From Bradyrhizobium paxllaeri (GTDB lineage Bacteria; Pseudomonadota; Alphaproteobacteria; Rhizobiales; Xanthobacteraceae), in contig NZ_CP042968.1 of the NCBI RefSeq assembly GCF_001693515.2, forward strand, positions 4,340,001 through 4,404,000: a DNA stretch of 64,000 nucleotides. The letters run 5' to 3'. Made by a program: the position numbers and the translations under genes. The notes under the pieces are model-generated. The model was not told where the DNA came from and searched no databases. It saw nothing but the letters and a program-made list of their open reading frames with translations. This document shows positions 1 through 64,000 of this stretch, one piece after another; within the stretch, counting starts at the first letter, position 1; each line of letters opens with the position of its first letter.

Positions 1-767
1 ATCGACACCGGCACCGCGGGATTATTGCCGAGATGCAGCACGGCGATCGTGACGATGAAAGCCAGATAGAACCAGTTGGCGACGAAGATATGCGGTTCTT
101 TTCGCTTGATGATGGTCCCCAGGAAGACCAGCAGATAGACCACCCAGACGATCGTCAGCCACAGATCGGCGTACCATTCGGGCTCGGCATATTCCTTCGA
201 CTGGGTCACGCCGAGCAGATAGCCGGTGCCGGCGACGAGAATGAAATAATTGTAGCCGATGACGACGAACCAGGGGGCGAGATCGCCGGCCAGGCGCACG
301 CGGCAGGTCTTCTGCACGACATAGAGCGAGCTCGCGATCAGCACGTTGCCGCCGAAGGCGAAGATGACGGCCGACGTATGTAGCGGCCGCAGGCGGCCGA
401 AGCTGGTCCATGGCAGATCGAAATTGAGCGAAGGCCATGCGAGCTGGGACGCGATCAATAGCCCGATTGCAAATCCCGCGATGCCCCAGATCACCGACAT
501 CACCGCCGAGAACTTGATCGGGCCCATGTTGTAGTTGGGCCGGCCGTTGATTTCCTGCGGCGGCAGCGACGGGCGGGCAAAATACCGGTTGCCGATCGCA
601 ATGACCGCCCAAAGGCTGGCGGCGGACGACAGCGCGGCATGGAATGCAAACGCCGTGTCCTGCGCCATGGCCACGGCGAGCAAGCACAAGAACGCGGTTA
701 GCGAAAAGACCGTGATCAGACCGGCCTCGCCAAGCGTCATCGATTTTGCGGTTGAAGATGGGTTCAT
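1..767 (-). CDS. ccoN: cbb3-type cytochrome c oxidase subunit I (CcoN/FixN), N-terminal part
   Basis: Catalytic subunit of the high-affinity cbb3 terminal oxidase in the inner membrane, used for respiration at low oxygen. About 255 residues are present and the gene runs off the left edge with no stop. The reverse-strand frame shows several hydrophobic segments and typical FixN stretches such as [16 protein letters not shown], with the conserved histidine, and a following [10 protein letters not shown] segment. The ATG at 765-767 lies about 25 nt after the transcription start predicted from the perfect FixK box at 827-840. The ccoO, ccoQ and ccoP genes should follow outside the window. The family is clear; only the C-terminal half is unseen. 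Confidence 0.93.
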
Positions 768-826
768 GAGCTAGCTTCTCTTCTGCGGATGCCGGCTCCA
801 CTGATCACAGCCTCGCGACCGGGAAA

Positions 827-840
827 TTGATCGAAGTCAA
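827..840 (-). promoter_or_regulatory. FixK/FNR box upstream of ccoN
   Basis: TTGATCGAAGTCAA matches the TTGA-N6-TCAA consensus exactly. Its centre is about 66 bp before the ccoN ATG, which fits an activator site at -41.5 and a 5' leader of about 25 nt. Confidence 0.85.
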
Positions 841-1186
841 TTTTCGTGAGGTTTTGCGCAGTTCGAGGAGATGCTGGTTGGCTAAGAGTGAATTCAGCAA
901 CAGGACGGGCCAATCGGCGGATAAGCCTGCGTTGCGTTAGCGCGTTCTCGAGATACATCGGCCTTGCTCAGGCGTCGCTTCGCGACGGAAGCAGCCCGTT
1001 CAGTCGAAAGTTCGCAAAGTTCTGGGTGCGCAATGCCTTTCCGTTCCGACGGACATGCGAACCTGGCGGCCATTGACCGCCATTGGCGACCAATCGCGGC
1101 GGTCAATCCTCTCGTATGGGCGTTCATGATTGTCACAAGGACCTTGATGATCACGCGCGACCAAGGCGCAAGGCCGCGCCCTACCC
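841..1186. other. Intergenic stretch without a convincing gene
   Basis: Open frames here lack ribosome-binding sites and recognisable protein features. The notable content is a strong nested inverted repeat at 1072-1107, with an orphan FixK box just to its right at 1187-1200. Confidence 0.5.
1072..1107. other. Nested inverted repeat (stable hairpin)
   Basis: Arms ATTGACCGCC (1072-1081) and GGCGGTCAAT (1098-1107) are perfect complements. Inside them ATTGG and CCAAT pair around CGA. The result is a stem of about 15 bp with one 3-nt bulge. No U-tract follows on either strand, so it is not a simple terminator. Confidence 0.6.
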
Positions 1187-1200
1187 TTGACGTGAATCAA
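1187..1200. promoter_or_regulatory. Orphan FixK/FNR box
   Basis: TTGACGTGAATCAA is a perfect TTGA-N6-TCAA site. The nearest gene start it could serve (ccoN, leftward) is 420 bp away, and no plus-strand gene follows. A leftward transcript would begin near 1152 and include the 1072-1107 hairpin. Confidence 0.6.
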
Positions 1201-1259
1201 GCGAAATCGGCAGCCTTGCTGGATCGCGCCCTTCCGGCGCAGGCATGGGATCGCCGCTA

Positions 1260-1400
1260 TCAGAACGCGCGGCGCTTCGCGGCAGAGGAATCGGCCGATT
1301 GTTTCGGGCGGGTTTGCAGATCACCCCAGAACAGCACCCCGGCAAACAGCACGAACATTGTGACGACGAAGACGGTAACGAGCAACGAATCGGTTGGCAT
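1260..1400 (-). CDS. 46-residue single-pass membrane protein, function unknown
   Basis: The frame opens with ATG at 1398-1400 after an AGGAG ribosome-binding site and ends with TGA at 1260-1262. The product has a short N-terminus (MPTDS), one hydrophobic helix from about residue 6 to 25, and a basic, serine/alanine-rich tail ending KRRAF. This resembles the size and layout of small accessory subunits of respiratory complexes, but I do not recognise a family. A perfect FixK box at 1454-1467 predicts a transcript start about 19 nt before the ATG, which strongly supports a real low-oxygen gene. It lies between the FNR-type regulator and ccoN. Confidence 0.7.
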   Translation of the reverse strand: MPTDSLLVTVFVVTMFVLFAGVLFWGDLQTRPKQSADSSAAKRRAF

Positions 1401-1453
1401 GCGGCTGATCTCCTGCGATGAAGACAGCATGCACGCGGGCCTCCATCGCGGCT

Positions 1454-1467
1454 TTGACCAGGATCAA
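1454..1467 (-). promoter_or_regulatory. FixK/FNR box upstream of the 46-residue membrane protein
   Basis: TTGACCAGGATCAA is a perfect site centred about 60 bp before the ATG at 1400. The spacing matches that of the other boxes in this island. Confidence 0.78.
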
Positions 1468-1493
1468 ATCCACTGCGATTTACGCGGGATTTC

Positions 1494-2207
1494 TTATGCC
1501 GCTGCCATGGCTGCAGCCCGGCTCGGGTCCAACAGACGGACGCCACCCGCGACGATGATGAGCATCTTCTCGCGCTCGAACCGGGTGAGCGTCCGGCTTA
1601 CGGTTTCGATCGTCAACCCCAGATAATCCGCGATATCCTGCCGGCTCATCGGCAGCGCAATGGTCTGCCGTTCGTCGCCGATATGGGCCAGGCGCTTCCG
1701 CCAGCCGACCAGGAAGGACGCAACCTTCTCCTCCGCGGTGCGCCGGCCCAACAGCAGCATCTGCTCCTGCGCCAGCATCAGTTCCCGCGCCGCGAACGCG
1801 TTGATCCGAAGCAGAAAGTGCGGCCTCTGCTCGATGAAGTGCGCGAACGCCTCCCTGGAGAAGCGGCATACGGTGAGGGAGTCGACTGCATCCGCCGAGA
1901 AGCTGTAGCGATCGGTAGGTGCCATGCCGAGAAAGTCGCCCGGCAGCGCGAAGCCGACGACCTGACGCCGCCCATCCGGCAACAGCTTGTACAGACGCGC
2001 GACGCCTGCCGTCACATTGTGAACCGAATGCGCGAGCTGACCCGCCGTGAACAGCGCTTCGTTCGGAGCGAGATGAACGTGGCGGGCGATCCGCTCGAAC
2101 TCGGCAAGGTCGGCCTGGTCAAGCGCGCCGCAGATGCTGAACGAGCGCACGGTGCAGGCCGAACAGCGGCCGAAACTGGTACGATTTGGCGAGATGGTTC
2201 GTATCAT
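1494..2207 (-). CDS. FNR-type Crp/Fnr transcriptional regulator (FnrN/FixK1-like)
   Basis: A 237-residue regulator. The N-terminus has Cys15, Cys18 and Cys26 (C-X2-C-X7-C), and Cys114 lies in SLTVCRFS. This is the four-cysteine set that holds the oxygen-labile 4Fe-4S cluster of FNR. A cyclic-nucleotide-binding fold fills the middle, and a helix-turn-helix with DYLGLTIETVSRTLTRF lies near the C-terminus. It should therefore sense oxygen directly, unlike the cysteine-poor FixK at 27804. A shared box at 2308-2321 could let FixK or FNR act on it as well as on the divergent cytochrome gene. Confidence 0.9.
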   Translation of the reverse strand: MIRTISPNRTSFGRCSACTVRSFSICGALDQADLAEFERIARHVHLAPNEALFTAGQLAHSVHNVTAGVARLYKLLPDGRRQVVGFALPGDFLGMAPTDRYSFSADAVDSLTVCRFSREAFAHFIEQRPHFLLRINAFAARELMLAQEQMLLLGRRTAEEKVASFLVGWRKRLAHIGDERQTIALPMSRQDIADYLGLTIETVSRTLTRFEREKMLIIVAGGVRLLDPSRAAAMAAA

Positions 2208-2307
2208 TGCCGCTGTCCGTTCAAGCGCCGGATTGACGCCCCCCGATCATGGCCGCGCTCAGGACCTCGGAGATATAGTTCATTGTAGCTGATACAGCGT
2301 GCGCTGG

Positions 2308-2321
2308 TTGATCCAGGTCAA
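2308..2321. promoter_or_regulatory. FixK/FNR box between the fnr-type gene and the cytochrome c gene
   Basis: TTGATCCAGGTCAA is a perfect site. On the plus strand the predicted start near 2356 gives a 33-nt leader for the cytochrome gene. On the minus strand it could also influence the regulator, about 100 bp away. Confidence 0.82.
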
Positions 2322-2388
2322 ATTCGCCGACGATTAAACCTTCACAATAGGAATCGGCTGGAGATTCACACTAAAGGTTGGAACTGCG

Positions 2389-2706
2389 ATGATCGGACGA
2401 ATCCTGATGCCACTGGCGTTCACGTTGATCCCGCTGGTGCCGGCAGCGGCCGCTTCGCCTCAGGAGCAGCGCGGCAAGACCTTCGCGCTGAACAATTGCG
2501 CGCGCTGCCATTCGATCGACAAGGTCTCGCCGAGCCCGCTCAAGATCGCGCCGCCCTTCCGGACGCTGCATAAGCGCTACCCCGTCGAATCGCTGAGCGA
2601 AGCGCTGGCTGAAGGTATTCAGACTGGCCACCCAACCATGCCAGAGTTTCAGCTCGATCCGGACCAGATTGGCGACCTGCTGGCGTATCTGAAGACGCTC
2701 GAATAG
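2389..2706 (+). CDS. Small secreted c-type cytochrome
   Basis: A 105-residue periplasmic cytochrome c. A signal peptide covers about residues 1-22 (MIGRILMPLAFTLIPLVPAAAA). The haem motif CARCH is at 37-41, and the likely axial methionine is in HPTMPEF near residue 84. The fold is that of small class I cytochromes that deliver electrons to an oxidase or reductase. With a perfect FixK box upstream and ccoN close by, an electron-carrier role in microaerobic respiration is likely, though the partner cannot be told from sequence alone. Confidence 0.88.
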   Translation: MIGRILMPLAFTLIPLVPAAAASPQEQRGKTFALNNCARCHSIDKVSPSPLKIAPPFRTLHKRYPVESLSEALAEGIQTGHPTMPEFQLDPDQIGDLLAYLKTLE

Positions 2707-2728
2707 ACTGGCTTCGCCCTCGGGATGT

Positions 2729-2752
2729 GCGAGCGAGCAACGCCTCGCTCGC
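2729..2752. terminator. Inverted repeat between convergent genes
   Basis: GCGAGCGAG (2729-2737) and CTCGCTCGC (2744-2752) form a perfect 9-bp stem with a CAACGC loop. It lies between the cytochrome stop and the mlaD-like stop. No U-tract is present, so termination efficiency is uncertain. Confidence 0.5.
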
Positions 2753-3856
2753 CTAGTTCACCTGCACCGTCCACGCGATCATGTCTTTCGCAATCCGGCC
2801 GAACGCTGCGCTGAACGCAGCAACGGCTTCGGGTGGGGTGACGGAAGCAAACGTCTCGCTTTGCTCGAACAGCCGCGAGGCGATGACCTTGCCGTTCTTG
2901 TCGACGATCCTCGCCGACAATCCGATCTCGGCGGCCGGCCCCTGTTCGACGGCGATACGGAACCGCCTGACGTCGATCAGCAACTGGAATTCGGTCTGCG
3001 CGACGTCGGCCATGCGCAACGGTGCATGCGCGATGTCATAGTTCTCAAAGCTTTCGATCAACCGCGCCTGGATCAGTTTCGGCAGCGCATCGGCCCACAT
3101 CGCTTCCGCGAAGCCGGGATATTCCTGCGCCGGCGAGAACAGAAAGCGTTGCGTCTCCAGCATCGCAACTGCCGTCGGCTCCGGGATAGCCCATTGCACA
3201 TTGATGACCTTGCTCGCCGGTCCCGTATTCTGCAGCGCGGCGAGGTCATAGGTGATCTTCGGCGGCGGACTGGTGACCCCGGTCATCCGTTCGAGGCCGG
3301 CGACAATGCCGTCGAGCTTGCCGGTGTTGCGCGCCAGCCCTTCGGAAAACACCTTGAAATTCGAGATCGTGTCTTTCAACGCCTCTGAATTCTCCGACAG
3401 CACGCTATCCACCTTGCGAAGCGCGTCGCGCGCGGCCTGGGTCATGCCCTGCCCTGCGCCCGGCTCAGCGACCAACGTCGGCACCTTGCCGCCCTGCGCG
3501 ACCTGCGTACCGCCTTCGAGTGCGATCACGGGCACGCCAGTCAACCCCTGGAACTCGAGGCCGACCCTTGTGTCGGCGTGGACCGGCGTCGTCGAAACGA
3601 CCGAGATGGTGGCATTGACGCCGCGCGGATTGCCGGGGGCAAGCCCGAGTTCCGTCACCTCACCGACCCGAATGCCATTGAACAGCACCGCCGCACCGAC
3701 GAGGAGGCCTGGAACGGATCCCTCGAACTGCACGCGATAGCTGGAACGTGGGCCAAGCCCACCCGTATTCTGCAGCCAATAGACGAAGCCGAACACGGCC
3801 ATGATAGCCGCCATCACAAAAGCACCGACAATGACGAAGGGAGCGCGGGTTTCCAT
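2753..3856 (-). CDS. mlaD: MCE-family lipid-transport protein fused to a PqiC-like auxiliary domain
   Basis: A 367-residue periplasmic component of an MCE lipid transporter. It begins at the METRAPF methionine, which is anchored by one N-terminal membrane helix (about 6-27). A MlaD/MCE beta-barrel domain follows (SYRVQFEGSVPGLLVGAAVLFNGI region), then a helical stretch. The last ~165 residues, from TYDLAAL onward, look like the ABC-transport auxiliary lipoprotein domain (PqiC/DUF330), usually encoded as a separate outer-membrane lipoprotein. It is the last gene of the operon, 4 nt after the ATPase. The fusion could let one protein reach across the periplasm. Confidence 0.85.
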   Translation of the reverse strand: METRAPFVIVGAFVMAAIMAVFGFVYWLQNTGGLGPRSSYRVQFEGSVPGLLVGAAVLFNGIRVGEVTELGLAPGNPRGVNATISVVSTTPVHADTRVGLEFQGLTGVPVIALEGGTQVAQGGKVPTLVAEPGAGQGMTQAARDALRKVDSVLSENSEALKDTISNFKVFSEGLARNTGKLDGIVAGLERMTGVTSPPPKITYDLAALQNTGPASKVINVQWAIPEPTAVAMLETQRFLFSPAQEYPGFAEAMWADALPKLIQARLIESFENYDIAHAPLRMADVAQTEFQLLIDVRRFRIAVEQGPAAEIGLSARIVDKNGKVIASRLFEQSETFASVTPPEAVAAFSAAFGRIAKDMIAWTVQVN

Positions 3857-3860
3857 CTGT

Positions 3861-4634
3861 TTAACTCGCTCTGGGCTGCAGCATCTGCGAGCGCTTGCCA
3901 TGGAAATAGGCCCGCACCCAGGGATGCTCGGATTGAAGGAGTTCGTGCATCGGCCCGATGGCGACGATCTTGCCGTCGGCCAGCGCCGCGACGCGGTCGC
4001 AGACGGTATTGAGGCTGGCGAGATCATGGGTCACCATGAACACCGTCAGTCCCAGTGTTTTCTGCAATGTCTTGATCAGCGCGTCGAAATCGCCGGCGGC
4101 GATCGGGTCGAGCCCCGAAGTCGGTTCGTCGAGAAACACGATCGCCGGATCAAGCGCGAGCGCGCGCGCCAGCGCCACGCGCTTGGTCATGCCGCCGGAC
4201 AGCTCGGACGGAAACTTGTCGCCGTCCTCCGGCTTGAGCCCGACCATTTCGAGTTTGACGGTGGCGATCTCGTCCATCAGGCTTTCCGAGAGCACAAGGT
4301 TTTCGCGCAACGGAAACTGGATGTTCTGCCTTACTGTGAGCGATGAGAACAGCGCGCCCTGCTGGAACAGGATACCCCATCGCCCGGCCGCGCTCGGCGT
4401 GGCGCGATCATGATTGATCGGCGCCCCCATCACCTCGATTTCGCCGCCCTGGCGCGGGATCAGCCCGATGATCGTTCGCATCAGCACCGACTTGCCGCCG
4501 CCGGAAGCGCCGACCAGGCCGAGGATCTCCCCCCGCCGCACATCGAGCGCAAGGTGATCGATGACGACATGGCGGCGGAAGCCGACCACGAGATCGCGCA
4601 CACGGATAGCAAACTGACCTGACGTGCCCTGCAT
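3861..4634 (-). CDS. mlaF: MCE/Mla transporter ATP-binding protein
   Basis: A 257-residue cytoplasmic ATPase powering phospholipid or lipid movement between membranes. Walker A is GASGGGKS, the signature LSGGMTKRVALARAL, and Walker B VFLDEPTSGLDP. The FIVTHDL-type switch appears as MVTHDLASL. The length is normal for MlaF. The start ATG directly abuts the stop of the permease gene, so the two are translationally linked. It belongs to the leftward operon read from the FixK box at 5829-5842. Confidence 0.93.
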   Translation of the reverse strand: MQGTSGQFAIRVRDLVVGFRRHVVIDHLALDVRRGEILGLVGASGGGKSVLMRTIIGLIPRQGGEIEVMGAPINHDRATPSAAGRWGILFQQGALFSSLTVRQNIQFPLRENLVLSESLMDEIATVKLEMVGLKPEDGDKFPSELSGGMTKRVALARALALDPAIVFLDEPTSGLDPIAAGDFDALIKTLQKTLGLTVFMVTHDLASLNTVCDRVAALADGKIVAIGPMHELLQSEHPWVRAYFHGKRSQMLQPRAS

Positions 4635-5771
4635 CTACATTCCAATCGATGCGAAGAACACCGCGAACAGCCCGTCGAGCACGATCACCAGGAAGATCGA
4701 CTTGACGACCGAGGTGGTGGTCTGTTTGCCGAGCGACTCTGCACTGCCCTTCACCCGCAGGCCTTCGCTGCAGGCGACGATGCCGATTACCAGCGCCATG
4801 AACGGCGCCTTGATGATGCCGACCTCGAAATGGGTAACGGAGACGGCGTCGTGCAATCGCGCAAGGAAGATCGACGGCCCCATGCCGCCGTAGAACCAGG
4901 CCACGAGCCCGCCCCCGTAAAGCGCCGCCATCGCGCCGATGAAACTCAGGATTGGCAAGGCGAAAACCAGCGCCAGAACCCGCGGCAGCATCAAAACCTC
5001 GATCGGGTCGAGGCCCATGGTCGAGAGCGCGTCGATCTCCTCGCGCATCTTCATCGAACCGAGTTCGGCGGTGTAGGCGCTACCGGAGCGCCCGGCGACC
5101 ATGATGGCGACGATCAGCACGCCAAGCTCGCGCAGCACCAGAATGCCGACCATGTCGACGACGTAGGAATCCGCACCGAATTTGCGAAAATGGAAGATGC
5201 CCTGCTGGGCAATGATGGCGCCGATCAAGAAGGTGATCAGGACGACGATGGGAATCGCCTGCCAGCCGACGCGGTAGAGCTGGTAGGTCAGGGATGTCAG
5301 CCGCAACGACCATGGCCGGCGCAGGATGCCCACGAGAGCCATGCATAGCGAGCCCAGCATCTGCAGGAATGCGGCGACGTCTTCGCTCGCACCAATGGTG
5401 GCGCGGCCGATGCCATCAAGCTTCGCCACGACCGGATTGCGTGCCGGGACCGGGTCAGGCGTTCGACGATTGACCTGACGAACCTCGTCGATCAAGCCGC
5501 TGTATCTATCGTCCATACCGATGACATCGGCGCGATGACCGGCAGACGTGACGCGCCGCGACATCTTTTCCAGCAACCAGGCGCCGAGCGTATCGAGTTC
5601 GCGCACGCCGGTCATATCAACCCTGAGCGCAGCGGCCCGGTCGAGTTGCGGCACGACGTCGCTGGAAATTCGTTCGAGTGTCGCCGCATTTGCAGCCGTC
5701 CACGAGCCGGCTGGATGCAGTTCGAGCGCATCGCCCGATGACGTGGCTGTGAGCACAGGTGCGACCGCCAA
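4635..5771 (-). CDS. mlaE: STAS-domain/MlaE permease fusion
   Basis: The inner-membrane permease of the MCE transporter. An N-terminal STAS domain (about 100 residues, including LRVDMTGVRELDTLGAWLLEKM) precedes the MlaE domain with its conserved LRELGVLIVAIMVAGRSGSAYTAELG stretch, split across the membrane helices, and an IDALSTMGLDP segment. In E. coli the STAS protein MlaB is separate; here it is fused. An upstream ATG at 5936 is in frame, but it would place two FixK boxes inside the coding region. The TTG at 5771 (with GGGAA upstream) or the GTG at 5756 fits the predicted transcript start near 5794 better. The exact start is uncertain. Confidence 0.82.
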   Translation of the reverse strand: MAVAPVLTATSSGDALELHPAGSWTAANAATLERISSDVVPQLDRAAALRVDMTGVRELDTLGAWLLEKMSRRVTSAGHRADVIGMDDRYSGLIDEVRQVNRRTPDPVPARNPVVAKLDGIGRATIGASEDVAAFLQMLGSLCMALVGILRRPWSLRLTSLTYQLYRVGWQAIPIVVLITFLIGAIIAQQGIFHFRKFGADSYVVDMVGILVLRELGVLIVAIMVAGRSGSAYTAELGSMKMREEIDALSTMGLDPIEVLMLPRVLALVFALPILSFIGAMAALYGGGLVAWFYGGMGPSIFLARLHDAVSVTHFEVGIIKAPFMALVIGIVACSEGLRVKGSAESLGKQTTTSVVKSIFLVIVLDGLFAVFFASIGM

Positions 5772-5828
5772 GATGATGTTCCCGAAACTGTTTGCTTCCT
5801 TTTTGTAGATCGCGAGCGCGCAGCCATA

Positions 5829-5842
5829 TTGACCTGCCTCAA
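5829..5842 (-). promoter_or_regulatory. FixK/FNR box for the Mla operon
   Basis: TTGACCTGCCTCAA matches TTGA-N6-TCAA. Read leftward it predicts transcription from about 5794, just before the likely TTG start of the STAS-permease gene. Confidence 0.7.
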
Positions 5843-5870
5843 GGCACCGGATGCGACATGAGGATCGCGG

Positions 5871-5884
5871 TTGACCCAAATCAA
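5871..5884 (+). promoter_or_regulatory. FixK/FNR box for the rightward operon at 5942
   Basis: TTGACCCAAATCAA is a perfect site. The predicted start near 5919 gives a 23-nt leader before the ATG at 5942. It lies 28 bp from the leftward box, so the divergent promoters are separate but adjacent. Confidence 0.82.
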
Positions 5885-5941
5885 ATGCCGCTATCGTCGT
5901 CTCATCTAGGATTTGGCAGTCAAAGATAGCGAGCAAGCGCG

Positions 5942-6217
5942 ATGTTCAAATCAGGCAGTTTTGGTGACGAGCTATTAACGCTCAAGGACGAGATGTCGCG
6001 CTTCCTGAATATGCCTGCCGACGACATGCTCGGTGCCGCGAAAGGCCACGTCGAAGCGCTGGGCGAACAGCTCAAGGACTTGCTGAGCGAATTTGGCGAG
6101 ACCCTGAGCGAGGGAGAAGAGCACATCGAGACGCTGATCGCGGAGCGGCCGATTGCGGCGCTGGCATCCGCCTTCGCGCTCGGCCTCGTGACCGGCTTCA
6201 TGCTGAGGAGACATTGA
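5942..6217 (+). CDS. Small tail-anchored membrane protein, YqjD/ElaB (DUF883)-like
   Basis: A 91-residue protein. The first ~65 residues are a charged amphipathic helix (LKDEMSRFL, VEALGEQLKDLLSEF). They are followed by one C-terminal membrane helix, ALASAFALGLVTGFML, ending RRH. This layout is that of the DUF883/YqjD family, stress-induced inner-membrane proteins reported to bind ribosomes in E. coli. The next gene is YqjE-like, which is also the E. coli order. It is the first gene of a FixK-box operon that runs through the P-type ATPase. Assignment is by layout and neighbour rather than by a strong motif. Confidence 0.7.
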   Translation: MFKSGSFGDELLTLKDEMSRFLNMPADDMLGAAKGHVEALGEQLKDLLSEFGETLSEGEEHIETLIAERPIAALASAFALGLVTGFMLRRH

Positions 6218-6218
6218 C

Positions 6219-6710
6219 GTGAACAGCGAGAACATCGTCAAGCAGTTGCGTGCGCTCTGGCGTACCGATCGCATCATTGCGGAAATCCGGATGCGGCACA
6301 TGCTGGTCGGGCTCGGTCTGCGGGCGTTTGCAGCGCTGATCGCGGCCTTCGGCCTGTTGATGCTGGAGCTGTCGGCCTACTTCGCGCTGGTGCAGATCTG
6401 GAGCGCGATTTCCGCGGCCGCGATTCTCGGTCTCATCAATTTCGTGATCGCGGCCGTCTTGTTCGTGGTCGGCGGAAGGCCGCCGGCAGGCCGCGAACTC
6501 GAGCTGGCCACCGAAATTCACGGCTCGGCAGTCGAGGCGTTGCAGAACGAGGCCCGCGCACTGCAATCGCAATTCACCGGCATGATGCACCATCCCCTGA
6601 AAAGCGTGCTGCCGACGGTGCTGGTGCCGCTGATCGCGATCATCGCCAGGAGCCTGAGGAAATCCAGGGCAAGCGCCCCTGCTGCGAAAGCCACGGCAGA
6701 GTCGAGCTGA
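6219..6710 (+). CDS. YqjE/holin-like inner-membrane protein
   Basis: A 163-residue protein with a GTG start whose ribosome-binding site (GAGGAG, 6205-6210) lies in the end of the preceding gene. Two long hydrophobic helices sit near residues 30-58 and 62-85 and a third near 125-143. The tail is basic and alanine-rich. The pattern fits the YqjE / phage-holin superfamily III group that is paired with YqjD-like proteins. The one-base gap indicates co-translation. Its function is not established; a stress-related envelope role is an inference from the pairing and the FixK box. Confidence 0.65.
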   Translation: MNSENIVKQLRALWRTDRIIAEIRMRHMLVGLGLRAFAALIAAFGLLMLELSAYFALVQIWSAISAAAILGLINFVIAAVLFVVGGRPPAGRELELATEIHGSAVEALQNEARALQSQFTGMMHHPLKSVLPTVLVPLIAIIARSLRKSRASAPAAKATAESS

Positions 6711-6759
6711 CCACGGCGGCGTTCACCCCTCATGTCAGAGAACCAAGGAGCCATCCGAG

Positions 6760-7185
6760 ATGTCCAAGACGAGATCCAAGTCCCAGCCGAAGCCGATCCT
6801 GAACGCTTCCTTGCCGCCGCAGTTCCGGCAATTCCGTCTGGCGCTGGCTCGCGAGCCCGGACACCCCGAAGGCGACGCAGATGTGGCTTATATCATCGTG
6901 GCACCGCTGGATTCGGAGGATCGCATCGATGCGGGACTGTGGCGCGAGCACCGCGACGCCTGCCGGGTCGTGCGCCAGCGCCCGGACCAGCGGGACAAGC
7001 ATGGCCACCTCGTTCACCGCCCCGGCGGCGGCTGGGCATTCCACTATGACGACAGCGAAACCAGTTTGCCTGACGAAGTCGGCTATCACTTCGCGGACGA
7101 GCGCTTCGTCGTCGGCGAATATGTCTCTCTCAACGAAGGTGGCAAGATGCACATCTATCGGGTGACAACGATATCGTATCTCTGA
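6760..7185 (+). CDS. Conserved hypothetical protein upstream of a P-type ATPase
   Basis: A 141-residue soluble, charged protein with no signal peptide or membrane helix. Recognisable features are an N-terminal basic tail, a central AYIIVAPLDSEDRIDAGLWREHRDACRVVR segment in pieces (acidic and histidine-rich), and a C-terminal GKMHIYRVTTISYL strand-like end. I do not recognise the family. It ends 2 nt before the P-type ATPase, so a linked regulatory or accessory role for that pump is possible. Other parts of the operon are FixK-box controlled. Confidence 0.6.
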   Translation: MSKTRSKSQPKPILNASLPPQFRQFRLALAREPGHPEGDADVAYIIVAPLDSEDRIDAGLWREHRDACRVVRQRPDQRDKHGHLVHRPGGGWAFHYDDSETSLPDEVGYHFADERFVVGEYVSLNEGGKMHIYRVTTISYL

Positions 7186-7187
7186 CG

Positions 7188-9782
7188 ATGAAACCGCTTT
7201 CCGGCCTCAGTGAAGCCGAGGCAGCGGCGCGACTGCTAGCCGAGGGGCACAACGAGCTCCCCCAACCCGATCGACGCACGCCGTTTCGAATTGTGGTCGA
7301 GGTACTGCGCGAGCCGATGCTCGCGTTGCTGCTGGTCGGCGGCCTGGTCTATCTCGCGCTGGGCGACCTGAAAGAGGCGATTATCCTCGCCGCCTTCGCG
7401 ACCATGTCGATCGCGATCACCGTAGTGCAGGAGACGCGGACCGAGCGCGTGCTGGAGGCATTGCGGGACCTGACGAGCCCCCGCGCGCTCGTCATCCGCG
7501 ACGGAGAACGCAGGCGGATTGCCGGCCGGGACGTCGTGCGCGGCGACCTCATCGTTCTTTCCGAAGGCGACCGGGTGCCTGCCGACGCCGTTGTCCTGCA
7601 GTGCAGTGATCTGCAGGTCGACGAGTCGACCCTGACAGGCGAATCCGTGCCGGTTCGCAAGGTCGCTTGGGACGATCGCACCGGGTCGGGACCACACCGT
7701 CCGGGCGGCGATGACCTGCCGCAGGTCTTCTCTGGCTCGCTGGTCGTGCGGGGCTCCGCGCTGGCGGAAGTGACCGCCATCGGTACACAAAGCGAGATCG
7801 GCAAGATCGGTCAATCGCTGGCCACCCTTGAAACCGAACCGCCCCGCCTGCAGGCGCAAACCCGGCACGTCGTCACACTGTTTGCCGTGCTCGGCGGCGG
7901 CGTGAGCCTGCTCGCGGTTCTGCTCTACGGACTGATGCGTGGCGGGTGGCTGGATGCGGTGCTGGCCGGCATTGCGCTCGGCATGTCGATGCTCCCCGAG
8001 GAATTTCCTGTCGTCCTGACCGTCTTCATGGCCATGGGCGCGTGGCGAATTTCACTGGCGCGCGTGCTGACGCGGCGCGCGGCGGCGATCGAGACGCTGG
8101 GCTCGGCCACGGTGTTGTGTACCGACAAGACGGGTACCCTGACCGAGAACCGGATGACGATCGTCGAACTGAGGCTGAAGGATGAGACCATTTTTCGTCC
8201 CGCTCACTCTGAGGAGATGCCGATAGCATTCCGCACACTGAGCGAGTTCGGCCTGCTCGCGAGCGCTCCGGAGCCATACGATCCGATGGAGCGGGCATTC
8301 CATGTGCTCGCGTGCGAGCGGCTGACGGTGGCTTCGTATCAGCACCCGAACTGGAAGCTCGTTCACGCCTATGGTCTTCGCCCCGACCTGCTCGCCGTGA
8401 CGCATATCTGGCAAGCTGATAGCTCCCGGCAGGAGTACGTCGTCGCCGCCAAGGGCGCACCTGAAGCAATCGCTGGTCTTTGCAAGCTGAGCGCCACGGA
8501 TCGCACCGCGCTGACGCAATCCATCGATGCTATGGCTGCCAATGGTCTGCGCGTGTTGGGCGTCGCGCGCGCCACGCATATTGGCTCGACCTGGCCAACT
8601 TCACCGCATGAATTGACGTTTGAGTTCCTGGGACTGGTCGGCCTCGCCGATCCACTCCGCCCCAGCGTGATTGAGGCCGTACGTGAATGCCAGTCAGCCG
8701 GCATCAAGGCCGTGATGATCACTGGCGATTACCCCGCAACCGCAAAGGCGATCGCCCATCAGGCCGGGCTTGCACGCGGTGAACTCATCACCGGCGCCGA
8801 GCTCGGGAAGCTGAGCGAGGCGGAGTTGGCAACGCAGGTGGAAACGGCAAGCGTTTTCGCCCGGATCATGCCGGAGCAGAAGCTCCGCATCGTCAATGCC
8901 TACAAGGATAATGGCGAGGTCGTCGCGATGACCGGCGACGGCGTCAACGATGCACCTTCTCTGAAGGCGGCCCATATCGGTATCGCCATGGGCGGCCGCG
9001 GAACAGACGTGGCGCGCGAAGCCTCAGCAATCGTGCTTCTCGACGACGATTTCGGTTCGATCGTCAAGGCGATCCGCCTCGGCCGGCGCATCTACGACAA
9101 TTTGCGCAAGGCAATGAGCTTCATTCTGGCGGTTCATGTGCCCATCGCAGGTCTGGCACTGCTGCCATTGCTGTTCGGCACGCCGCTTCTGCTCGGGCCC
9201 ATTCATATTGCCTTCCTCGAAATGGTTATTGATCCCGTGTGCTCGTTGGTGTTCGAGGCCGAGACCGAGGAAGAAGATGTCATGCACCGGCCTCCCCGCG
9301 CGCCCGACGAGCCGCTGTTCTCGTGGGCGCTGATCGGCTGGAGCGTATTGCAGGGCACGGTTGCGTTCGTGCTCGTGGCCGCCATCTATGTGATGGCACT
9401 GCGCTCCGGCATGCCGGTGCCGGAAGTGCGCGCGCTGACGTTCTTTTCGCTCGTCGTGGTGATCGTCAGCCTGATCCTGGTCAATCGCTCCTTCAGTCCC
9501 TCGCTGCTGACGGCGTTTCGCCGGCAAAACCGGACTTTGGCCGCGGTGCTGGCCGCTGTTGCCGCCATTTCGGCTCTCACGCTGCTTTGGCCCGCAGCAA
9601 GCAAGCTCTTTGCGTTTGGACCACTGCACGCCGATGACATCGCCCTGACGCTCGGCGCGGGATTGATGGCGCTGATCATCCTGGAAATGTTCAAGCCGGT
9701 GCTGCGCCCACGGCTGCAATCCTGGAACCGGAAAATGCAACCCCTTGCGCTGGATCAAACGCGCAAATCCACGGGACGCTAG
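7188..9782 (+). CDS. P-type cation-transporting ATPase (P2-like)
   Basis: An 864-residue inner-membrane pump. An N-terminal cation-ATPase domain (GLSEAEAAARLLAEGHNEL) is followed by the actuator motif TGES, the phosphorylation motif DKTGTLTENRM with Asp313, and the hinge MTGDGVNDAPSLKAA. Membrane segment 4 carries PEEFP rather than PEGLP, and the segment-6 region reads FLEMVIDPVCSLVFEAE. These differ from classical calcium or sodium pumps, so the ion is uncertain. It is the largest gene of the 5942 operon. A FixK-like site lies in its 3' end. Confidence 0.88.
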   Translation: MKPLSGLSEAEAAARLLAEGHNELPQPDRRTPFRIVVEVLREPMLALLLVGGLVYLALGDLKEAIILAAFATMSIAITVVQETRTERVLEALRDLTSPRALVIRDGERRRIAGRDVVRGDLIVLSEGDRVPADAVVLQCSDLQVDESTLTGESVPVRKVAWDDRTGSGPHRPGGDDLPQVFSGSLVVRGSALAEVTAIGTQSEIGKIGQSLATLETEPPRLQAQTRHVVTLFAVLGGGVSLLAVLLYGLMRGGWLDAVLAGIALGMSMLPEEFPVVLTVFMAMGAWRISLARVLTRRAAAIETLGSATVLCTDKTGTLTENRMTIVELRLKDETIFRPAHSEEMPIAFRTLSEFGLLASAPEPYDPMERAFHVLACERLTVASYQHPNWKLVHAYGLRPDLLAVTHIWQADSSRQEYVVAAKGAPEAIAGLCKLSATDRTALTQSIDAMAANGLRVLGVARATHIGSTWPTSPHELTFEFLGLVGLADPLRPSVIEAVRECQSAGIKAVMITGDYPATAKAIAHQAGLARGELITGAELGKLSEAELATQVETASVFARIMPEQKLRIVNAYKDNGEVVAMTGDGVNDAPSLKAAHIGIAMGGRGTDVAREASAIVLLDDDFGSIVKAIRLGRRIYDNLRKAMSFILAVHVPIAGLALLPLLFGTPLLLGPIHIAFLEMVIDPVCSLVFEAETEEEDVMHRPPRAPDEPLFSWALIGWSVLQGTVAFVLVAAIYVMALRSGMPVPEVRALTFFSLVVVIVSLILVNRSFSPSLLTAFRRQNRTLAAVLAAVAAISALTLLWPAASKLFAFGPLHADDIALTLGAGLMALIILEMFKPVLRPRLQSWNRKMQPLALDQTRKSTGR
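9745..9758 (+). promoter_or_regulatory. FixK-like box (one change) before the universal stress gene
   Basis: TTGCGCTGGATCAA differs from TTGA-N6-TCAA at one position that is known to vary as A or C in Bradyrhizobium FixK2 sites. It lies in the end of the ATPase gene. The predicted start near 9793 is 16 nt before the next ATG, so it could give that gene its own promoter. Confidence 0.4.
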
Positions 9783-9808
9783 ATTGTCTTCCGAAACAGG
9801 AGAATCCC

Positions 9809-10648
9809 ATGGCGTTCAAGGACATATTGCTGACACTGACGAGTTATCCCGAGCCTACCCCTGTCGCAGTCACGGAGGAGGCAGTCTCCATTGCCGCGAG
9901 TCTCGGCGCTCATCTTGCCGCCGTCGCATGCGAGGTACACGTTGAAATACCCGGGCATTTTCTTTCCGGCTCGGTCGCAAATATCCCCGGCCTTATTGCC
10001 GGCGAAGCCGAAAAGAGCCGCAAGAACGCCAAGGAGATACTGGCTGATTTCGACGCCGCTGCGAGCAAGGCTGGCATTCTTCACGAGACCTATCTCGAGC
10101 GATGCCCGACCTACGCTGTACCGGACATGCTGGTCGACTATGCAAGGCTGCGTGATCTCACCATCGTCCCGGTGCCGGAAAATAGCGACCAGTGGTATGC
10201 TGAGCAGGTGATATTCGGATCAGGCCGGCCTACGCTTGTCCTGCCCGAGGGCCCTCACCCACGTCCCTTCCAGCTCGGAACGGTTGCGGTTGCCTGGGAT
10301 TTCAGCCGCGGCGCCGCCCGCGCGATTTCGGATTCGCTTCCGCTGCTGGAGAAGGCAAAGAAGGTGCGCATCGTAACCGTCACCAACGAGAAGAAGCTCG
10401 ATAACAAGCATTCGGCCGAAGAGCTGGCAAAGAACCTAGCCCGTCACGGCATCGATGTGGTGCTGGACAAAGTCGACGCCGCGGGGCGGGGGATCGGTGA
10501 GGTTTTGGAAGCCTATACGGTTTCGCAGAAGATCGACGTCCTCGTGATGGGGGCCTACGGGACCTCGCGTTGGCGCGAGTTTATCCTGGGCGGCGCCACC
10601 CAGAGCCTGCTGTCAAAGCCGCCCCTTCCAATCATGTTTTCGCATTGA
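9809..10648 (+). CDS. Universal stress protein (UspA-like, ~tandem length)
   Basis: A 279-residue soluble protein starting at an ATG after AGGAGAATCCC. The N-terminal half begins MAFKDILLTLTSYPEPTPVA. The C-terminal half has a UspA-like nucleotide-binding end, VLVMGAYGTSRWREFILGG, followed by the hydrophobic LPIMFSH strand. It is similar in size and end motif to the two other stress proteins in this island (15910 and 23961). Such proteins support survival under growth arrest or low oxygen in other bacteria. It ends the 5942 operon. Confidence 0.85.
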   Translation: MAFKDILLTLTSYPEPTPVAVTEEAVSIAASLGAHLAAVACEVHVEIPGHFLSGSVANIPGLIAGEAEKSRKNAKEILADFDAAASKAGILHETYLERCPTYAVPDMLVDYARLRDLTIVPVPENSDQWYAEQVIFGSGRPTLVLPEGPHPRPFQLGTVAVAWDFSRGAARAISDSLPLLEKAKKVRIVTVTNEKKLDNKHSAEELAKNLARHGIDVVLDKVDAAGRGIGEVLEAYTVSQKIDVLVMGAYGTSRWREFILGGATQSLLSKPPLPIMFSH

Positions 10649-10658
10649 CGCTCAACCG

Positions 10659-10693
10659 TTGCCGCGCGCGGCGTCATCGCGCCGCCGCGGCAA
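10659..10693. terminator. Inverted repeat between convergent genes
   Basis: TTGCCGCG (10659-10666) pairs with CGCGGCAA (10686-10693), and inner GC-rich arms pair as well. It lies between the stops of the stress gene and the CoA-ligase gene, where a bidirectional terminator is expected. There is no long U-tract. Confidence 0.5.
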
Positions 10694-10706
10694 GCTCAAG
10701 CAACGA

Positions 10707-13400
10707 TTAGAGCGCCAGCCTGACGTTGCAGATGTCGTGCTCGACCGGGTCTGTCTTCACCTCAAAGCCGAGGCTGCGACACATCGCCAGCATGACCGTG
10801 TTCTCGGCGAGCACGTCGCCGGAGATGGCTTTGAGGCCTTCCGACTTGGCGTATTCGATGATCAATTGCATCAATACCCAGCCGAGGCCCCTGCCCTTGA
10901 GGTCCGAGCGCAACAGGATCGCGTACTCGCCGCTTTCGTAGATCGAGTCGGAATGGATCCTGACGACGCCGACGAGTTCATTGGTCGCTTCGTCGAACGC
11001 GACAAAGGCCATCGCCCGTGCATAGTCGAGCTGGGTCAGGCGGGCGATGAACTCGTGGGAAAACTCCTTCATAGGTGCAAAAAATCGCAGCCGCAAATCG
11101 TGCATCGTGACATGCTTCAGCATGTCGTGGATCAGCGGCTCGTCCTCGGGGCGGATCGGACGAACGAATACGCGCCAGCCGTCCTTGACCTCGATGTGGC
11201 GCTGCCATTGCGAGGGATATGGGCGTACGGCGAAATTCGCAGGCCCCGAACCGCGGAACTTGCGCTCGACACGTCCGATCACGACACGCGCATCGACGGC
11301 GAGCACGCCCGCTTCATCGGCCAGCAGCGGATTGATGTCGAGCCCGCGGATTTCCGGAATATCGGCGGCCATCTGCGCGAGCTTGACCAGGACCATCGCC
11401 ACCGCATCCTGCTTCACCGCCGGCACGTCGCGATAGGCGCGCAGCAGCCGGGAGACGCGGGTGCGCTCGATCAGGCTGCGCGCCAGTTGCAGGTCGAGCG
11501 GCGGCAGCGCCAGCGCCTTGTCATTGATGATCTCGACCGCCGTGCCACCGCGGCCGAACACGACGACGGTGCCGAACGTCGGATCGTCGGCGAGGCCGAG
11601 AATGAGTTCGCGCGCCTTGGCCCGCACCACCATCGCCTGCACCATCACGCCCGCAATCCGCGCCTCCGGCCGTAGCGATCGTGCCCGCTCCAAAATCTCG
11701 CCGGCTGCCTTGCGCACGGCATCTGCGTTGGTGAGGTTGAGTACGACGCCGCCGACGTCGGACTTGTGCGCGATGTCGCGCGACATGATCTTGAGCACAA
11801 CAGTCGATCCCTGCGCGAAGATCGCATTCGCATGCGCGACCGCCTCGTCGACGTCAGCAGCTGCGAAGGTCGGCACGGCCGCGATATCATAGGCATCGAG
11901 GAGCTGCTTGACCTCGATCGGATCGAGCCAGGAGCGGTCATCAGCCAGTGCTGCGGTCACGATCTTCCGCGCCGCGTCCACGTCCGGCGCAAAGTCGCTC
12001 GGCATCGCGGGTGGCACCTGCGCCAGCGCCTCCACGAGCTCGCGATGCCGGACCAGATGCATGAAGCCGCGCACCGCGTCGCCCTCGGTCGGATAGTTCG
12101 GAATACCGGCGTCGCTGAGCAACTTGCCGATCGATGGTTCCGCGCCGACCCAGACCGCGAGCACGGGTTTGGGCAGCATGCGGCGTTCGGCACGGTATTT
12201 CTGGACCACGCCGGTCACGGTCGCGGCAATCTCATCGGCGCGCGCGATTGCCGTCTGGACATTCATCACCAGCACGGCGTCGTTGCTCGTATCGGCCAGT
12301 AACGCCTCCAGCGCCACGGCATAGCGGTCGGCATCGGCGTCACCGACAATGTCCACCGGGTTTGACTTGGACCATGTCGGAGGCAGCGCGGCATCCAGCC
12401 GCTCGCGCGTCTCCGGCGAAAGCTGGGCGGAGATGCCTCCGAGTTCGGCCAGCCGGTCGATGGCGAGCACGCCTATGCCGCCGCCATTGGTCAGGATCGC
12501 CAGCCGCTTGCCGGGTGGGGATTTGAGCCGTGCAAGCGTTTCCGCGCAGTCGAACAGCTCGCCAAGATCGGAGACGCGCAGGACGCCGGCGCGCTGAAAT
12601 GCGGCATCGTAGACGGCGTCTGCCCCGGCCAGTGCGCCGGTATGCGTTGCCGCCGCCCGCGCGCCTTGCGCCATGCGGCCCGACTTGACGACGACGACCG
12701 GTTTGACCCGGGCGGCGGCGCGGGCCGCTGACATGAACTTGCGGGCATCCTTGATCGCTTCGATGTAAAGCAGAATGGCGTTGGTCTTTTCATCCAGCGC
12801 GAAGTAGTCGAGCAGATCGGCGATATCGACATCGAGCTGGTCGCCAATCGAAACAATGCCGGAAAAACCAACGGACCGCTGCGCCGCCCAATCCACCATG
12901 CCAGCGGCGATGGCGCCGGATTGCGAGATCAGCGCCAGATGTCCCGCGACCGGTATATGTGCCGAGAAGCTGGCATTGAGGCTGACGCCCGGCATCATGA
13001 TGCCCAGACAATTCGGACCGATCAGCCGCATGCCGTATTTCTGCGCGGCCCATTCCGCCGCCTCCGCCAGCGAATCCGGGCCATGGCCGAGCCCGGCACT
13101 GACAATGACCGCGCCTGCCGCGCCGCGGCGACCCGCTTCATCGATGAGACCCGCGATGGTGCGCGCCGGCGCGGTGAGGACAACCAGTTCCGGCGCAAAC
13201 GCCAGTTTGGCGATACTATCGACGGTCGCGACACCATCGATCTCGTGATAACGCGAATTGACGAGACCGAATTCTCCTTTGAATTGAGCTTTACGAATAT
13301 TGTTGAGAATGGCACGGCCGACCGAGCCGTGACGGGGGCTGGCCCCGACCAGTGCGACGGAATGCGGCGAAAGCAGATTGCTCAGGCGATAGGTGGACAT
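10707..13400 (-). CDS. CoA-ligase/ATP-grasp protein fused to a GNAT acetyltransferase
   Basis: An 897-residue protein starting at MSTYRLSNLL; earlier in-frame sequence is not protein-like. Domains in order are a CoA-binding Rossmann domain (LVGASPRHGSVGRAI), a succinyl-CoA-ligase-like region (ALISQSGAIAAGMVDWA), an ATP-grasp domain (VVLKIMSRDIAHKSDVGGVV), and a C-terminal GNAT domain ending near RSDLKGRGLGWVLMQLIIEY. This is the architecture of ADP-forming acetate-CoA-ligase-like protein lysine acetyltransferases (Pat type). The natural substrate may be metabolic enzymes such as acyl-CoA synthetases. It lies downstream of phaC and may be read with it, 104 bp away. Confidence 0.87.
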   Translation of the reverse strand: MSTYRLSNLLSPHSVALVGASPRHGSVGRAILNNIRKAQFKGEFGLVNSRYHEIDGVATVDSIAKLAFAPELVVLTAPARTIAGLIDEAGRRGAAGAVIVSAGLGHGPDSLAEAAEWAAQKYGMRLIGPNCLGIMMPGVSLNASFSAHIPVAGHLALISQSGAIAAGMVDWAAQRSVGFSGIVSIGDQLDVDIADLLDYFALDEKTNAILLYIEAIKDARKFMSAARAAARVKPVVVVKSGRMAQGARAAATHTGALAGADAVYDAAFQRAGVLRVSDLGELFDCAETLARLKSPPGKRLAILTNGGGIGVLAIDRLAELGGISAQLSPETRERLDAALPPTWSKSNPVDIVGDADADRYAVALEALLADTSNDAVLVMNVQTAIARADEIAATVTGVVQKYRAERRMLPKPVLAVWVGAEPSIGKLLSDAGIPNYPTEGDAVRGFMHLVRHRELVEALAQVPPAMPSDFAPDVDAARKIVTAALADDRSWLDPIEVKQLLDAYDIAAVPTFAAADVDEAVAHANAIFAQGSTVVLKIMSRDIAHKSDVGGVVLNLTNADAVRKAAGEILERARSLRPEARIAGVMVQAMVVRAKARELILGLADDPTFGTVVVFGRGGTAVEIINDKALALPPLDLQLARSLIERTRVSRLLRAYRDVPAVKQDAVAMVLVKLAQMAADIPEIRGLDINPLLADEAGVLAVDARVVIGRVERKFRGSGPANFAVRPYPSQWQRHIEVKDGWRVFVRPIRPEDEPLIHDMLKHVTMHDLRLRFFAPMKEFSHEFIARLTQLDYARAMAFVAFDEATNELVGVVRIHSDSIYESGEYAILLRSDLKGRGLGWVLMQLIIEYAKSEGLKAISGDVLAENTVMLAMCRSLGFEVKTDPVEHDICNVRLAL

Positions 13401-13504
13401 CCGTTCTCCAGTGTCGGTAGGTCGCTGCCCTTCGCGCGGCAGGTTAACCCGGAACGGTCGCAGCGTGATGACAAATCGCACTCGGCTTGGCGATCGGACC
13501 CGCG

Positions 13505-15364
13505 TCAATGGCGAACGTAGTCGCCGGGAGCCTCGGGCAAGTGTTCTGCCTGCACGGCTTGGGTGCCCATGCGCGGTGGCTCGGATGGCTCGCCGGATCG
13601 TCCGGAGAGCCACTTGGTCCATTCGGGCCACCAAGATCCTTCGACCGCCCGCACCATGGTCCGCCATTCATCGGGACCGACATATCTGGCATCCGCTGCC
13701 TTGGTCCTGATCCGGTACGTATGCCCTTCTTCGCCCGGAGGAGCCACGATTCCTGCATTATGGCCGCCGCTGGCGAGAACAAAGGTCACATCGGCATCGA
13801 CCTGATAGTGGATCTTGTAGACGGACTTCCACGGCGCGACGTGATCGCGAACGGTGCCCACCACGAACATCGGCGTATGTATGTCCGACAGCGAGATCGG
13901 TTTGCCCTCGACGAGGTATCGTCCGCCGGCAAGGTCGTTGTCGAGGAACAGTTTGCGCAGATATTCCGAATGCATCCGGTATGGCAGGCGCGTGGCATCG
14001 GCATTCCAGGCCATCAGGTCGCTTGGCGCGGCCCGCTCCCCCATCAAATAGTCGCGCGTCAGCCGCGACCAGATCAGATCGTTGGAACGCAGCAACTGGA
14101 ATGCTCCCGCCATCTGCGTGGTATCGAGCACGCCGCGCTCCCACATCATGTCCTCAAGGAACGCAACCTGGCTTTCGTTGATGAACAGCGTCAGTTCACC
14201 GGCCTCGGTGAAGTCGGTTTGTGCGGCCAGCAGGCTGATCGACTTCAAGCGCTCGTCGCCATTGCGCGCCATGGAGGCGGCAGCGATCGCGAGCAGCGTT
14301 CCGCCGAGGCAATAACCCAGCGCTTGCACCTGCCGACCCGGCACAATACCGCCGATCGCATCGAGCGCCGCGTCAACGCCCAGCTTTCTATAGTCGTCAA
14401 AAGCGATGTCGCGATCACCAGCTTCCGGATTGCGCCACGAGATCATGAAGACGGTGAAGCCTTCGCCGGTGAGATATTTGACCAGCGAGTTCTGCGGCGA
14501 CAGATCGAGAATGTAGTATTTCATGATCCAGGCCGGCACGATCAGAACCGGTTCCGGATGCACCTTGTCGGTGGTCGGGTAATACTGGATCAACTCGATC
14601 AGCTCGTTGCGGAACACGACTTTGCCGGGCGATGTGGCGACGGTTTCGCCGACGACAAACTCTCCTGTTGTGATCGGGCCGAGGCCTGCCGAAACCAGGC
14701 GTGTCCAGTCGCTCCAGAAATTCTGCCAGCCGCGCAGGAAATTGCCACCGCCGCTCTCCAGCATTCGCCGCAGCACTTCCGGATTGGTCGCGGCGAAATT
14801 GGAGGGCGACATCACGTCCAGCATTTGTCGGACTGAGAACTCGACGATTGCCTCGTTCTGCTTCGAGACACCGCGCATGCCCGTGGTCGCGTTGTGCCAC
14901 CATCGATCGGCGAGCAGAAAGGCCTGGGCCATCAGATTGAACGGTAGTAGTTCCCACTCCGGTCGCCCGAAGCGCTTGTCCTGCGGCTGGGGTTTGATCA
15001 GCGACCATGGCCCTTGGCCAGGCGAGAGGAAATGCTGCGACGCGTCGAACAAGCGCCTGACGTTGAGCAGGGCTTGCTGCGCGATCTCGATCTGCCGCTG
15101 CGGCGCCGCGGCCAGGTGTAATAGCCAGTCCATATAGGCCAGCGACAGTGCGGCTGGCGAAATGCCGCCGCTCAGGCGTGCCAGCATGGCATGCAAAGCG
15201 CGGTCGGCTTGATATGTCTCGGTGCTATCGGCACCTGCCCTCAACGCGGAGACCTGTGGTTCGACCGTGGCTGCCGGCTGCCGGCCATCGCTCTGCTCTG
15301 CGGAACGGGGATGAAGCGGCAAGACGGCGACTTCCGCCGTCGGCAGGGTCGATTTCCGGTCCAT
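13505..15364 (-). CDS. phaC: Poly(3-hydroxyalkanoate) synthase, class I
   Basis: A 619-residue granule-bound polymerase that joins (R)-3-hydroxyacyl-CoA units into polyester. The catalytic lipase-box-like motif GYCLGG carries Cys352. The conserved region PAWIMKYYILDLSPQNSLVKYL and a C-terminal HVAPWKSVYK catalytic segment are present, with the His in SGGHNAG. The length is normal for class I. Its start is 13 nt after the phasin gene, so the two form one transcript, and the predicted promoter carries a perfect FixK box. Polymer storage as an electron sink at low oxygen fits this setting. Confidence 0.93.
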   Translation of the reverse strand: MDRKSTLPTAEVAVLPLHPRSAEQSDGRQPAATVEPQVSALRAGADSTETYQADRALHAMLARLSGGISPAALSLAYMDWLLHLAAAPQRQIEIAQQALLNVRRLFDASQHFLSPGQGPWSLIKPQPQDKRFGRPEWELLPFNLMAQAFLLADRWWHNATTGMRGVSKQNEAIVEFSVRQMLDVMSPSNFAATNPEVLRRMLESGGGNFLRGWQNFWSDWTRLVSAGLGPITTGEFVVGETVATSPGKVVFRNELIELIQYYPTTDKVHPEPVLIVPAWIMKYYILDLSPQNSLVKYLTGEGFTVFMISWRNPEAGDRDIAFDDYRKLGVDAALDAIGGIVPGRQVQALGYCLGGTLLAIAAASMARNGDERLKSISLLAAQTDFTEAGELTLFINESQVAFLEDMMWERGVLDTTQMAGAFQLLRSNDLIWSRLTRDYLMGERAAPSDLMAWNADATRLPYRMHSEYLRKLFLDNDLAGGRYLVEGKPISLSDIHTPMFVVGTVRDHVAPWKSVYKIHYQVDADVTFVLASGGHNAGIVAPPGEEGHTYRIRTKAADARYVGPDEWRTMVRAVEGSWWPEWTKWLSGRSGEPSEPPRMGTQAVQAEHLPEAPGDYVRH

Positions 15365-15377
15365 GCTGGTTAGCCGA

Positions 15378-15746
15378 TCAGTTCAGGGAGCGGCCATTGA
15401 TCAAATTCGACGTGGCCGCGATCATCCGCTCGCCATGCTTGAACAGCCGCTCGGAGTCACGGCGGAAGAAGTCGAGCTGATGCTGGCCGCATTCCTGGCA
15501 CATGGTCTGGATGTCCTTTACAGAGTGCGCGCCGGCCATTTTCGCGACGAACTCCGTGCACAGATGCATCTCGGTTCGCGTTCGTTCCAGCATCTCGTCA
15601 CCGAGAAATACCAGCTCCGCTAACATCATCTTCTGCGCACCGAGCATGAACTCCAACGCGCCCTGGTTCAGCTTGGTGGCTTCGGCTTCCCCATTTGCGA
15701 CGGTCGGAAAGGAACCGGAAGCTACCCGCTCAGACAGTTCTGCCAT
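15378..15746 (-). CDS. Phasin-like PHA-granule protein
   Basis: A 122-residue helical protein starting at MAELSERVAS after a GGAGATTGTC ribosome-binding site. A longer in-frame ATG at 15806 overlaps the FixK box and is rejected. The body has phasin-type amphipathic helices (EFMLGAQKMMLAELVFLG, FVAKMAGAHSVKDIQTM) and a C-terminal FKHGERMIAAT. It contains three cysteines. Such proteins coat polyester granules and control their size. Its position directly before phaC supports the assignment. Confidence 0.85.
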   Translation of the reverse strand: MAELSERVASGSFPTVANGEAEATKLNQGALEFMLGAQKMMLAELVFLGDEMLERTRTEMHLCTEFVAKMAGAHSVKDIQTMCQECGQHQLDFFRRDSERLFKHGERMIAATSNLINGRSLN

Positions 15747-15805
15747 GACAATCTCCGATCTCCAGGTTTTCGCCGAAATGATATTGACCGGCTTCGGATC
15801 CAACA

Positions 15806-15819
15806 TTGAGGTGCATCAA
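15806..15819 (-). promoter_or_regulatory. FixK/FNR box for the phasin-phaC operon
   Basis: TTGAGGTGCATCAA is a perfect site. The predicted start near 15771 leaves a 25-nt leader before the phasin ATG at 15746. Confidence 0.82.
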
Positions 15820-15909
15820 ACTGGCGTCATTGCGACGCCAGCCGCAGCCGAAAGACATGCGACAAGGAACTCACACGGACAAAAAGTCACATCCCGTTCC
15901 CGTCCGATA

Positions 15910-16743
15910 TCAGTGCGACATCAGCACCGGTACGGTCATGCTGTCGAACATGCTGCGCGTGACGCCGCCCAGAATTCGCTCCTGCAATCGCGAATGGCCG
16001 TACCCACCCATCACCAGGAGACCCATATTGCTTTCGGCCGCGATCGACAGAATGGCGCCCTGAACATTGCCGCGGTCCGTCGTCAGCCGTTGCACCCGGG
16101 CGGCAATGCCGCGCCGCGCCAAATGCGCGGCGAGCTGGCCTGAGGACGCTTCGCTCTCCTCCTCATTGACCGCAATCACGGTCACGGCATTCGCGCCCAT
16201 CAGAAACGGCATCGCATCGCGCAACGCACGGGCCGCAAGGCGGCTGCCGTCCCAGGCAATGCCGACGTAATGGGCGTCAAGCGGTCCCTTATGGATATAG
16301 GGAACCATCAGCATCGGCCCACCGGAATTGAACAGGATCTGCTGCGGAATCTCGTTGTCGTAACTGGTTCTTGAGGGGTTGGGCTGCAGCACGATTGTCA
16401 TGTCGTAAAGCCGGGCAAGCGAGCTGATGGTCCGCCCGGCGTCGGCAGGAATTGTCACGAAGCTCCTGACGCCGTAGGCGATTTTGGCGAGCTTGGCCTC
16501 GATCTCGAACATGGCGATCGCGGCGTTCGCTCGTTCCTGGGCGCGATCCTGTTCAGCCCCCATGACGGCTCCAACAGCGGCGGCGCCGCCCTCGACAATC
16601 ATCCCGACGGCACTCCTCGCTTCATAGCCGATGGCTATCGCATCGAGGTGCGAGCGGCGTGCAACGGTCAGGGCAACAGCGACGTCGATCACCGGCCGCA
16701 TCTGACGCTCTGAGGGAATATGAACCAGAATGTTCCTGAACAT
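15910..16743 (-). CDS. Universal stress protein (UspA family)
   Basis: A 277-residue protein starting at MFRNILVHIPSERQMRP after a GGGAG site 7 nt upstream; the ATG two codons earlier is too close to that site. The C-terminal half ends with LVMGGYGHSRLQERILGG and a PVLMSH strand, the nucleotide-binding UspA end. Like the other two stress proteins here it is about twice the size of a single UspA domain. A perfect FixK box lies 86 bp upstream, so low-oxygen induction is likely. Confidence 0.87.
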   Translation of the reverse strand: MFRNILVHIPSERQMRPVIDVAVALTVARRSHLDAIAIGYEARSAVGMIVEGGAAAVGAVMGAEQDRAQERANAAIAMFEIEAKLAKIAYGVRSFVTIPADAGRTISSLARLYDMTIVLQPNPSRTSYDNEIPQQILFNSGGPMLMVPYIHKGPLDAHYVGIAWDGSRLAARALRDAMPFLMGANAVTVIAVNEEESEASSGQLAAHLARRGIAARVQRLTTDRGNVQGAILSIAAESNMGLLVMGGYGHSRLQERILGGVTRSMFDSMTVPVLMSH

Positions 16744-16828
16744 CGCCATTCTCCCACACATTCGCGGGGCGCTGACGGCCCCGTCCCGATTATGCCGGCA
16801 AAGATAAACGATGGACGGAGGGCCGAGG

Positions 16829-16842
16829 TTGACCCACATCAA
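16829..16842 (-). promoter_or_regulatory. FixK/FNR box for the stress-protein gene
   Basis: TTGACCCACATCAA is a perfect site, with predicted transcription from about 16794 toward the ATG at 16743. Confidence 0.8.
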
Positions 16843-16914
16843 GCTCGAATTGGCTCCTTGTATCTCAGGAAGCGAATGCGAGATCGCGCGCCGCGGCAAA
16901 TGTATCACGCCGTG

Positions 16915-17130
16915 CTATCGCGGAATGATCTGCAGTTCCATTAGCGCCAGTCGTTGCAAGACTACCGGATCGTATTCTCCGTCGCGAGCGGCGCGTAGGA
17001 TCGCCTCGGCAATAGCCTGAACGTGACTGGAGCTGACCGGTTCGGGAAGCGAAGCCACCGCGGCATCAAATGCCGCTTCCATCACCGAGATAATCTCGGG
17101 CGGGAACGACGCATTTGCAAAATCCTTCAT
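16915..17130 (-). CDS. Small conserved hypothetical protein
   Basis: A 71-residue soluble protein starting at MKDFANASFPPEIISVM. It is mainly helical, with AAFDAAVASLPEPVSSSHVQAIAE and a leucine-rich QRLALMELQ end. It resembles short proteins common in Bradyrhizobiaceae with no assigned role. A TTG start 30 nt upstream is possible but less likely than the ATG. It is transcribed toward the universal stress gene, with no FixK box in its own upstream region. Confidence 0.6.
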   Translation of the reverse strand: MKDFANASFPPEIISVMEAAFDAAVASLPEPVSSSHVQAIAEAILRAARDGEYDPVVLQRLALMELQIIPR

Positions 17131-17335
17131 GGGGTGGCTAAAAAAGGGAGCGGCTGCCAATGCGTCTAGGGGGCGGGACTGCTATCAGCAGCCGCTTGAG
17201 TTTGCTGTGTCATCCCTTGGACACATATTGCATAATTTTCCCGAAAACGAATCGTTCCAAAAATTCACGGAAATCAGACGGACACGGTGTCATTTCGCCT
17301 GACAGCTTCGCCATCCGCGGCTTTCATATCTATTT

Positions 17336-18067
17336 TCAGAGCGACGGATTCTGGTGGAGGTAGCGATCGTCGAACTGCGCCAATTCCCCGAGCTTTGCTT
17401 CGTCGAGTACCGTCACCCGGCCCCGGCTGATGTCGACGATCCGCTCCTCGCGCAGTTGCCGGATCACACGGTTGGCATGCACAGGCGTGATGCCCAGCGC
17501 CTCGCCGATTTGTTCCTGCGTCAGCGGCATTTCGAAATTGTCGGCCGTTGGCCGGCCGGTAACTTCAAGCCGCCTGCGAAGTTCGAGAACGATGTGGGCG
17601 AGCCGCCCCGTCGCCGGTCGCTGCCCGACATTGACGATCCATTCCCGGAACATCGCTGCATCGATCAGCGTGTCGCGCCAGAGTACTTCCGCCAGGTTCG
17701 GCTTCGCCCGTGTCAGCGCCCGCAGCGACGCGTGGCTGATGAAACCCAGCGTGCACGCGGTCAAGCTAATGAGATCGTGGTCCATACGGTGCAGGTGCAG
17801 GCTCTGCAGGTCGGGAATTTCCCCCGGGATATGGATGGAGAGAATTTGCCGCTGGCCGCTGGCTATGACCTTGGACCGAATGCAGAAGCCTTCGATAACC
17901 AGACAACTATCCGTCGGGCGCTCACCGTCCGATACGATCGCTCTACCCGCTTCCCAGTGGCGAATGGCAATCGGTAGCTCGCGTAATGCGGCGATATCTG
18001 CCTCCTCCAATCCTGAGACGGTATTGAGCCGCCGCAGCATCGCCGCAAAGACCAGCTCCCGATCCAA
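17336..18067 (-). CDS. Crp/Fnr-family transcriptional regulator without the FNR cysteines
   Basis: A 243-residue regulator. A cyclic-nucleotide-binding-like domain (residues ~20-135, with DSCLVIEGFCIRSKVI) precedes a C-terminal helix-turn-helix with EQIGEALGITPVHANRVIRQLREE. It lacks the N-terminal cysteine cluster, so it is not an oxygen-labile FNR. The start is read as TTG after GGAGGAG; an ATG nine codons later is an alternative. Its target and signal are unknown. It is the third Crp/Fnr member in the window. Confidence 0.87.
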   Translation of the reverse strand: MDRELVFAAMLRRLNTVSGLEEADIAALRELPIAIRHWEAGRAIVSDGERPTDSCLVIEGFCIRSKVIASGQRQILSIHIPGEIPDLQSLHLHRMDHDLISLTACTLGFISHASLRALTRAKPNLAEVLWRDTLIDAAMFREWIVNVGQRPATGRLAHIVLELRRRLEVTGRPTADNFEMPLTQEQIGEALGITPVHANRVIRQLREERIVDISRGRVTVLDEAKLGELAQFDDRYLHQNPSL

Positions 18068-18202
18068 AACCCGTGTCTCCTCCGTTTGGACGACTGTCCT
18101 TCAGTGAACGCAACGGACCGGCCGGTGCGGGGTTCCCAACAAACGTTAAGGACGCCGCCACCCTGACGTGGAAGGGTTTCAGAACCCGCACGGAGGTCCG
18201 TC

Positions 18203-18511
18203 ATGAAGAAGAAACGCAATCGCAGCCGCCCGGCCCTCACGCTTCAGGAGCGGCTGGGCCAGATTGCCCTTCGCGCGCGGGAAGAGGCCGCCGGCCTGCC
18301 GCCGGGCCGGGAACGCGACCGTCTCATCGAAATTGCGATGGCAAACGAGGCTGCGGCCAGCATCGACCGCTGGCTTTCCTCCCCGGGCTTGCAGGGGCCC
18401 CAAATAATCCAGCTTCGGAATGCCTGGTTTCTCCGCGGCTCGCGGCGCAACCAGATTGAACGAACTCACGCTTGCGTTCTTACTTGGGCTTTTCGGCGCA
18501 GACGTGAATGA
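18203..18511 (+). CDS. Small hypothetical protein, conserved N-terminal part
   Basis: A 102-residue basic protein with a good ribosome-binding site (GGAGGTCCGTC). Residues ~13-66 (QERLGQIALRAREEAAGLPPGRERDRLIEIA and the following IDRWLSSPGL) match a short helical family frequent in Bradyrhizobium, whose members normally end soon after the SPGL stretch. The remaining 36 residues are arginine-rich and overlap the convergent gene at 18480 by 32 bp. The extra tail may be a read-through after loss of the original stop. Function is unknown. Confidence 0.55.
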   Translation: MKKKRNRSRPALTLQERLGQIALRAREEAAGLPPGRERDRLIEIAMANEAAASIDRWLSSPGLQGPQIIQLRNAWFLRGSRRNQIERTHACVLTWAFRRRRE

Positions 18512-18710
18512 CGTAGAGCGGATTGGAGGACTCGTCGGTTACCTCCATCCGCCAGTCCTTGCCCGGGCGCAATTTTCCGTCGAGATCCTGGATGATCTGT
18601 CCCGCGGTTACCGTTGCTTCCCGCCATGCCGCTCGCACGTCGGGTAATTCTTCACCTTCCTCATCAAGTTCGACCCTGTCGTAATACACGTTGAAAAAGT
18701 AACGTGGCAT
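18480..18710 (-). CDS. DUF6894-family small protein
   Basis: A 76-residue protein beginning MPRYFFNVYYDRVELDEEG, which is the recognisable start of the DUF6894 family widespread in rhizobia. The tail VTDESSNPLYVIHVCAEKPK fits. It is soluble and acidic. No function has been assigned to the family. It converges on, and slightly overlaps, the preceding plus-strand gene. Confidence 0.75.
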   Translation of the reverse strand: MPRYFFNVYYDRVELDEEGEELPDVRAAWREATVTAGQIIQDLDGKLRPGKDWRMEVTDESSNPLYVIHVCAEKPK

Positions 18711-18814
18711 GAGGGCATTCCCTTACGGCGCATGCTTCTCGACCCATACGCAACCAAACTCTTTGGCAGTTGCCTACCTGTCGGCCGGCTCCTTCACAAC
18801 CATCGTCAGTTCCC

Positions 18815-18973
18815 TCAATGCGTGTTCGATTCCTGCCATTTGTCCGGGTCGGACTTGGTCGTGCCGGACTTCTGTTCCTTTTCAGGATTGCCCTTCCACG
18901 GCTTGTCGGTTTGCCTGTGCGTTCCCCAGTCGGTCTGCTGACGCGGGTCGTCTTTGGGAGTTTCCTTGCTCAT
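18815..18973 (-). CDS. 52-residue hydrophilic protein
   Basis: A short gene with a very strong ribosome-binding site (AAGGAGG, 6 nt before the ATG at 18973) and a TGA at 18815-18817. The product, starting MSKETPKDDPRQQTDWG, is rich in Lys, Asp, Gln, Pro and Thr and has almost no hydrophobic residues, so it is probably disordered. Similar small hydrophilic proteins occur in bradyrhizobia, but I know of no function. Its reality rests on the ribosome-binding site and the protein-like composition. Confidence 0.65.
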   Translation of the reverse strand: MSKETPKDDPRQQTDWGTHRQTDKPWKGNPEKEQKSGTTKSDPDKWQESNTH

Positions 18974-19122
18974 GCCGCTACCTCCTTGGAAGGATTAGGC
19001 GTCAACCCTGCCAAAGGTTCCTGTTGCCTGCAGCGTGCCGCGACGGGGCCAGCCGCAGGATCGCGAGGCGAGGCTCGTGCGAATTCTCGTCAATCCGAAG
19101 GAAGTGTCGTTCTCACAATGGC

Positions 19123-20040
19123 TTAGATTGAATTCTGGAGAATGGAACCGGCGAAAGGCATGGCGATCTCGCGATGAGACGCGAGCGCAGCGTCGAGCAG
19201 CTTTTCCTTGCGACGGCGGTAGCCCGGCGGATGCTTGTTTGCTTTGTCCTTCTTTGCTTGCGGCGCATCGTCGGCAAGGCTCGCAAATCGCTTGAGGTCG
19301 CGGAGGTCGCCCAATGCGCGCTGCAGCCGTTTTGCCGGCCGATGCAGATGGCGCACTTCGCGGCGACCCCACAGACTGACGGTTTCCGTCAGTGCTTCAA
19401 GCATGTAGCGGAACCGTTTGAACTTGATCCGTAGCCGGTGACGGCGCGAGGTGCCCAGGGTCTTCAGCCGGCGTCCCTTGCGGACCAATCGCCCGTACCA
19501 GCGGATGAGTTCACGGGCACAATAGATTTGCAGCGCCTCCGCGTCCTTGCGCCGCTGCCAGCGCGCCAGCCATGGCCCTCGCCTGATCCAGCCTGCCATT
19601 GCCGAGATCAGACGTTGCGTCCGAACCGAGCGCAGAGCGCGAACCAGTTGGCGGTGGTCCCGCATCTGGCGCTGATCGAGTTGCTTCCCGATCATGCGCT
19701 GTGCCCATGCGCGGTATCGCTTGCGGCGCGCATATTCCTGCAGGACATCACTGTCGCGTGCGGCACCGAGCGAGCCATTCAGCCACGCGATCTCCTTCTT
19801 CAGACGCAGCCATTCCGCATCGACCACGATCGGTGCGAAGAACGCCACCGCGGAGCGCAACCGCGTGATAGCGATGCGGATCTGATGCACGGCCTCGGCA
19901 TCGCCGGCGCATGCGCTGCTGTGATGGGCCTTGATGGCCGCGACGCAGTCGAGCGCCATCGCCTGGAATGCGGTTGCACAATCGAGGCTTGCCGCCGCGG
20001 GGACCTTGCGCCGGCTGGTCGTTCTGGTCGGCGCCGCCAT
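19123..20040 (-). CDS. CHAD-domain protein
   Basis: A 305-residue strongly basic helical protein starting at MAAPTRTTSRR. The CHAD domain shows its conserved histidine in AVHQIRIAITRLRSAVAFF and paired-basic helices such as HRLRIKFKRFRYMLEAL. CHAD domains bind polyphosphate and target polyphosphate granules. The gene is 2 nt after the APH/kinase gene and last in the operon that starts at the alcohol dehydrogenase. Its link to the FixK regulon is an inference from that operon. Confidence 0.87.
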   Translation of the reverse strand: MAAPTRTTSRRKVPAAASLDCATAFQAMALDCVAAIKAHHSSACAGDAEAVHQIRIAITRLRSAVAFFAPIVVDAEWLRLKKEIAWLNGSLGAARDSDVLQEYARRKRYRAWAQRMIGKQLDQRQMRDHRQLVRALRSVRTQRLISAMAGWIRRGPWLARWQRRKDAEALQIYCARELIRWYGRLVRKGRRLKTLGTSRRHRLRIKFKRFRYMLEALTETVSLWGRREVRHLHRPAKRLQRALGDLRDLKRFASLADDAPQAKKDKANKHPPGYRRRKEKLLDAALASHREIAMPFAGSILQNSI

Positions 20041-20042
20041 TG

Positions 20043-21611
20043 TCAGCTCACCCCCCGCGCTGGCGCGAATAGCGGCACACAGGCATTGCGCAGCGACTGC
20101 TCCGGTGTGCCCGAGGCATCGATCATATGCCAATTTATCGCGCCGACCGCCTCCTGTTTCAGGGCGATATGCCGCGTTGCATCGGATGCATCATCCCTGC
20201 GTTGCTCGATCCGCGCCAATCTGGTCGCCAGGTCAGCCGTCAGGAATAGGCCGACGAATCGCGCGCCGCGCCCGGCCGCGAGGTCGGCGATTTCGGTCCG
20301 CTCCCATTCCTGCAGATACATGGCATCGAGGACGACCGAACAGCCCTGGGCAAGGACGCGCTGCGCGGTGTCCGCAAGCGCGTCGTAGACGCGTTTCGTA
20401 ATGTCCGCCCGATAGGCGGACTCCGGCAGAGCGGTGGTTTCGCTGGTACCGAACAGGCGCTTGCGAACCACATCCGATCGAACGATGACCGCGCCGGGCG
20501 GAGGCTCGATCAGGCCCGCGAGCCCGCGCGCGAGCACCGACTTGCCTGTCCCCGACAGCCCGCCGATCGCCACCAGCAGCGGCGGCTTGGGCATGATGAG
20601 GCGTCCGGCCAGATCGAAATAGCGCTTGGCCTCCCGCCACACCGCGTCGCTCTCGTCGGCATGTTCGCTCTTCACGAACAGCACATGCGCGCGAATCGCC
20701 GCCCGCACCGACAGGAACAGCGGCAGCAGGCGGAGGCCAGAGATCTGTTCCTCCCTTGCCTCCGCAAGGTAGCGATTGAAGACTGTGCCTGCCGCCGCGC
20801 GTTGATCGAAATGGATCAGATCCATCAGCGTAAAAGCGAGATCGTAAAGCACATCCGTTGTGGCGATGACCGGATCGAATTCGATGGCATCGAACAACAG
20901 CGGCCGGCCGTCCACCAGGGCAATATTGGCAAGATGCAGATCGCCATGGCAACGGCGCACGCACCCCTGCTCGGCACGCTGCCTGAGCAACGGCTGCAAC
21001 GTTGTTGCAGTATCGCTGCTCGCAGCATCGAGTTGGTCGACGGCAACGGCATCAAGCCCGCGCACGGTGCGAAACCTTGCGGTATTGCGCTCGATGATCG
21101 GTCGAATGGAGGCCAGCCAGCTTTCTCCGTCTGCGCGCGGCACGTTGTCGTGGGATCGCAGAATGGCGTCGGCCGTGGCGGTCGCAAGCGATGCATCGAT
21201 CGTCTTCGATTTCGCGACACAATCGAGCGACTGCGTCTCGTCGAACCGTGTCATTTCGACCGCCCATTCGACCGGAGTGCCCGAGCCGCCGATTTCGAAG
21301 GCGCCGTCGGAATTGCGCGTGATGGCGACGATGCGCCGGTAGAGCTTGGGGGCGTTGCCGGCATTGACTTTCAGTTCTTCCTCGCAGGCGCGCTTGCGCT
21401 TCTCCAATGACGAGTAATCGAGGAATGGCAAGCGCACGGCACGCTTGATCTTCAAGGCCCGATCTGCGCCGAGAAAAACCATCGAGGCATGGGTGTCGAT
21501 CCGCCTGCCGCCCTTGGCCGGACCAAAGCTGGAGCCGTCGAGGAACTTCAGCACCTCCCGCTGCGGGTCGGCCTCGACTCCAGCCGTACTGGCGGGCGGC
21601 TGGGCGATCAT
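20043..21611 (-). CDS. Bifunctional aminoglycoside-phosphotransferase-like / P-loop kinase
   Basis: A 522-residue cytoplasmic protein. The N-terminal ~330 residues are a phosphotransferase fold with the catalytic HGDLHLANI and the metal-binding LFDAIEFDP. The C-terminal part is a P-loop kinase with GGLSGTGKS near residue 350. Both catalytic sets are intact. The combined architecture is known in alphaproteobacteria, but its substrate is not. It is not evidence of antibiotic resistance. The start overlaps the end of the alcohol dehydrogenase gene by 4 nt, so it is co-translated. Confidence 0.85.
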   Translation of the reverse strand: MIAQPPASTAGVEADPQREVLKFLDGSSFGPAKGGRRIDTHASMVFLGADRALKIKRAVRLPFLDYSSLEKRKRACEEELKVNAGNAPKLYRRIVAITRNSDGAFEIGGSGTPVEWAVEMTRFDETQSLDCVAKSKTIDASLATATADAILRSHDNVPRADGESWLASIRPIIERNTARFRTVRGLDAVAVDQLDAASSDTATTLQPLLRQRAEQGCVRRCHGDLHLANIALVDGRPLLFDAIEFDPVIATTDVLYDLAFTLMDLIHFDQRAAAGTVFNRYLAEAREEQISGLRLLPLFLSVRAAIRAHVLFVKSEHADESDAVWREAKRYFDLAGRLIMPKPPLLVAIGGLSGTGKSVLARGLAGLIEPPPGAVIVRSDVVRKRLFGTSETTALPESAYRADITKRVYDALADTAQRVLAQGCSVVLDAMYLQEWERTEIADLAAGRGARFVGLFLTADLATRLARIEQRRDDASDATRHIALKQEAVGAINWHMIDASGTPEQSLRNACVPLFAPARGVS

Positions 21612-22591
21612 GGCTGCAGCACGGCCGCGCCGGTGATCTGCCCGGCCCGCAGCTTCGAGAGGACTTCGTTTGCCTGGCGCAACGGAAATACGCTGGTGTG
21701 CGTCTTGATGCCTGCTTGCGCGGCGACCTCGAAGAATTCGATGCCGTCATTGCGCGTAAGGTTGGCGACTGAAACCAACTGCCGTTCCTCCCAGAGCAGG
21801 TTGTAAGGGAATGAGGGAATGTCCGACATGTGAATGCCGGCGCAGACCACCCGCCCTCCTTTGCGTACGGCGCGCAGTGCCAATGGCACGAGGGAACCGA
21901 CCGGTGCGTAGATGATGGCCGCGTCGAGCGGCACCGGAGGCAGGTCCTCCGACCCGCCCGCCCACTCTGCGCCGAGCGATTTTGCAAGCCCCTGCGTATC
22001 CGTGTCGCCCGCACGGGTGAACGCATAGACCGAACGGCCCTGCCACCGCGCCACTTGCGCAACGATATGCCCGGCCGCGCCGAAGCCGAAAATGCCGAGA
22101 TGCATCCCCTCGCCCGCCATCACCAGCGAGCGCCAACCGATCAGGCCTGCGCAAAGCAGAGGCGCCATGGCGACATCATCGCCGGCCTCGCCGAGCGGAA
22201 AGCAATAGCTGCTATCCGTGACGAGATGCGTGGCAAAGCCGCCGTCGCGCGTGTAACCGGTGAAGCGCGGCCGGTCGCACAGATTTTCGCGGCCGCTTCG
22301 GCAATAGCAACATTCGCCGCAGGTATGCCCCAGCCAGGGGACGCCGACCCTCTCACCGATCATGCGAGAAGTCATGCCAGGGCCAAGGGCCTCCACGCGG
22401 CCAACCACCTCGTGACCGGGAACGATCGGGTAGGCGATGTCAGGCAATTCCCCGTCGACGACGTGCAGATCGGTCCGGCACACGCCGCAGGCGCCGACCT
22501 TGACGCGCACTTCGCCGGGCCCGGGCATCGGTTCCTTTCGCAGCTCAAACTGCAGCGGCGCGCCGGGCGCATTCAGGACCATGGCGTGCAT
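21608..22591 (-). CDS. Zinc-dependent alcohol dehydrogenase
   Basis: A 327-residue cytosolic medium-chain dehydrogenase. The catalytic-zinc region GACGVCRTDLHVVDGE and GHEVVGRVEALG is present, as are the four structural-zinc cysteines in CGECCYCRSGRENLC. The NAD(P)-binding motif is GIFGFGAAGH. The start is taken at MHAMVLNAPG because a GTG six codons earlier would leave only a ~6-nt leader after the start predicted from the FixK box at 22650-22663. Reoxidation of NADH during oxygen limitation is a plausible role. Confidence 0.88.
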   Translation of the reverse strand: MHAMVLNAPGAPLQFELRKEPMPGPGEVRVKVGACGVCRTDLHVVDGELPDIAYPIVPGHEVVGRVEALGPGMTSRMIGERVGVPWLGHTCGECCYCRSGRENLCDRPRFTGYTRDGGFATHLVTDSSYCFPLGEAGDDVAMAPLLCAGLIGWRSLVMAGEGMHLGIFGFGAAGHIVAQVARWQGRSVYAFTRAGDTDTQGLAKSLGAEWAGGSEDLPPVPLDAAIIYAPVGSLVPLALRAVRKGGRVVCAGIHMSDIPSFPYNLLWEERQLVSVANLTRNDGIEFFEVAAQAGIKTHTSVFPLRQANEVLSKLRAGQITGAAVLQP

Positions 22592-22649
22592 GTCGTCGCT
22601 TATCCTCACGCAAGCGTGTGCAGCCTAACCGGTGCGAACGGGAGTACGT

Positions 22650-22663
22650 TTGATCCTGGTCAA
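22650..22663. promoter_or_regulatory. FixK/FNR box between the dehydrogenase operon and the CBS-BON gene
   Basis: TTGATCCTGGTCAA is a perfect site. Leftward it predicts transcription from about 22615 into the dehydrogenase operon. Rightward it could serve the CBS-domain gene at 22765 as well. Confidence 0.82.
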
Positions 22664-22764
22664 TCGAGCCCGAGTGCACATTCTCTAACATGGCGGCGTC
22701 AACGGAGCTGCGCCAGCCGCGGCGTTCTGCCATTTCCTGATGGCATGGAACAGGAGATCGTCAC

Positions 22765-23487
22765 ATGCGTGCCCACCAGATCATGACCCGCTCCGTTGTC
22801 ACGATCGCACCTGATGCCACTATCATTGAAGCTGCCAATACCATGCTGCGGCATCATGTCAGCGGGCTCCCGGTAGTCGATGCCGCCGGAGCCCTCGTCG
22901 GCATCGTTTCCCAGGGCGATTTCATTCGCCGCAGCGAGATTGGCACGCAGCGCAAGCGCGGCCGCTGGCTCAAGGTCCTGTTAGGCGACTCCGCCGTCGA
23001 TTACGTTCAAGAACACGGCCGCAGGGTCTCGGACGTCATGACCAGCGACCCGGTCACCGTTACACAAGACGCGACACTGGAAGAGGTCGTCAATGCGATG
23101 GAAGCCAACAGCGTCAAGCGCCTGCCGGTGATGGACGGCGACAGGCTCGTCGGCATTCTGTCGCGTACCAATCTGATGCAAGCGGTCGCAAGCCTTGCTC
23201 ATGAAATTCCCGATCCGACCGCCGACGACGACCACATTCGCAGCCGCGTCTTCGCCGCGATCGACAAGAACGATTGGAGCCCGTTCGGGCTCAACGTTAT
23301 CGTGCGCGACGGCATCGTCCATCTGAGTGGCGTGATCACCGACGAACGTTCGCGACAAGCAGCCATTGTAGCCGCGCAGAACATCCCAGGCGTGAACAAA
23401 GTTCATGACCACCTTTGTTGGGTCGATACCATGTCCGGGATGATCCTGAAGTCGCCGGAGGACATTGAGATGGCAAAGGCGGACTAG
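22765..23487 (+). CDS. CBS-domain pair with C-terminal BON domain
   Basis: A 240-residue protein starting MRAHQIMTRSVVTIAPDATI. Two CBS domains (about 7-60 and 90-145; LPVVDAAGALVGIVSQGDFI and LPVMDGDRLVGILSRTNLM) bind adenine nucleotides in other families. A BON domain follows (VIVRDGIVHLSGVITDERSRQAAIVAAQNIPGV, in pieces), often associated with membranes or phospholipid. It is likely a sensor or scaffold for energy charge. It is divergent from the alcohol dehydrogenase operon across a FixK box. Confidence 0.86.
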   Translation: MRAHQIMTRSVVTIAPDATIIEAANTMLRHHVSGLPVVDAAGALVGIVSQGDFIRRSEIGTQRKRGRWLKVLLGDSAVDYVQEHGRRVSDVMTSDPVTVTQDATLEEVVNAMEANSVKRLPVMDGDRLVGILSRTNLMQAVASLAHEIPDPTADDDHIRSRVFAAIDKNDWSPFGLNVIVRDGIVHLSGVITDERSRQAAIVAAQNIPGVNKVHDHLCWVDTMSGMILKSPEDIEMAKAD

Positions 23488-23509
23488 ACCCGCATCCCGC
23501 GGAAGCAAC

Positions 23510-23935
23510 CTATCTGCGCGCGCTCTCGGTCAGGACACGCATGATGTCCCCGCGCGAGATGATCCCGACCAGCCGCTGCTCGGCGTCCAGTACGGGCAGA
23601 CTCTTCATCCGGTGGTCCACCATCAGCTGCAGGACGCGGGTCAGTTTCGTTGCCGGATCGACATAGATGAATTCCGGCGTCATCACATCCACCACCATCC
23701 GCGACAACAGGTCGTCATAGGCCGGCACCATGCGGCCGGGGTTGAAGGCGAAACATTTCAGGAAATCGAAATTGCTCACGATGCCGACAACGTCGTCGCC
23801 CTCGCGCACCGGATAGCAGTTGAAATCATCGGCCTCGAACATCCCATGCAATTCGCGCATGGTGTTGTCGCGCGAAACCGTCTTCACTTCGCGCGTCATG
23901 TATTGTCCGACGGTTGCTTCGAGAAATTTATGCAT
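23510..23935 (-). CDS. CBS-domain protein
   Basis: A 141-residue protein made of two CBS domains, starting MHKFLEATVGQYMTREVKTV after GAGGACCCACC. The domains include CYPVREGDDVVGIVSNFDF and LPVLDAEQRLVGIISRGDIM. A role in sensing adenylate levels is typical, though the partner is unknown. It lies 25 nt after the universal stress gene at 23961, with which it is probably co-transcribed. Confidence 0.85.
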   Translation of the reverse strand: MHKFLEATVGQYMTREVKTVSRDNTMRELHGMFEADDFNCYPVREGDDVVGIVSNFDFLKCFAFNPGRMVPAYDDLLSRMVVDVMTPEFIYVDPATKLTRVLQLMVDHRMKSLPVLDAEQRLVGIISRGDIMRVLTESARR

Positions 23936-23960
23936 GGTGGGTCCTCGCCATTGCAAATTC

Positions 23961-24788
23961 TCAACGGGACAGGAACGCGCAGCGGCGCGATTCAGTTGCA
24001 AGGTGGTGTGTCACGCCGCTCAGCACCCATTCGCGCAATCGCGAGTGACCGTAGGCGCCGGCGATCACGGCGCCCGCTCCGACATTTCCGGCAATCTTCT
24101 CGAGCTGCTCGGTCACGTTACCGGCCTTTTCGGGAACGAGGGTGTTCGCCGCAATGCCGTGGCCGCGCAGCCATGCCGCCACGTCGGCAACATGCGAGAG
24201 CGCATCCGCGCGACGGTCATCCTGCTCCGGAACCTCCGCAATGGTGACTTCCGTTGCAGCAGCCAGAATCGGCAGAGCATCGAACACGGCCCGGCGTGCT
24301 TCCCGCACGTCCTTCCAGGCGATCAGAACGCTTCTCAGATCGAGCCATTCGGCTCTGGATGGCACCACAATGAGCGGCCGGCCCGCCTGCATCACCAGAT
24401 CGCTTGGATCGGGAGCCACATTGGGGTCCACCAGGGTTTCGGAGCGCGCGCCGACCACGAGGATATCGGCGGCTCTTGCCTGCTGCAGCACGTAGGGCAC
24501 CGGTAACGTGCGGCTGGCGCGCCACTCCACCGCCGTTGCACGCTTTTCGACCGAAGCACGAAACTCCGATTCAAGTTCCGATAACTGTCGCTCGATAGCA
24601 ACGGTCTCCTCTTCCAGGAGCTTTTGCGCAAAGGCGCCACTCGCGAAGTACATCGGCGGCCTGAGATCCGAGGCAGCAACGCCAATGATTCGCGCTCCGA
24701 ATCGTTCGGCGATATCTCCGGCAACCCTGAGGCAGGCATCGTTGGGTCGGTCCAGCGCCAGTCCGACCATGATGGTTTTGTAGTCCAT
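23961..24788 (-). CDS. Universal stress protein (UspA family)
   Basis: A 275-residue protein starting at MDYKTIMVGLALDRPNDAC. The C-terminal half has AVIAGAYGHSRLREWVLSGV, the typical UspA nucleotide-binding end. It resembles the other two stress proteins of the island in length and end motif. A FixK-like site with one mismatch (CTGA-N6-TCAA) lies 83-96 bp upstream, so it is probably in the same regulon. It is co-directional with, and just upstream of, the CBS gene at 23510. Confidence 0.86.
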   Translation of the reverse strand: MDYKTIMVGLALDRPNDACLRVAGDIAERFGARIIGVAASDLRPPMYFASGAFAQKLLEEETVAIERQLSELESEFRASVEKRATAVEWRASRTLPVPYVLQQARAADILVVGARSETLVDPNVAPDPSDLVMQAGRPLIVVPSRAEWLDLRSVLIAWKDVREARRAVFDALPILAAATEVTIAEVPEQDDRRADALSHVADVAAWLRGHGIAANTLVPEKAGNVTEQLEKIAGNVGAGAVIAGAYGHSRLREWVLSGVTHHLATESRRCAFLSR

Positions 24789-24870
24789 TACCTGCTCCAC
24801 GCCTTGGGACGAAATGCCGTGCGGGCGCTGCCCGCACGGCGACATCCTAGAGGGCGGCACCGATTTGAAG

Positions 24871-24884
24871 CTGACCTAGATCAA
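24871..24884 (-). promoter_or_regulatory. Degenerate FixK/FNR box before a universal stress gene
   Basis: CTGACCTAGATCAA has one mismatch to TTGA-N6-TCAA. It predicts leftward transcription from about 24836 to the ATG at 24788. It lies between this gene and fixL. Confidence 0.5.
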
Positions 24885-25060
24885 GAATCGCGTTGGCCTC
24901 TTTGAAGCATCAGCCATCGCAGCCAGCGCGTCGGTGGAAATTCGAAAATTACACATATTATCAAATAGATGCTGAGCCTTTATGATGTTGCTTTACCGCT
25001 GTTTCCCATGCCCGATCCAATGCGGTATCTGATGAGCCAGAGCAGTCCGGAAGGCGAAGC

Positions 25061-26602
25061 ATGTTCAACGCCGATCGACCCTTTCAAGATCAAGACCCAC
25101 TCGAGCAGAACGTGCGCAGCGGTGCCGAGGGGGCATGCGTCGGCGCGTGGGATCTCGAGCTATCGACCCTCAAGTTGAGCTGGTCCAGCGCCGCGCGGAA
25201 GCTCTTCGGCGTCGAGTTGGATGCCCCTGTCGATTATGACCTCTTCCTGTCCCTGCTCGATGCGCAGGATCGCGACCGAACGGCCGAGGCTGTACAACAG
25301 TCGATCGCTACCGGATGCAGTTTCGATGTTCAGTACAGGGTGCGCCGGCACTCGGATGAAGGTCACTGGGTGCGTGCGCTGGGCACGACCGTCAATGGTC
25401 CCGACGGCGCTCCCGCCCGGCTCAGCGGCGTGATGATCGACATCAACCGCGAGAAACGTCTTGAGGACGCGGTCCGGACGCGCGAGCGGCACTTTCGCTC
25501 GATTCTGGACACGATTCCGGACGCGATGATCGTGATCGACCAGCATGGAATCATGCAGTTCTTCTCCAGCGCCGCCGAGCGTCAGTTCGGTTACAGCGAA
25601 CCCGAGGCGATCGGGAGGAACATCAGCGCGCTGATGCCAGAGCCGGACCGCAGCCGTCACGACGGCTATATCGCGCGTTACCTGAAGACCGGCGAACGGC
25701 GCATCATCGGCATCGGGCGTATCGTCACCGGCATGCGCAAGGACGGCACCACATTTCCGATGCATCTGACCATCGGCGAGATGCATTCCGCGGAAAGGCC
25801 CTTCTTTACCGGCTTTGTCCGCGACCTCACCGAGCAGCAACAGACCCAGGCGCGGCTGCAGGAGCTGCAGTCCGAACTGGTCCACGTCTCCCGCCTGAGC
25901 GCAATGGGCGAGATGGCTTCTGCCCTCGCCCACGAGCTCAACCAGCCGCTGTCGGCGATCAGCAATTATATGAAGGGATCGCGCCGCCTGCTGGCCGGCA
26001 GCAGCGACGCCAACGCGCCGAAAATCGAAGTCGCGCTCGATCGCGCCGCGGAGCAGGCGATCCGTGCCGGCGACATCATCAGGCGGTTGCGCAATTTCGT
26101 CGCCCGCGAAGCGTCCGAGAAGCGCGTCGAAAGCCTTTCAAAGATGATCGAAGAAGCCGGCGCGCTCGGGCTCACCGGCGCCCGCGAACAGGGCGTATTC
26201 CTGCGCTTCAACCTGGATCCGACCTGCGATCTCGTGCTTGCCGACAGGGTCCAGATCCAGCAGGTGCTGGTCAATCTATTCCGTAATGCGCTGGAAGCGA
26301 TGGCGGCCTCGACGCACCGGGAGCTGATTGCCTCAAATATCAGGGCTGCAGACGACATGATCGAAATTGCCGTTTCCGACACCGGCTCCGGCTTCGCCGG
26401 CGATGCGCTTACACACCTGTTCCAGCCATTTTTCACAACGAAAGAGGCCGGCATGGGCGTCGGCCTTTCCATCAGCCGCACCATCATCGAAACCCATGGC
26501 GGGCGGATGTGGGCCGAAACCAACAGCTCCGGTGGCGCGACCTTCCGCTTCACGCTGCCCGCCGCGCATGCCAAGGATATGACCGATGCCAGCGAACGCT
26601 AA
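25061..26602 (+). CDS. fixL: Oxygen-sensing haem-PAS histidine kinase FixL
   Basis: A 513-residue sensor kinase. The first PAS domain lies at about 25-130 and the haem-binding PAS at about 142-258. The haem-ligand histidine is His200 (in [11 protein letters not shown]) and Arg220 lies in GIGRIVTG; both are at the same numbers as in the studied Bradyrhizobium FixL. The phosphorylated histidine is His291 ([10 protein letters not shown]), followed by the ATP-binding domain ([15 protein letters not shown]). Haem without oxygen activates the kinase, which phosphorylates FixJ. The stop overlaps fixJ by 17 bp. Confidence 0.96.
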
Positions 26603-27203
26603 GGTTTATGTCATCGACGACGATCCGGCGATGCGCGACTCGCTGGATTTCCTGCTGGGTTCGGCCGGCTTCAGCGTCCGTCTTTTCGATTCCGCGCAGG
26701 CTTTCCTGAACGAGGTTGCGAACCTCGAGCCCGGCTGTGTAGTCACCGACGTACGCATGCCCGGCATCGACGGCATGGAACTGCTGCGCCAACTGAACGC
26801 GCGGCCGCGAAAACTCCCGGTGATCGTCATGACCGGCCATGGCGACGTGCCGCTGGCCGTCGAAGCGATGAAGCTCGGGGCGCTCGATTTCCTGGAAAAG
26901 CCGTTCGAGGACGACCGGCTGATCGGCATGATCGAGGCCGCCCTTGCGGAACGCGAGAGCAACTTGAAAGGCGAAGCGTTGTCGGCCGACATGGCAGCGC
27001 GCGTCGCCAGCCTCACCCAGCGCGAACGCCAGGTGATGCAGGGGCTGGTGACGGGCCAATCGAACAAGGCCATCGCCCGGGAATACGACATCAGCCCGCG
27101 CACGGTGGAGGTCTACCGGGCAAACGTGATGACCAAGATGCAGGCCGGCAATCTTTCCGAACTGGTGCGGTTTGCGATCCGGGCAGGCTTCGTCGAAGAT
27201 TGA
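26586..27203 (+). CDS. fixJ: Response regulator FixJ
   Basis: A 205-residue two-domain regulator. The receiver has the acidic pocket VIDDDP and the phospho-acceptor Asp55 ([10 protein letters not shown]), with Lys in FLEKPFED. The C-terminal LuxR-type helix-turn-helix has [18 protein letters not shown]. FixL phosphorylates it at low oxygen, after which it activates fixK. Its ATG overlaps the end of fixL, giving coupled translation. A perfect FixK box spans its stop codon. Confidence 0.96.
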
Positions 27204-27213
27204 GGCAGGTCAA
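27200..27213 (+). promoter_or_regulatory. FixK/FNR box over the fixJ stop
   Basis: TTGAGGCAGGTCAA is a perfect site that includes the fixJ stop codon. The predicted start near 27248 would fall at the ATG of the next gene, or about 60 nt before the alternative ATG at 27310. It may allow feedback on the receiver gene. Confidence 0.5.
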
Positions 27214-27246
27214 TTCGGCGGCTGGAAAAGCCTCTACTCTGTCGGC

Positions 27247-27684
27247 ATGATCGACACCCGCCACAGTGCCACAGATAAAGCCAGCGTGGGCCTTCCGCCC
27301 CGGAAGGCGATGGTCTACGTCGTCGATGACGATTACGATGTCCGGACGTCGCTGCGATTTCTGCTGGAGACCGAGGGTTTCGACGTCCGGACCTTCCGCA
27401 GCGGAACCGCGCTGCTCGGATCCTCCACCCGCAATCGAGCGGATTGTCTCGTGATTGACTACAAGATGGCGGAGCTCGACGGCCTGGAACTGGCCTATCG
27501 GCTGCGAAGGCTCGACGTTTCAACCCCGATCATTCTGATCACGGGCTATCCCGACCAAGGCATCTCGGCCAAGGCCAGTTTGGTCGGCGTGCGCCACGTG
27601 CTCTTGAAACCCAACCTGGACGGCAACCTGGTCGATTGCGTTCGAAACGCCATCAATGCGCCGAACGCGGCGAACCAGTCCTGA
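27247..27684 (+). CDS. Receiver-only response regulator between fixJ and fixK
   Basis: A 145-residue single receiver domain with acidic VDDDYDV near residue 25 and the phospho-acceptor Asp in CLVIDYKMAE. It lacks any DNA-binding domain. Bradyrhizobium carries the same kind of lone receiver between fixJ and fixK2. It may act as a phosphate sink or modulator of FixL. The ATG at 27247 is used here; an ATG at 27310, closer to a GGAAGG site, would give about 124 residues and keep the whole receiver. Confidence 0.85.
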   Translation: MIDTRHSATDKASVGLPPRKAMVYVVDDDYDVRTSLRFLLETEGFDVRTFRSGTALLGSSTRNRADCLVIDYKMAELDGLELAYRLRRLDVSTPIILITGYPDQGISAKASLVGVRHVLLKPNLDGNLVDCVRNAINAPNAANQS

Positions 27685-27713
27685 AGCCGGTCGGCTCCCC
27701 TCCGTAAAACCCC

Positions 27714-27730
27714 GTAGGGGATCTCCCTTA
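27714..27730 (+). promoter_or_regulatory. Probable FixJ-binding site in the fixK promoter
   Basis: GTAGGGGATCTCCCTTA agrees at 13 of 17 positions with the FixJ site of the Sinorhizobium fixK promoter as I recall it (GTAAGTAATTTCCCTTA). It lies 74 bp before the fixK ATG, in the only intergenic stretch of the fixL-fixK block where a FixJ site is expected. Confidence 0.6.
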
Positions 27731-27803
27731 GGATATCGCCCCAAATATCGGGCAGCTAAAATCCCAATTACACCAAAGCCATCCCGCATCGAGGAGATGG
27801 CAA

Positions 27804-28508
27804 ATGCTCACCCAGACGATCACCGCCGCGGCAGTCCCGGCAGCCAAGGTTTTCCCCGCCCCGCGCGCCCAGAGTGTTCCAGCCGTTGATCAGTTCAGCG
27901 TGATCGCGACCTGCGCGGGTGTGATCGCCACCGAATTCTCCTACCGCAAGGACGAGGAAATCTACGGCGAGGGCGAGCCTTGCGAATACGTCTATCAGGT
28001 GGTCCGCGGCGCGGTGCGCACCTACAAGCTCCTCAACGACGGACGGCGGCAGATCGGCGCATTCCACCTGCCCGGCGACGTGTTCGGCCTCGATGCCGGT
28101 ACGGCCCATCGCCTGACGGCTGAAGCGATTGGCGAGACCACGGTCCGCCTGGTGAAGCGGCGCAGCCTCGAAGCCGTCGCCGGATCGAATGTCCAGGTAG
28201 CCCATAACCTCTGGATCATGACCGCAAGCGACCTCCGGCATGCCGAAGACCATATGCTGCTGCTGGGCCGCAAGACCGCGATGGAAAAAGTTGCCACCTT
28301 CCTGCTGGAGATGGACCGCCGGCTCGCCAAAGCCGGCATGATGGCGCTGCCGATGTGCCGCCGCGACATCGGCGACTATCTTGGCCTGACGCTCGAGACC
28401 GTTTCGCGGGCGCTTTCACAACTCAGCGACCAGGGCATTCTGGTGTTCTCCAGCGCCCGCCAAATCGTGCTACGCAATCGCCAGCGACTGGCGGATCTGG
28501 ACGCCTGA
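27804..28508 (+). CDS. fixK: Crp/Fnr-type regulator FixK (FixK2-like)
   Basis: A 234-residue activator starting after GAGGAG. It has the cAMP-binding-like beta-roll (EYVYQVVRGAVRTYKLL, HLPGDVFGLD) and a helix-turn-helix with DYLGLTLETVSRALSQL. It lacks the FNR cysteine cluster. One cysteine, Cys185 in LPMCRRD next to the DNA-reading helix, corresponds to the redox-sensitive Cys183 of B. diazoefficiens FixK2, two residues offset. It is the likely activator of the many TTGA-N6-TCAA sites in the left 29 kb. Confidence 0.95.
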   Translation: MLTQTITAAAVPAAKVFPAPRAQSVPAVDQFSVIATCAGVIATEFSYRKDEEIYGEGEPCEYVYQVVRGAVRTYKLLNDGRRQIGAFHLPGDVFGLDAGTAHRLTAEAIGETTVRLVKRRSLEAVAGSNVQVAHNLWIMTASDLRHAEDHMLLLGRKTAMEKVATFLLEMDRRLAKAGMMALPMCRRDIGDYLGLTLETVSRALSQLSDQGILVFSSARQIVLRNRQRLADLDA

Positions 28509-28549
28509 GAGTAAGCTGGGGCAAAAGCCGGAAGGATGGGAGGTGCCGG

Positions 28550-28807
28550 ATGAACAATTATCGCGTCTCCTTCTACAAGGATCTCTGCAATTCCGACGGG
28601 CACAGCTTCAAATGCCTGCAGCGCCAGATCGATGTCCAATCGGACGAACCTTCCCAGGCGATAGTGCTGGCAGAGCGGTTGGTGGATAACGAACGCCTCA
28701 ACGCCGATTGCGTCGAGGTCATGCACCTGAGCGGTCATCATGAGTTCGAACATCCCGCGGTCTATTCGCCCGTGCGCAGCAAGCATTCATGGAACCGCGT
28801 CGCGTAA
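28550..28807 (+). CDS. Small conserved hypothetical protein after fixK
   Basis: An 85-residue soluble protein starting MNNYRVSFYKDLCNSDGHSF after a GGGAGGTG ribosome-binding site. It has two N-terminal cysteines and a histidine-rich middle (MHLSGHHEFEHP). The frame upstream of this ATG is not protein-like. It follows fixK by 41 nt and may be co-transcribed with it. I do not recognise a function. Confidence 0.65.
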   Translation: MNNYRVSFYKDLCNSDGHSFKCLQRQIDVQSDEPSQAIVLAERLVDNERLNADCVEVMHLSGHHEFEHPAVYSPVRSKHSWNRVA

Positions 28808-28902
28808 GGAATTGATCGCGACGTTAATTGAAGCTCGAGCACTTGCGAGCCTGCGCGGTCGGCTGCCCCCGCCGTACCATGTAATCTCGTGCTGGCGTCG
28901 AT

Positions 28903-28916
28903 TTGATCCACGTCAA
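28903..28916 (+). promoter_or_regulatory. FixK/FNR box with no protein gene behind it
   Basis: TTGATCCACGTCAA is a perfect site. It predicts transcription from about 28951 to the right, into a short region that ends in an intrinsic terminator at 29009-29054. Confidence 0.75.
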
Positions 28917-28950
28917 TGCGAAACCGGCGAAATGCGGAGATGGTCGATCT

Positions 28951-29054
28951 ACATGCCGGACGAGGATGTCCCGCATCACTCGGCGATCTCGCCGTTTTCT
29001 CCTAAGACTGCCCCGCCATCGTCGGTTGTAGCGACCGCGTTGCGGGGCATTTTT
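28951..29054 (+). ncRNA. Candidate FixK-controlled small RNA (~100 nt)
   Basis: The start is inferred from the FixK box centre at 28909.5 plus 41.5; the end is the U-run of the terminator. The RNA would contain a short perfect hairpin (CGGCGA-TC-TCGCCG, 28981-28994, followed by TTTTCT) and a second larger hairpin. No credible ribosome-binding site or protein is present. It is convergent with the aminotransferase gene, whose stop begins at 29076. No known RNA family is claimed. Confidence 0.45.
29009..29054 (+). terminator. Rho-independent terminator
   Basis: TGCCCCGC (29009-29016) pairs perfectly with GCGGGGCA (29042-29049), with an inner CGGT/ACCG stem, and five U residues follow (29050-29054). 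It lies 93 bp after the perfect FixK box, and also lies between convergent transcription units. Confidence 0.75.
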
Positions 29055-29075
29055 ATGGATGTCCGCAAATCCGGA

Positions 29076-30344
29076 TCACACTTCCAGCTCGCGGACGGCC
29101 TTGAAGCCATGCGAAGCCGCCTGCAACGCCTCGTCGATATCGGCTGCACGATGCGCCGACGACAGGAACATGTTGTGCTGGGGATGAAAGAACGCGCCGT
29201 GGCGTAGCGCGGCCGAGCAGAACGCCCTGCCCTTGCGTACCTCCGGATCGCCCTCGAACAGCATCAGCGGCATCGGCGGCGGACCGCTCTGGCGGATGGC
29301 TATGCCATGTTCACTCGCCAGCGCGGCCAATCCCTCACGCAGCCTCAAGCCCATCGCACGGATATGTCCGGGCACATCGGTCTCGCGCGCGATCCGCAAC
29401 GTCGCCCGCGCCGCCGCCATGGCCACCGTGCCGCACCAGAACGATCCGGTGACGAATATTTTGGTGGCGGCTTCGCGGAAGCGATCATTGCCGGTAACAG
29501 CGGCGAGCGCGTAGCCGTTGGCAATCGCCTTGCTCCAGGCGCACAGGTCCGGACGCACGCCGAGCGATTCCCAACTCCCTCTGATATCAAGGCGCAGTCC
29601 CGCTCGCACTTCATCGATGATCAGAGCGGCGTTGGCCGCATCGCAAGCCGCGCGCGCAGCTTCGGCAAATTCTTTCGTCGGCAATTCGAGATCGCGTCCC
29701 ATGTCGTGGCGGAAAGCCGTCACCAGGATCGCGGCGAGATCCTTGCCCGCTTGCTCGACGGCCGCTTGCAGGCTCTGGACATCGTTGTACTCGAAATGCA
29801 GGAGATGCGCGCGGTCCTCGGCCGTCACGCCGGCAACGCTCGGCGAGCACCATGGCAGCGCGCCGTGATAGCTGCCGCGCGCGACCAGCACCTTGCGGCG
29901 TCCGGTGCCGGCGCGTGCGATCGTCACGCAGCTTGTCGTCGCGTCGCCGCCGTTCTTCTGAAACATCGCCCAGTCCGCATGCGGCAGCATGGCGACGAGA
30001 TCCTCGGCAAGCTCCACCATCACCTCGCCCGGACCGTTCAGGCAGTCCCCTTTGGCAGCCTGCGCCGCGGCCGCCGCCTGAACTTCGGGATGCCGATGGC
30101 CGAGCAGGATCGGCCCCCAGCTGCACATGAAATCGATGTACTCGCGCCCATCGACGTCGCGCACGCGGCACCCCTCAGCGGAGGCGAAGAATTGCGGGTA
30201 GCCTTCTGGAAGCCGCGCGGCATTCAGATGGCCCCACATGCCACCGGGAACGACCCGCTGGGCCCTCGCTCGCAAGGTCGCATCCGCTGTCTGCGTTTCG
30301 CTTAACCGCGCTATGTGCTGGGTCATGACGTTCTCGTGATGCAT
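29076..30344 (-). CDS. Class III aminotransferase (glutamate-1-semialdehyde aminomutase-like)
   Basis: A 422-residue pyridoxal-phosphate enzyme. Typical motifs are ALIIDEVRAGLRL, with the cofactor-binding aspartate, and AWSKAIANGY, with the Schiff-base lysine. The N-terminal PGGMWGHLNA and FMCSWGPILLGHRHPEV are aminomutase-like. A housekeeping hemL is usually much more conserved, so this may act on another omega-amino or amino-acid substrate. An alternative start (ATG at 30326, preceded by GAGAA) would remove six residues. Confidence 0.8.
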   Translation of the reverse strand: MHHENVMTQHIARLSETQTADATLRARAQRVVPGGMWGHLNAARLPEGYPQFFASAEGCRVRDVDGREYIDFMCSWGPILLGHRHPEVQAAAAAQAAKGDCLNGPGEVMVELAEDLVAMLPHADWAMFQKNGGDATTSCVTIARAGTGRRKVLVARGSYHGALPWCSPSVAGVTAEDRAHLLHFEYNDVQSLQAAVEQAGKDLAAILVTAFRHDMGRDLELPTKEFAEAARAACDAANAALIIDEVRAGLRLDIRGSWESLGVRPDLCAWSKAIANGYALAAVTGNDRFREAATKIFVTGSFWCGTVAMAAARATLRIARETDVPGHIRAMGLRLREGLAALASEHGIAIRQSGPPPMPLMLFEGDPEVRKGRAFCSAALRHGAFFHPQHNMFLSSAHRAADIDEALQAASHGFKAVRELEV

Positions 30345-30553
30345 TTCGTTTGACAGAACCGAGCCTCAGTGGCGCGGGCGTCACGACCATCAAACCATCG
30401 CGCATGACAGGCGACAAGGTCCCATAGCCGGCCTGATCACAAATGCGCGGTTCCCAATGGGATCAATCCGATCGGGTGGCTTTTGGCTTTCTAAAGCAAT
30501 AAAAGACGAGCTCCCGTTTGATCATCCCTTGCCGCAATCGTTTCGGAGCAACG

Positions 30554-31189
30554 TTGAACGTCCATCGCCCCATTGCCTTCGTCGCGCTTGTTGCATTCGC
30601 GTCGCTCACCCTCGCGGGCTCCGCGATGGCGCAAAGCACGATTGCGGCTAACGTCGCCAAACCGGTGTCCCTCCCCAACATCGCCATCGGGTCTGAAAAG
30701 GCGCCGGTCACCATCACCGAGTATTCGTCGATGAGCTGCCCGCATTGCGCGGCGTTCGGCCAAAATGTTTTTCCGATGCTGCGTTCGAAGTATATCGACA
30801 CCGGCAAGGTGCGTTTCGTGTTCCGCGAATTCCCGCTCGACATCAAAGCGGCCGCAGCCTCGATACTGGCGCGCTGTATCGGCAAGGGCGATTCCGAAAA
30901 GTACCTCGCAGCAGTCGAGCTGTTGTTCAAGTTGCAGGACCGCCTGATGACGCAGACCAAGGAAACGCTGCTCTATGTCGGTAAGCAGCACGGTATGAGC
31001 GAAGAGGACGTCAAGACCTGCGAGGAAGACCAGGCGCAGTTCGACAAGCTGAGCAACGATCAGCAGTACGCCCATCGGGAATTGAAGGTTACCTCAACGC
31101 CGACGTTCTTCCTCAACGGTGTAAAGCTGCAAGGCTCGATGTCGTTCGAGGAGCTGGAAGAACGGATCACACCGTTGCTCAAGAAATAG
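30554..31189 (+). CDS. DsbA-like thioredoxin-fold protein, secreted
   Basis: A 211-residue periplasmic thiol oxidoreductase. The preferred TTG start at 30554 follows GGAG and gives a clean signal peptide ending SAMA-QS. The active site CPHC lies in SSMSCPHCAAFG. The cis-proline stretch is STPTFFLNG. It probably helps form or repair disulfides in exported proteins. A longer in-frame TTG at 30518 lacks a good ribosome-binding site. No partner genes are adjacent. Confidence 0.87.
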   Translation: MNVHRPIAFVALVAFASLTLAGSAMAQSTIAANVAKPVSLPNIAIGSEKAPVTITEYSSMSCPHCAAFGQNVFPMLRSKYIDTGKVRFVFREFPLDIKAAAASILARCIGKGDSEKYLAAVELLFKLQDRLMTQTKETLLYVGKQHGMSEEDVKTCEEDQAQFDKLSNDQQYAHRELKVTSTPTFFLNGVKLQGSMSFEELEERITPLLKK

Positions 31190-31272
31190 CACGGCGCACC
31201 TCCCGGAAGCCCCTTGTCCGGCGCCGCTGCCTCGCCGATGATGCCCCCAACAAACATCTGGGGGAGAACGCC

Positions 31273-32241
31273 ATGACCGCGGCTGTACGGGTATTGCTGG
31301 CAGCCGTGTGGCTGCTGTCGGGCGTCGTGGCGGCCTCGGCGCAAAACTATCCGAGCAGGCCGGTACGCGTCGTGGTCGGCTTTCCTGCCGGTGGACCGAC
31401 CGACGTCATCGCCCGCGTCGTCGCCCAGAAGCTTAGCGACAATCTCGGCCAGCAATTCTTTGTCGAGAACATCGGCGGCGCCGGCGGCAACACCGCGGCC
31501 GGCCAGGTCGCCCGCATGGCGCCGGACGGCTACACCATCATGGTGGTCAGCACCGGCTTCGTCGTTAATCCCAGCCTCTACGCCAAGGTGCCGTATGATC
31601 CGGTCAAGGATTTCGCGCCGGTGACGCTGGTTGCGGTTTCGCCGAATGTCGTGGTGGTCAACCCGCAGGTCGCTGCCAGGACATTGCCCGAACTGGTGCA
31701 GCTCATCAGGGACAATCCCGGCAAATACAGCTTTGCGGGGCCCGGGGTCGGATCGACGCCCCATCTGGGCGGCGAGCTGTTTCGCCTCGCCTTCAAGCTC
31801 GATCTGGTCCACGTCCCTTTCACGGGCGCCGCCCCGGCCATTCAAGCGACGGTCGGCGGACACACGCCGATCGCTTTCACGGCGCTGCCGCCTGCTTTGT
31901 CCGCGGTGCAGAGTGGACAGTTGCGCGCGCTCGGCGTTGCCTCGGCCGAGCGTGCCGCAGGCCTGCCCAACGTGCCGACCTTTGCCGAACAGGGCGTGAG
32001 CGATCAGGAAGCCGACACGCTGACCGGTATTGTCGCGCCGGCCGGAACCCCGAAGGCGGTCATCGATCTGCTCCATCGCGAGATTGCCGGGATCGTCGCG
32101 CAACCCGACGTCAGGGAACGCCTCACGACGCTCGGCTTCAAGGCGGTTGCGAACACGCCGGATCAGTTCGGCGCGCGGATCAGGCTTGAGATGGACAAGT
32201 GGGGCAAGGTCGTACGCGATGCAAAGTTGCGGATCGAATAG
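31273..32241 (+). CDS. Bug-family tripartite tricarboxylate-type binding protein
   Basis: A 322-residue periplasmic binding protein with a signal peptide (cleavage after VVAASA) and the Bug signature start YPSRPVRVVVGFPAGGPTDVIAR. The conserved GGAGGNTAAGQVA region follows. These bind carboxylated compounds for TctAB transporters, but no TctA or TctB gene is adjacent, so it is an orphan. GGGGAG lies before the ATG. The ligand is unknown. Confidence 0.9.
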   Translation: MTAAVRVLLAAVWLLSGVVAASAQNYPSRPVRVVVGFPAGGPTDVIARVVAQKLSDNLGQQFFVENIGGAGGNTAAGQVARMAPDGYTIMVVSTGFVVNPSLYAKVPYDPVKDFAPVTLVAVSPNVVVVNPQVAARTLPELVQLIRDNPGKYSFAGPGVGSTPHLGGELFRLAFKLDLVHVPFTGAAPAIQATVGGHTPIAFTALPPALSAVQSGQLRALGVASAERAAGLPNVPTFAEQGVSDQEADTLTGIVAPAGTPKAVIDLLHREIAGIVAQPDVRERLTTLGFKAVANTPDQFGARIRLEMDKWGKVVRDAKLRIE

Positions 32242-32246
32242 TGCGT

Positions 32247-32537
32247 TCAGCAGCCCTGGTTGGATGACGGCTGCTCCACAGCGGCATCCACGATCCTGGT
32301 AAAGGTCAGGCCGATACGGTTCTTCTGGATCCAGGCGACCCGGCACTCATGCACGATCGAGGGATCCTTTGCCATCACGAGCCGAAAGTGTTTCGGGACG
32401 AAGGCCGGGTTGTCGACGTCGATCGCCGCCCCCGCGGGCGAGATATTCCGCACCACGCAGGACATGACGGAACCGCCCGAAGAGACATAGGCGGGCTCGT
32501 CGATCAGGGTTCGCGGATACTTGCGTTTCTCTTCCAT
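32247..32537 (-). CDS. PilZ-domain protein
   Basis: A 96-residue single PilZ domain starting MEEKRKYPRTLIDEPA, with RTLIDEPAYV and a NISPAGAAIDVDNP stretch similar to the c-di-GMP-binding RxxxR and (D/N)xSxxG motifs. The arginine motif here is RKYPR and the second is RNISPAG. It probably responds to cyclic di-GMP, but lacks any output domain, so its target must be another protein. It converges on the Bug gene with 5 bp between stops. Confidence 0.8.
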   Translation of the reverse strand: MEEKRKYPRTLIDEPAYVSSGGSVMSCVVRNISPAGAAIDVDNPAFVPKHFRLVMAKDPSIVHECRVAWIQKNRIGLTFTRIVDAAVEQPSSNQGC

Positions 32538-32786
32538 CCTGTTCGTCCCGTTCTGGATCGATCCCGGCTAAACCGCAACGCTAGCGCAAAACCTTAAACA
32601 AGTCGGCGTGTGCGCCGCAGCGATAGACCGGACTTGCCATAGCGTCAGGACCATTGTGCAGAGCGGCACGAAATCGCGGATCGGCTATCTGCACATGTGC
32701 TCCGCGTCGCCATGGGCTTGCCGATTGCGGCGACGGCACGCTAGCTTTTCACCAATGACTGGCACGCGGACACGACGGACCCACAC

Positions 32787-33989
32787 ATGATCTTGAACGC
32801 AGCGATCGCAAGCTCTGCCGATCTCGCGGGCGACCAGGCGGTGATCGCCCGGGCCGAAGCCATATGTGAGGATGTCGCGAAAGCGTCCGACGATATCGAA
32901 ACCGCGCGGCGGCTGCCGCCGGCTCTGCTCGACAAGCTGCACGACGCGCAATTGTTCCGGCTGTTGCTGCCCCGTTCGACCAACGGGATCGAAACCGATC
33001 CCGTCACTTTCTTCCACGTCATCGAAACCATTGCCAAAGCAGACGCTTCCACCGCCTGGTGCCTCAGCCAGGCCGGTGGCTGCGCGATGTCGGCGGCGTA
33101 TCTCGACTTGCCGGTGGCCCAGGCGATCTTCGGCGATCCGCGCGCCGTGCTGGCGTGGGGTCCCGGCCCCAAGGTCCGCGCCGTCGAATGCGAGGGCGGC
33201 TACAGGGTGACCGGAGCGTGGTCCTTTGCGTCCGGCGGCCGGCACGCGACCTGGCTCGGGGCGCACTGCCCGATCTATGCAGCCGACGGCTCGCCCAAAC
33301 GCGACGCCAATGGAGCCCCGCTCGAACGCACCATGCTGGTACGCACCGAAGACGTCGAGTGGACCGACATCTGGAATACGGTCGGGCTGCGCGGCACGGC
33401 CAGCGACCAGTTCGCGCTCAACGACTTCTTCGTGCGCGCGGACCATTCGATTACCCGCGAGTTCGACCGCGAATGCCGCGAGCGCGGCCCGCTCTACCGC
33501 ATGAGCAACCACACCTGCTACCAGGTCGGCTTTGCCGGCGTTGCCTGCGGCATCGCCCGCACCGCGCTCGACAATTTCGTCGAGACGATGCGCAACAAGG
33601 TGCCGCGTGGCGCGAGGATGTCGCTGCGCGACAATGCGGTGGTTCAAAGCAACCTCGCCCAGGCGGAAGTCAATCTCCGCGCCGCGCGCGGCTACGTGTT
33701 GCAGTCGATGGCCGACACCTGGAAGGATCTTGGCGCCGGCGCGACGATTACGGTGGCGCAGCGCATGAACATCCGCATGGCCTCCACCCATGCCATTCAC
33801 AAGGCGCGCGAAGCGGTCGACTTTGCCTACAACGCCGCGGGCGCCACCGCGATCTTCGAGAACCATCCGCTGGAGCGGCGATTCCGCGACATCCATACGG
33901 TGACCCAGCAGTTGCAGGGCCAGCTCCGGCATTTTGAAACCGTCGGCGCCTGGATGATGGGCGTCGATACCGATCTCAGCTTTGTTTAG
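32787..33989 (+). CDS. Acyl-CoA-dehydrogenase-like flavoprotein (flavin-dependent monooxygenase group)
   Basis: A 400-residue enzyme of the acyl-CoA dehydrogenase fold. The N-terminal helical domain has LPPALLDKLHDAQLFRLLLP, and the middle has AWSFASGGRHATWLG and WNTVGLRGTASDQF, which place it with the HpaB/two-component flavin monooxygenases of this superfamily rather than with true fatty-acid dehydrogenases. It is followed 12 nt later by a VOC protein, so an aromatic or small organic substrate is plausible. A long open frame antisense to it is a coding shadow. Confidence 0.8.
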   Translation: MILNAAIASSADLAGDQAVIARAEAICEDVAKASDDIETARRLPPALLDKLHDAQLFRLLLPRSTNGIETDPVTFFHVIETIAKADASTAWCLSQAGGCAMSAAYLDLPVAQAIFGDPRAVLAWGPGPKVRAVECEGGYRVTGAWSFASGGRHATWLGAHCPIYAADGSPKRDANGAPLERTMLVRTEDVEWTDIWNTVGLRGTASDQFALNDFFVRADHSITREFDRECRERGPLYRMSNHTCYQVGFAGVACGIARTALDNFVETMRNKVPRGARMSLRDNAVVQSNLAQAEVNLRAARGYVLQSMADTWKDLGAGATITVAQRMNIRMASTHAIHKAREAVDFAYNAAGATAIFENHPLERRFRDIHTVTQQLQGQLRHFETVGAWMMGVDTDLSFV

Positions 33990-34001
33990 GGGAGAACGAC
34001 C

Positions 34002-34403
34002 ATGGGACTTGGCGTCCTGCAGCATTACACCATCGAGCCATCCGACCTCGAGCGCACCAAGGATTTCTATTGCGACGTCCTTGGGCTGGAGAATGGCGAC
34101 CGCCCGCCGCTCGATTTCCCCGGCTACTGGCTCTACTCGGGCGGCACCGCCACGGTGCATCTGATGGGCACGCGCAAGCCGCGCGATGGTATCGTGGTGC
34201 GCGGCACCGAGCGGAAGTATGAAGATACCGGACGATTCGATCACATCGCCTTCGCGGCGACCGACGTCGAAGGGATGCGCAGGCGCCTGCAGTCGAAAGG
34301 CGTCAAATTCCGCGAGAGCATCGTGCCACGGACCGGCGATACCCAGTTCTTCCTCTACGATCCCGATGGCGTTGGCGTCGAACTGAACTTTCCAAAGACC
34401 TGA
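34002..34403 (+). CDS. VOC-superfamily protein (glyoxalase/dioxygenase fold)
   Basis: A 133-residue metal-binding VOC protein. It starts MGLGVLQHYTIEPSDLERTKDFYCDVLGL, with the N-terminal metal-site histidine in LQHY. A second histidine is in FDHIAFAATDVEGM and the glutamate is in VGVELNFP. The set fits a divalent-metal enzyme such as a ring-cleaving dioxygenase or a related isomerase. It is translationally close to the flavoprotein at 32787 and likely acts in the same pathway. Confidence 0.83.
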   Translation: MGLGVLQHYTIEPSDLERTKDFYCDVLGLENGDRPPLDFPGYWLYSGGTATVHLMGTRKPRDGIVVRGTERKYEDTGRFDHIAFAATDVEGMRRRLQSKGVKFRESIVPRTGDTQFFLYDPDGVGVELNFPKT

Positions 34404-34651
34404 GCCCCCCGGCTCCTAATCGACGGCAGCCGGTGCCGTACGTGATGTTGGGGAGCAACACTTGCAACCAAAGAATGAAGTTCCCGACAACGCCGCAAGT
34501 CAGCCACGACTATGGCGCCAGTCCGTCAGGGTTTCTTCATCATTGCAATGAGATTGGGGGAGCCGCGCCGCTGCGGCAGAGTAGCCGGGTGCCGTGCCTT
34601 TCAACCTACCCCAGGGCCTGCGTACCCGGCTATTCGCTCGGCAGTGCGCCG

Positions 34652-35443
34652 CTAATCGAGCCCGCGTTCGTGGCTCAGATTGACCATTTCCTGAATGAAG
34701 ACCGCCTTTTGCTTGTCGTCCAGGCTGGCGAATAGCGGCTCGGCCGCATCCGCCACGTTGCGCTGATCGACGGCGCGGTCGTTGAGAAACTGGGCCTCAT
34801 TGCGCATCTGCTCGATGATGTCGTCAGGCGGATCGCGCTTGGCGCGCGCCACGCGCAGGTTGAGCCGATCAGCGCCGTTATGACCGAGATAGTGCATCGC
34901 ACTGTTGAAGCCGGCCCAATGCTTTTCCTGCTCGGGTGTGAGGTTTAGCTCCTTCTTGATCCGTTCGATATTGGCGTCGCTGTTGGCGACGATCTGTTCG
35001 GCCGTCAGTTGCGGCGCGCCAGTCTGGGTAAGGACGGCCGGCTGCTGCTGTGGTTGCTGCTTCGCGGTCTTGGTCGCCTTGCTCCCCTTGGACGGCTTCG
35101 ATGCTTCGCCTTGCTTGGCCTCGCCCTGCTTGGAAGCCTCGCCCTGTTTGGCATCCTTCGTCGCAGGTGCCTGTCCGCCCTTGGCATTGGGATTGTTGTT
35201 ATTGCCTCCGGTGAAAACGCCGGTGACGCCCGTGACCACCCCGACGACGCCGCCGATCGCGCCGCCCAGGACACCGCCGACCGGACCGGCAGCCTTGTTG
35301 CCCTCTCGTGCCCCCTGTTGCACGCCCTGCACCAGCCCTTGCGCGTTCGCCGTCGCAGGCGCAGCAAGAGCCAGCGTGGCGATGACGCCAAGCGCAAAAC
35401 GCAATCGCGACGGCATCGGCACAATGTGCAAGGGACGGGTCAT
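34652..35443 (-). CDS. Secreted protein with a low-complexity middle and an LTxxQ (Spy/CpxP-like) C-terminus
   Basis: A 263-residue exported protein with a signal peptide in its first ~35 residues. A Gly/Val-rich stretch follows (GGVLGGAIGGVVGVVTGVTG), then a Lys/Gln/Ser-rich segment with KQGEA repeats. The C-terminal part carries LNLTPEQEKHW and LFASLDDKQKAVF, the twin LTxxQ-like signatures of Spy/CpxP periplasmic chaperones. A chaperone or envelope-stress role is inferred, and the middle may bind wall or membrane. The start has GGAG 8 nt upstream. Confidence 0.78.
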   Translation of the reverse strand: MTRPLHIVPMPSRLRFALGVIATLALAAPATANAQGLVQGVQQGAREGNKAAGPVGGVLGGAIGGVVGVVTGVTGVFTGGNNNNPNAKGGQAPATKDAKQGEASKQGEAKQGEASKPSKGSKATKTAKQQPQQQPAVLTQTGAPQLTAEQIVANSDANIERIKKELNLTPEQEKHWAGFNSAMHYLGHNGADRLNLRVARAKRDPPDDIIEQMRNEAQFLNDRAVDQRNVADAAEPLFASLDDKQKAVFIQEMVNLSHERGLD

Positions 35444-35897
35444 TATCTGGTCTCCATCGTCGATCGAGAGTTGGGCGCGCGTCGTCTCGCGCCGGGAATC
35501 CTCTTCTGCCTAAACTATCGTTTCCGCCCTAAACTCGTCCACCGTTACGCCCTGATGGTTCCACGGATGGAAATATCCGGGGTGGAAGACACCATTTGGC
35601 GACTGCGGCGCAGTCGCACACCCCGTGGTCGGGACACGAATAACAAACGTGTGCAACGCAATATTGCCGCGTCAATTATTGACGATCCCAATGACATGGC
35701 ATCGTCGCTCCCGCCGCCCGGAATTTCCACGCAACGTTAGTTCAATAACGACGGCCGCGGTGTTTTCTCGACAGATGCAAACAATTCTGTTCTGATCCGA
35801 TTGCGAAATCTCCGCTGGCCACCGCCTCGACGCGGCTCTCCTCCAGACGGAGAACAAAAATAAAAAGCAAAATCTGGCTCAGCAAAGAGGAAACGCC
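35444..35897. other. Long intergenic region upstream of an ABC transporter operon
   Basis: No gene is seen. Two adjacent palindromes lie here, GCAATATTGC (35658-35667) and GTCAATTATTGAC (35671-35683). The last ~60 bp are AT-rich and carry the AAAGAGGAAACGCC ribosome-binding site of the binding protein gene. Confidence 0.55.
35658..35683. promoter_or_regulatory. Twin palindromes, possible operator of the ABC transporter
   Basis: GCAATATTGC and GTCAATTATTGAC are perfect palindromes separated by 3 bp. They lie about 215 bp before the start of the ABC operon. No regulator gene is adjacent. Operator function is an inference. Confidence 0.4.
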
Positions 35898-37238
35898 ATG
35901 TCTCGTAGGAAGCTTTCTCGCCGACAATTCGTTGCTGCGACAGCGCTAACATCCGCAGCTCTCGTTACCGCGCCGTATGTGCGCGGCGCCCACGCCGCCG
36001 GCAAGCTCTCGATCGGTTTCTGGGACCACTGGGTTCCCGGCGCGAACAAGGCCTCGACGGATATCGTCAATGCCTGGGCGGAAAAAGAGAAGGTCGAGGT
36101 TCAGATCGACTACATTCCGAGCCAGGGCAACAAGCTCATCCTCACCATCGCCGCCGAAGCGCAAGCGAAATCCGGTCATGACATTATGGCCATGCAGACC
36201 TGGTGGCCGCATGCGCAGGCCGAGCTGCTGGAGCCTATGAACGACGTCGTGGAAGGCCTCATCAAGCTGAACGGCGAACCCAACGGCACCGTAAAATATC
36301 TCGGCCAGTCCAAGGGCAAGTGGCTTGCGGTGCCCTCCAGCGTCGGCAGCCAGATCAAGGGACCCTGCTCGCGCATCGACCTGATGAAGCAGCATGCCGG
36401 CATCGACGTGCAGGCACTGTATCCGGCAGGCGCTCCGCCGAAGGCCGATAGCTGGACCCTGGATACCTTCCTGAAGGCTGCGGAAGCCTGCCAGAAGGGC
36501 GGCGTTCCCTTCGGCATCGGTCTCGGCGAGACCACCGACAATGTCGATACGGCAGGCGCGATCTTCCAGTCGTTCGGCGCAGCCCTCGTCGATGAGAAGG
36601 GCAACGTCACGGTGAAGACCGACGCGGTGCGCCAGTCACTGGAGTTCTACAAGAAGCTCATCTCCTTCCTGCCGCCCGATGTCGGCGCCTGGGACGATGC
36701 CTCCAACAACAAATGGCTGGTCTCCGGCAGGGGAGCTTTGATCATGAACCCTCCGAGCGCCTGGGCGGTCGCCAAACGCGACGCGCCGCAGGTGGCCGAG
36801 CAGTGCTGGACCCACGGCTTCCCGGCGGGGCCCAAGGGCCGCTTTGCACCTTATCTGCCCTATTTCTGGGGCACCTGGTCGTTCTCCAAGAACAAGGAAG
36901 CGGCCAAGAGCTTGCTCAGGGCGCTTTCGCAGCCGGACGCGATCGAGAAGATGGTGGTGGCGAGCGGCGGCTACGACCTGCCCTGCTACGAGAAACTCAC
37001 CACGCTGAAGGTCTGGCAGGAGGAAGCGCCGCCGAAGGGCACGCTCTATCACTATCCGAACCCACATAACCATCAGACACTCTCGATCGCTGCGGCCCCC
37101 GCCCCGCCGAAGATCGCCCAGCAGATCTACACGCAGGCGACGCTGACCAAGATGTGCCTGCGATACTCCAAGGGCGAGTCGATGGAGAAGGTGCTCGCCT
37201 GGGCCGAAGGCGAGTGCGAAGGCTTCATGCGAAGCTGA
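35898..37238 (+). CDS. ABC transporter family-1 substrate-binding protein (Tat-exported)
   Basis: A 446-residue periplasmic binding protein. The N-terminus has a twin-arginine signal (KLSRRQFVA) followed by a hydrophobic stretch ending near AHAAG. The mature part has the family-1 pattern for oligosaccharides or polyols, starting KLSIGFWDHWVPGANK. The Tat signal suggests folding before export. It starts an operon of two permeases, one ATPase, a dehydrogenase and an amidase. The ligand cannot be told from the sequence. Confidence 0.9.
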   Translation: MSRRKLSRRQFVAATALTSAALVTAPYVRGAHAAGKLSIGFWDHWVPGANKASTDIVNAWAEKEKVEVQIDYIPSQGNKLILTIAAEAQAKSGHDIMAMQTWWPHAQAELLEPMNDVVEGLIKLNGEPNGTVKYLGQSKGKWLAVPSSVGSQIKGPCSRIDLMKQHAGIDVQALYPAGAPPKADSWTLDTFLKAAEACQKGGVPFGIGLGETTDNVDTAGAIFQSFGAALVDEKGNVTVKTDAVRQSLEFYKKLISFLPPDVGAWDDASNNKWLVSGRGALIMNPPSAWAVAKRDAPQVAEQCWTHGFPAGPKGRFAPYLPYFWGTWSFSKNKEAAKSLLRALSQPDAIEKMVVASGGYDLPCYEKLTTLKVWQEEAPPKGTLYHYPNPHNHQTLSIAAAPAPPKIAQQIYTQATLTKMCLRYSKGESMEKVLAWAEGECEGFMRS

Positions 37239-37251
37239 CGGACGGGACGAT

Positions 37252-37281
37252 ATGGCGGCCTGCCTGATCGCAGGCCGCCAT
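37252..37281 (+). other. Stem-loop between binding-protein and permease genes
   Basis: ATGGCGGCCTGC (37252-37263) and GCAGGCCGCCAT (37270-37281) are perfect complements around CTGATC. There is no U-tract. Hairpins in this place often protect the binding-protein message and lower downstream expression. Confidence 0.6.
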
Positions 37282-37345
37282 TACGTATCCGCATCAATCG
37301 CGGCGTCTGCGAAGCAGACCGAACGTGACAGGGTGAGAACAGACC

Positions 37346-38284
37346 ATGGCTGACGTCGTACTGCAGCCGAACCGGGCCGCCACCAAGAAAACCGTAGGCA
37401 AACGAGGCGGCCTGCACAACATGCTCAAGCGCAAATCAACCGTGGCGTTCCTGATGGCGCTACCCCTGATTCTGCTGATTGCGACCCTCGTGGTCTATCC
37501 CGCCTTCTACGCGCTGCACCTGGCGACGTTGAACAAGTCAATGCAGCGCTTTGTCGGCCTCGGTAACTTCGAGTTCCTGTTCAAGCGGGAGACATTCTGG
37601 CTCGTCGTCCAGCAGTCCTGCATCTTTGCGATCACGGCCGTCATCTTCAAGGCGGTGCTTGGCTTCATCATTGCGCATTTCGTCCACAACATCCCGGCCA
37701 AGGGTCAGCGCAAGTGGCGCGGCATGCTGCTGGTGCCGTGGGTGATCCCGCCGGCGATGAGCACGCTGGCCTGGCTTTGGCTGTTCGATCCTTCCTACAG
37801 CGCGTTCAACTACACGCTCTCCTTCTTCGGCGTCGGGCCGATCCCCTGGACCGGCGATGCCATGTGGGCGCGCTTCTCGGTGATCCTCGTCAACATCTGG
37901 GTTGGCGCGCCGTTCTTCATGATCATGTACCTGGCCGCGCTGAAATCCGTGCCCGACCAGCTCTATGAGGCAGCCGCGATCGACGGCGCCAACTGGTGGC
38001 AGCGCATCTGGTATGTGACGCTGCCGATGATGCGCAATATCATCGCGATCACGACGCTGTTCTCGCTGATCGTGACCTTTGCCAATTTTGACATCGTGCG
38101 CATCCTGACCGCGGGCGGCCCGCTCGACCGCACGCATATCTTCGCGACATGGGCGTTCCGGATCGGTATCGAAGGCAGCGATATTCCGTTGGGTGCCAGT
38201 GTGTCTCTCTTCATGGTGCCGATTCTGGCGATCGCAGCGATCTTCATCCTGCGCGACATCTCCAAACGCGGGAATGAAGCCTGA
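37346..38284 (+). CDS. ABC transporter permease (MalF-like)
   Basis: A 312-residue inner-membrane permease with about six helices, starting after GTGAGAACAGACC. The cytoplasmic EAA-type loop reads EAAAIDGANWWQRIWYVTLP. It pairs with the next permease, whose ATG overlaps its stop. Together with the ATPase at 39200 it moves the ligand of the binding protein at 35898 into the cytoplasm. Confidence 0.93.
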   Translation: MADVVLQPNRAATKKTVGKRGGLHNMLKRKSTVAFLMALPLILLIATLVVYPAFYALHLATLNKSMQRFVGLGNFEFLFKRETFWLVVQQSCIFAITAVIFKAVLGFIIAHFVHNIPAKGQRKWRGMLLVPWVIPPAMSTLAWLWLFDPSYSAFNYTLSFFGVGPIPWTGDAMWARFSVILVNIWVGAPFFMIMYLAALKSVPDQLYEAAAIDGANWWQRIWYVTLPMMRNIIAITTLFSLIVTFANFDIVRILTAGGPLDRTHIFATWAFRIGIEGSDIPLGASVSLFMVPILAIAAIFILRDISKRGNEA

Positions 38285-39195
38285 TGACCACGGCGACAAT
38301 CGACAAGGCCGCGCCGACCCGCAAGGTCAAGTACGGCAGCATGAGCCGCGACCGCGCCTGGGCGCTGCGCTGGTCCTATTTCTTCCTCGTAATCTTCGCG
38401 ATCTTCTTCCTGACGCCGCCGGTTTACATGCTCATCACCTCGCTGAAGAGCAGCGCGGAGATTTCGGCGGCGACCAATCCGTGGTGGGTGTTCCATCCGA
38501 CCCTTGAGAACTACACCGGGCTACTGACATCAAACCAGTTCCTGCGCTTCTTCTGGAATTCGGCGATCGTATCGATCTTCGTCGTCACCATCACCATGCT
38601 GATAGCAGTACCCGCCGCCTTTGCGCTGTCGAGGATGCGGTTCTGGGGTTCGGCAACGCTCGCGACCGGCGTGTTCCTGACCTATCTCATTCCCGAGACG
38701 CTGCTGTTCATTCCGCTGTTCAAGATGTTCGCGGTGATCGGCGACTGGACCGGCATCCAGCTCATCAACAGATGGTACGTGCTGCTGATCCTCTACCCGA
38801 CGCTGACGGTACCGTTCTGCACCTGGATCATGATCGGCTACTTCGCAAGCATTCCGAAGGAACTGGACGAAGCCGCCATCATCGACGGCGCATCATGGTT
38901 CCAGACGCTGACGCGGATATTCATCCCGGTGGCGTTGCCGGGCCTGATCGCGGCGACGATCTTCGCCTTTACGGTCTCCTGGGCGCAATTCCTCTATCCG
39001 CTGGTGTTCACCACGTCGACTGACCAGCTCGTGATGCCCGTTGGCATCATCACGACGCTGATCAAGGGCGACGTGTTCAACTGGGGTCAGATCATGACCG
39101 GCGCCCTGCTCGGCGCCGCGCCGCCGCTCATCATCTACGCGTTCCTGATGGACTATTACATTGCCGGCCTGACCGCCGGTGCGACGAAGGGTTGA
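38284..39195 (+). CDS. ABC transporter permease (MalG-like)
   Basis: A 303-residue second permease. The EAA-type loop reads [21 protein letters not shown], followed by [12 protein letters not shown]. Six helices are evident. The start overlaps the stop of the first permease by one nucleotide, so translation is coupled. The C-terminal [16 protein letters not shown] is typical of MalG-like proteins. Confidence 0.93.
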
Positions 39196-39199
39196 TCTC

Positions 39200-40300
39200 A
39201 TGGCTGACGTGACGTTGCGTAAGGTTGTGAAGCGCTATGACGAAGTCGAGGCGGTGCGCGGCATCGATCTCGACATCGCCGACCATGAGTTTGTCGTGCT
39301 GGTGGGCCCGTCGGGTTGCGGCAAGTCGACGACGCTGCGGATGATCGCCGGCCTGGAAGATATCTCCGACGGCGACATCATGATCGGCGGCGACGTCGTC
39401 AACGACGTGCCGCCGAAGGATCGCGATATCGCGATGGTGTTTCAGAACTACGCGCTCTACCCGCACATGACGGTCGCGGAAAACATGTCGTTCGGGCTGC
39501 GGCTGAAACGCTATCCGAAGGCCGAAATCAAGAGCCGCGTCGACGAGGCCGCGCGCATGCTCGACATCGTCGAGCTGGTCGACCGCAAGCCGAAGCAATT
39601 GTCGGGCGGCCAGCGCCAGCGCGTCGCCATGGGCCGCGCCATCGTGCGCAACCCGAAGGTGTTCCTGTTCGACGAACCGCTATCCAACCTCGATGCCAAG
39701 CTGCGCGTGCAGATGCGGATCGAAATCAAGAAGGTGCACCAAAAGGTCCGCACCACGACGGTCTACGTGACCCACGACCAGGTCGAGGCGATGACCCTGG
39801 CCGACCGCGTGGTGGTGATGAACCATGGCCGGATCGAGCAGATCGGCACGCCGAACGAGCTCTATCACAAGCCGGCGACGAAATTCGTCGCCAGCTTCAT
39901 CGGTTCGCCGGCGATGAACTTCGTCCCGTGCCGGCTGGAAGATCTCGCCGGCAAGTTGCACGTCCGGTTGACCGACCGCATCGCCTTCCCGCTGCCGCCG
40001 GCCCGGGCTGCCCGTTATCAGGGCATTCCGCGTACCGACAAACTGCTGCTGGGGCTGCGGCCGGAGCACATCACGGAGGCGAAGCCGCATCCTGAACCCG
40101 GCGTGGAGGCCTTTGACGCGGTGCTCGACGTCACCGAGCCGATGGGAATGGAGACGCTGATCTATTTTACCCTGGAAGGCGCGCAGGTCTGCGGCCGGGT
40201 CAATCCCAATGCCGGCGCGCAGGATGGCGCCCCGCTCCGATTGGCTGTGGACCTCAACAATATGCACCTGCTAAACGAGGTGACCGGCGTCGTCCTTTGA
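39200..40300 (+). CDS. ABC transporter ATP-binding protein (MalK/UgpC type)
   Basis: A 366-residue ATPase. Walker [10 protein letters not shown], signature [14 protein letters not shown], Walker [17 protein letters not shown], and [21 protein letters not shown] are present. A C-terminal MalK-type regulatory domain follows. The start is at MADVTLRKV, 4 nt after the second permease; an earlier in-frame ATG at 39179 overlaps the permease end. It completes a carbohydrate-type importer. Confidence 0.94.
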
Positions 40301-40330
40301 CGACGCATCAGCGGCACCCAAGGGCAGGAA

Positions 40331-41320
40331 ATGGCGACCAACAAGAAGAAAATCTTCATCACGGAATCGATGTCGCAGCAGGGAAGAGCGCTGCTTCATG
40401 CGCGCGACGACATCGAGATCGTGGAATTTCCGAACATGATTGCGCAGAAGGATTTCGAGGCCAAGCTGAAGGAGCATGCGCCTGTACACGGCGTCGCCCT
40501 GGGCGGCACCCGCTTCGGCGAGCCCGAGCTCGAAGCCTCGAAGGACATGCTGGTGGTGACGAGGATCGGCGTCGGCTTCGATGCCGTCGATGTCCCCGCG
40601 CTCAGCCGCCGCAAGGTCCCACTGATGGTGGCTGGCACCGCCAATTCGCCCTCCGTCGCCGAGCATGCGGTATTCATGATGCTGACGCTCGCCAAGCGCG
40701 CGACGGAAATGCATTCCCTCGTCAGGGACGACAAATGGGCTGACAGGCTCGGGATGCTGCCCTTCGACCTCTTCGGCAAGACGGTTCTGATCGTCGGTTT
40801 TGGCCGCATCGGCACCCGCACCGCCAAGCGCTGCCTCGCGATGGAAATGAACGTCCTGGTTTTCGATCCCTACAAGTCCGCCGCCGACATCAAGGCCGCC
40901 GGCTGCGAACCGGTCGCCGACCTCAACGCCGCGCTGCCGCGCGCTGATTTCGTCACCATCCACTGTCCGAAAAACCCGGAGACGGTCGGCATGTTCAATG
41001 CCGACAGGCTGAAGCTGATAAAGCCGTCCGCCTATCTGATCAACACGGCGCGCGGCGGAATCGTCGACGAGGCTGCGCTGCACACGGCGCTGGTGTCCGG
41101 CAAGCTTGCCGGCGCGGGCCTCGACGTTTTCGAACAGGAGCCCCCGCCGGCCGGTCAGGCGTTGCTCGCTTTGCCGAACGTCATCATGGCGCCGCATGTC
41201 GCAGGCGTCACGGTGGAAGCCGTCGACCGGATGAGCGAGCAGACCGCCCGCAACATTCTCAGTGTCCTGGACGGCGATCCCGTGCGTCAGAATGTGATCA
41301 ATCAGGACGTGCTCGGCTGA
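40331..41320 (+). CDS. D-isomer 2-hydroxyacid dehydrogenase (SerA-like)
   Basis: A 329-residue NAD-dependent enzyme. The nucleotide-binding motif is VGFGRIGTRTAKRC, and the catalytic Arg, Glu and His lie in INTARGGIVDEAAL, DVFEQEP and MAPHVAG. It is of the length of minimal phosphoglycerate-dehydrogenase-like enzymes with no ACT domain. It follows the ABC transporter and probably acts on a product of the imported compound. The true 2-hydroxyacid is unknown. Confidence 0.88.
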   Translation: MATNKKKIFITESMSQQGRALLHARDDIEIVEFPNMIAQKDFEAKLKEHAPVHGVALGGTRFGEPELEASKDMLVVTRIGVGFDAVDVPALSRRKVPLMVAGTANSPSVAEHAVFMMLTLAKRATEMHSLVRDDKWADRLGMLPFDLFGKTVLIVGFGRIGTRTAKRCLAMEMNVLVFDPYKSAADIKAAGCEPVADLNAALPRADFVTIHCPKNPETVGMFNADRLKLIKPSAYLINTARGGIVDEAALHTALVSGKLAGAGLDVFEQEPPPAGQALLALPNVIMAPHVAGVTVEAVDRMSEQTARNILSVLDGDPVRQNVINQDVLG

Positions 41321-41388
41321 ACCATCGGGGTGAATGACATCAGGCGCGGCCGGTCCCCCATCGGCCCGCCGGGAAGCGAGGTATGTGC

Positions 41389-42813
41389 ATGGCCTTCAAG
41401 GAATACGGCAATTTCGATGCGGTCGGCCTCGCTGACCTGGTTCGGAAGAAACAGGTCACGCCCAAAGAATTGCTCGACGAGGCTATCGCCCGTACTGCGA
41501 AGGTCGATCCGCAGATCAACGCTGTCGTCGTCAAACACTACGACCATGCCGAGCGTCAGATCGCGCGCGGCCTGCCTGATGGCCCATTTACGGGCGTACC
41601 ATTCCTGCTGAAAGACCTCGATCCTCTGGAGGGCACGTGCACGACCTCAGGCGCCACGGTTCTGAAGGAGTTTGTGGCCGACCACAGCGGCACGCTGGCG
41701 CAGCGCTTCCTCGCCACTGGCGTGTCGATCTTCGGCAAAAGCTCCAGCCCCGAATTCGGCCTGATGCCGACGACGGAGTCGCGCCTGTTTGGGCCGACCC
41801 GCAACCCCTGGAATCTCGAGCACTCTTCCGGGGGCTCATCGGGCGGTGCGGCGGCGGCGGTTGCCGCCCGCATCCTCCCCGTCGCGCATGCCAGCGATGG
41901 TGGCGGCTCGATCCGGATCCCCGCCTCCGCGTCTGGTGTGTTCGGCCTGAAGCCGACCCGGGCGCGCAATCCGCTCGGCCCCGATCGCGGCGAAGGCTGG
42001 GGCGGCTTCTCCTGCGGCCATGTCGTTAGCATCAGCGTGCGCGACAGTGCTGTCATGATGGACGCGATCCATGGCCCGGAGCCGTCGAGCCCCTATGTCG
42101 CGCCGCCGCCGGAGCGGCCGTTTTCGCAGGAGGTCGGCCGCGACCCCGGCAAGCTCCGCATCTCTTTCACCGACAAGTCGCCGTATGGCGATGCCATCGA
42201 TCCGGAAATCGCAGCGGCCGTGCGCGAGATCGCAAGCCTGCTGGCGGGGCTCGGCCATCACGTCGAGGAACGTGCGCCGAAACTTCCCGCCGATCCGGCC
42301 GCGACCATAACCACGATCGTCGGCGCCAACACCGCGCTGACGGTGCGGTTGCTCGAGCAGCGGTTCGGTCGGGAGATGACGGACAAGGATCTCGAGATCT
42401 TGACGCTGGCGCATGCGCACAACGCGAAGAAGAACACGGCGACGGACTATGTCGCCGCCCAGCTCGCCGCCTTCCAGATATCCCGCGCGCTGGCGGCCTT
42501 CTTCGAGAGCTGCGATGTCTTCCTGTCTCCGACGCTGTGCGCGCCGCCGCTGCGCATCGGCGAGCTCAACACCATGTCGAACGATCTGTCGCACATCACC
42601 CCGATCCTGCGCCGCTATATGCCGGGGACCTCGATGTTCAACATGTCCGGACAGCCGGCGATGTCGGTGCCGCTCGCATGGAACAAGGCGGGATTGCCGC
42701 TCGGCATGATGTTTTCGGCCAGGTTCGGCGACGAGGCAACCCTGTTCCGGCTGGCCAGCCAGCTCGAACAGGCGCGTCCCTGGAAGAACCGATTACCGCC
42801 GGTGTGCGCCTAA
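41389..42813 (+). CDS. Amidase-signature-family hydrolase
   Basis: A 474-residue enzyme. The amidase Ser-cisSer-Lys triad can be read from the lysine in PFLLKDLD and the serines in HSSGGSSGGAAAAVAA. The start chosen is the ATG at 41389, with GAGGT 7 nt upstream; an ATG two codons earlier is in frame. Its place at the end of a transporter-dehydrogenase operon suggests it opens an amide in the imported substrate or a breakdown product. The exact substrate is not predictable. Confidence 0.9.
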   Translation: MAFKEYGNFDAVGLADLVRKKQVTPKELLDEAIARTAKVDPQINAVVVKHYDHAERQIARGLPDGPFTGVPFLLKDLDPLEGTCTTSGATVLKEFVADHSGTLAQRFLATGVSIFGKSSSPEFGLMPTTESRLFGPTRNPWNLEHSSGGSSGGAAAAVAARILPVAHASDGGGSIRIPASASGVFGLKPTRARNPLGPDRGEGWGGFSCGHVVSISVRDSAVMMDAIHGPEPSSPYVAPPPERPFSQEVGRDPGKLRISFTDKSPYGDAIDPEIAAAVREIASLLAGLGHHVEERAPKLPADPAATITTIVGANTALTVRLLEQRFGREMTDKDLEILTLAHAHNAKKNTATDYVAAQLAAFQISRALAAFFESCDVFLSPTLCAPPLRIGELNTMSNDLSHITPILRRYMPGTSMFNMSGQPAMSVPLAWNKAGLPLGMMFSARFGDEATLFRLASQLEQARPWKNRLPPVCA

Positions 42814-42931
42814 GCGTCGCCTCCAAAACGCCACGGATGGACAAAGCCCGGCCTTATCGCTAGCGAGGAAAGGCACCGGGCGGCATCGGGGCACCGATTC
42901 TGCCAAACGGGCGCAATCCGGAGGCTGAATC

Positions 42932-43357
42932 GTGACTCAAGGCGACCCAACCGACAATGCACTGGCGACCATCGCCAGCATTCTCGACGCGCCGGAAGCC
43001 CGCCGCGAACCTGAAAAGGCCGTGGCTGCCGAGCAAAGGCCGGCGGTCCCGCCGCCCATCCCGACATCTCCTCCGCCGATCGAGGCGCATGGCTACGCCA
43101 AGCACGGTCCCGGCCCGATGGCGGCGATCCGCTTCAAATGGACAGTCCGCCTTGAGAACGGCGACTACTATGTCGACGAGACCATCGGAGAGAACTCGCC
43201 CCCGATCGTGACCGGCCCGATGTCGCGGGAAGCTGCAATCCGGATGGTCGATGATCGCGAAAGCGACGCACGCCGCCGCTTCGAGCTGTTCAAGAGCGAG
43301 ATGACCGGGCGTACCGCTGCCGCCCATCTGGCCCGCCAGGACAGCGGCGAAGCGTAA
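42932..43357 (+). CDS. Conserved hypothetical protein with proline-rich N-terminus
   Basis: A 141-residue protein with a GTG start after GGAGG. The first ~55 residues are low complexity with PPPIPTSPPPIE. The rest is a compact region from FKWTVRLENGDYYVDE, with alternating charged and aromatic residues, and a helical, alanine-rich tail. No signal peptide or membrane segment is visible. I do not recognise a family. Confidence 0.6.
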   Translation: MTQGDPTDNALATIASILDAPEARREPEKAVAAEQRPAVPPPIPTSPPPIEAHGYAKHGPGPMAAIRFKWTVRLENGDYYVDETIGENSPPIVTGPMSREAAIRMVDDRESDARRRFELFKSEMTGRTAAAHLARQDSGEA

Positions 43358-43377
43358 GGGGAATTGTCCCACCCACC

Positions 43378-43397
43378 GTCATGCCCGGGCTTGTCCC
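43378..43397. repeat. Left part of an intergenic palindromic repeat, split by an IS
   Basis: The stretch CGTCATGCCCGGGCTTGTCCC matches the start of a repeat family also found intact at 59341-59428. The repeat continues at 44664-44740 after the insertion element. Confidence 0.75.
43387..43397. repeat. Target-site duplication, left copy (11 bp)
   Basis: GGGCTTGTCCC occurs here and again at 44664-44674, directly flanking the inverted-repeat ends of the IS. Eleven base pairs is a usual length for IS4-family insertions. Confidence 0.85.
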
Positions 43398-44663
43398 ACG
43401 GCTGTCCGGTTTAATTTTTGTAGACAAGGCGCATGGCGTTGATTCTTCTGTGCTCCAAGCGTTTGGCGACGTTTTGGGACACGGAGAAGGATCAAGCCAT
43501 GCTGCATCAGAATAGCGTATTCCACGGACTTCTAAAGCACGTTCCATGGCATCGGTTCGACAGGCTTGTGGAGGAGCATGGAGCCGATGCGCGGGTGCGC
43601 CGGTTGTCGACCAAGAGCCAGTTGGTGGCGCTGCTTTATGGTCAGCTTTCGGGGGCGGCGAGCTTGCGCGAGATCGTGGCAGGACTTTCGAGCCATGCTG
43701 TGCGGCTCTACCATGTGGGCGCGGCACCGGTTCAACGATCGACCTTCTCGGATGCGAACGCACAGCGGCCTGCCGCCGTGTTCACCGAACTGTTGGCGAT
43801 AATGATGAAGCAGGCGCATCGCGGGCTGCGTCGCAAGCTTGCCGAGACGACCTACCTGATCGATGCCACGAGCGTGCGCTTGAACGAACACAGCGCCGGC
43901 TGGGCGCGGTTCTCGGCGGGGGTCTGCGGTGCCAAAGTGCACGTAATTTACGACGCCGACGCGGATCGCCCAATCTATGCCGCGGTCACTCCGGCCAACG
44001 TCAACGACATCACCATGGCCCAGCAAATGCCGATCGAGCCGGGCGCCACTTATGTCTTCGATCTCGGTTATTACGACTATGCCTGGTGGGCCGCGCTCGA
44101 TGCCGCCGGCTGCCGGATCGTCAGCCGCTTCAAATCCAACACGCCGCTCGACGTGGTGGAGGAACTGCCCGTCATCCCGGACGGCAACATCCTCTCCGAC
44201 CGCATCGGCTTCCTTCCCGCACGCCAGGCCAAGAGCCGCTGCAATCCAATGCAGGATGCGGTACGCGAGGTCCGCATCATGACCGATACCGGAAAGATGC
44301 TGCGTATCTTGTCGAATGATCTCGATGCCAGCGCACAAGAGATCGCTGATCTCTATCGTCGACGCTGGGCCATCGAGTTGTTCTTCCGCTGGATCAAGCA
44401 GACCCTCAAGATCACTCGCTTCGTCGGCACATCCGAGAATGCCATACGCATCCAGATTGCGGTCGCGCTCATCGCCTTCCTGCTGCTGCGCCTGGCCCAG
44501 GCTGCACAGAAAGCCGTTCCAAGCCCAACCGTCTTCAGCAGGCTGGTTCGGGCCAACCTCATGCACCGCCGATCGATCGACAAGCTGCTCGAACCATCGC
44601 CAATCGTCCAAGATCAGCGGCAGATGAGCCTAAGTCTATGCTAAAACTAAACCGGACAGCCGT
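43398..44663 (+). mobile_element. IS4-family insertion sequence, complete
   Basis: The ends are near-perfect inverted repeats: ACGGCTGTCCGGTTTAATTT on the left against the complement of AAACTAAACCGGACAGCCGT on the right, with one mismatch in the inner part. The element is 1266 bp with one transposase gene and an 11-bp direct target duplication, so it looks recent and possibly mobile. It split an intergenic palindromic repeat and did not break a gene. Confidence 0.9.
43499..44644 (+). CDS. IS4-family DDE transposase
   Basis: A 381-residue transposase starting at MLHQNSVFHGLLKHVPWHRF, with GGATCAAG before it; an ATG at 43433 in frame is less likely. The catalytic aspartates lie in YLIDATSVRL and VFDLGYYDY, and the C-terminal glutamate lies in the IS4-type YREK pattern (LYRRRWAIELFFRWIKQ). 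It fills most of the element between the two inverted repeats. The frame is intact, so the protein should be active. Confidence 0.93.
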   Translation: MLHQNSVFHGLLKHVPWHRFDRLVEEHGADARVRRLSTKSQLVALLYGQLSGAASLREIVAGLSSHAVRLYHVGAAPVQRSTFSDANAQRPAAVFTELLAIMMKQAHRGLRRKLAETTYLIDATSVRLNEHSAGWARFSAGVCGAKVHVIYDADADRPIYAAVTPANVNDITMAQQMPIEPGATYVFDLGYYDYAWWAALDAAGCRIVSRFKSNTPLDVVEELPVIPDGNILSDRIGFLPARQAKSRCNPMQDAVREVRIMTDTGKMLRILSNDLDASAQEIADLYRRRWAIELFFRWIKQTLKITRFVGTSENAIRIQIAVALIAFLLLRLAQAAQKAVPSPTVFSRLVRANLMHRRSIDKLLEPSPIVQDQRQMSLSLC

Positions 44664-44740
44664 GGGCTTGTCCCGGGCATCCACGTCTTGGCCTCCGCAC
44701 GAAAAGACGTGGATGGCCGGGACAAGCCCGGCCATGACGA
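44664..44740. repeat. Right part of the split palindromic repeat
   Basis: Begins with the second 11-bp target copy and continues with CCACGTCTTGG and its complement-like CCAAGACGTGG-type arms (CACGTCTT / AAGACGTG), ending in GGCCATGACG. It has the same layout as the intact repeat at 59341-59428. Confidence 0.75.
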
Positions 44741-44769
44741 ACTCTTGAGACGGCGTGCTGCTCTAACAG

Positions 44770-45282
44770 CTATCTCGGCGGCCCCAGAAAATCTTTCTTG
44801 GCCAGATCGACGCCGGCATGGCGCAGGATGTCGTAGGCGGTCGTGACATGAAAGAAGAACTGCGGAACGCTGAACGTCAGCAGCAGTGATTTGCCGGTGA
44901 AGTTTCGCTGGGTCCCGTTCTTGAAGGTGAATGCGACCTCCTTGTCGGCGGCGTTCTCTATTTCCTCGCGCGGCAAGCCCTGCACGAAATCGACCGTTGC
45001 CGATATCCGCGACTTCAGCTCTGGAATATCGAGCTCAGTGCCTGAAAATGTGTGCGGGGCGCGGCCCGCCAGCAGCGCGCAGGCAACGATCGCATGCCGC
45101 TTGGCCTCTCCGACCTGCTGCTTCAAATTGTACATCGTGGGTGAGAGCCGCATGTTCAGAAGAACGGCGGGATCGATATTTCGGGCTTCGGCATGGGCCG
45201 CGGCCCTGTCGAGGAGACTGGACAGATTTTCGAGATACGGCACGAAAACGCCGACGGAAGCCTCGTGAAGCGAGATGGTCAC
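44770..45282 (-). CDS. DUF1993-family protein
   Basis: A 170-residue helical soluble protein with the DUF1993 start VTISLHEASVGVFVPYLENLSSLLDRA. The GTG start at 45282 has GGAG upstream; an earlier GTG at 45306 adds eight residues. The four-helix pattern (MYNLKQQVGEAKRHA, and the C-terminal FFFHVTTAYDILRHAGVDL) is similar to DinB-like bundles. No function is established for the family. Confidence 0.82.
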   Translation of the reverse strand: MTISLHEASVGVFVPYLENLSSLLDRAAAHAEARNIDPAVLLNMRLSPTMYNLKQQVGEAKRHAIVACALLAGRAPHTFSGTELDIPELKSRISATVDFVQGLPREEIENAADKEVAFTFKNGTQRNFTGKSLLLTFSVPQFFFHVTTAYDILRHAGVDLAKKDFLGPPR

Positions 45283-45380
45283 GATTTCGATTTCTCCGGG
45301 TGGCACACCGCGGGCATATCTGGTCTAAGTCGGCGCCATCGCTCCAGAGTGTCATCTAGTTTGCCGGCGGAGAAGACCTG

Positions 45381-46161
45381 ATGTTTCGCGTGTTCGTTAG
45401 TCTTGCAATGGCTGTCCTGTGGACCGTTGCCGCCCATGCTCAGCAGCCGGCGAATTCCCGCCTCGACGATATCATCAAGCGCGGCACGCTGCGGGTCGGC
45501 ATGACCGGCGACTATCAGCCGTTCACCTATTTCGACAAGGCGACATCGAAATTCAGCGGCTTCGACGTCGACATGGCGGAAGCGCTGGGCAAGGCGCTCG
45601 GCGTCAAGGTCGAGTTCGTTCAGACGGCCTGGCCGCAGCTGATGAAGGATTTCGAGGCCGACAATTTCGACATCGCGATGGGCGGCGTCTCGATCACGCT
45701 CGACCGGCAGAAAAAGGGAATGTTCTCCGCGCCGATCATGCGCGAGGGCAAGACGCCGATCGCACGCTGCGCCGACCAGGGCAAGTATGAGACCATCGCC
45801 GATATCGACAAATCAGGCACGCGCGTCATCGTCAATCCCGGCGGCACCAATGAGCGCTTCGCCAAGGCGAACATCAGGAACGTCGAGATCAAGATGTGGA
45901 ACGACAATGTCACGATCTTTGACGAGATCGCCAAGGGCAACGCCGACCTGATGATGACGGACGCTTCCGAGACCCGCTACCAGCAGAAGCGGCACCCCGG
46001 CGTGCTCTGCGCGGTGCATCCGGACAAGCCGTTCGACTTTTCCGAGAAGGCCTATTGGCTGCAGCGCGACATGCCGCTGAAGGCCTTTTGTCGATCAGTG
46101 GCTGCACATCGCCGTCCAGGATGGCAGCTTCAGGAAAATCTACGCCGTCTGGTTCGACTGA
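45381..46161 (+). pseudogene. PheC-like cyclohexadienyl dehydratase / binding-protein-fold gene with a 3' frameshift
   Basis: The first ~235 residues are very similar to periplasmic cyclohexadienyl dehydratase (PheC), which makes phenylalanine precursors: a signal peptide, TLRVGMTGDYQPFTYFD, GFDVDMAEALG, and VNPGGTNERFAKANIRN are visible. The T-run at 46086-46089 shifts the frame. Read as is, the gene ends at 46193 with an unrelated tail. With one T removed, the normal C-terminus (VDQWLHIAVQDGSF) is restored and ends at TGA 46159-46161. The loss may be real or a base-call error. An amino-acid ABC binding protein is a less likely alternative. Confidence 0.78.
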
Positions 46162-46271
46162 CCCAGATAAGCCTGTTTTCGCAGGCAAATTGACCGGCCA
46201 TTGCGCGCTATCTAATCTGCTCAGGGCCGAATTTGAACCGAAGCCGCTAGTACACGACTTATAGTTTGAAA

Positions 46272-46285
46272 GTGATCTGGATCAC
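46272..46285 (+). promoter_or_regulatory. CRP-like palindrome
   Basis: GTGATCTGGATCAC fits the GTGA-N6-TCAC half-site pattern of CRP-family regulators. It lies 62 bp before the ATG of the secreted DUF2147 gene. This is sequence resemblance only. Confidence 0.35.
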
Positions 46286-46347
46286 GCTGGGTGAAGCTGC
46301 CACTGCTTAATAGCATCAGTGGGATTCCCCTTCAGGAGGTCGTCATA

Positions 46348-47184
46348 ATGAAAAAGTGCCTCGCTATCGCCGTGCTCTTGCTGGCGAGCACCGTCACCGC
46401 CGCGCAGGCGCAGTACTCGTTTGAGTATAACGGCCGCACCATTACGATCGACCCTGATCGCGGCACCGTTTCCATTCCCGGCGTCTACGATAATACCGGC
46501 AAGAAGGCCAAACGCCCGCGCGGCGAGGAAGGCGATCTCGATCGTCCGACCAGGAAGGTCCCGCAGCAGGCGAAGACCACGCCGCAGGCCGCACCTGAAA
46601 CGGCACCAGCACCGGCTGCACCCGCGCCGGCAGAGCAAGCGGCTGTCCCGGCGGCACCAGCGCCTGCTGCCCCTGCTCAGACCGCAGCACCGCCCGCGCC
46701 GTCGAGCAATACGGCGGCCGTTGCACCGGCTGAAACCCCTGCGCCCCCAGCGGCATCGCCCGCTCCTCAGACGCAACAGAACGCCGCTCCGGCAGTCCCG
46801 CCCGCACCGGCTCCCGTTGCCGCGCCAGCACCGCCGCCACAACAGAAGCAGGCCGCGGTTCCGGCAGCTTCGCCGCCGCCGTCTTCGAACTCACCGCTCG
46901 GCGTGTGGCTGACGGAGGAGAAGGAAGGCAAGGTTCGAATCGAACAGTGCGGCCAGAATCTCTGCGGCTATTCCGTCGACAAGAAGTCGAACCAGAACGG
47001 CGAGCAGGTTCTGATCAACATGAAGCCCGCCAAGGACAAGTGGAGTGGTCGGATTTTCGATCCGAACACCGGCAGCACGTACGACTCCACGATCGCGCTG
47101 AAAGGCACCGACAGCCTCCGCGTTCAGGGCTGCGCCTTCGGCGGCATGTTCTGCGGCGGACAGACCTGGACTCGCGTCAACTGA
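46348..47184 (+). CDS. Secreted protein with Pro/Ala-rich linker and C-terminal DUF2147 domain
   Basis: A 278-residue exported protein. The ATG follows CAGGAGGTCGTCATA, and the signal peptide is MKKCLAIAVLLLASTVTAAQA. An N-terminal YSFEYNGRTITIDP region precedes about 120 residues rich in Pro and Ala, which should be extended. The DUF2147 domain starts near PLGVWLTEEKEGKVRIEQCG and includes CGYSVDKKS and a C-terminal CGGQTWTRV. Cysteines could form disulfides outside the cytoplasm. The role of the domain is unclear. Confidence 0.83.
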   Translation: MKKCLAIAVLLLASTVTAAQAQYSFEYNGRTITIDPDRGTVSIPGVYDNTGKKAKRPRGEEGDLDRPTRKVPQQAKTTPQAAPETAPAPAAPAPAEQAAVPAAPAPAAPAQTAAPPAPSSNTAAVAPAETPAPPAASPAPQTQQNAAPAVPPAPAPVAAPAPPPQQKQAAVPAASPPPSSNSPLGVWLTEEKEGKVRIEQCGQNLCGYSVDKKSNQNGEQVLINMKPAKDKWSGRIFDPNTGSTYDSTIALKGTDSLRVQGCAFGGMFCGGQTWTRVN

Positions 47185-47211
47185 CCGCAAGCCGCAGCCT
47201 CCCATACGACC

Positions 47212-47239
47212 AAAAGCCCCGCCGCAGCGCGGGGCTTTT
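47212..47239. terminator. Bidirectional intrinsic terminator
   Basis: AAAAGCCCCGC (47212-47222) and GCGGGGCTTTT (47229-47239) pair perfectly around CGCAGC, and the T-run gives a U-tract on the plus strand and an A-run that serves the other strand. It follows the DUF2147 gene. Confidence 0.87.
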
Positions 47240-47326
47240 CCATTTCGGCACAGCGCGTGATGGCAATCACAGTCGCCATAGAACCGTTGTGAGACCGTGA
47301 CCGTGTCCAAACCAAAGGGGCACGAC

Positions 47327-47680
47327 ATGGTAAAATCCTGGAAATCCCTCGCCGCCGTTTCGCTGCTTGCTGCACTGGGCCTTGCGACGCCGTCCGCAGC
47401 CGCGACATTCGACGGCGACTGGAATGTGCAGATCACCTCATCGAACGCCGCCTGCGTGAGCGGTGCGTCGGTCTCGATCGGAATCAGCAACGGCCAGGTC
47501 GCATCGAACAGCACGGCTGTAACTGCGTCCGGCCGCGTGGCGGAAGCCGGCGCCATTCGCGTGACGCTCGCGAGCGGCATGAAGCGCGCGGTCGGCTCCG
47601 GCGTGCTCACGGGCACGTCGGGATCGGGCACGTGGCGCGCGGCCTTGTGCTCCGGCACCTGGACCGCGCAGCGGATCTAA
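47327..47680 (+). CDS. Small secreted protein, unknown
   Basis: A 117-residue protein starting MVKSWKSLAAVSLLAAL, with a signal peptide ending near PSAAA. The mature ~90 residues are a Ser/Gly/Thr/Val-rich beta-type domain (WNVQITSSNAACVSG, GSGTWRAALCSGTW) with two cysteines that could pair. It is exported, short and acidic. I do not recognise the family. The AAAGGGGC ribosome-binding site supports the start. Confidence 0.65.
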   Translation: MVKSWKSLAAVSLLAALGLATPSAAATFDGDWNVQITSSNAACVSGASVSIGISNGQVASNSTAVTASGRVAEAGAIRVTLASGMKRAVGSGVLTGTSGSGTWRAALCSGTWTAQRI

Positions 47681-47708
47681 AGCGTGATGACGTTTCTTCG
47701 AATTGTTT

Positions 47709-47757
47709 GAGCATGATCTTTTCGGAAAACCGCTACACACTTTTCCGAATCATGCTC
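47709..47757. repeat. Intergenic palindromic repeat of a common rhizobial type
   Basis: GAGCATGAT and its complement ATCATGCTC flank a TTTTCGGAAAA / TTTTCCGAA core. Such copies are scattered between genes in Bradyrhizobium. It lies just left of the second IS. Confidence 0.7.
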
Positions 47758-47759
47758 AT

Positions 47760-47763
47760 CTAG
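47760..47763. repeat. CTAG target duplication, left copy
   Basis: CTAG occurs at 47760-47763 and again at 49760-49763, directly outside the perfect inverted repeats of the element. Confidence 0.65.
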
Positions 47764-47876
47764 CTACTTTCCGGCGCAAAAATCGCTGTTGTGAAGCGCG
47801 CGGTCAACCACGCAGACAACGAGAAGCCCCGCCGGGGGGCGGGGCGATGAGATGCCAAGATTGCTCTGGAAGTGGA

Positions 47877-49286
47877 CTACGTTTTTAGTGACCGTTCTTC
47901 CATCACGCGGCCGATGCTCATGAGGTTGTCGGCGACAACGCCGAGCCCGACCCAGCGCTTCATTCCGGTGCTGCCTTTGTAGCGGCAGCGATCGAGCCCG
48001 TGCCGCCGTTTGGCCACGCTGATGCGCCCCTCGCATCCGGTCCGCCATTTCTGGCCGTTGCGGAACCACCGCTTCTTCTGCTCGCGCTTGCGCGAGACGC
48101 TCTTGGTGGAGCGATTGGGGATGCAGACGCGTTTGACGCCGCTCGCCTTCGCCGCGGCTTCATTCCTGGCGGAGTAGAACCCGGCGTCTGCCGCGACCAG
48201 ACGTGGAGTGCGGCCGAGCTTGGCTTGGTGGATTTCGATGGCCGGAACCAACAGGTCCGAATCGCTCGGCCGCCGATCATAGACTTCGTAGTCGATCACG
48301 ATCTGGTTTTCGGCCTCCTGCAGCTTGACCATCTTGCCGAACTCGTTGGGCTTGCCGGCCTTGCCCTTGCGAATGATCTCGGTCGAGGGCTCGAACACGC
48401 TGAACAGCTTGTCCTCTGCCCGCGTGTTGCCGCGGAAGATGCGTTCCCGGGTCTGCCGCATCACCTGCCGCACCAGCGGTATCATCGTTTCCAGCTCCTG
48501 CCGCAAGCCTTGCAGCGCCAGCCGTTTCAAGATGCCCCTGGCCCGCTTCACGCCTGCGGAGATTTCATGGGAGAAGCGCTTCGCTTGCCCCACCACACGG
48601 CTCGTCGAGTTCAACAGCCGCCGGTAGCCTTGCCTGAGCTTCTCGTGATTGAGCGGTCCTTTGGCACGGGCGGTTCGCGAGATATCGAGCAGGCGCAGTT
48701 TTACGCTTCGCGTTCGGTCGCGCAGTTTGGTTCCGGCCGTGCCCACGATCTTGGCGACCTTCTTCATGGTGCGGATCAACACTCTGACCCCGTCGCCCAG
48801 CAACGTGCTGTCGGTCGGGTAGTGGATGTTGGTCTCCACCACCGTCGTATCCACGCGCATTCTGCGTCCCTGCGTCACCCCTTGTTCCTGCGCGACTTGC
48901 ACAATCCGGTCGTGGATCTGCTTGATTGTCTCCGGATCCACAGCCAATCCCCAACGCCCCATCGTCTTCGCGTCCGGCGTCTTGCCGCCGCCCACCCGGG
49001 AGAAGTCGCGATATACCAGATTGGCGCGCACTTCGCGCTCCAGCACCTGATAGCTCCAGTTGCGAACGTGCTTGAGGATCAACAATCGCAACACCACTTC
49101 GGCCGGCGCGCCCAGCCGGCCACGACTGCGGCTCTTGGGATGCCGTCTCGCCAGCGCCTCGTAGACCGCGCCTACAATCTGTTCATCCGCGAGAACCCGG
49201 TCGGCATGCGTCATCCAACCTTCGCGAAGATCGCTCACTTCTCCCGCGATCAAGCCGTCGCCGAAGCTCAGTTGCGCTCTGCGCAT
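47877..49286 (-). CDS. ISNCY/IS1182-like transposase
   Basis: A 469-residue transposase starting MRRAQLSFGDGLIAGEVSDLREG. The DDE signature includes MRVDTTVVETNIHYPTDSTLLGDGVRV, the DAGFY stretch (VAADAGFYSARNEA) and a basic C-terminal half. It begins with its ATG overlapping the TGA of the DUF6788 gene upstream, so the two are coupled. The frame is complete and shows no damage. Confidence 0.9.
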   Translation of the reverse strand: MRRAQLSFGDGLIAGEVSDLREGWMTHADRVLADEQIVGAVYEALARRHPKSRSRGRLGAPAEVVLRLLILKHVRNWSYQVLEREVRANLVYRDFSRVGGGKTPDAKTMGRWGLAVDPETIKQIHDRIVQVAQEQGVTQGRRMRVDTTVVETNIHYPTDSTLLGDGVRVLIRTMKKVAKIVGTAGTKLRDRTRSVKLRLLDISRTARAKGPLNHEKLRQGYRRLLNSTSRVVGQAKRFSHEISAGVKRARGILKRLALQGLRQELETMIPLVRQVMRQTRERIFRGNTRAEDKLFSVFEPSTEIIRKGKAGKPNEFGKMVKLQEAENQIVIDYEVYDRRPSDSDLLVPAIEIHQAKLGRTPRLVAADAGFYSARNEAAAKASGVKRVCIPNRSTKSVSRKREQKKRWFRNGQKWRTGCEGRISVAKRRHGLDRCRYKGSTGMKRWVGLGVVADNLMSIGRVMEERSLKT

Positions 49287-49287
49287 C

Positions 49288-49635
49288 TCAATCACGCTTC
49301 TTCCTCCCACCCCGCGGCATCGCCGCATCAGGGCCCAGCAGGTCGTGATTGAGCTCGCAGATCGCTTCGATCGCTTCTTTCAGCTTCTGATAGTTGTCCA
49401 GCCAACGGCGCACTTCGGCAACGCGTTCACGGCGCACGCTGAACTGGCGCACGCGGCCGCCCCCATAGCTCACCGTCAGCACGTGCACCTGATGCCCTTC
49501 GCCGCGCGCGCACTTCGGGCAGCCGCTCTTGTGACGAACAGTGCGCTCCAGCAGCGAACCGCGCAGTAGCTCGCCGCTAACCGGCAGCTTGCCGACAAGC
49601 TTCTCGCGCGTTTGAAGGGCTCGATCACGAATCAT
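49288..49635 (-). CDS. DUF6788-type IS accessory protein
   Basis: A 115-residue basic protein with a short zinc-finger-like stretch (HKSGCPKCARGEGHQVH). The rest is helical, with VRQFSVRRERVAEVRRWLDNYQKL. Proteins of this type regularly precede ISNCY-family transposases. It lies directly upstream of the transposase within the inverted repeats. Its role in transposition is not known. Confidence 0.8.
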   Translation of the reverse strand: MIRDRALQTREKLVGKLPVSGELLRGSLLERTVRHKSGCPKCARGEGHQVHVLTVSYGGGRVRQFSVRRERVAEVRRWLDNYQKLKEAIEAICELNHDLLGPDAAMPRGGRKKRD

Positions 49636-49759
49636 TCATAAGAATGAATCAGTGCCGCCGCCTCCCGTCAACGGCCAATCCGTGCGACCTTGCAGTTTTC
49701 GCTCCGCTACACGACTCTGGGCACGCCCCAAGCCGAGCGATTTTTGCGCCGGAAAGTAG

Positions 49760-49763
49760 CTAG
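49760..49763. repeat. CTAG target duplication, right copy
   Basis: Second copy of CTAG. It includes the stop codon of the cupin gene, so the gene was not truncated. Confidence 0.65.
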
Positions 49764-50164
49764 CCAACCGCGGCGTTGTATTCCTCGTCGGTGACATGCT
49801 CCATCCAGTTGGAATAGACGCCGTCGAGCGCCTCCTGCATCGCGATGTGAGTCATGCTGTTTTGCGGCGCCGCTCCATGCCAGTGCTTCTCATTCGGCGG
49901 AATCCAGACGACATCGCCGGGACGGATCTCTCTGATGGGGCCGCCCTTGGCCTGCACCCGGCCGACGCCGGAGATGACGTAGAGCGTCTGACCAAGCGGA
50001 TGGGTGTGCCAGGCGGTGCGTGCACCGGGCTCGAAGGCGACGCGCGAGCAGTTCAGACGCGCGGGCGCAGGCGCCATGTTGATCGGATCCTGCAGCACCG
50101 TTCCGGTAAAATATTCAGCAGGTCCCCGCCGGGTCGGCCGGCTGCCCGCGAGATGAATATCCAT
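49760..50164 (-). CDS. Cupin-domain protein
   Basis: A 134-residue single cupin starting MDIHLAGSRPTRRGPAEYF. The metal-site motif GARTAWHTHPLGQTLYVISG is followed by a second motif with PNEKHWHGAAPQ. It probably binds a metal and a small ligand, as in cupin dioxygenases or isomerases. Its TAG stop (49760-49762) lies in the CTAG target of the IS, and the insertion left the protein unchanged. It is downstream of the RraA-like gene. Confidence 0.85.
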   Translation of the reverse strand: MDIHLAGSRPTRRGPAEYFTGTVLQDPINMAPAPARLNCSRVAFEPGARTAWHTHPLGQTLYVISGVGRVQAKGGPIREIRPGDVVWIPPNEKHWHGAAPQNSMTHIAMQEALDGVYSNWMEHVTDEEYNAAVG

Positions 50165-50187
50165 GAAGTGATCTCCCTTCTTCGAGC

Positions 50188-50886
50188 TTACTTCTTCGTC
50201 GCCGCGTAGCGCGCCTTGGTCTCGGCGTTCATCGGATAGAGGCCGGGCAAGGCCGCGCCGTTGTTCACCTCGTTGACGATCCAGGCTTCCATCCGCTCCT
50301 GCTCCGGTCCTTCGGCCAGCACATGGTCGAGCAGCGCCTGCGGGATCAGCACGGCGCCATCCTGGTCGGCAACAACGATGTCGTTCGGAAATACCGCGAC
50401 CCCGCCGCAGCCGATCGGCTCGCCCCAGCCGACAAACGTCAGCCCCGCCACGGAAGGCGGCGCCGCAAAGCCGTCGCACCAGACCGGAAGGTTGGTGCCG
50501 AGTACGCCTTCGACGTCACGGACCACGCCGTCGGTGATCAGTGCCGCAACGCCGCGCTTGACCATGCGCGCGCAGAGAATGTCGCCGAAGATGCCGGCAT
50601 CGGCGACGCCCATGGCGTCGACCACGGCGATGCAGCCCTGCGGCATCGCTTCGATCGCGGTGCGGGTCGAAATCGGCGACGACCAGGATTCCGGTGTGGC
50701 GAGATCCTCGCGCGCGGGCACGAAGCGCAGCGTAAAGGCCGGCCCGACCAGCCGCGGCTGTCCCGGCCGCAGCGGCTTGGTGCCGCGCATCCAGACGTTT
50801 CGCAGGCCCTTCTTGAGCAGCACGGTGGTGATGGTGGCGGTGGACACGCCGGACAGGGTTGCGATGGCTTCGGGGGACAGGGACAT
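50188..50886 (-). CDS. RraA-family protein (4-hydroxy-4-methyl-2-oxoglutarate aldolase-like)
   Basis: A 232-residue enzyme of the RraA/HMG aldolase fold starting MSLSPEAIATLSGVSTATI. Residues near ALITDGVVRDVEGV and the preceding GIFGDILCARMVKRG match the substrate- and metal-binding stretch. Members often act as aldolases or oxaloacetate decarboxylases; the RNase E inhibitor role applies only to some. It lies on the same strand as the cupin gene, 23 nt upstream. Longer in-frame sequence toward 51090 is not protein-like. Confidence 0.85.
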   Translation of the reverse strand: MSLSPEAIATLSGVSTATITTVLLKKGLRNVWMRGTKPLRPGQPRLVGPAFTLRFVPAREDLATPESWSSPISTRTAIEAMPQGCIAVVDAMGVADAGIFGDILCARMVKRGVAALITDGVVRDVEGVLGTNLPVWCDGFAAPPSVAGLTFVGWGEPIGCGGVAVFPNDIVVADQDGAVLIPQALLDHVLAEGPEQERMEAWIVNEVNNGAALPGLYPMNAETKARYAATKK

Positions 50887-51117
50887 CTGGAATGCAGGCT
50901 CCGCAAGAGGTGGGTGAGAACCAGCGCATCTTGCGAAGCGCGGACATCGCGTCAAGGGCTGTCGTAAGGCCGCGCCATCACAACATCTTATCGTCGGAGT
51001 GCAGATTAATTTATTGAACTTACTGGCGGATTTTCCGCGAAGCGAATTCCACTCGCGCCCAAAACACGCTACAGGTTGAGCGGTCAGCACCAGCGCTGCG
51101 AGACAAGTTTAGAGGCC

Positions 51118-51849
51118 ATGGCCCCAACGCTACCCCCGCCCCGTCTCTTGCCGAGTGGCGACAGCGCCATCACGGTGGAATTCAGCCGCAACATCGACGA
51201 TGCCGCCAACCGGCGGGTGCTGGCGCTCGACCGCGAACTCGCGGCCGAACCGATCCCGGGTATCACCGAGACGGTGCCTACCTATCGTTCGCTGCTGGTC
51301 CATTACGATCCGGTGCAAATTGATTTCGACACGCTTGGCGAAAAAATCCTCGGCTTCGTGCAACGGCCGGTGCCGGCGTCGACAAAGACCCGGCGCTGGC
51401 GCATTCCGGTGGTCTATGGCGGCGAGCACGGCATCGACCTCGAGGACGTCGCCAAAACGCTCAACACCACGCCGGACGAAATCGTGGCGCGGCATGTCGC
51501 CGGCGATTACCGGGTCGCCATGATCGGCTTTACGCCCGGCTGGTCCTATCTCAGCGGGCTCGCCGATAGCCTGCACATGCCGCGCCGGAAGAACCCGCGT
51601 CTGCTGACGCCGGCCGGCACCATCTCGATCGGCGGGGTGCAGACCGGCGTGCAATGTCTCGCCGGCCCGAGCGGCTGGCACCTGCTGGGACAGACGGCCG
51701 TCCGCACCTACCAGCTCCATCGCGATCCGACCTTCCTGCTGGAGCCGGGCGACAACGTTACGTTTACGCCCGTCGATGCCAAAACGTTCGCGGAGCAGGA
51801 TCGCGCCGCCGAAGCCGGCGAATTCATTGCCGAGCAGATCGCCTCATGA
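51118..51849 (+). CDS. pxpB: 5-oxoprolinase subunit B
   Basis: A 243-residue protein (start MAPTLPPPRLLPSGDSAI) of the PxpB/KipI family, with LLVHYDPVQIDFDTLGEKI and the conserved VAMIGFTPGWSYLSGLAD and LLTPAGTISIGGVQTGVQ. With PxpC and PxpA it hydrolyses 5-oxoproline to glutamate using ATP. The next gene overlaps its stop. It is divergent from the RraA-like gene. Confidence 0.92.
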   Translation: MAPTLPPPRLLPSGDSAITVEFSRNIDDAANRRVLALDRELAAEPIPGITETVPTYRSLLVHYDPVQIDFDTLGEKILGFVQRPVPASTKTRRWRIPVVYGGEHGIDLEDVAKTLNTTPDEIVARHVAGDYRVAMIGFTPGWSYLSGLADSLHMPRRKNPRLLTPAGTISIGGVQTGVQCLAGPSGWHLLGQTAVRTYQLHRDPTFLLEPGDNVTFTPVDAKTFAEQDRAAEAGEFIAEQIAS

Positions 51850-52901
51850 GCAAGCTCGTCATTACCTCGATCGGCCCGGCAAGTTCGGTACAGGACGGCG
51901 GACGTCCCGGCGCCCAGCGCTATGGCCTGGTGCCGAGCGGCGCGATGGATCGGCTGGCGCTGGCCGCCGCGAATACGCTGGTTGGCAACGAACCATTCGC
52001 GGCAGCCGTCGAAGTCGGTCCGTTCGGCGCAAAACTTACCGCGCGCGGCGGCGCCGTGCGCGTCGCACTGGCGGGAGCCCCGCGCAATGCCGATATCGCC
52101 GGCCGCGCCGTGGCGCCGGATACTTCCGCAACGCTTGCCGACGGCGAAACGCTGACGCTCGGCTTTGCCCGCGGCGGCTCGTTCAGCTATCTCGCGATCG
52201 AAGGCGGCATTGCCGGCGAGCCGATGTTCGGCAGCCTCGCCGTCAACGCCCGCGCCGGCCTCGGCAGCCCCTATCCGCGCCCGCTGCAGGCCGGCGACGA
52301 ACTGCAGACGAAGGCCGCAAGCGGCGCGCCGGAGCGGCGGATCGAGTTGCCCGCAGCGCCCGAGGCGCCGATCCGCGTGGTCTTTGGACCGCAGGACGAC
52401 GAATTCGCCGACGAGACCAAGAAGCTGTTCCTCGATAGCGAATGGAAGATATCCGCGACCAGCGACCGCATGGGCTACCGGCTCGAAGGCCCCCAACTCA
52501 AGCATCTCCACGGCCACAACATCGTCTCCGACGGCACCGTCAACGGCAGCCTGCAGGTGCCCGGCAACGGCCAGCCGATCGTGCTCATGCGCGACCGCGG
52601 CACCAGCGGCGGCTATCCGAAGATCGCGACCGTGATTTCGGCCGACTTCGGACGGTTGGCGCAGATCCCTGCCGGGCGCGGCTTTCGTTTTCGGGCCGTC
52701 AGCATGGCGGAAGCGCAGGCCGAGGCGCGCAAATTTGCGGAGCTGTTACGCACCCTGCCCGAACGGCTGCGAGCGATCGAAAGCGTTGATCTCAACATCG
52801 ACGCGCTGCACGATGCCAATGTCGCGGGCCACGCCGTCAATGCGGTCGATGCCGGAACCTGGCACGCAGTATCGATGGCCGAAATAGCAGGCCCGGACTG
52901 A
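51846..52901 (+). CDS. pxpC: 5-oxoprolinase subunit C
   Basis: A 351-residue protein (start [22 protein letters not shown]) of the PxpC/KipA family. The conserved [23 protein letters not shown] and [13 protein letters not shown] stretches are present. Its ATG overlaps the TGA of pxpB (ATGA). It acts in the 5-oxoprolinase complex. Some family members are called allophanate hydrolase-like, but the adjacent pxpB and pxpA settle the assignment. Confidence 0.92.
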
Positions 52902-52935
52902 CCATCAATCCACTCACAAGAAGCGGACGGACATC

Positions 52936-53709
52936 ATGACAACCATCGACCTCAATTGCGATCTCGGCGAAGGTTTTGGCGCGTGGGAAATGGGCAATGA
53001 CGCCGCGATGATCGAGCTGGCAACGTCGGTGAATGTCGCCTGCGGCTTTCATGCCGGCGATGCCGACATCATGCGCCACACGGTCGAGCTGGCGAAAGCG
53101 CGCGGCGTCAGCGTCGGCGCACACCCTGGATATCGCGACCTGCACGGCTTCGGCCGGCGGCCGATTCCGGGCTTGAAATCGTCCGAGATCGAGAACCTGA
53201 TCGCCTACCAGATCGGCGCGCTGCAGGCGATTGCGACCGCGGCCGGTTACAAGGTCACCCACGTCAAGGCGCATGGCGCACTCTCCAACGTCGCCTGTGA
53301 GGACGACATGACCGCAAAAGCCATCGCCAACGGCATCAAGGCCGTCGATCCGAATTTGATCTTTGTTGTGCTCGCCAATTCCAAGCTGGTGCAGGCCGGC
53401 GAAGCCGCCAACCTGCCGATGGTGCACGAGGTCTTTGCCGACCGCGCCTATGAAGACAATGGCTCGCTGGTGTCACGCAAGAAGCCGGGCGCCGTACTGC
53501 ACGATGCAAAAGCGATCGCCGACCGCGTGGTGCGGATGGTGCAGGATGGCGCGGTGGTCTCAGTCACCGGCAAGGTGATCAAGATGCGCACCGACACGGT
53601 GTGCATTCACGGCGATACGCCCGGCGCGGTCGATATCGCGCGCGGCGTACGTCAGGCGTTGAAGGATGCTGGGATTGCGGTCGCGCCGTTCAAGACGGCC
53701 GTTTCCTGA
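52936..53709 (+). CDS. pxpA: 5-oxoprolinase subunit A (LamB/YcsF)
   Basis: A 257-residue protein starting [19 protein letters not shown], the exact family signature. It also has [19 protein letters not shown] and the C-terminal [20 protein letters not shown]. It is the third subunit of the 5-oxoproline-hydrolysing complex and follows pxpC by 34 nt. Confidence 0.95.
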
Positions 53710-53712
53710 AAC

Positions 53713-53799
53713 GTAGGGTGGGCAAAGCGAAGCGTGCCCACCATTCTCGCGGATAGTCAGACGGTGGGCACGGCGCAAACGCGCCTTTGCCCACCCTAC
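53713..53799. repeat. Large intergenic palindromic repeat
   Basis: GTAGGGTGGGCAAAG and its complement CTTTGCCCACCCTAC form the outer arms, and GTGCCCACC/GGTGGGCAC the inner ones. It folds into a long hairpin and belongs to another widespread Bradyrhizobium repeat class. Confidence 0.8.
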
Positions 53800-53804
53800 A
53801 AATC

Positions 53805-53957
53805 TCAGAACGGATGCACCGACAGCGTGCCGAACACGATGGCGGCAATGAGCGCGAACGCGCTGTAGAGCGCGGCGGTGTGAAAGCCGGTGCCGGAACG
53901 GCGGGACACCGAGCGCGCGTAAAGGTGCAGGCGGGCTTCCGCCGATAGTTCGCGCAT
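53805..53957 (-). CDS. 50-residue protein with a C-terminal membrane helix
   Basis: A short gene with a good ribosome-binding site (TTGGAGATCG before the ATG at 53957) and a product that starts MRELSAEARLHLYARSVSRR and ends with one hydrophobic helix (AALYSAFALIAAIVFGTL). The N-terminal half is basic, so the helix is probably tail-anchored. No family is recognised. It stands alone between the large repeat and the nasS gene. Confidence 0.6.
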   Translation of the reverse strand: MRELSAEARLHLYARSVSRRSGTGFHTAALYSAFALIAAIVFGTLSVHPF

Positions 53958-54201
53958 GGTCGATCTCCAACGCAGCATGGAATGCATATGGAATATCGAT
54001 CGCGCTCCGATGCAAGGTGCCCGCCGAAATAGCGATACGGGCGCTCCGGCGCCCTCCATTTCGAGGGGAAAATTCCCCCTCTCCCGACCAGAGCGAGAAT
54101 TTTATTCGGGCCGACTTGAGCCGATTGGAACCCGGATTGGTAAACGTCCTGCTGGAACCGGTCTTTGCTTCTTCCGTTCGCCGAACCTCAACCGACCGAA
54201 C

Positions 54202-55368
54202 TCAAGGCTTCCAGCGCCCGATCCCGAAGGCAGCCAGGTGACCGGCGATGTCCGCAGGATCGAAAGCGGGTCCAGCAAAGGCGCCGATGGCTTCCGAGGC
54301 GGCTGGGACCTTACCCTGGTGCCTCATGGCGGCATCGTAGAGATCCGGCCTGAACACCCCCATGGCGGTTCGGAGCGCATCCGGCTGCATCGCCGCCTGC
54401 CCCCAGCGCACCATTTGCGCATAAAGCCAGGCGGCCTGGGCCGGGTCGGGCCGGCCTGCCCCCTCGCGCCCGACCAGCAGATAGCGGCCGCTCTCGCGCC
54501 GCTGGCCATCGGGTGAGACCTTCAGCCGGCCGTCGAGGGTGCGCTGGATCACCTCGGCGCCGACGCCGAGCCGGTCAGGCCGCGCCAGCACATGGGCGGC
54601 CTCGGCGCGGTTTCCGGCGTCCTCGATGTATTCGGCGGCGTGGGCAGCCGCCCGGATCAGGGCGGCCAGCACCTCGGGATTCTTTTCCGCCCACTTTTCC
54701 CTGACCGCGAGAACCTTTTCTGCCGCACGCACCAGGATGTCGGAGACGAAGTGCAGGATGTGGCCAACGCCGAGATCGACTGCGACCGAGTTCCAGGGCG
54801 CGCCGACGCAGAACGCATCGACATGGCCGTTGGCGAGGCTGTCGACCATGTAGGGTGGCGGCAGCACGACGAGGCGCACGTCCTCATCGGGATCGACCCC
54901 GCCTGCCGCCATCCAGAACCGGAGCTGGTAATTGTGGGTGGAGAACGGGAACGTCATGCCGAACGTCAGCGGTTCCGCGCCGCTTTTGCGCCGGGCGGCC
55001 ACGACGCGGGCGAGCGCCAGCGCGGTCACCATGGGATCGAGGGCGTCGCCGTCGATCTCGCCCATGATCGCGGCATGCAGCGCCGGCGACACGGTGATCG
55101 CATTGCCGTTGATGCCCAGATTGAACGGCGCCACGATCGGCACCTTGACGTGGCCAAGCCCGAGGCTCGAGGCGATCGCCACCGGCGCCAGCAGATGCGC
55201 CGCGTCGAGCATGCCGATATTGAGCTTGTCGCGGACATTGGACCACGACACTTCCCGCACCAGGGTAACCTCGAGCCCTTCGGCGGCGGTAAAACCCTTG
55301 TCGACGGCGATGATCAGCGCGGCCGCATCGACCAGCGGAATGAAGCCGATATGCAGCGGTGTTTTCAT
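54202..55368 (-). CDS. nasS: Nitrate-sensing NasS-like protein (CmpA/NrtA family)
   Basis: A 388-residue protein of the NrtA/CmpA ligand-binding fold, with no export signal: it starts MKTPLHIGFIPLVDAAALI and has the binding region TFPFSTHNYQLRFWMAAGG and PPYMVDSLANG. The lack of a signal peptide, and the 4-nt overlap with the nasT gene, point to the cytoplasmic nitrate sensor NasS rather than a transporter component. NasS holds NasT until nitrate is present. No nitrate reductase lies in the window. Confidence 0.88.
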   Translation of the reverse strand: MKTPLHIGFIPLVDAAALIIAVDKGFTAAEGLEVTLVREVSWSNVRDKLNIGMLDAAHLLAPVAIASSLGLGHVKVPIVAPFNLGINGNAITVSPALHAAIMGEIDGDALDPMVTALALARVVAARRKSGAEPLTFGMTFPFSTHNYQLRFWMAAGGVDPDEDVRLVVLPPPYMVDSLANGHVDAFCVGAPWNSVAVDLGVGHILHFVSDILVRAAEKVLAVREKWAEKNPEVLAALIRAAAHAAEYIEDAGNRAEAAHVLARPDRLGVGAEVIQRTLDGRLKVSPDGQRRESGRYLLVGREGAGRPDPAQAAWLYAQMVRWGQAAMQPDALRTAMGVFRPDLYDAAMRHQGKVPAASEAIGAFAGPAFDPADIAGHLAAFGIGRWKP

Positions 55369-55955
55369 TTCAACAGCTCCGATGCGGTCAGGATCGACTG
55401 CGCGATCTCGCCGATCTTCTTTTTCTCGCGCATTGCGGTGGAGCGCATCAGCACATAGGCCTCCTCTTCGGTGAGGCCCTTCACCTTCATCAGGATTCCC
55501 TTGGCGCGGTCGATCACCTTGCGCTCCTCGAGTGCTGACTTGGTGCGGTCGAGTTCGTCCTGCAGCTTGGAGAAGGCGTTGAAGCGGGAGATGCAGAGGT
55601 CGAGGATCGGCTTGATCCGCTCCTTTTTCAGGCCGTCCACGATATAGGCGGAGACGCCGGCGTCGACGGAGGCTTGGATCGAGGCCGCATCGCTCTGGTC
55701 GACGAACATGGCGATCGGGCGCCGTACCGCGCGGCTGACCTGGAACATCTGTTCCAGCACGTCGCGGCTGGGATTTTCGAGATCGATCAGGATGACGTCG
55801 GGGTCCAGCGCATAGATCCGCGCCAAAAGGCTCTGCATTTCGCTGATATGCACGACGCCGGTAAAGCCCGCCTCCCGCAACCCCTCTTCCAGGATCGCGG
55901 CCCGGATCGGGCTTTCGTCGACAATCACGATTTTCGGCGAAGACTCAGCGCTCAT
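55365..55955 (-). CDS. nasT: ANTAR-domain antiterminator NasT
   Basis: A 196-residue regulator. The receiver-like part has Asp58 (ILIDLENPS) and the C-terminal ~65 residues are the ANTAR RNA-binding domain, starting near ELDRTKSALEERKVIDRAKGIL. When freed from NasS it lets transcription pass a leader terminator in nitrate-assimilation or denitrification operons. It is the first gene of the leftward pair. Confidence 0.92.
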   Translation of the reverse strand: MSAESSPKIVIVDESPIRAAILEEGLREAGFTGVVHISEMQSLLARIYALDPDVILIDLENPSRDVLEQMFQVSRAVRRPIAMFVDQSDAASIQASVDAGVSAYIVDGLKKERIKPILDLCISRFNAFSKLQDELDRTKSALEERKVIDRAKGILMKVKGLTEEEAYVLMRSTAMREKKKIGEIAQSILTASELLK

Positions 55956-56086
55956 CGGTCAATTCTTAACCCGGCAAGGCTTCTTAACCTAGCGAGGCTT
56001 CCATAGCACGTCAGAAATCCCCGCAAAGCCTTGTAATTGTGAGCAATTGGGACTAGTTCGTGCTCATCAATCAGGCAGAATTAGAT

Positions 56087-57412
56087 ATGCAACAGGCCGC
56101 TGCGCCCAAAGTCAGCTTTGTTTCGCTTGGGTGCCCCAAGGCGCTGGTGGATTCCGAGCGCATTATCACCCGGCTGCGCGCCGAAGGTTATGAGCTGGCG
56201 CGCAAGCATGACGGCGCCGACATCGTGATCGTCAACACCTGCGGCTTCCTCGACAGCGCCAAGCAGGAGTCGCTCGGCGCCATCGGCGAGGCCATGGCCG
56301 AGAACGGCAAGGTCATCGTCACCGGCTGCATGGGCGCCGAACCCGAGCAGATCGAGGCCGCCTACCCCGGCGTGCTGTCGATCACGGGCCCGCAGCAATA
56401 TGAGAGCGTGCTGGAGGCCGTTCACCGGGCGCTACCGCCGGTGCATAATCCGCATCTCGACCTGGTGCCGCCACAGGGCGTCAAGCTGACGCCGCGGCAC
56501 TACGCCTATTTGAAGATTTCCGAAGGCTGCAACAACCGCTGCAGCTTCTGCATCATTCCAAAGCTGCGCGGTGACCTGGTGTCGCGCCCGGCCGATGACG
56601 TGCTTCGCGAAGCCGAGCGACTGGTCAATGCCGGCGTCAAGGAATTGCTCGTCATCTCGCAGGACACGTCGGCCTATGGCGTCGACGTGAAGTATGCCGA
56701 AAGCCCGTGGAAGGACCGCCAGGTTCGCGCCAAATTCTTCGATCTCGCCAAGGAACTCGGCGATCTCGGCGCCTGGGTTCGGCTGCAATATGTCTACCCC
56801 TACCCGCATGTGGACGAAGTCATCGGCCTGATGACCGAGGGCAAGATCCTGCCCTATCTCGATATACCCTTTCAGCATGCAAGCCCGGACGTCCTCAAAG
56901 CGATGAAGCGTCCCGCCGCGCAGGAAAAGACGCTGGCGCGGATCAAGAAGTGGCGCGAGGAATGTCCTGACCTCACGCTGCGCTCGACCTTCATCGTCGG
57001 TTTCCCCGGCGAAACCGATTCCGACTTTGCCTACCTGCTCGACTGGCTGGAGGAAGCCGAGATCGATCGTCTCGGCTGCTTCAAGTACGAGCCGGTCGCC
57101 GGCGCCGCGTCCAACGCGATCGGCAATGCGGTGCCCGACGAGGTCAAGCAGGAGCGCTGGAACGCGCTGATGGCCCGGCAGCAGAAAATCTCCGCCCGCC
57201 GCCTCAAGCGCAAGGTCGGCACGAGACAGCAGGTCATCGTCGATGAAGTCGGGCCGACGGTCGCGAAAGGCCGTTCAAAGGCCGACGCGCCGCAGATCGA
57301 CGGCGCGGTCTATCTCTCCAGCCGCCGCCCGCTGAAAGTCGGCGAGATCGTCACTGCGAAGATCGAGCGCTCCGATCAGTACGACCTGCACGGCAGCGTC
57401 GCGGGATTCTGA
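56087..57412 (+). CDS. rimO: Ribosomal protein S12 methylthiotransferase RimO
   Basis: A 441-residue radical-SAM enzyme (start [20 protein letters not shown]) that modifies an aspartate of ribosomal protein S12. The MTTase N-terminal cysteines include [11 protein letters not shown] and [14 protein letters not shown], and the radical-SAM cluster is in [20 protein letters not shown]-terminal TRAM domain follows. An upstream GTG at 56060 is in frame but the family normally starts at this methionine. Confidence 0.95.
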
Positions 57413-57452
57413 TCAAAGCGGATCATGCCGTGGTGCTGCATGGGGCAACAAG

Positions 57453-57860
57453 ATGTCAGATCACTTAAAGGAAATGCCGCCAGCCGCCCAGCTTCTTGGT
57501 CGCGAGATCGTCTCTGTAGATCCACATTCTGGTGAAGTGAAACTTCGATTTACGGCGAAAAGGGAATTCGCCAATCGCCACGGCACCGTACAGGGCGGCA
57601 TGTTGTCAGCGATGCTCGACTCCGCAACGGGCAACGCGGTCATGGCCAGGTTACCATCGCATCTGACGGCCGTGACGACCCGCCTGGATACGAGCTTCCT
57701 GAAGCCGGCTGCATTGGGAGCGATGATTGCGACCGCGCGTCTTGTTCACCAGGATGAGCGCTCGGCCGAAGTGATGGCTGAACTCACTGACAGCGAAGGC
57801 CAGATAGTCGCTACGGCCAGGGCCGAACTGCGCGTTCGCGAGCGCAAGAGCCGGTCTTAG
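57453..57860 (+). CDS. Hotdog-fold thioesterase (PaaI-like)
   Basis: A 135-residue soluble hotdog domain. The motif FANRHGTVQGGMLSAMLDSATGNAV holds the catalytic or CoA-binding Asp/Gly stretch typical of PaaI-type acyl-CoA thioesterases. It lies 40 bp after rimO. The acyl substrate is unknown. The length is normal for the family. Confidence 0.86.
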   Translation: MSDHLKEMPPAAQLLGREIVSVDPHSGEVKLRFTAKREFANRHGTVQGGMLSAMLDSATGNAVMARLPSHLTAVTTRLDTSFLKPAALGAMIATARLVHQDERSAEVMAELTDSEGQIVATARAELRVRERKSRS

Positions 57861-57896
57861 ATTTCAACTTGGGCGGACGGACAATTTCGTACACCC

Positions 57897-57926
57897 TTGA
57901 CATCCACCGCCAACTGGCTGTATGGG
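57897..57926 (+). promoter_or_regulatory. Promoter of the arginine leader peptide
   Basis: TTGACA (57897-57902) and TATGGG (57921-57926) are spaced by 18 bp. The predicted start, near 57932-57935, would coincide with the ATG of the leader peptide, so the message could be leaderless. Confidence 0.5.
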
Positions 57927-57934
57927 CCGTCGCC

Positions 57935-58021
57935 ATGAAACTGAACCGGACCAACCGCCGCGCCTGCCTGCGTCGTCGCTCCAGCGACGATGGGTTGCGC
58001 CGTGTCCGACGACAACGCTGA
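57935..58021 (+). CDS. Arginine-rich 28-residue leader peptide (candidate attenuator)
   Basis: A short frame from ATG 57935 to TGA 58019-58021. Eleven of its 28 residues are arginine, including RRR and RRVRRQR runs. It precedes an 11-bp terminator hairpin and then the argD-like gene. This is the layout of a ribosome-mediated attenuator responding to charged arginyl-tRNA. A hairpin over the arginine codons (TCGTCGC/GCGACGA) could be the competing structure. No strong ribosome-binding site is visible, consistent with a leaderless start. Confidence 0.55.
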   Translation: MKLNRTNRRACLRRRSSDDGLRRVRRQR

Positions 58022-58047
58022 TCAGCTAGTTTCAGCCACGTTTTCGA

Positions 58048-58077
58048 GAAGGCCGCACCCTCAAAAGTGCGGCCTTC
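58048..58077 (+). terminator. Attenuator terminator before the argD-like gene
   Basis: GAAGGCCGCAC (58048-58058) and GTGCGGCCTTC (58067-58077) pair perfectly around CCCTCAAAA, and TTGCG follows. It lies 27 bp after the leader-peptide stop and 49 bp before the argD-like ATG. Confidence 0.7.
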
Positions 58078-58126
58078 TTGCGTTGCGGCCCACCTTTCAC
58101 CCCAGCACCACCCAGAGGAGATCGAC

Positions 58127-59323
58127 ATGACTGACGCCACCCATCCGTTCGACGCACTGATGGAAATTACCGCTCGCCCACCGGTGGTGTTCGTCCGCGG
58201 TGCGGGCTCCTATCTCTGGGACGACGCCCGCAAGCGTTATCTCGACTTCGTGCAGGGCTGGGCCGTCAACGCGCTCGGCCATTCGCCACCCGCCGTTGCG
58301 GAAGCGCTTGCCGCACAGGCCAACCGGCTGCTGACGCCAAGTCCTGCTTTCTACAACGAACCCAGCCTCAAGTTGGCCAAGGCGCTGGTCGCCAATAGCT
58401 GCTTCGATCAGGTATTCTTTGCCAACTCCGGGGCCGAAGCCAATGAAGGCGCGATCAAGCTGGCCCGGAAATTCGGATCGCTCTACAAGAACGGCGCGTA
58501 TGAAATCATCAGCTTTGTCGGCGGATTTCATGGCCGCACGCTCGCAACCATGTCGGCCTCGGGCAAGAAGGCCTTTGAGCCGCTGTTCGAGCCGAAGGTT
58601 ACCGGCTTCCCCAAGGCGCAGCTCAACGACCTCGATTCCGTCAAGCGGCTGATCTCGAACAAGACGGTCGCCGTGATGCTGGAGCCGATCCAGGGCGAAG
58701 CCGGCGTATGGCCTGCGACCGATCAATTCCTCAGGGAGTTGCGGGCACTGACAAAGGAACGCGGGCTGCTACTGATCGTCGACGAGATCCAGACGGGCAT
58801 GGGCCGGACCGGCAAGCTATTCCACTATGAGCATGCCGGCATCGAGCCCGACATCATGACGCTCGGCAAGGGTATCGGCGGCGGCGTGCCGCTGGCCGCC
58901 TTGTTGGCGACCGACTATGCGTCCTGTTTCGAGCATGGCGACCAGGGCGGCACCTTCAACGGCAACCCGCTGATGTGCGCCGCCGGCCTTGCGGTGCTCG
59001 AGCACGTGGCAAAACCGGAATTCCTGAAGTCCGTGACGGATGCCGGATTGTTTCTCGAAAGCGAACTGCAGAAATTGTCCGCCCGGCATGGGCTTGGCGA
59101 GGTACGCGGCCGCGGCCTGCTGCTGGCGCTCGATCTCAAACTACCGATCGGCGCGTCGATCGTGGCCGAAGCGTTCGCAGACGGTGTGCTCATCAACTCG
59201 CCGCAGCCCGATGCACTGCGCTTCATGCCGGCGCTCAACGTCACGCGCGAGGAGATATCGCTGATGATCGATTGCCTCGACGCGGTCCTGGTGAAGGCGG
59301 GTGCAGCACGTCGGGTGGCGTAA
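58127..59323 (+). CDS. argD: Acetylornithine/succinyldiaminopimelate-type aminotransferase (ArgD-like)
   Basis: A 398-residue class III PLP enzyme starting [19 protein letters not shown] after AGAGGAG. The cofactor stretch [18 protein letters not shown] and the Schiff-base lysine in [15 protein letters not shown] are present, as is [15 protein letters not shown]. It is typical of ArgD, which makes N-acetylornithine in arginine synthesis. An arginine-rich leader and a terminator lie upstream, supporting the assignment. It may equally use succinyl-ornithine or succinyldiaminopimelate. Confidence 0.88.
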
Positions 59324-59340
59324 TTCATCTGTCGGATTTC

Positions 59341-59428
59341 GTCATGGCCGGGCTCGTCCCGGCCATCCACGTCTTTCTTTCCGCTGCTGCAAAAGACGTG
59401 GATGCCCGGCACAAGGCCGGGCATGACG
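59341..59428. repeat. Intergenic palindromic repeat, intact copy
   Basis: GTCATGGCCGGGCTCGTCCC at the left and a GGCCGGGCATGAC arm at the right, with inner CCACGTCTT and AAGACGTGG arms. It is the same family as the copy split by the IS4 element near 43.4 kb. Confidence 0.78.
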
Positions 59429-59455
59429 AATCTGAGGAGCGATCCCGCATAAAAA

Positions 59456-60430
59456 TTACGGCCTCAAGATCGCCGCACCCGTCGTCGCCCGGCTCTCCAG
59501 TTCGATATGTGCCTTGGCTGCATCCTTCAACGCATAGGCATGGTTGATCGGCACGTGCAGCTTGCCGTTGATGACGGCGGCAAACAGCGTGTCGGCGCCT
59601 TCGAGCAGCTCCTTGCGGGTGCTGACATAGTCATTGAGTTTCGGCCGCGTCGCAAACAGCGAGCCGTGATTGTTGAGCTCGGCAAGTGGGAACGGCGGCA
59701 CCGGGCCGGAGGCGTTGCCGAAGCTGACGAACAGTCCGCGTGGCCGCAGGCACGACAGCGACCCCGGGAAGGTGGTCTTGCCGACGCCGTCATAGACGAC
59801 GTCGCACAGCTCGTTGCGGCTGATCTGTTTGACACGCGCGACAAAATCTTCCTCGTTGTAGAGGATGACGTGATCGCAGCCATTGGCGAGTGCGAGATCG
59901 GCCTTGGCCTTGGAGCCGACGGTGCCGATCACATGCGCGCCGAGCGCCCTCGCCCACTGGCAGGCAAGCAGGCCGATACCGCCCGCCGCGGCGTGGATCA
60001 GCACGCGATGGCCCGGCTCGACCTTGAAGGTCTTGTGCAGGAGGTACCAGACCGTCAGGCCCTTGAGCATCAGCACCGCGCCCTGCTCGTAGGTAATGTG
60101 GTCGGGCAGCTTGACCAGCTTGTCCGCCGGGATCACCCGCTCCGAGGCGTAGCCGCCAAGCGTGAAATAATAGGCGACGCGATCGCCGGGGTGAAAATTG
60201 GTAACGCCGGGCCCGACGGCCACGACTTCGCCCGCGGCTTCGTTGCCGGCGATGAACGGCAGGCCGGGCGCCTTGTAGAGGCCGGTGCGGAAATAGACGT
60301 CGATGAAGTTGAGGCCGACGGCGTGCTGGCGGATGCGGACCTCGCCCGCTGCAGGCGCCGCCACGTCCACGTCTTCATATACCAGGGCTTCCGGACCCCC
60401 TACCTTGTGCACCCGCACAGCCTTGGTCAT
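59456..60430 (-). CDS. NADPH:quinone oxidoreductase (Qor-like)
   Basis: A 324-residue zinc-free medium-chain dehydrogenase starting MTKAVRVHKVGGPEALVYEDV after GAGGGAGAGG. The nucleotide-binding region is LIHAAAGGIGLLACQWARALGAHVIGT. It is typical of quinone oxidoreductases (QOR) that use NADPH. No zinc ligands are present. The substrate is probably a quinone or enone. It faces the argD-like gene across a repeat. Confidence 0.9.
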   Translation of the reverse strand: MTKAVRVHKVGGPEALVYEDVDVAAPAAGEVRIRQHAVGLNFIDVYFRTGLYKAPGLPFIAGNEAAGEVVAVGPGVTNFHPGDRVAYYFTLGGYASERVIPADKLVKLPDHITYEQGAVLMLKGLTVWYLLHKTFKVEPGHRVLIHAAAGGIGLLACQWARALGAHVIGTVGSKAKADLALANGCDHVILYNEEDFVARVKQISRNELCDVVYDGVGKTTFPGSLSCLRPRGLFVSFGNASGPVPPFPLAELNNHGSLFATRPKLNDYVSTRKELLEGADTLFAAVINGKLHVPINHAYALKDAAKAHIELESRATTGAAILRP

Positions 60431-60507
60431 GACAGCCTCTCCCTCGGTAGTCCCTGAAACGCCCAACCTGAAGGCGAAACGAAAGCCATCGCCGGCCGGA
60501 TGTCAAC

Positions 60508-61242
60508 TCACCCCCGGCTCCTGGCGGCCTTCTTGCGGTTGCGCCGGGCGAGCACGTTGAACAATTCGACCGCGGCTGCGAACAACATGGCGAAATAGAT
60601 GTAGCCGCGCGGAATATGGAATTTGAATCCGTCCGCCACCAGCGCCACGCCGATCAGCACCAGGAAGGCCAATGCCAGCATCTTGGTCGTCGGGTGATCG
60701 GCCACGAACTTCGCTACCGGGCCAGAGGAAATGTACATGACGGCGCAGGCGATCACCACCGCTGCAACCATGATTTCGATATCCTGCGCCATGCCGATCG
60801 CCGTGATGATCGAGTCCAGCGAGAACACGATATCGATGATGATGATCTGCATGATCGCCATCAAGAATACACTGGCCCGCGGCTTGGTATCCGGCTCGCC
60901 GTGGCTAGCCTCGACCTCGGCATGGATTTCATGCGTTGCCTTCGCGATCAGGAAAGCACCGCCGGCAATCAGAATGATATCCCGCCAGGACAGATCGACG
61001 CTCTTCACCGTCACGACAGGCTCCGTCAGGCCGATCAGCCACACCAACAGGCTGAGCAGTATGATGCGAAACACCAGCGCCAGCAGGAGGCCGATCTGGC
61101 GCGCGCGCTTGGCTTGCGCGGGCGGGATGCGCGATACGATCACCGAAATGAAGATGACGTTGTCGATGCCGAGCACGATTTCCAGTGCCGTCAAGGTCAC
61201 CAGCGCTGCCCAGGCTTCCGGGCTCGTCAATAACTCCATCAT
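60508..61242 (-). CDS. TerC-family integral membrane protein
   Basis: A 244-residue protein starting MMELLTSPEAWAALVTLTALEIVLGIDNVIFISVIV, the TerC signature with its acidic pair. About seven membrane helices are evident; the IDIVFSLDSIITAIGM stretch carries the second conserved acidic pair. Members are thought to export manganese or assist exoenzymes. Its ATG overlaps the TGA of the Pcs gene by 4 nt, so the two are co-translated. The link to phosphatidylcholine synthesis is unexplained. Confidence 0.92.
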   Translation of the reverse strand: MMELLTSPEAWAALVTLTALEIVLGIDNVIFISVIVSRIPPAQAKRARQIGLLLALVFRIILLSLLVWLIGLTEPVVTVKSVDLSWRDIILIAGGAFLIAKATHEIHAEVEASHGEPDTKPRASVFLMAIMQIIIIDIVFSLDSIITAIGMAQDIEIMVAAVVIACAVMYISSGPVAKFVADHPTTKMLALAFLVLIGVALVADGFKFHIPRGYIYFAMLFAAAVELFNVLARRNRKKAARSRG

Positions 61243-62012
61243 GCTCTGAACGACTTTATTTTCCGGATCACTGCGTCGCTTCCCACAACATAGGCCGCGA
61301 TGGCGCAAAGCCCGGCGACGATGGGAGCACCTACGTTGAAATCGCAGATGAGCGTGTAGATCGCAAGCACGGCCCCGGTTGCCATCAGCCACAGGGTCAG
61401 CCAGCGCAGACGCACTACCCTGAACGGGTGCAGCACATGAAATGGGGCGAATGTGAGCGCGATCAGGATTGCGATTCCGAGTGTGGCGAGTTCCTTCGGC
61501 AGGTGCAGCAAGAACAAATAAAACGCCGCGGCGTTCCACAGCGCTGGGAAGCCGCGAAAGTGATTGTCGGAGGCTTTCATGCGCCGGTCGGCGAAATAGA
61601 GCGCGCCCGACACCATAATGCCGATGCCGAGAATTGGTGCCGCCAGCGGCAGCAGCAGGCCGCTCGCCGTAATCGCATAGGCCGGAACGAAGACGTAGGT
61701 CACGAAATCGACGACGAGATCGAGCACCTCGCCTGACCAGTTCGGTTGCAACCGCTCGACGTCCAGTTTTCGCGCCAGCGGGCCGTCGATGGCATCGATG
61801 ATCAGGGCGACGCCGAGCCAGCCGAACATGCTCGCCCAATGCTCGCGCACGGCCTCCAGCATCGCAAGCAACGCGATGCCCGCGCCCAGCGCGGTGAAGA
61901 TGTGCACGGCGAATGCGGCGGTCCGCATTCGGCTGGTTGCAGGAGTGGAATCTGGCTCGCTGGTCTGGTCCATTGCTCCGGCAGTGCTATCAGGAATCGC
62001 TCCGATTTGCAT
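61239..62012 (-). CDS. pcs: Phosphatidylcholine synthase
   Basis: A 257-residue membrane enzyme joining CDP-diacylglycerol with choline. The CDP-alcohol phosphotransferase motif DAIDGPLARKL...G...D...D can be read near DAIDGPLARKLDVERLQPNW and SGEVLDLVVDFVT. About eight helices follow the N-terminus. Its presence is typical of plant- or host-associated alphaproteobacteria. The start is uncertain; a methionine 13 codons later (MDQTSEPD) is another option. Confidence 0.9.
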   Translation of the reverse strand: MQIGAIPDSTAGAMDQTSEPDSTPATSRMRTAAFAVHIFTALGAGIALLAMLEAVREHWASMFGWLGVALIIDAIDGPLARKLDVERLQPNWSGEVLDLVVDFVTYVFVPAYAITASGLLLPLAAPILGIGIMVSGALYFADRRMKASDNHFRGFPALWNAAAFYLFLLHLPKELATLGIAILIALTFAPFHVLHPFRVVRLRWLTLWLMATGAVLAIYTLICDFNVGAPIVAGLCAIAAYVVGSDAVIRKIKSFRA

Positions 62013-62107
62013 ATCGGCGCTTGCGGCGTTCCGCCGCGCGATTGGGCGGAAACATTTCGGCCGGTTGATGGCTTGAAAATGCCGGCCCGAACGTCAATTG
62101 TCCTGAT

Positions 62108-63298
62108 ATGAACGACGCATCTCAAGTTTATGACGCCGCCGTGATCGGCGGTGGGCCGGCTGGATTGACCGCCGCCGTCGCGCTGGCAGCAACCGGCGCA
62201 AGGATAGCCCTGCTCGCCCGCCGCGTGCCCTATGCCGACAACCGCACGACGGCACTCCTGGGAGCATCCACCGATCTGCTGGAGCGGCTCGACGTCTGGC
62301 CGCGCTGCCGCGACAAGGCGGCTGCCCTTAGGACGATGCGCCTCGTCGACGATACCGGCCGGCTGATCCGGGCGCCGGAGGTGCGCTTCAGCTCGGACGA
62401 GATTGGTCTCGAGCAATTCGGCTACAACATCGACAACAGATCGTTAATGGTTGCCCTGGAAGAACGCGCCGCAGAACTTTCGAACCTGACCCGATTTGAC
62501 GATGAGGCTGTCACGATCGCCCCGCAGGATGCGCTCGTTACTGTCAGCACCGGCAAAGGCAGCCAGCTCGCCGCGCGGCTGGTGATCGGCGCGGACGGCC
62601 GGCAATCTCCCTCCCGCGAGGCAGCCGGCATCGCGATCAGCCGCCGCGACCTGCGCCAGTCGGCGCTGACCTTCAACATCTCCCATTCGCGGCCGCACAA
62701 CGGCATTTCCACCGAGTTTCATACCGCGCAGGGCCCGTGCGTATTCGTGCCCCTGCCCGGCAACCGCTGCAGCGTGGTGTGGGTTGCCGCAACCCGGGAA
62801 GCCGAGCGGCTGATGTCGCTCAGCGACGGCGAACTATCGGAGGCCGCGGAAAAACAGTCGCACTCCATTCTCGGCCGCGTCGAAGTCGAAGCCGGACGCA
62901 ACCTGTTTCCGCTGACGATCGAGCGTCCCGAGCAATTCGCCAGCCATCGCGTCGCGCTGGTCGGTGAGTCAGCCCATGTGGTGCCACCGATCGGAGCCCA
63001 GGGCCTCAACATGGGATTGCGCGACGCGGCCGATGTCGCCGACATCGCCGGCGATGCGCTCTCGCGTGGCGAGGATCCGGGATCGCCCGCCGTGCTGGCG
63101 CGTTATCAGTCCGCCCGCCGTGCCGATGTCGCGAGCCGGCTGATTGCGATCGACGTCGCCAACCGCTCGCTGCTGAGCGATTTCCTGCCCATGCAATCGC
63201 TCCGTGCAGCGGGCATGCATCTGCTCGGCTCGTTCGGGCCGTTGCGGCGGCTCGCCATGCGCGAGGGACTGGCGCCGACCTGGAAGCGCGTCGGCTGA
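62108..63298 (+). CDS. UbiH/UbiF-family FAD-dependent monooxygenase
   Basis: A 396-residue flavoprotein. The N-terminal dinucleotide-binding motif is AAVIGGGPAGLTAAVALAATG, the second FAD motif is RLVIGADGRQSPSR, and the C-terminal motif is VALVGESAHVVPPIGAQGLNMGLRDAAD. All three are intact, and the length fits ubiquinone-ring hydroxylases. It could also act on another aromatic, since no other ubi gene is adjacent. Confidence 0.87.
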   Translation: MNDASQVYDAAVIGGGPAGLTAAVALAATGARIALLARRVPYADNRTTALLGASTDLLERLDVWPRCRDKAAALRTMRLVDDTGRLIRAPEVRFSSDEIGLEQFGYNIDNRSLMVALEERAAELSNLTRFDDEAVTIAPQDALVTVSTGKGSQLAARLVIGADGRQSPSREAAGIAISRRDLRQSALTFNISHSRPHNGISTEFHTAQGPCVFVPLPGNRCSVVWVAATREAERLMSLSDGELSEAAEKQSHSILGRVEVEAGRNLFPLTIERPEQFASHRVALVGESAHVVPPIGAQGLNMGLRDAADVADIAGDALSRGEDPGSPAVLARYQSARRADVASRLIAIDVANRSLLSDFLPMQSLRAAGMHLLGSFGPLRRLAMREGLAPTWKRVG

Positions 63299-63308
63299 CC
63301 ATACTGCC

Positions 63309-63438
63309 GTAGCCCGGGCGAGCGAAGCGACCCCGGGGACCGGTCCCGCATATCGCGGAACCTGTCATCACTCCGCGAGCGCAATTGCGCTCGTCGCCGG
63401 GCGCGCATTCGCGCGACCCGTTGGCTCATGCGGGCTAT
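63309..63438. repeat. Intergenic repeat cluster
   Basis: A GTAGCCCGGGCGAGCGAAGCGA-type motif, followed by nested GC-rich arms (GAGCGCAATTGCGCTC and GCGCGCATTCGCGCG), fills the gap between the UbiH-like gene and the AEC transporter. It is of the same kind as the short repeats that end in CGGGCTA in Bradyrhizobium genomes. Confidence 0.6.
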
Positions 63439-63493
63439 GTTTGTCTACTTTGCATGGGGTTGTTTTCGCGTTTTTGCATCTCCGCGCCACGCC

Positions 63494-64000
63494 TTACGGA
63501 AACACCAGCCGTCCGCTCTGGATAAACCACATCACGCTGGTCAGCGTGACCACGGAGGCGAAGGTCCCGATCAGGACGGCGACGGACGCCGGCTCGATCC
63601 AGGTGTTGTTCTGCCGGGCCATCACGAACACGTTCAGCGCCGGCGGCAGCGCAGCCATCAGGACGGCGGTCGCGGCCCAGGGCTGCGCGAACGGGCCGAA
63701 CAGCAGCATCAGGCCGAACACGATCAGCGGATGGATCAGGAGCTTGATCGCGATCACGCCGGGCACCTCCCAGGGCACACGATCGAACGGCCGCAGCGCC
63801 ACGGTTACCCCCAGCACAAACAGCGCCGTCGGCGCGGCGGCGTTCTGCAGAAACAGCAGCGTCCTGTCGATGGCGACCGGTAGCCGAATGTGCAACGCCG
63901 CGGTGAGCGCGCCCGCCGCCGCCGACATGATCAGCGGATTGAGCACGATCTGCCGCGCGGCGACGCCAATCGCATGCAGAAACGACGGATGGTCGCGATC
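63494..64000 (-). CDS. AEC-family transporter, C-terminal part
   Basis: The C-terminal 168 residues of a membrane transporter of the auxin-efflux-carrier superfamily; the N-terminus is beyond the right edge. The reverse-strand frame stays open to base 64000. It has LNPLIMSAAAGALTA, a TALFVLGVTVAL helix and a C-terminal LPPALNVFVMARQ with the characteristic asparagine. The likely substrate is a small carboxylic acid or auxin-like molecule. Confidence 0.85.
   Translation of the reverse strand, partial: DRDHPSFLHAIGVAARQIVLNPLIMSAAAGALTAALHIRLPVAIDRTLLFLQNAAAPTALFVLGVTVALRPFDRVPWEVPGVIAIKLLIHPLIVFGLMLLFGPFAQPWAATAVLMAALPPALNVFVMARQNNTWIEPASVAVLIGTFASVVTLTSVMWFIQSGRLVFP

Follow-up and report, generated by a model that had tools for sequence, protein, structure and literature searches.

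A candidate FixK-activated small RNA gene near fixK in Bradyrhizobium paxllaeri

The FixLJ-FixK cascade, in which low oxygen leads through FixLJ to the activation of FixK, is the textbook example of an oxygen switch in nitrogen-fixing bacteria, described for the most part as a system of transcription control. In Escherichia coli, an FNR-type low-oxygen activator also controls a small RNA (sRNA), FnrS, as set out in passages of PMC8139620. A second group of relevant regulators is the alphaR8 family (Rfam RF00519, suhB/mmgR): in the pages concerned, the SisA-D sRNAs of Caulobacter crescentus are reported to share an anti-Shine-Dalgarno (anti-SD) 10-mer and to be Hfq-bound, with promoters that are unrelated among the siblings (PMC12559287), and MmgR of Sinorhizobium meliloti is described as being controlled by NtrC and AniA and as restricting PHB granules (sections of PMC7143759). 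Within the genus, Bradyrhizobium japonicum USDA 110 encodes BjsR1-BjsR10 and BjrC, intergenic sRNAs of which some occur in multiple, imperfect copies (excerpts of PMC5082802).

We analysed a window of 64,000 nucleotides, positions 4340001-4404000 of the single-contig, 8.38-Mb genome of B. paxllaeri, and found downstream of fixK a predicted sRNA of ~104 nt that we consider likely to be a stand-alone gene activated by a FixK-type regulator at low oxygen, its product acting in trans as an anti-SD repressor, probably with the help of Hfq, and forming an FnrS-like arm of the response. We infer transcription, FixK dependence, Hfq involvement, anti-SD action and targets from the sequence. The likeness to FnrS is one of regulatory logic alone, that of an sRNA under a low-oxygen FNR-type activator; FnrS has FNR as its activator and known targets, whereas the window RNA would have FixK and presumed targets. 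Compared by description, the window RNA shares with BjsR1-BjsR10 and BjrC an intergenic position and the genus; those sRNAs, however, are listed with RpoD, RpoN or no promoter, and in the excerpts concerned none is given as FixK-controlled or as lying beside fixK. The arrangement of alphaR8 RNAs, with a hairpin, an open pyrimidine anti-SD stretch and an intrinsic terminator, recurs here. Unlike them, the window RNA has one more hairpin at its 5' end, its terminator hairpin is longer and includes an inner stem, its promoter is of the FixK type, and its core, UUUUCUCCUA, which lies at the same place and is open in the fold, differs by two changes from the alphaR8 10-mer UUUCCUCCCU. Both FNR-type-regulated and alphaR8-like sRNAs are known kinds; the combination and the seed are, as far as we have seen, new. 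We found no FixK-controlled rhizobial sRNA in titles and abstract openings from the openly licensed PMC literature, so that subscription papers or supplementary tables may already list a transcript start at this place, and none is described in the passages concerned of PMC5082802, PMC4842269, PMC6515984, PMC5596092, PMC2873474 and PMC3751524.

Gene order and promoter of the candidate RNA

The features of the locus are as follows.

27804..28508, plus strand: fixK, encoding a CRP/FNR-type regulator (Pfam HTH_Crp_2, cNMP_binding and Crp), the presumed activator
28550..28807, plus strand: orf85, a conserved gene of 85 aa without a recognised family, between fixK and the RNA
28903-28916, plus strand: FixK box TTGATCCACGTCAA, followed by a conserved TGC through 28919
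28939..28944, plus strand: -10-like element GATGGT, 22 nt past the box
28951..29054, plus strand: predicted small RNA of ~104 nt, with its start placed at 28950 or 28951
28953..28976, plus strand: hairpin 1, from the fold
28981..28994, plus strand: hairpin 2, CGGCG-AUCU-CGCCG, from the fold and from pairing across 28 loci
28993..29009, plus strand: alphaR8-like motif CGUUUUCUCCUAAGACU, two mismatches to CGTTTCCTCCCWAGACT
28995-29008, plus strand: pyrimidine seed UUUUCUCCUAAGAC, single-stranded in the centroid fold
29009..29054, plus strand: intrinsic terminator with an 8-bp stem (29009-29016/29042-29049), an inner hairpin and T5 (29050-29054)
29076..30344, minus strand: convergent gene for a class-III aminotransferase, with glutamate-1-semialdehyde aminomutase as its best match, under the cut-off

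Upstream of the RNA, the genes are ordered fixL, fixJ, a receiver-only gene, fixK and orf85. Both fixL and fixJ exceed their NCBIfam cut-offs; the top NCBIfam match of the fixK product is the FixK model, at 230.9 bits and under the cut-off of 300. We found no match for orf85 in Pfam or NCBIfam; its strand is also that of the RNA, which follows ~140 nt further 3'. A TTGAG-type FixK-like box also stands upstream of fixK in all 30 of the fixK loci viewed (L112-L141), mostly ~600 nt before the fixK start; in the window it is at ~27200, between fixJ and the receiver gene.

The original prediction placed a FixK box at 28903-28916, and this box is present: TTGATCCACGTCAA matches the FixK2 consensus TTG(A/C)-N6-(T/G)CAA given in passages of PMC5582078 and has one mismatch to the strict palindrome TTGAT-N4-ATCAA. 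Sites with at most one mismatch to that palindrome number 12 in the window vs 1.14 expected. For nosR, the same passages give a distance of 40.5 bp between box axis and transcription start (PMC5582078), and applying this spacing to the window box yields the predicted RNA start at 28950/28951, which puts the box ~40.5-41.5 bp before that start, as expected of a FixK regulon member. Across 28 full-length loci (see below), we found exact box half-sites in 27, at -44 (24 loci), -43 (2) or -45 (1) relative to the model start; the exception, L041, has a box with two mismatches. The conservation extends to the TGC after the box (T in 25, G in 26 and C in 25 of the 27 boxed loci) and to the -10-like element, in which the second-place A is kept in 26/27 and the sixth-place T in 25/27. 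At 23 and 27 nt from the box, these two bases are spaced four apart, like those of a -10 element. On the mirror side of the box, facing away from the RNA, the 27 boxed loci exhibit no -10-like conservation.

Conservation and folding

A DNA search of 100 genomes matched 12, the B. paxllaeri genome included, all of the same genus; one of the 12, in G027 (38 nt, E 6e-4), was unconfirmed by model R1 and was discarded as spurious. R1, built from nine aligned loci, matched 30 of 265 genomes of the genus at E <= 0.01, 29 of them clearly (E < 1e-12). The remaining one (G291, E 0.0099) has a matching stretch without the seed motif and is regarded as false. In a sample of 391 genomes of the family, R1 matched 15, and this genus was the only one of the 47 sampled to have matches. 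It found nothing above 20 bits downstream of fixK at 21 loci of genomes that lack the RNA. The 29 genomes yielded 32 loci: 28 are full-length and four (L060, L061, L062 and L144) are boxless. These four consist of the 3' half only and sit beside the same aminotransferase gene; three of them come from genomes that lack a close FixK.

In a pattern scan of named genomes, 12 stretches had the exact core; they belong to B. lablabi, B. jicamae, B. algeriense, B. murdochi, B. hereditatis, three MAGs and three further Bradyrhizobium strains, one of which has two stretches. We take the named species to be the B. jicamae group. The scan has no record for B. diazoefficiens, which is presumably among the genomes of that collection.

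Mean identity per ten alignment columns is 0.35-0.60 upstream, 0.93 in the block that holds most of the box, 0.67-0.77 from the box to the RNA, 0.71-1.00 within the RNA, and 0.74 downstream before dropping under 0.5. The stretch between orf85 and the box is not conserved. With the box half-sites exact and at -43 to -45 in 27/28 full-length loci, chance can be excluded, and 27/28 keep both box and terminator, a joint conservation that had been set beforehand as a check on the original prediction. Together, these results show that box, promoter geometry, RNA and terminator are conserved as a single unit.

The RNA of 28951-29054 is predicted to fold at -45 kcal/mol (z = -3.46), and 1/200 shuffles was as stable. 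Two internal hairpins and a clear terminator with an 8-bp GC stem and five U had been proposed for this transcript, and the fold returns all of them, with seven G-C among the eight pairs of the terminator stem. A plain terminator scan, which is weak evidence alone, found four terminators in 2 kb vs 1.3 +/- 1.4 in shuffles. Over the 28 loci, the named pairs are formed in 98.6% of alignment cells; hairpin 1 and the outer terminator stem each reach 99.5%, the variation in hairpin 1 being mostly one-sided. Covariation was almost absent in the first nine aligned sequences and seemed strong with 32 rows, which it partly owed to the four boxless loci. Because these loci inflate the signal, we used the recount over 28 loci, which gives a weaker figure: three pairs (four cells) changed on both sides, vs 0.7 in shuffles and at most two pairs (three cells) in slid controls, with one such pair in a structure-blind alignment. 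Covariation thus appears to back the predicted fold, modestly.

Independence from neighbouring genes and alternative readings

As to INDEPENDENCE from fixK, the RNA unit is kept at 8 of 28 loci where the adjacent fixK is partial or frame-broken (L036, L037, L040, L041, L043, L050, L053 and L058); orf85 is full length at all eight (85 aa matched). Likewise, orf85, which was matched in 20 of the 30 R1 loci searched, flanks 20 of the 28 full-length loci and is absent from eight, all of which keep the exact box. At three of the orf85-less loci (L051, L142 and L143), a common NarK-type gene lies upstream in opposite orientation; a fourth, L035, has similarity to that gene (a 928-aa frame in L150). 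In longer pieces around L051, L143 and L142 (L148, L157 and L158, respectively), the NarK model exceeds its cut-off, and in L157 and L158 narG then follows. In these narK-side carriers, a distance of 15 to 57 kb separates the RNA copy from fixK within a single contig, and the copies may therefore have moved inside one respiration island. Of the other orf85-less loci, L054 and L059 have a tRNA-side context in common, and the contigs of L056 and L057 are short. From these results, we conclude that the RNA unit is independent of fixK and orf85 as neighbours. A MobA/MobL-type relaxase gene (L148:2182-5130) lies near the narK-side copy of G038, a possible sign of mobility.

The search for fixK covered 27 of the 29 carriers; the two others, G206 and G267, are incomplete. 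Full-length FixK with at least 85% identity is encoded in 19, and all 19 have the RNA with an intact box. Among the eight carriers that have no close FixK, the box is kept in four (G104, G279, G219 and G132) and is broken or absent in four (G281, G282, G039 and G057); the association of box with close FixK gives a one-sided Fisher p of ~0.004, calculated by hand and uncorrected for kinship. G104, G279, G219 and G132 appear to speak against strict FixK dependence: with the box there and no close intact FixK, another CRP/FNR-type protein may read it in those genomes.

How else might the conserved unit be explained? One reading makes the box serve another gene, as a divergent promoter, or a CRP/FNR-type regulator other than FixK, such as NnrR. 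It is favoured by the divergent narK that neighbours the box at L051, L142 and L143 and by the four genomes that keep the box with no close FixK; however, the -10-like element is found on the RNA side only, the other side in the window is unconserved, and the box is intact wherever a close FixK was found, so we hold this reading to be improbable. We give still less credence to the view that the stem is a mere terminator of the fixK-orf85 transcript, with the RNA a 3'-UTR product and the box incidental. The shared strand, the short distance from orf85 and the 20/30 loci at which orf85 adjoins would suit such a product, but the spacing of box and -10-like element is fixed while the orf85-to-box stretch is not conserved, and the eight loci without flanking orf85 keep box, RNA and terminator. 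The last and least credible reading, which we hold to be very unlikely, is a gene for a small leaderless protein. Near the predicted start, all 28 loci have the same ATG, and some have 26-aa frames; this ATG is accounted for, however, by the pairing of hairpin 1, and the conserved core, counted from the first ATG, falls in all three frames (13, 13 and 2 of 28), with frames from the ATG running from 17 to over 100 aa. Because of these three frames and widely varying lengths, the region does not code. No conserved reading frame lies behind the box in the 28 full-length loci, as had been proposed for the window from the start, and the unit is non-coding.

Predicted action and kinship with alphaR8

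On the reading that we prefer, that of a stand-alone FixK-type-activated sRNA gene, FixK or a close CRP/FNR-type relative would bind the box, as the conserved promoter suggests, and recruit RNA polymerase, with the box centre ~41 bp before the start and the -10-like element at its distance of 22 nt. The ~104-nt RNA would then build up, ending at the intrinsic terminator and exposing the seed UUUUCUCCUAAGAC between hairpin and terminator stem, as in alphaR8 RNAs (MmgR, SisA-D). By analogy with alphaR8 and FnrS, the seed may pair in trans with Shine-Dalgarno regions, probably via Hfq, and a set of mRNAs would be translated less, a repressive arm beside the transcriptional activation by FixK. With what looks like a FixK-switched sRNA gene kept in a group of related species, the oxygen response probably also blocks the translation of some messages. 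As a candidate target, the fixK Shine-Dalgarno region is predicted to pair with the seed with energies between -11.4 and -13.7 kcal/mol for 9 carriers and between -5.5 and -14.7 kcal/mol for 21 non-carriers; the carriers are thus no better, most of the non-carriers pairing equally well. A narrow pattern for extended Shine-Dalgarno complements returned 12 rows (11 sites) in 9/23 carriers, none of them recurrent. A CrfA-like sponge was set aside on inspection, as the RNA bears the pyrimidine strand and not its complement.

In B. diazoefficiens at low oxygen, transcripts of fixK2, hemA, hemB and clpA go up and their proteins do not, and the mechanism is left open in the relevant passages of PMC6515984. 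We do not put the window RNA forward to explain this mismatch, given the blank for that species in the pattern scan. It offers instead a testable case within the genus of a FixK-type promoter driving a predicted anti-SD-type sRNA.

At the gathering threshold, Rfam has no match within the window. RF00519 aligns end to end with the window RNA at 23 bits (E 0.028 in 901 nt) and, at the same place in relatives, scores 22-28 bits in 14/20, with no match listed in the other 6/20. Weak RF00519 matches (E <= 1) occur in 12/14 unrelated control genomes, so this score by itself is not evidence, and since it lies under the cut-off of 41 bits we do not file the RNA as an alphaR8 member. The genome has five alphaR8 copies above the cut-off, several with CGTTTCCTCCC(T/A)AGACT; the window RNA motif, CGTTTTCTCCTAAGACT, has two mismatches to it, and some relatives are one letter away from the alphaR8 motif (CGTTTTCTCCCAAGACT) or carry UUUUCUCCCA at the place of the 10-mer. 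Motif sites with at most three mismatches number two in the window vs 0.14 expected. R2, a model of the alphaR8 RNAs of the genus, ranks the RNA first in the window (E 0.016), with a full-length alignment; over the 97 kb of the 32 R1 loci, it matches 26 of them and no other place. No FixK-like box was present from -300 to +60 at the 17 examined of the 29 other RF00519 places in the genome. Across the 265 genomes of the genus, a FixK box with canonical TTTCCTCCC occurs in seven, one match each; R1 finds nothing at these loci, and thus no second FixK-driven canonical alphaR8 copy is recognised.

It is possible, and we would put it a little short of an even chance, that in one Bradyrhizobium group a FixK promoter captured an alphaR8 RNA, whose seed changed, to give a dedicated repressor of translation at low oxygen; the gene would move as a cassette of box, RNA and terminator between loci of anaerobic respiration (fixK and narK-narG) and outlive the adjacent fixK. 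We find it rather unlikely that a FixK-type-driven sRNA unrelated to alphaR8 arrived at this seed and layout by convergence and works through another site, such as hairpin 1. That alternative draws on the RF00519 score, 23 vs 41 bits, on the control matches, on the terminator stem and 5' hairpin, which are unlike those of alphaR8, and on R1, which detects no canonical alphaR8 copy significantly (best E 0.24). Against it stand the 17-nt motif, with two mismatches here and one in some relatives and in the same layout position, and the specificity of R2. By this comparison, the RNA is alphaR8-like and probably a derived sibling rather than a member.

Several related sites were seen along the way. 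A second motif site in the window, at 35519-35535 (CGTTTCCGCCCTAAACT), has two mismatches to the alphaR8 motif, and a similar site with one mismatch lies at G000:C1:5121722. At L080 (G000:C1:6551322-6551398 and just upstream), an alphaR8 match under the cut-off (40.1 bits) has the pyrimidine seed about four times in tandem ahead of one terminator, and at L078 (4331167) the seed is present twice; both are possible multi-seed sRNAs.
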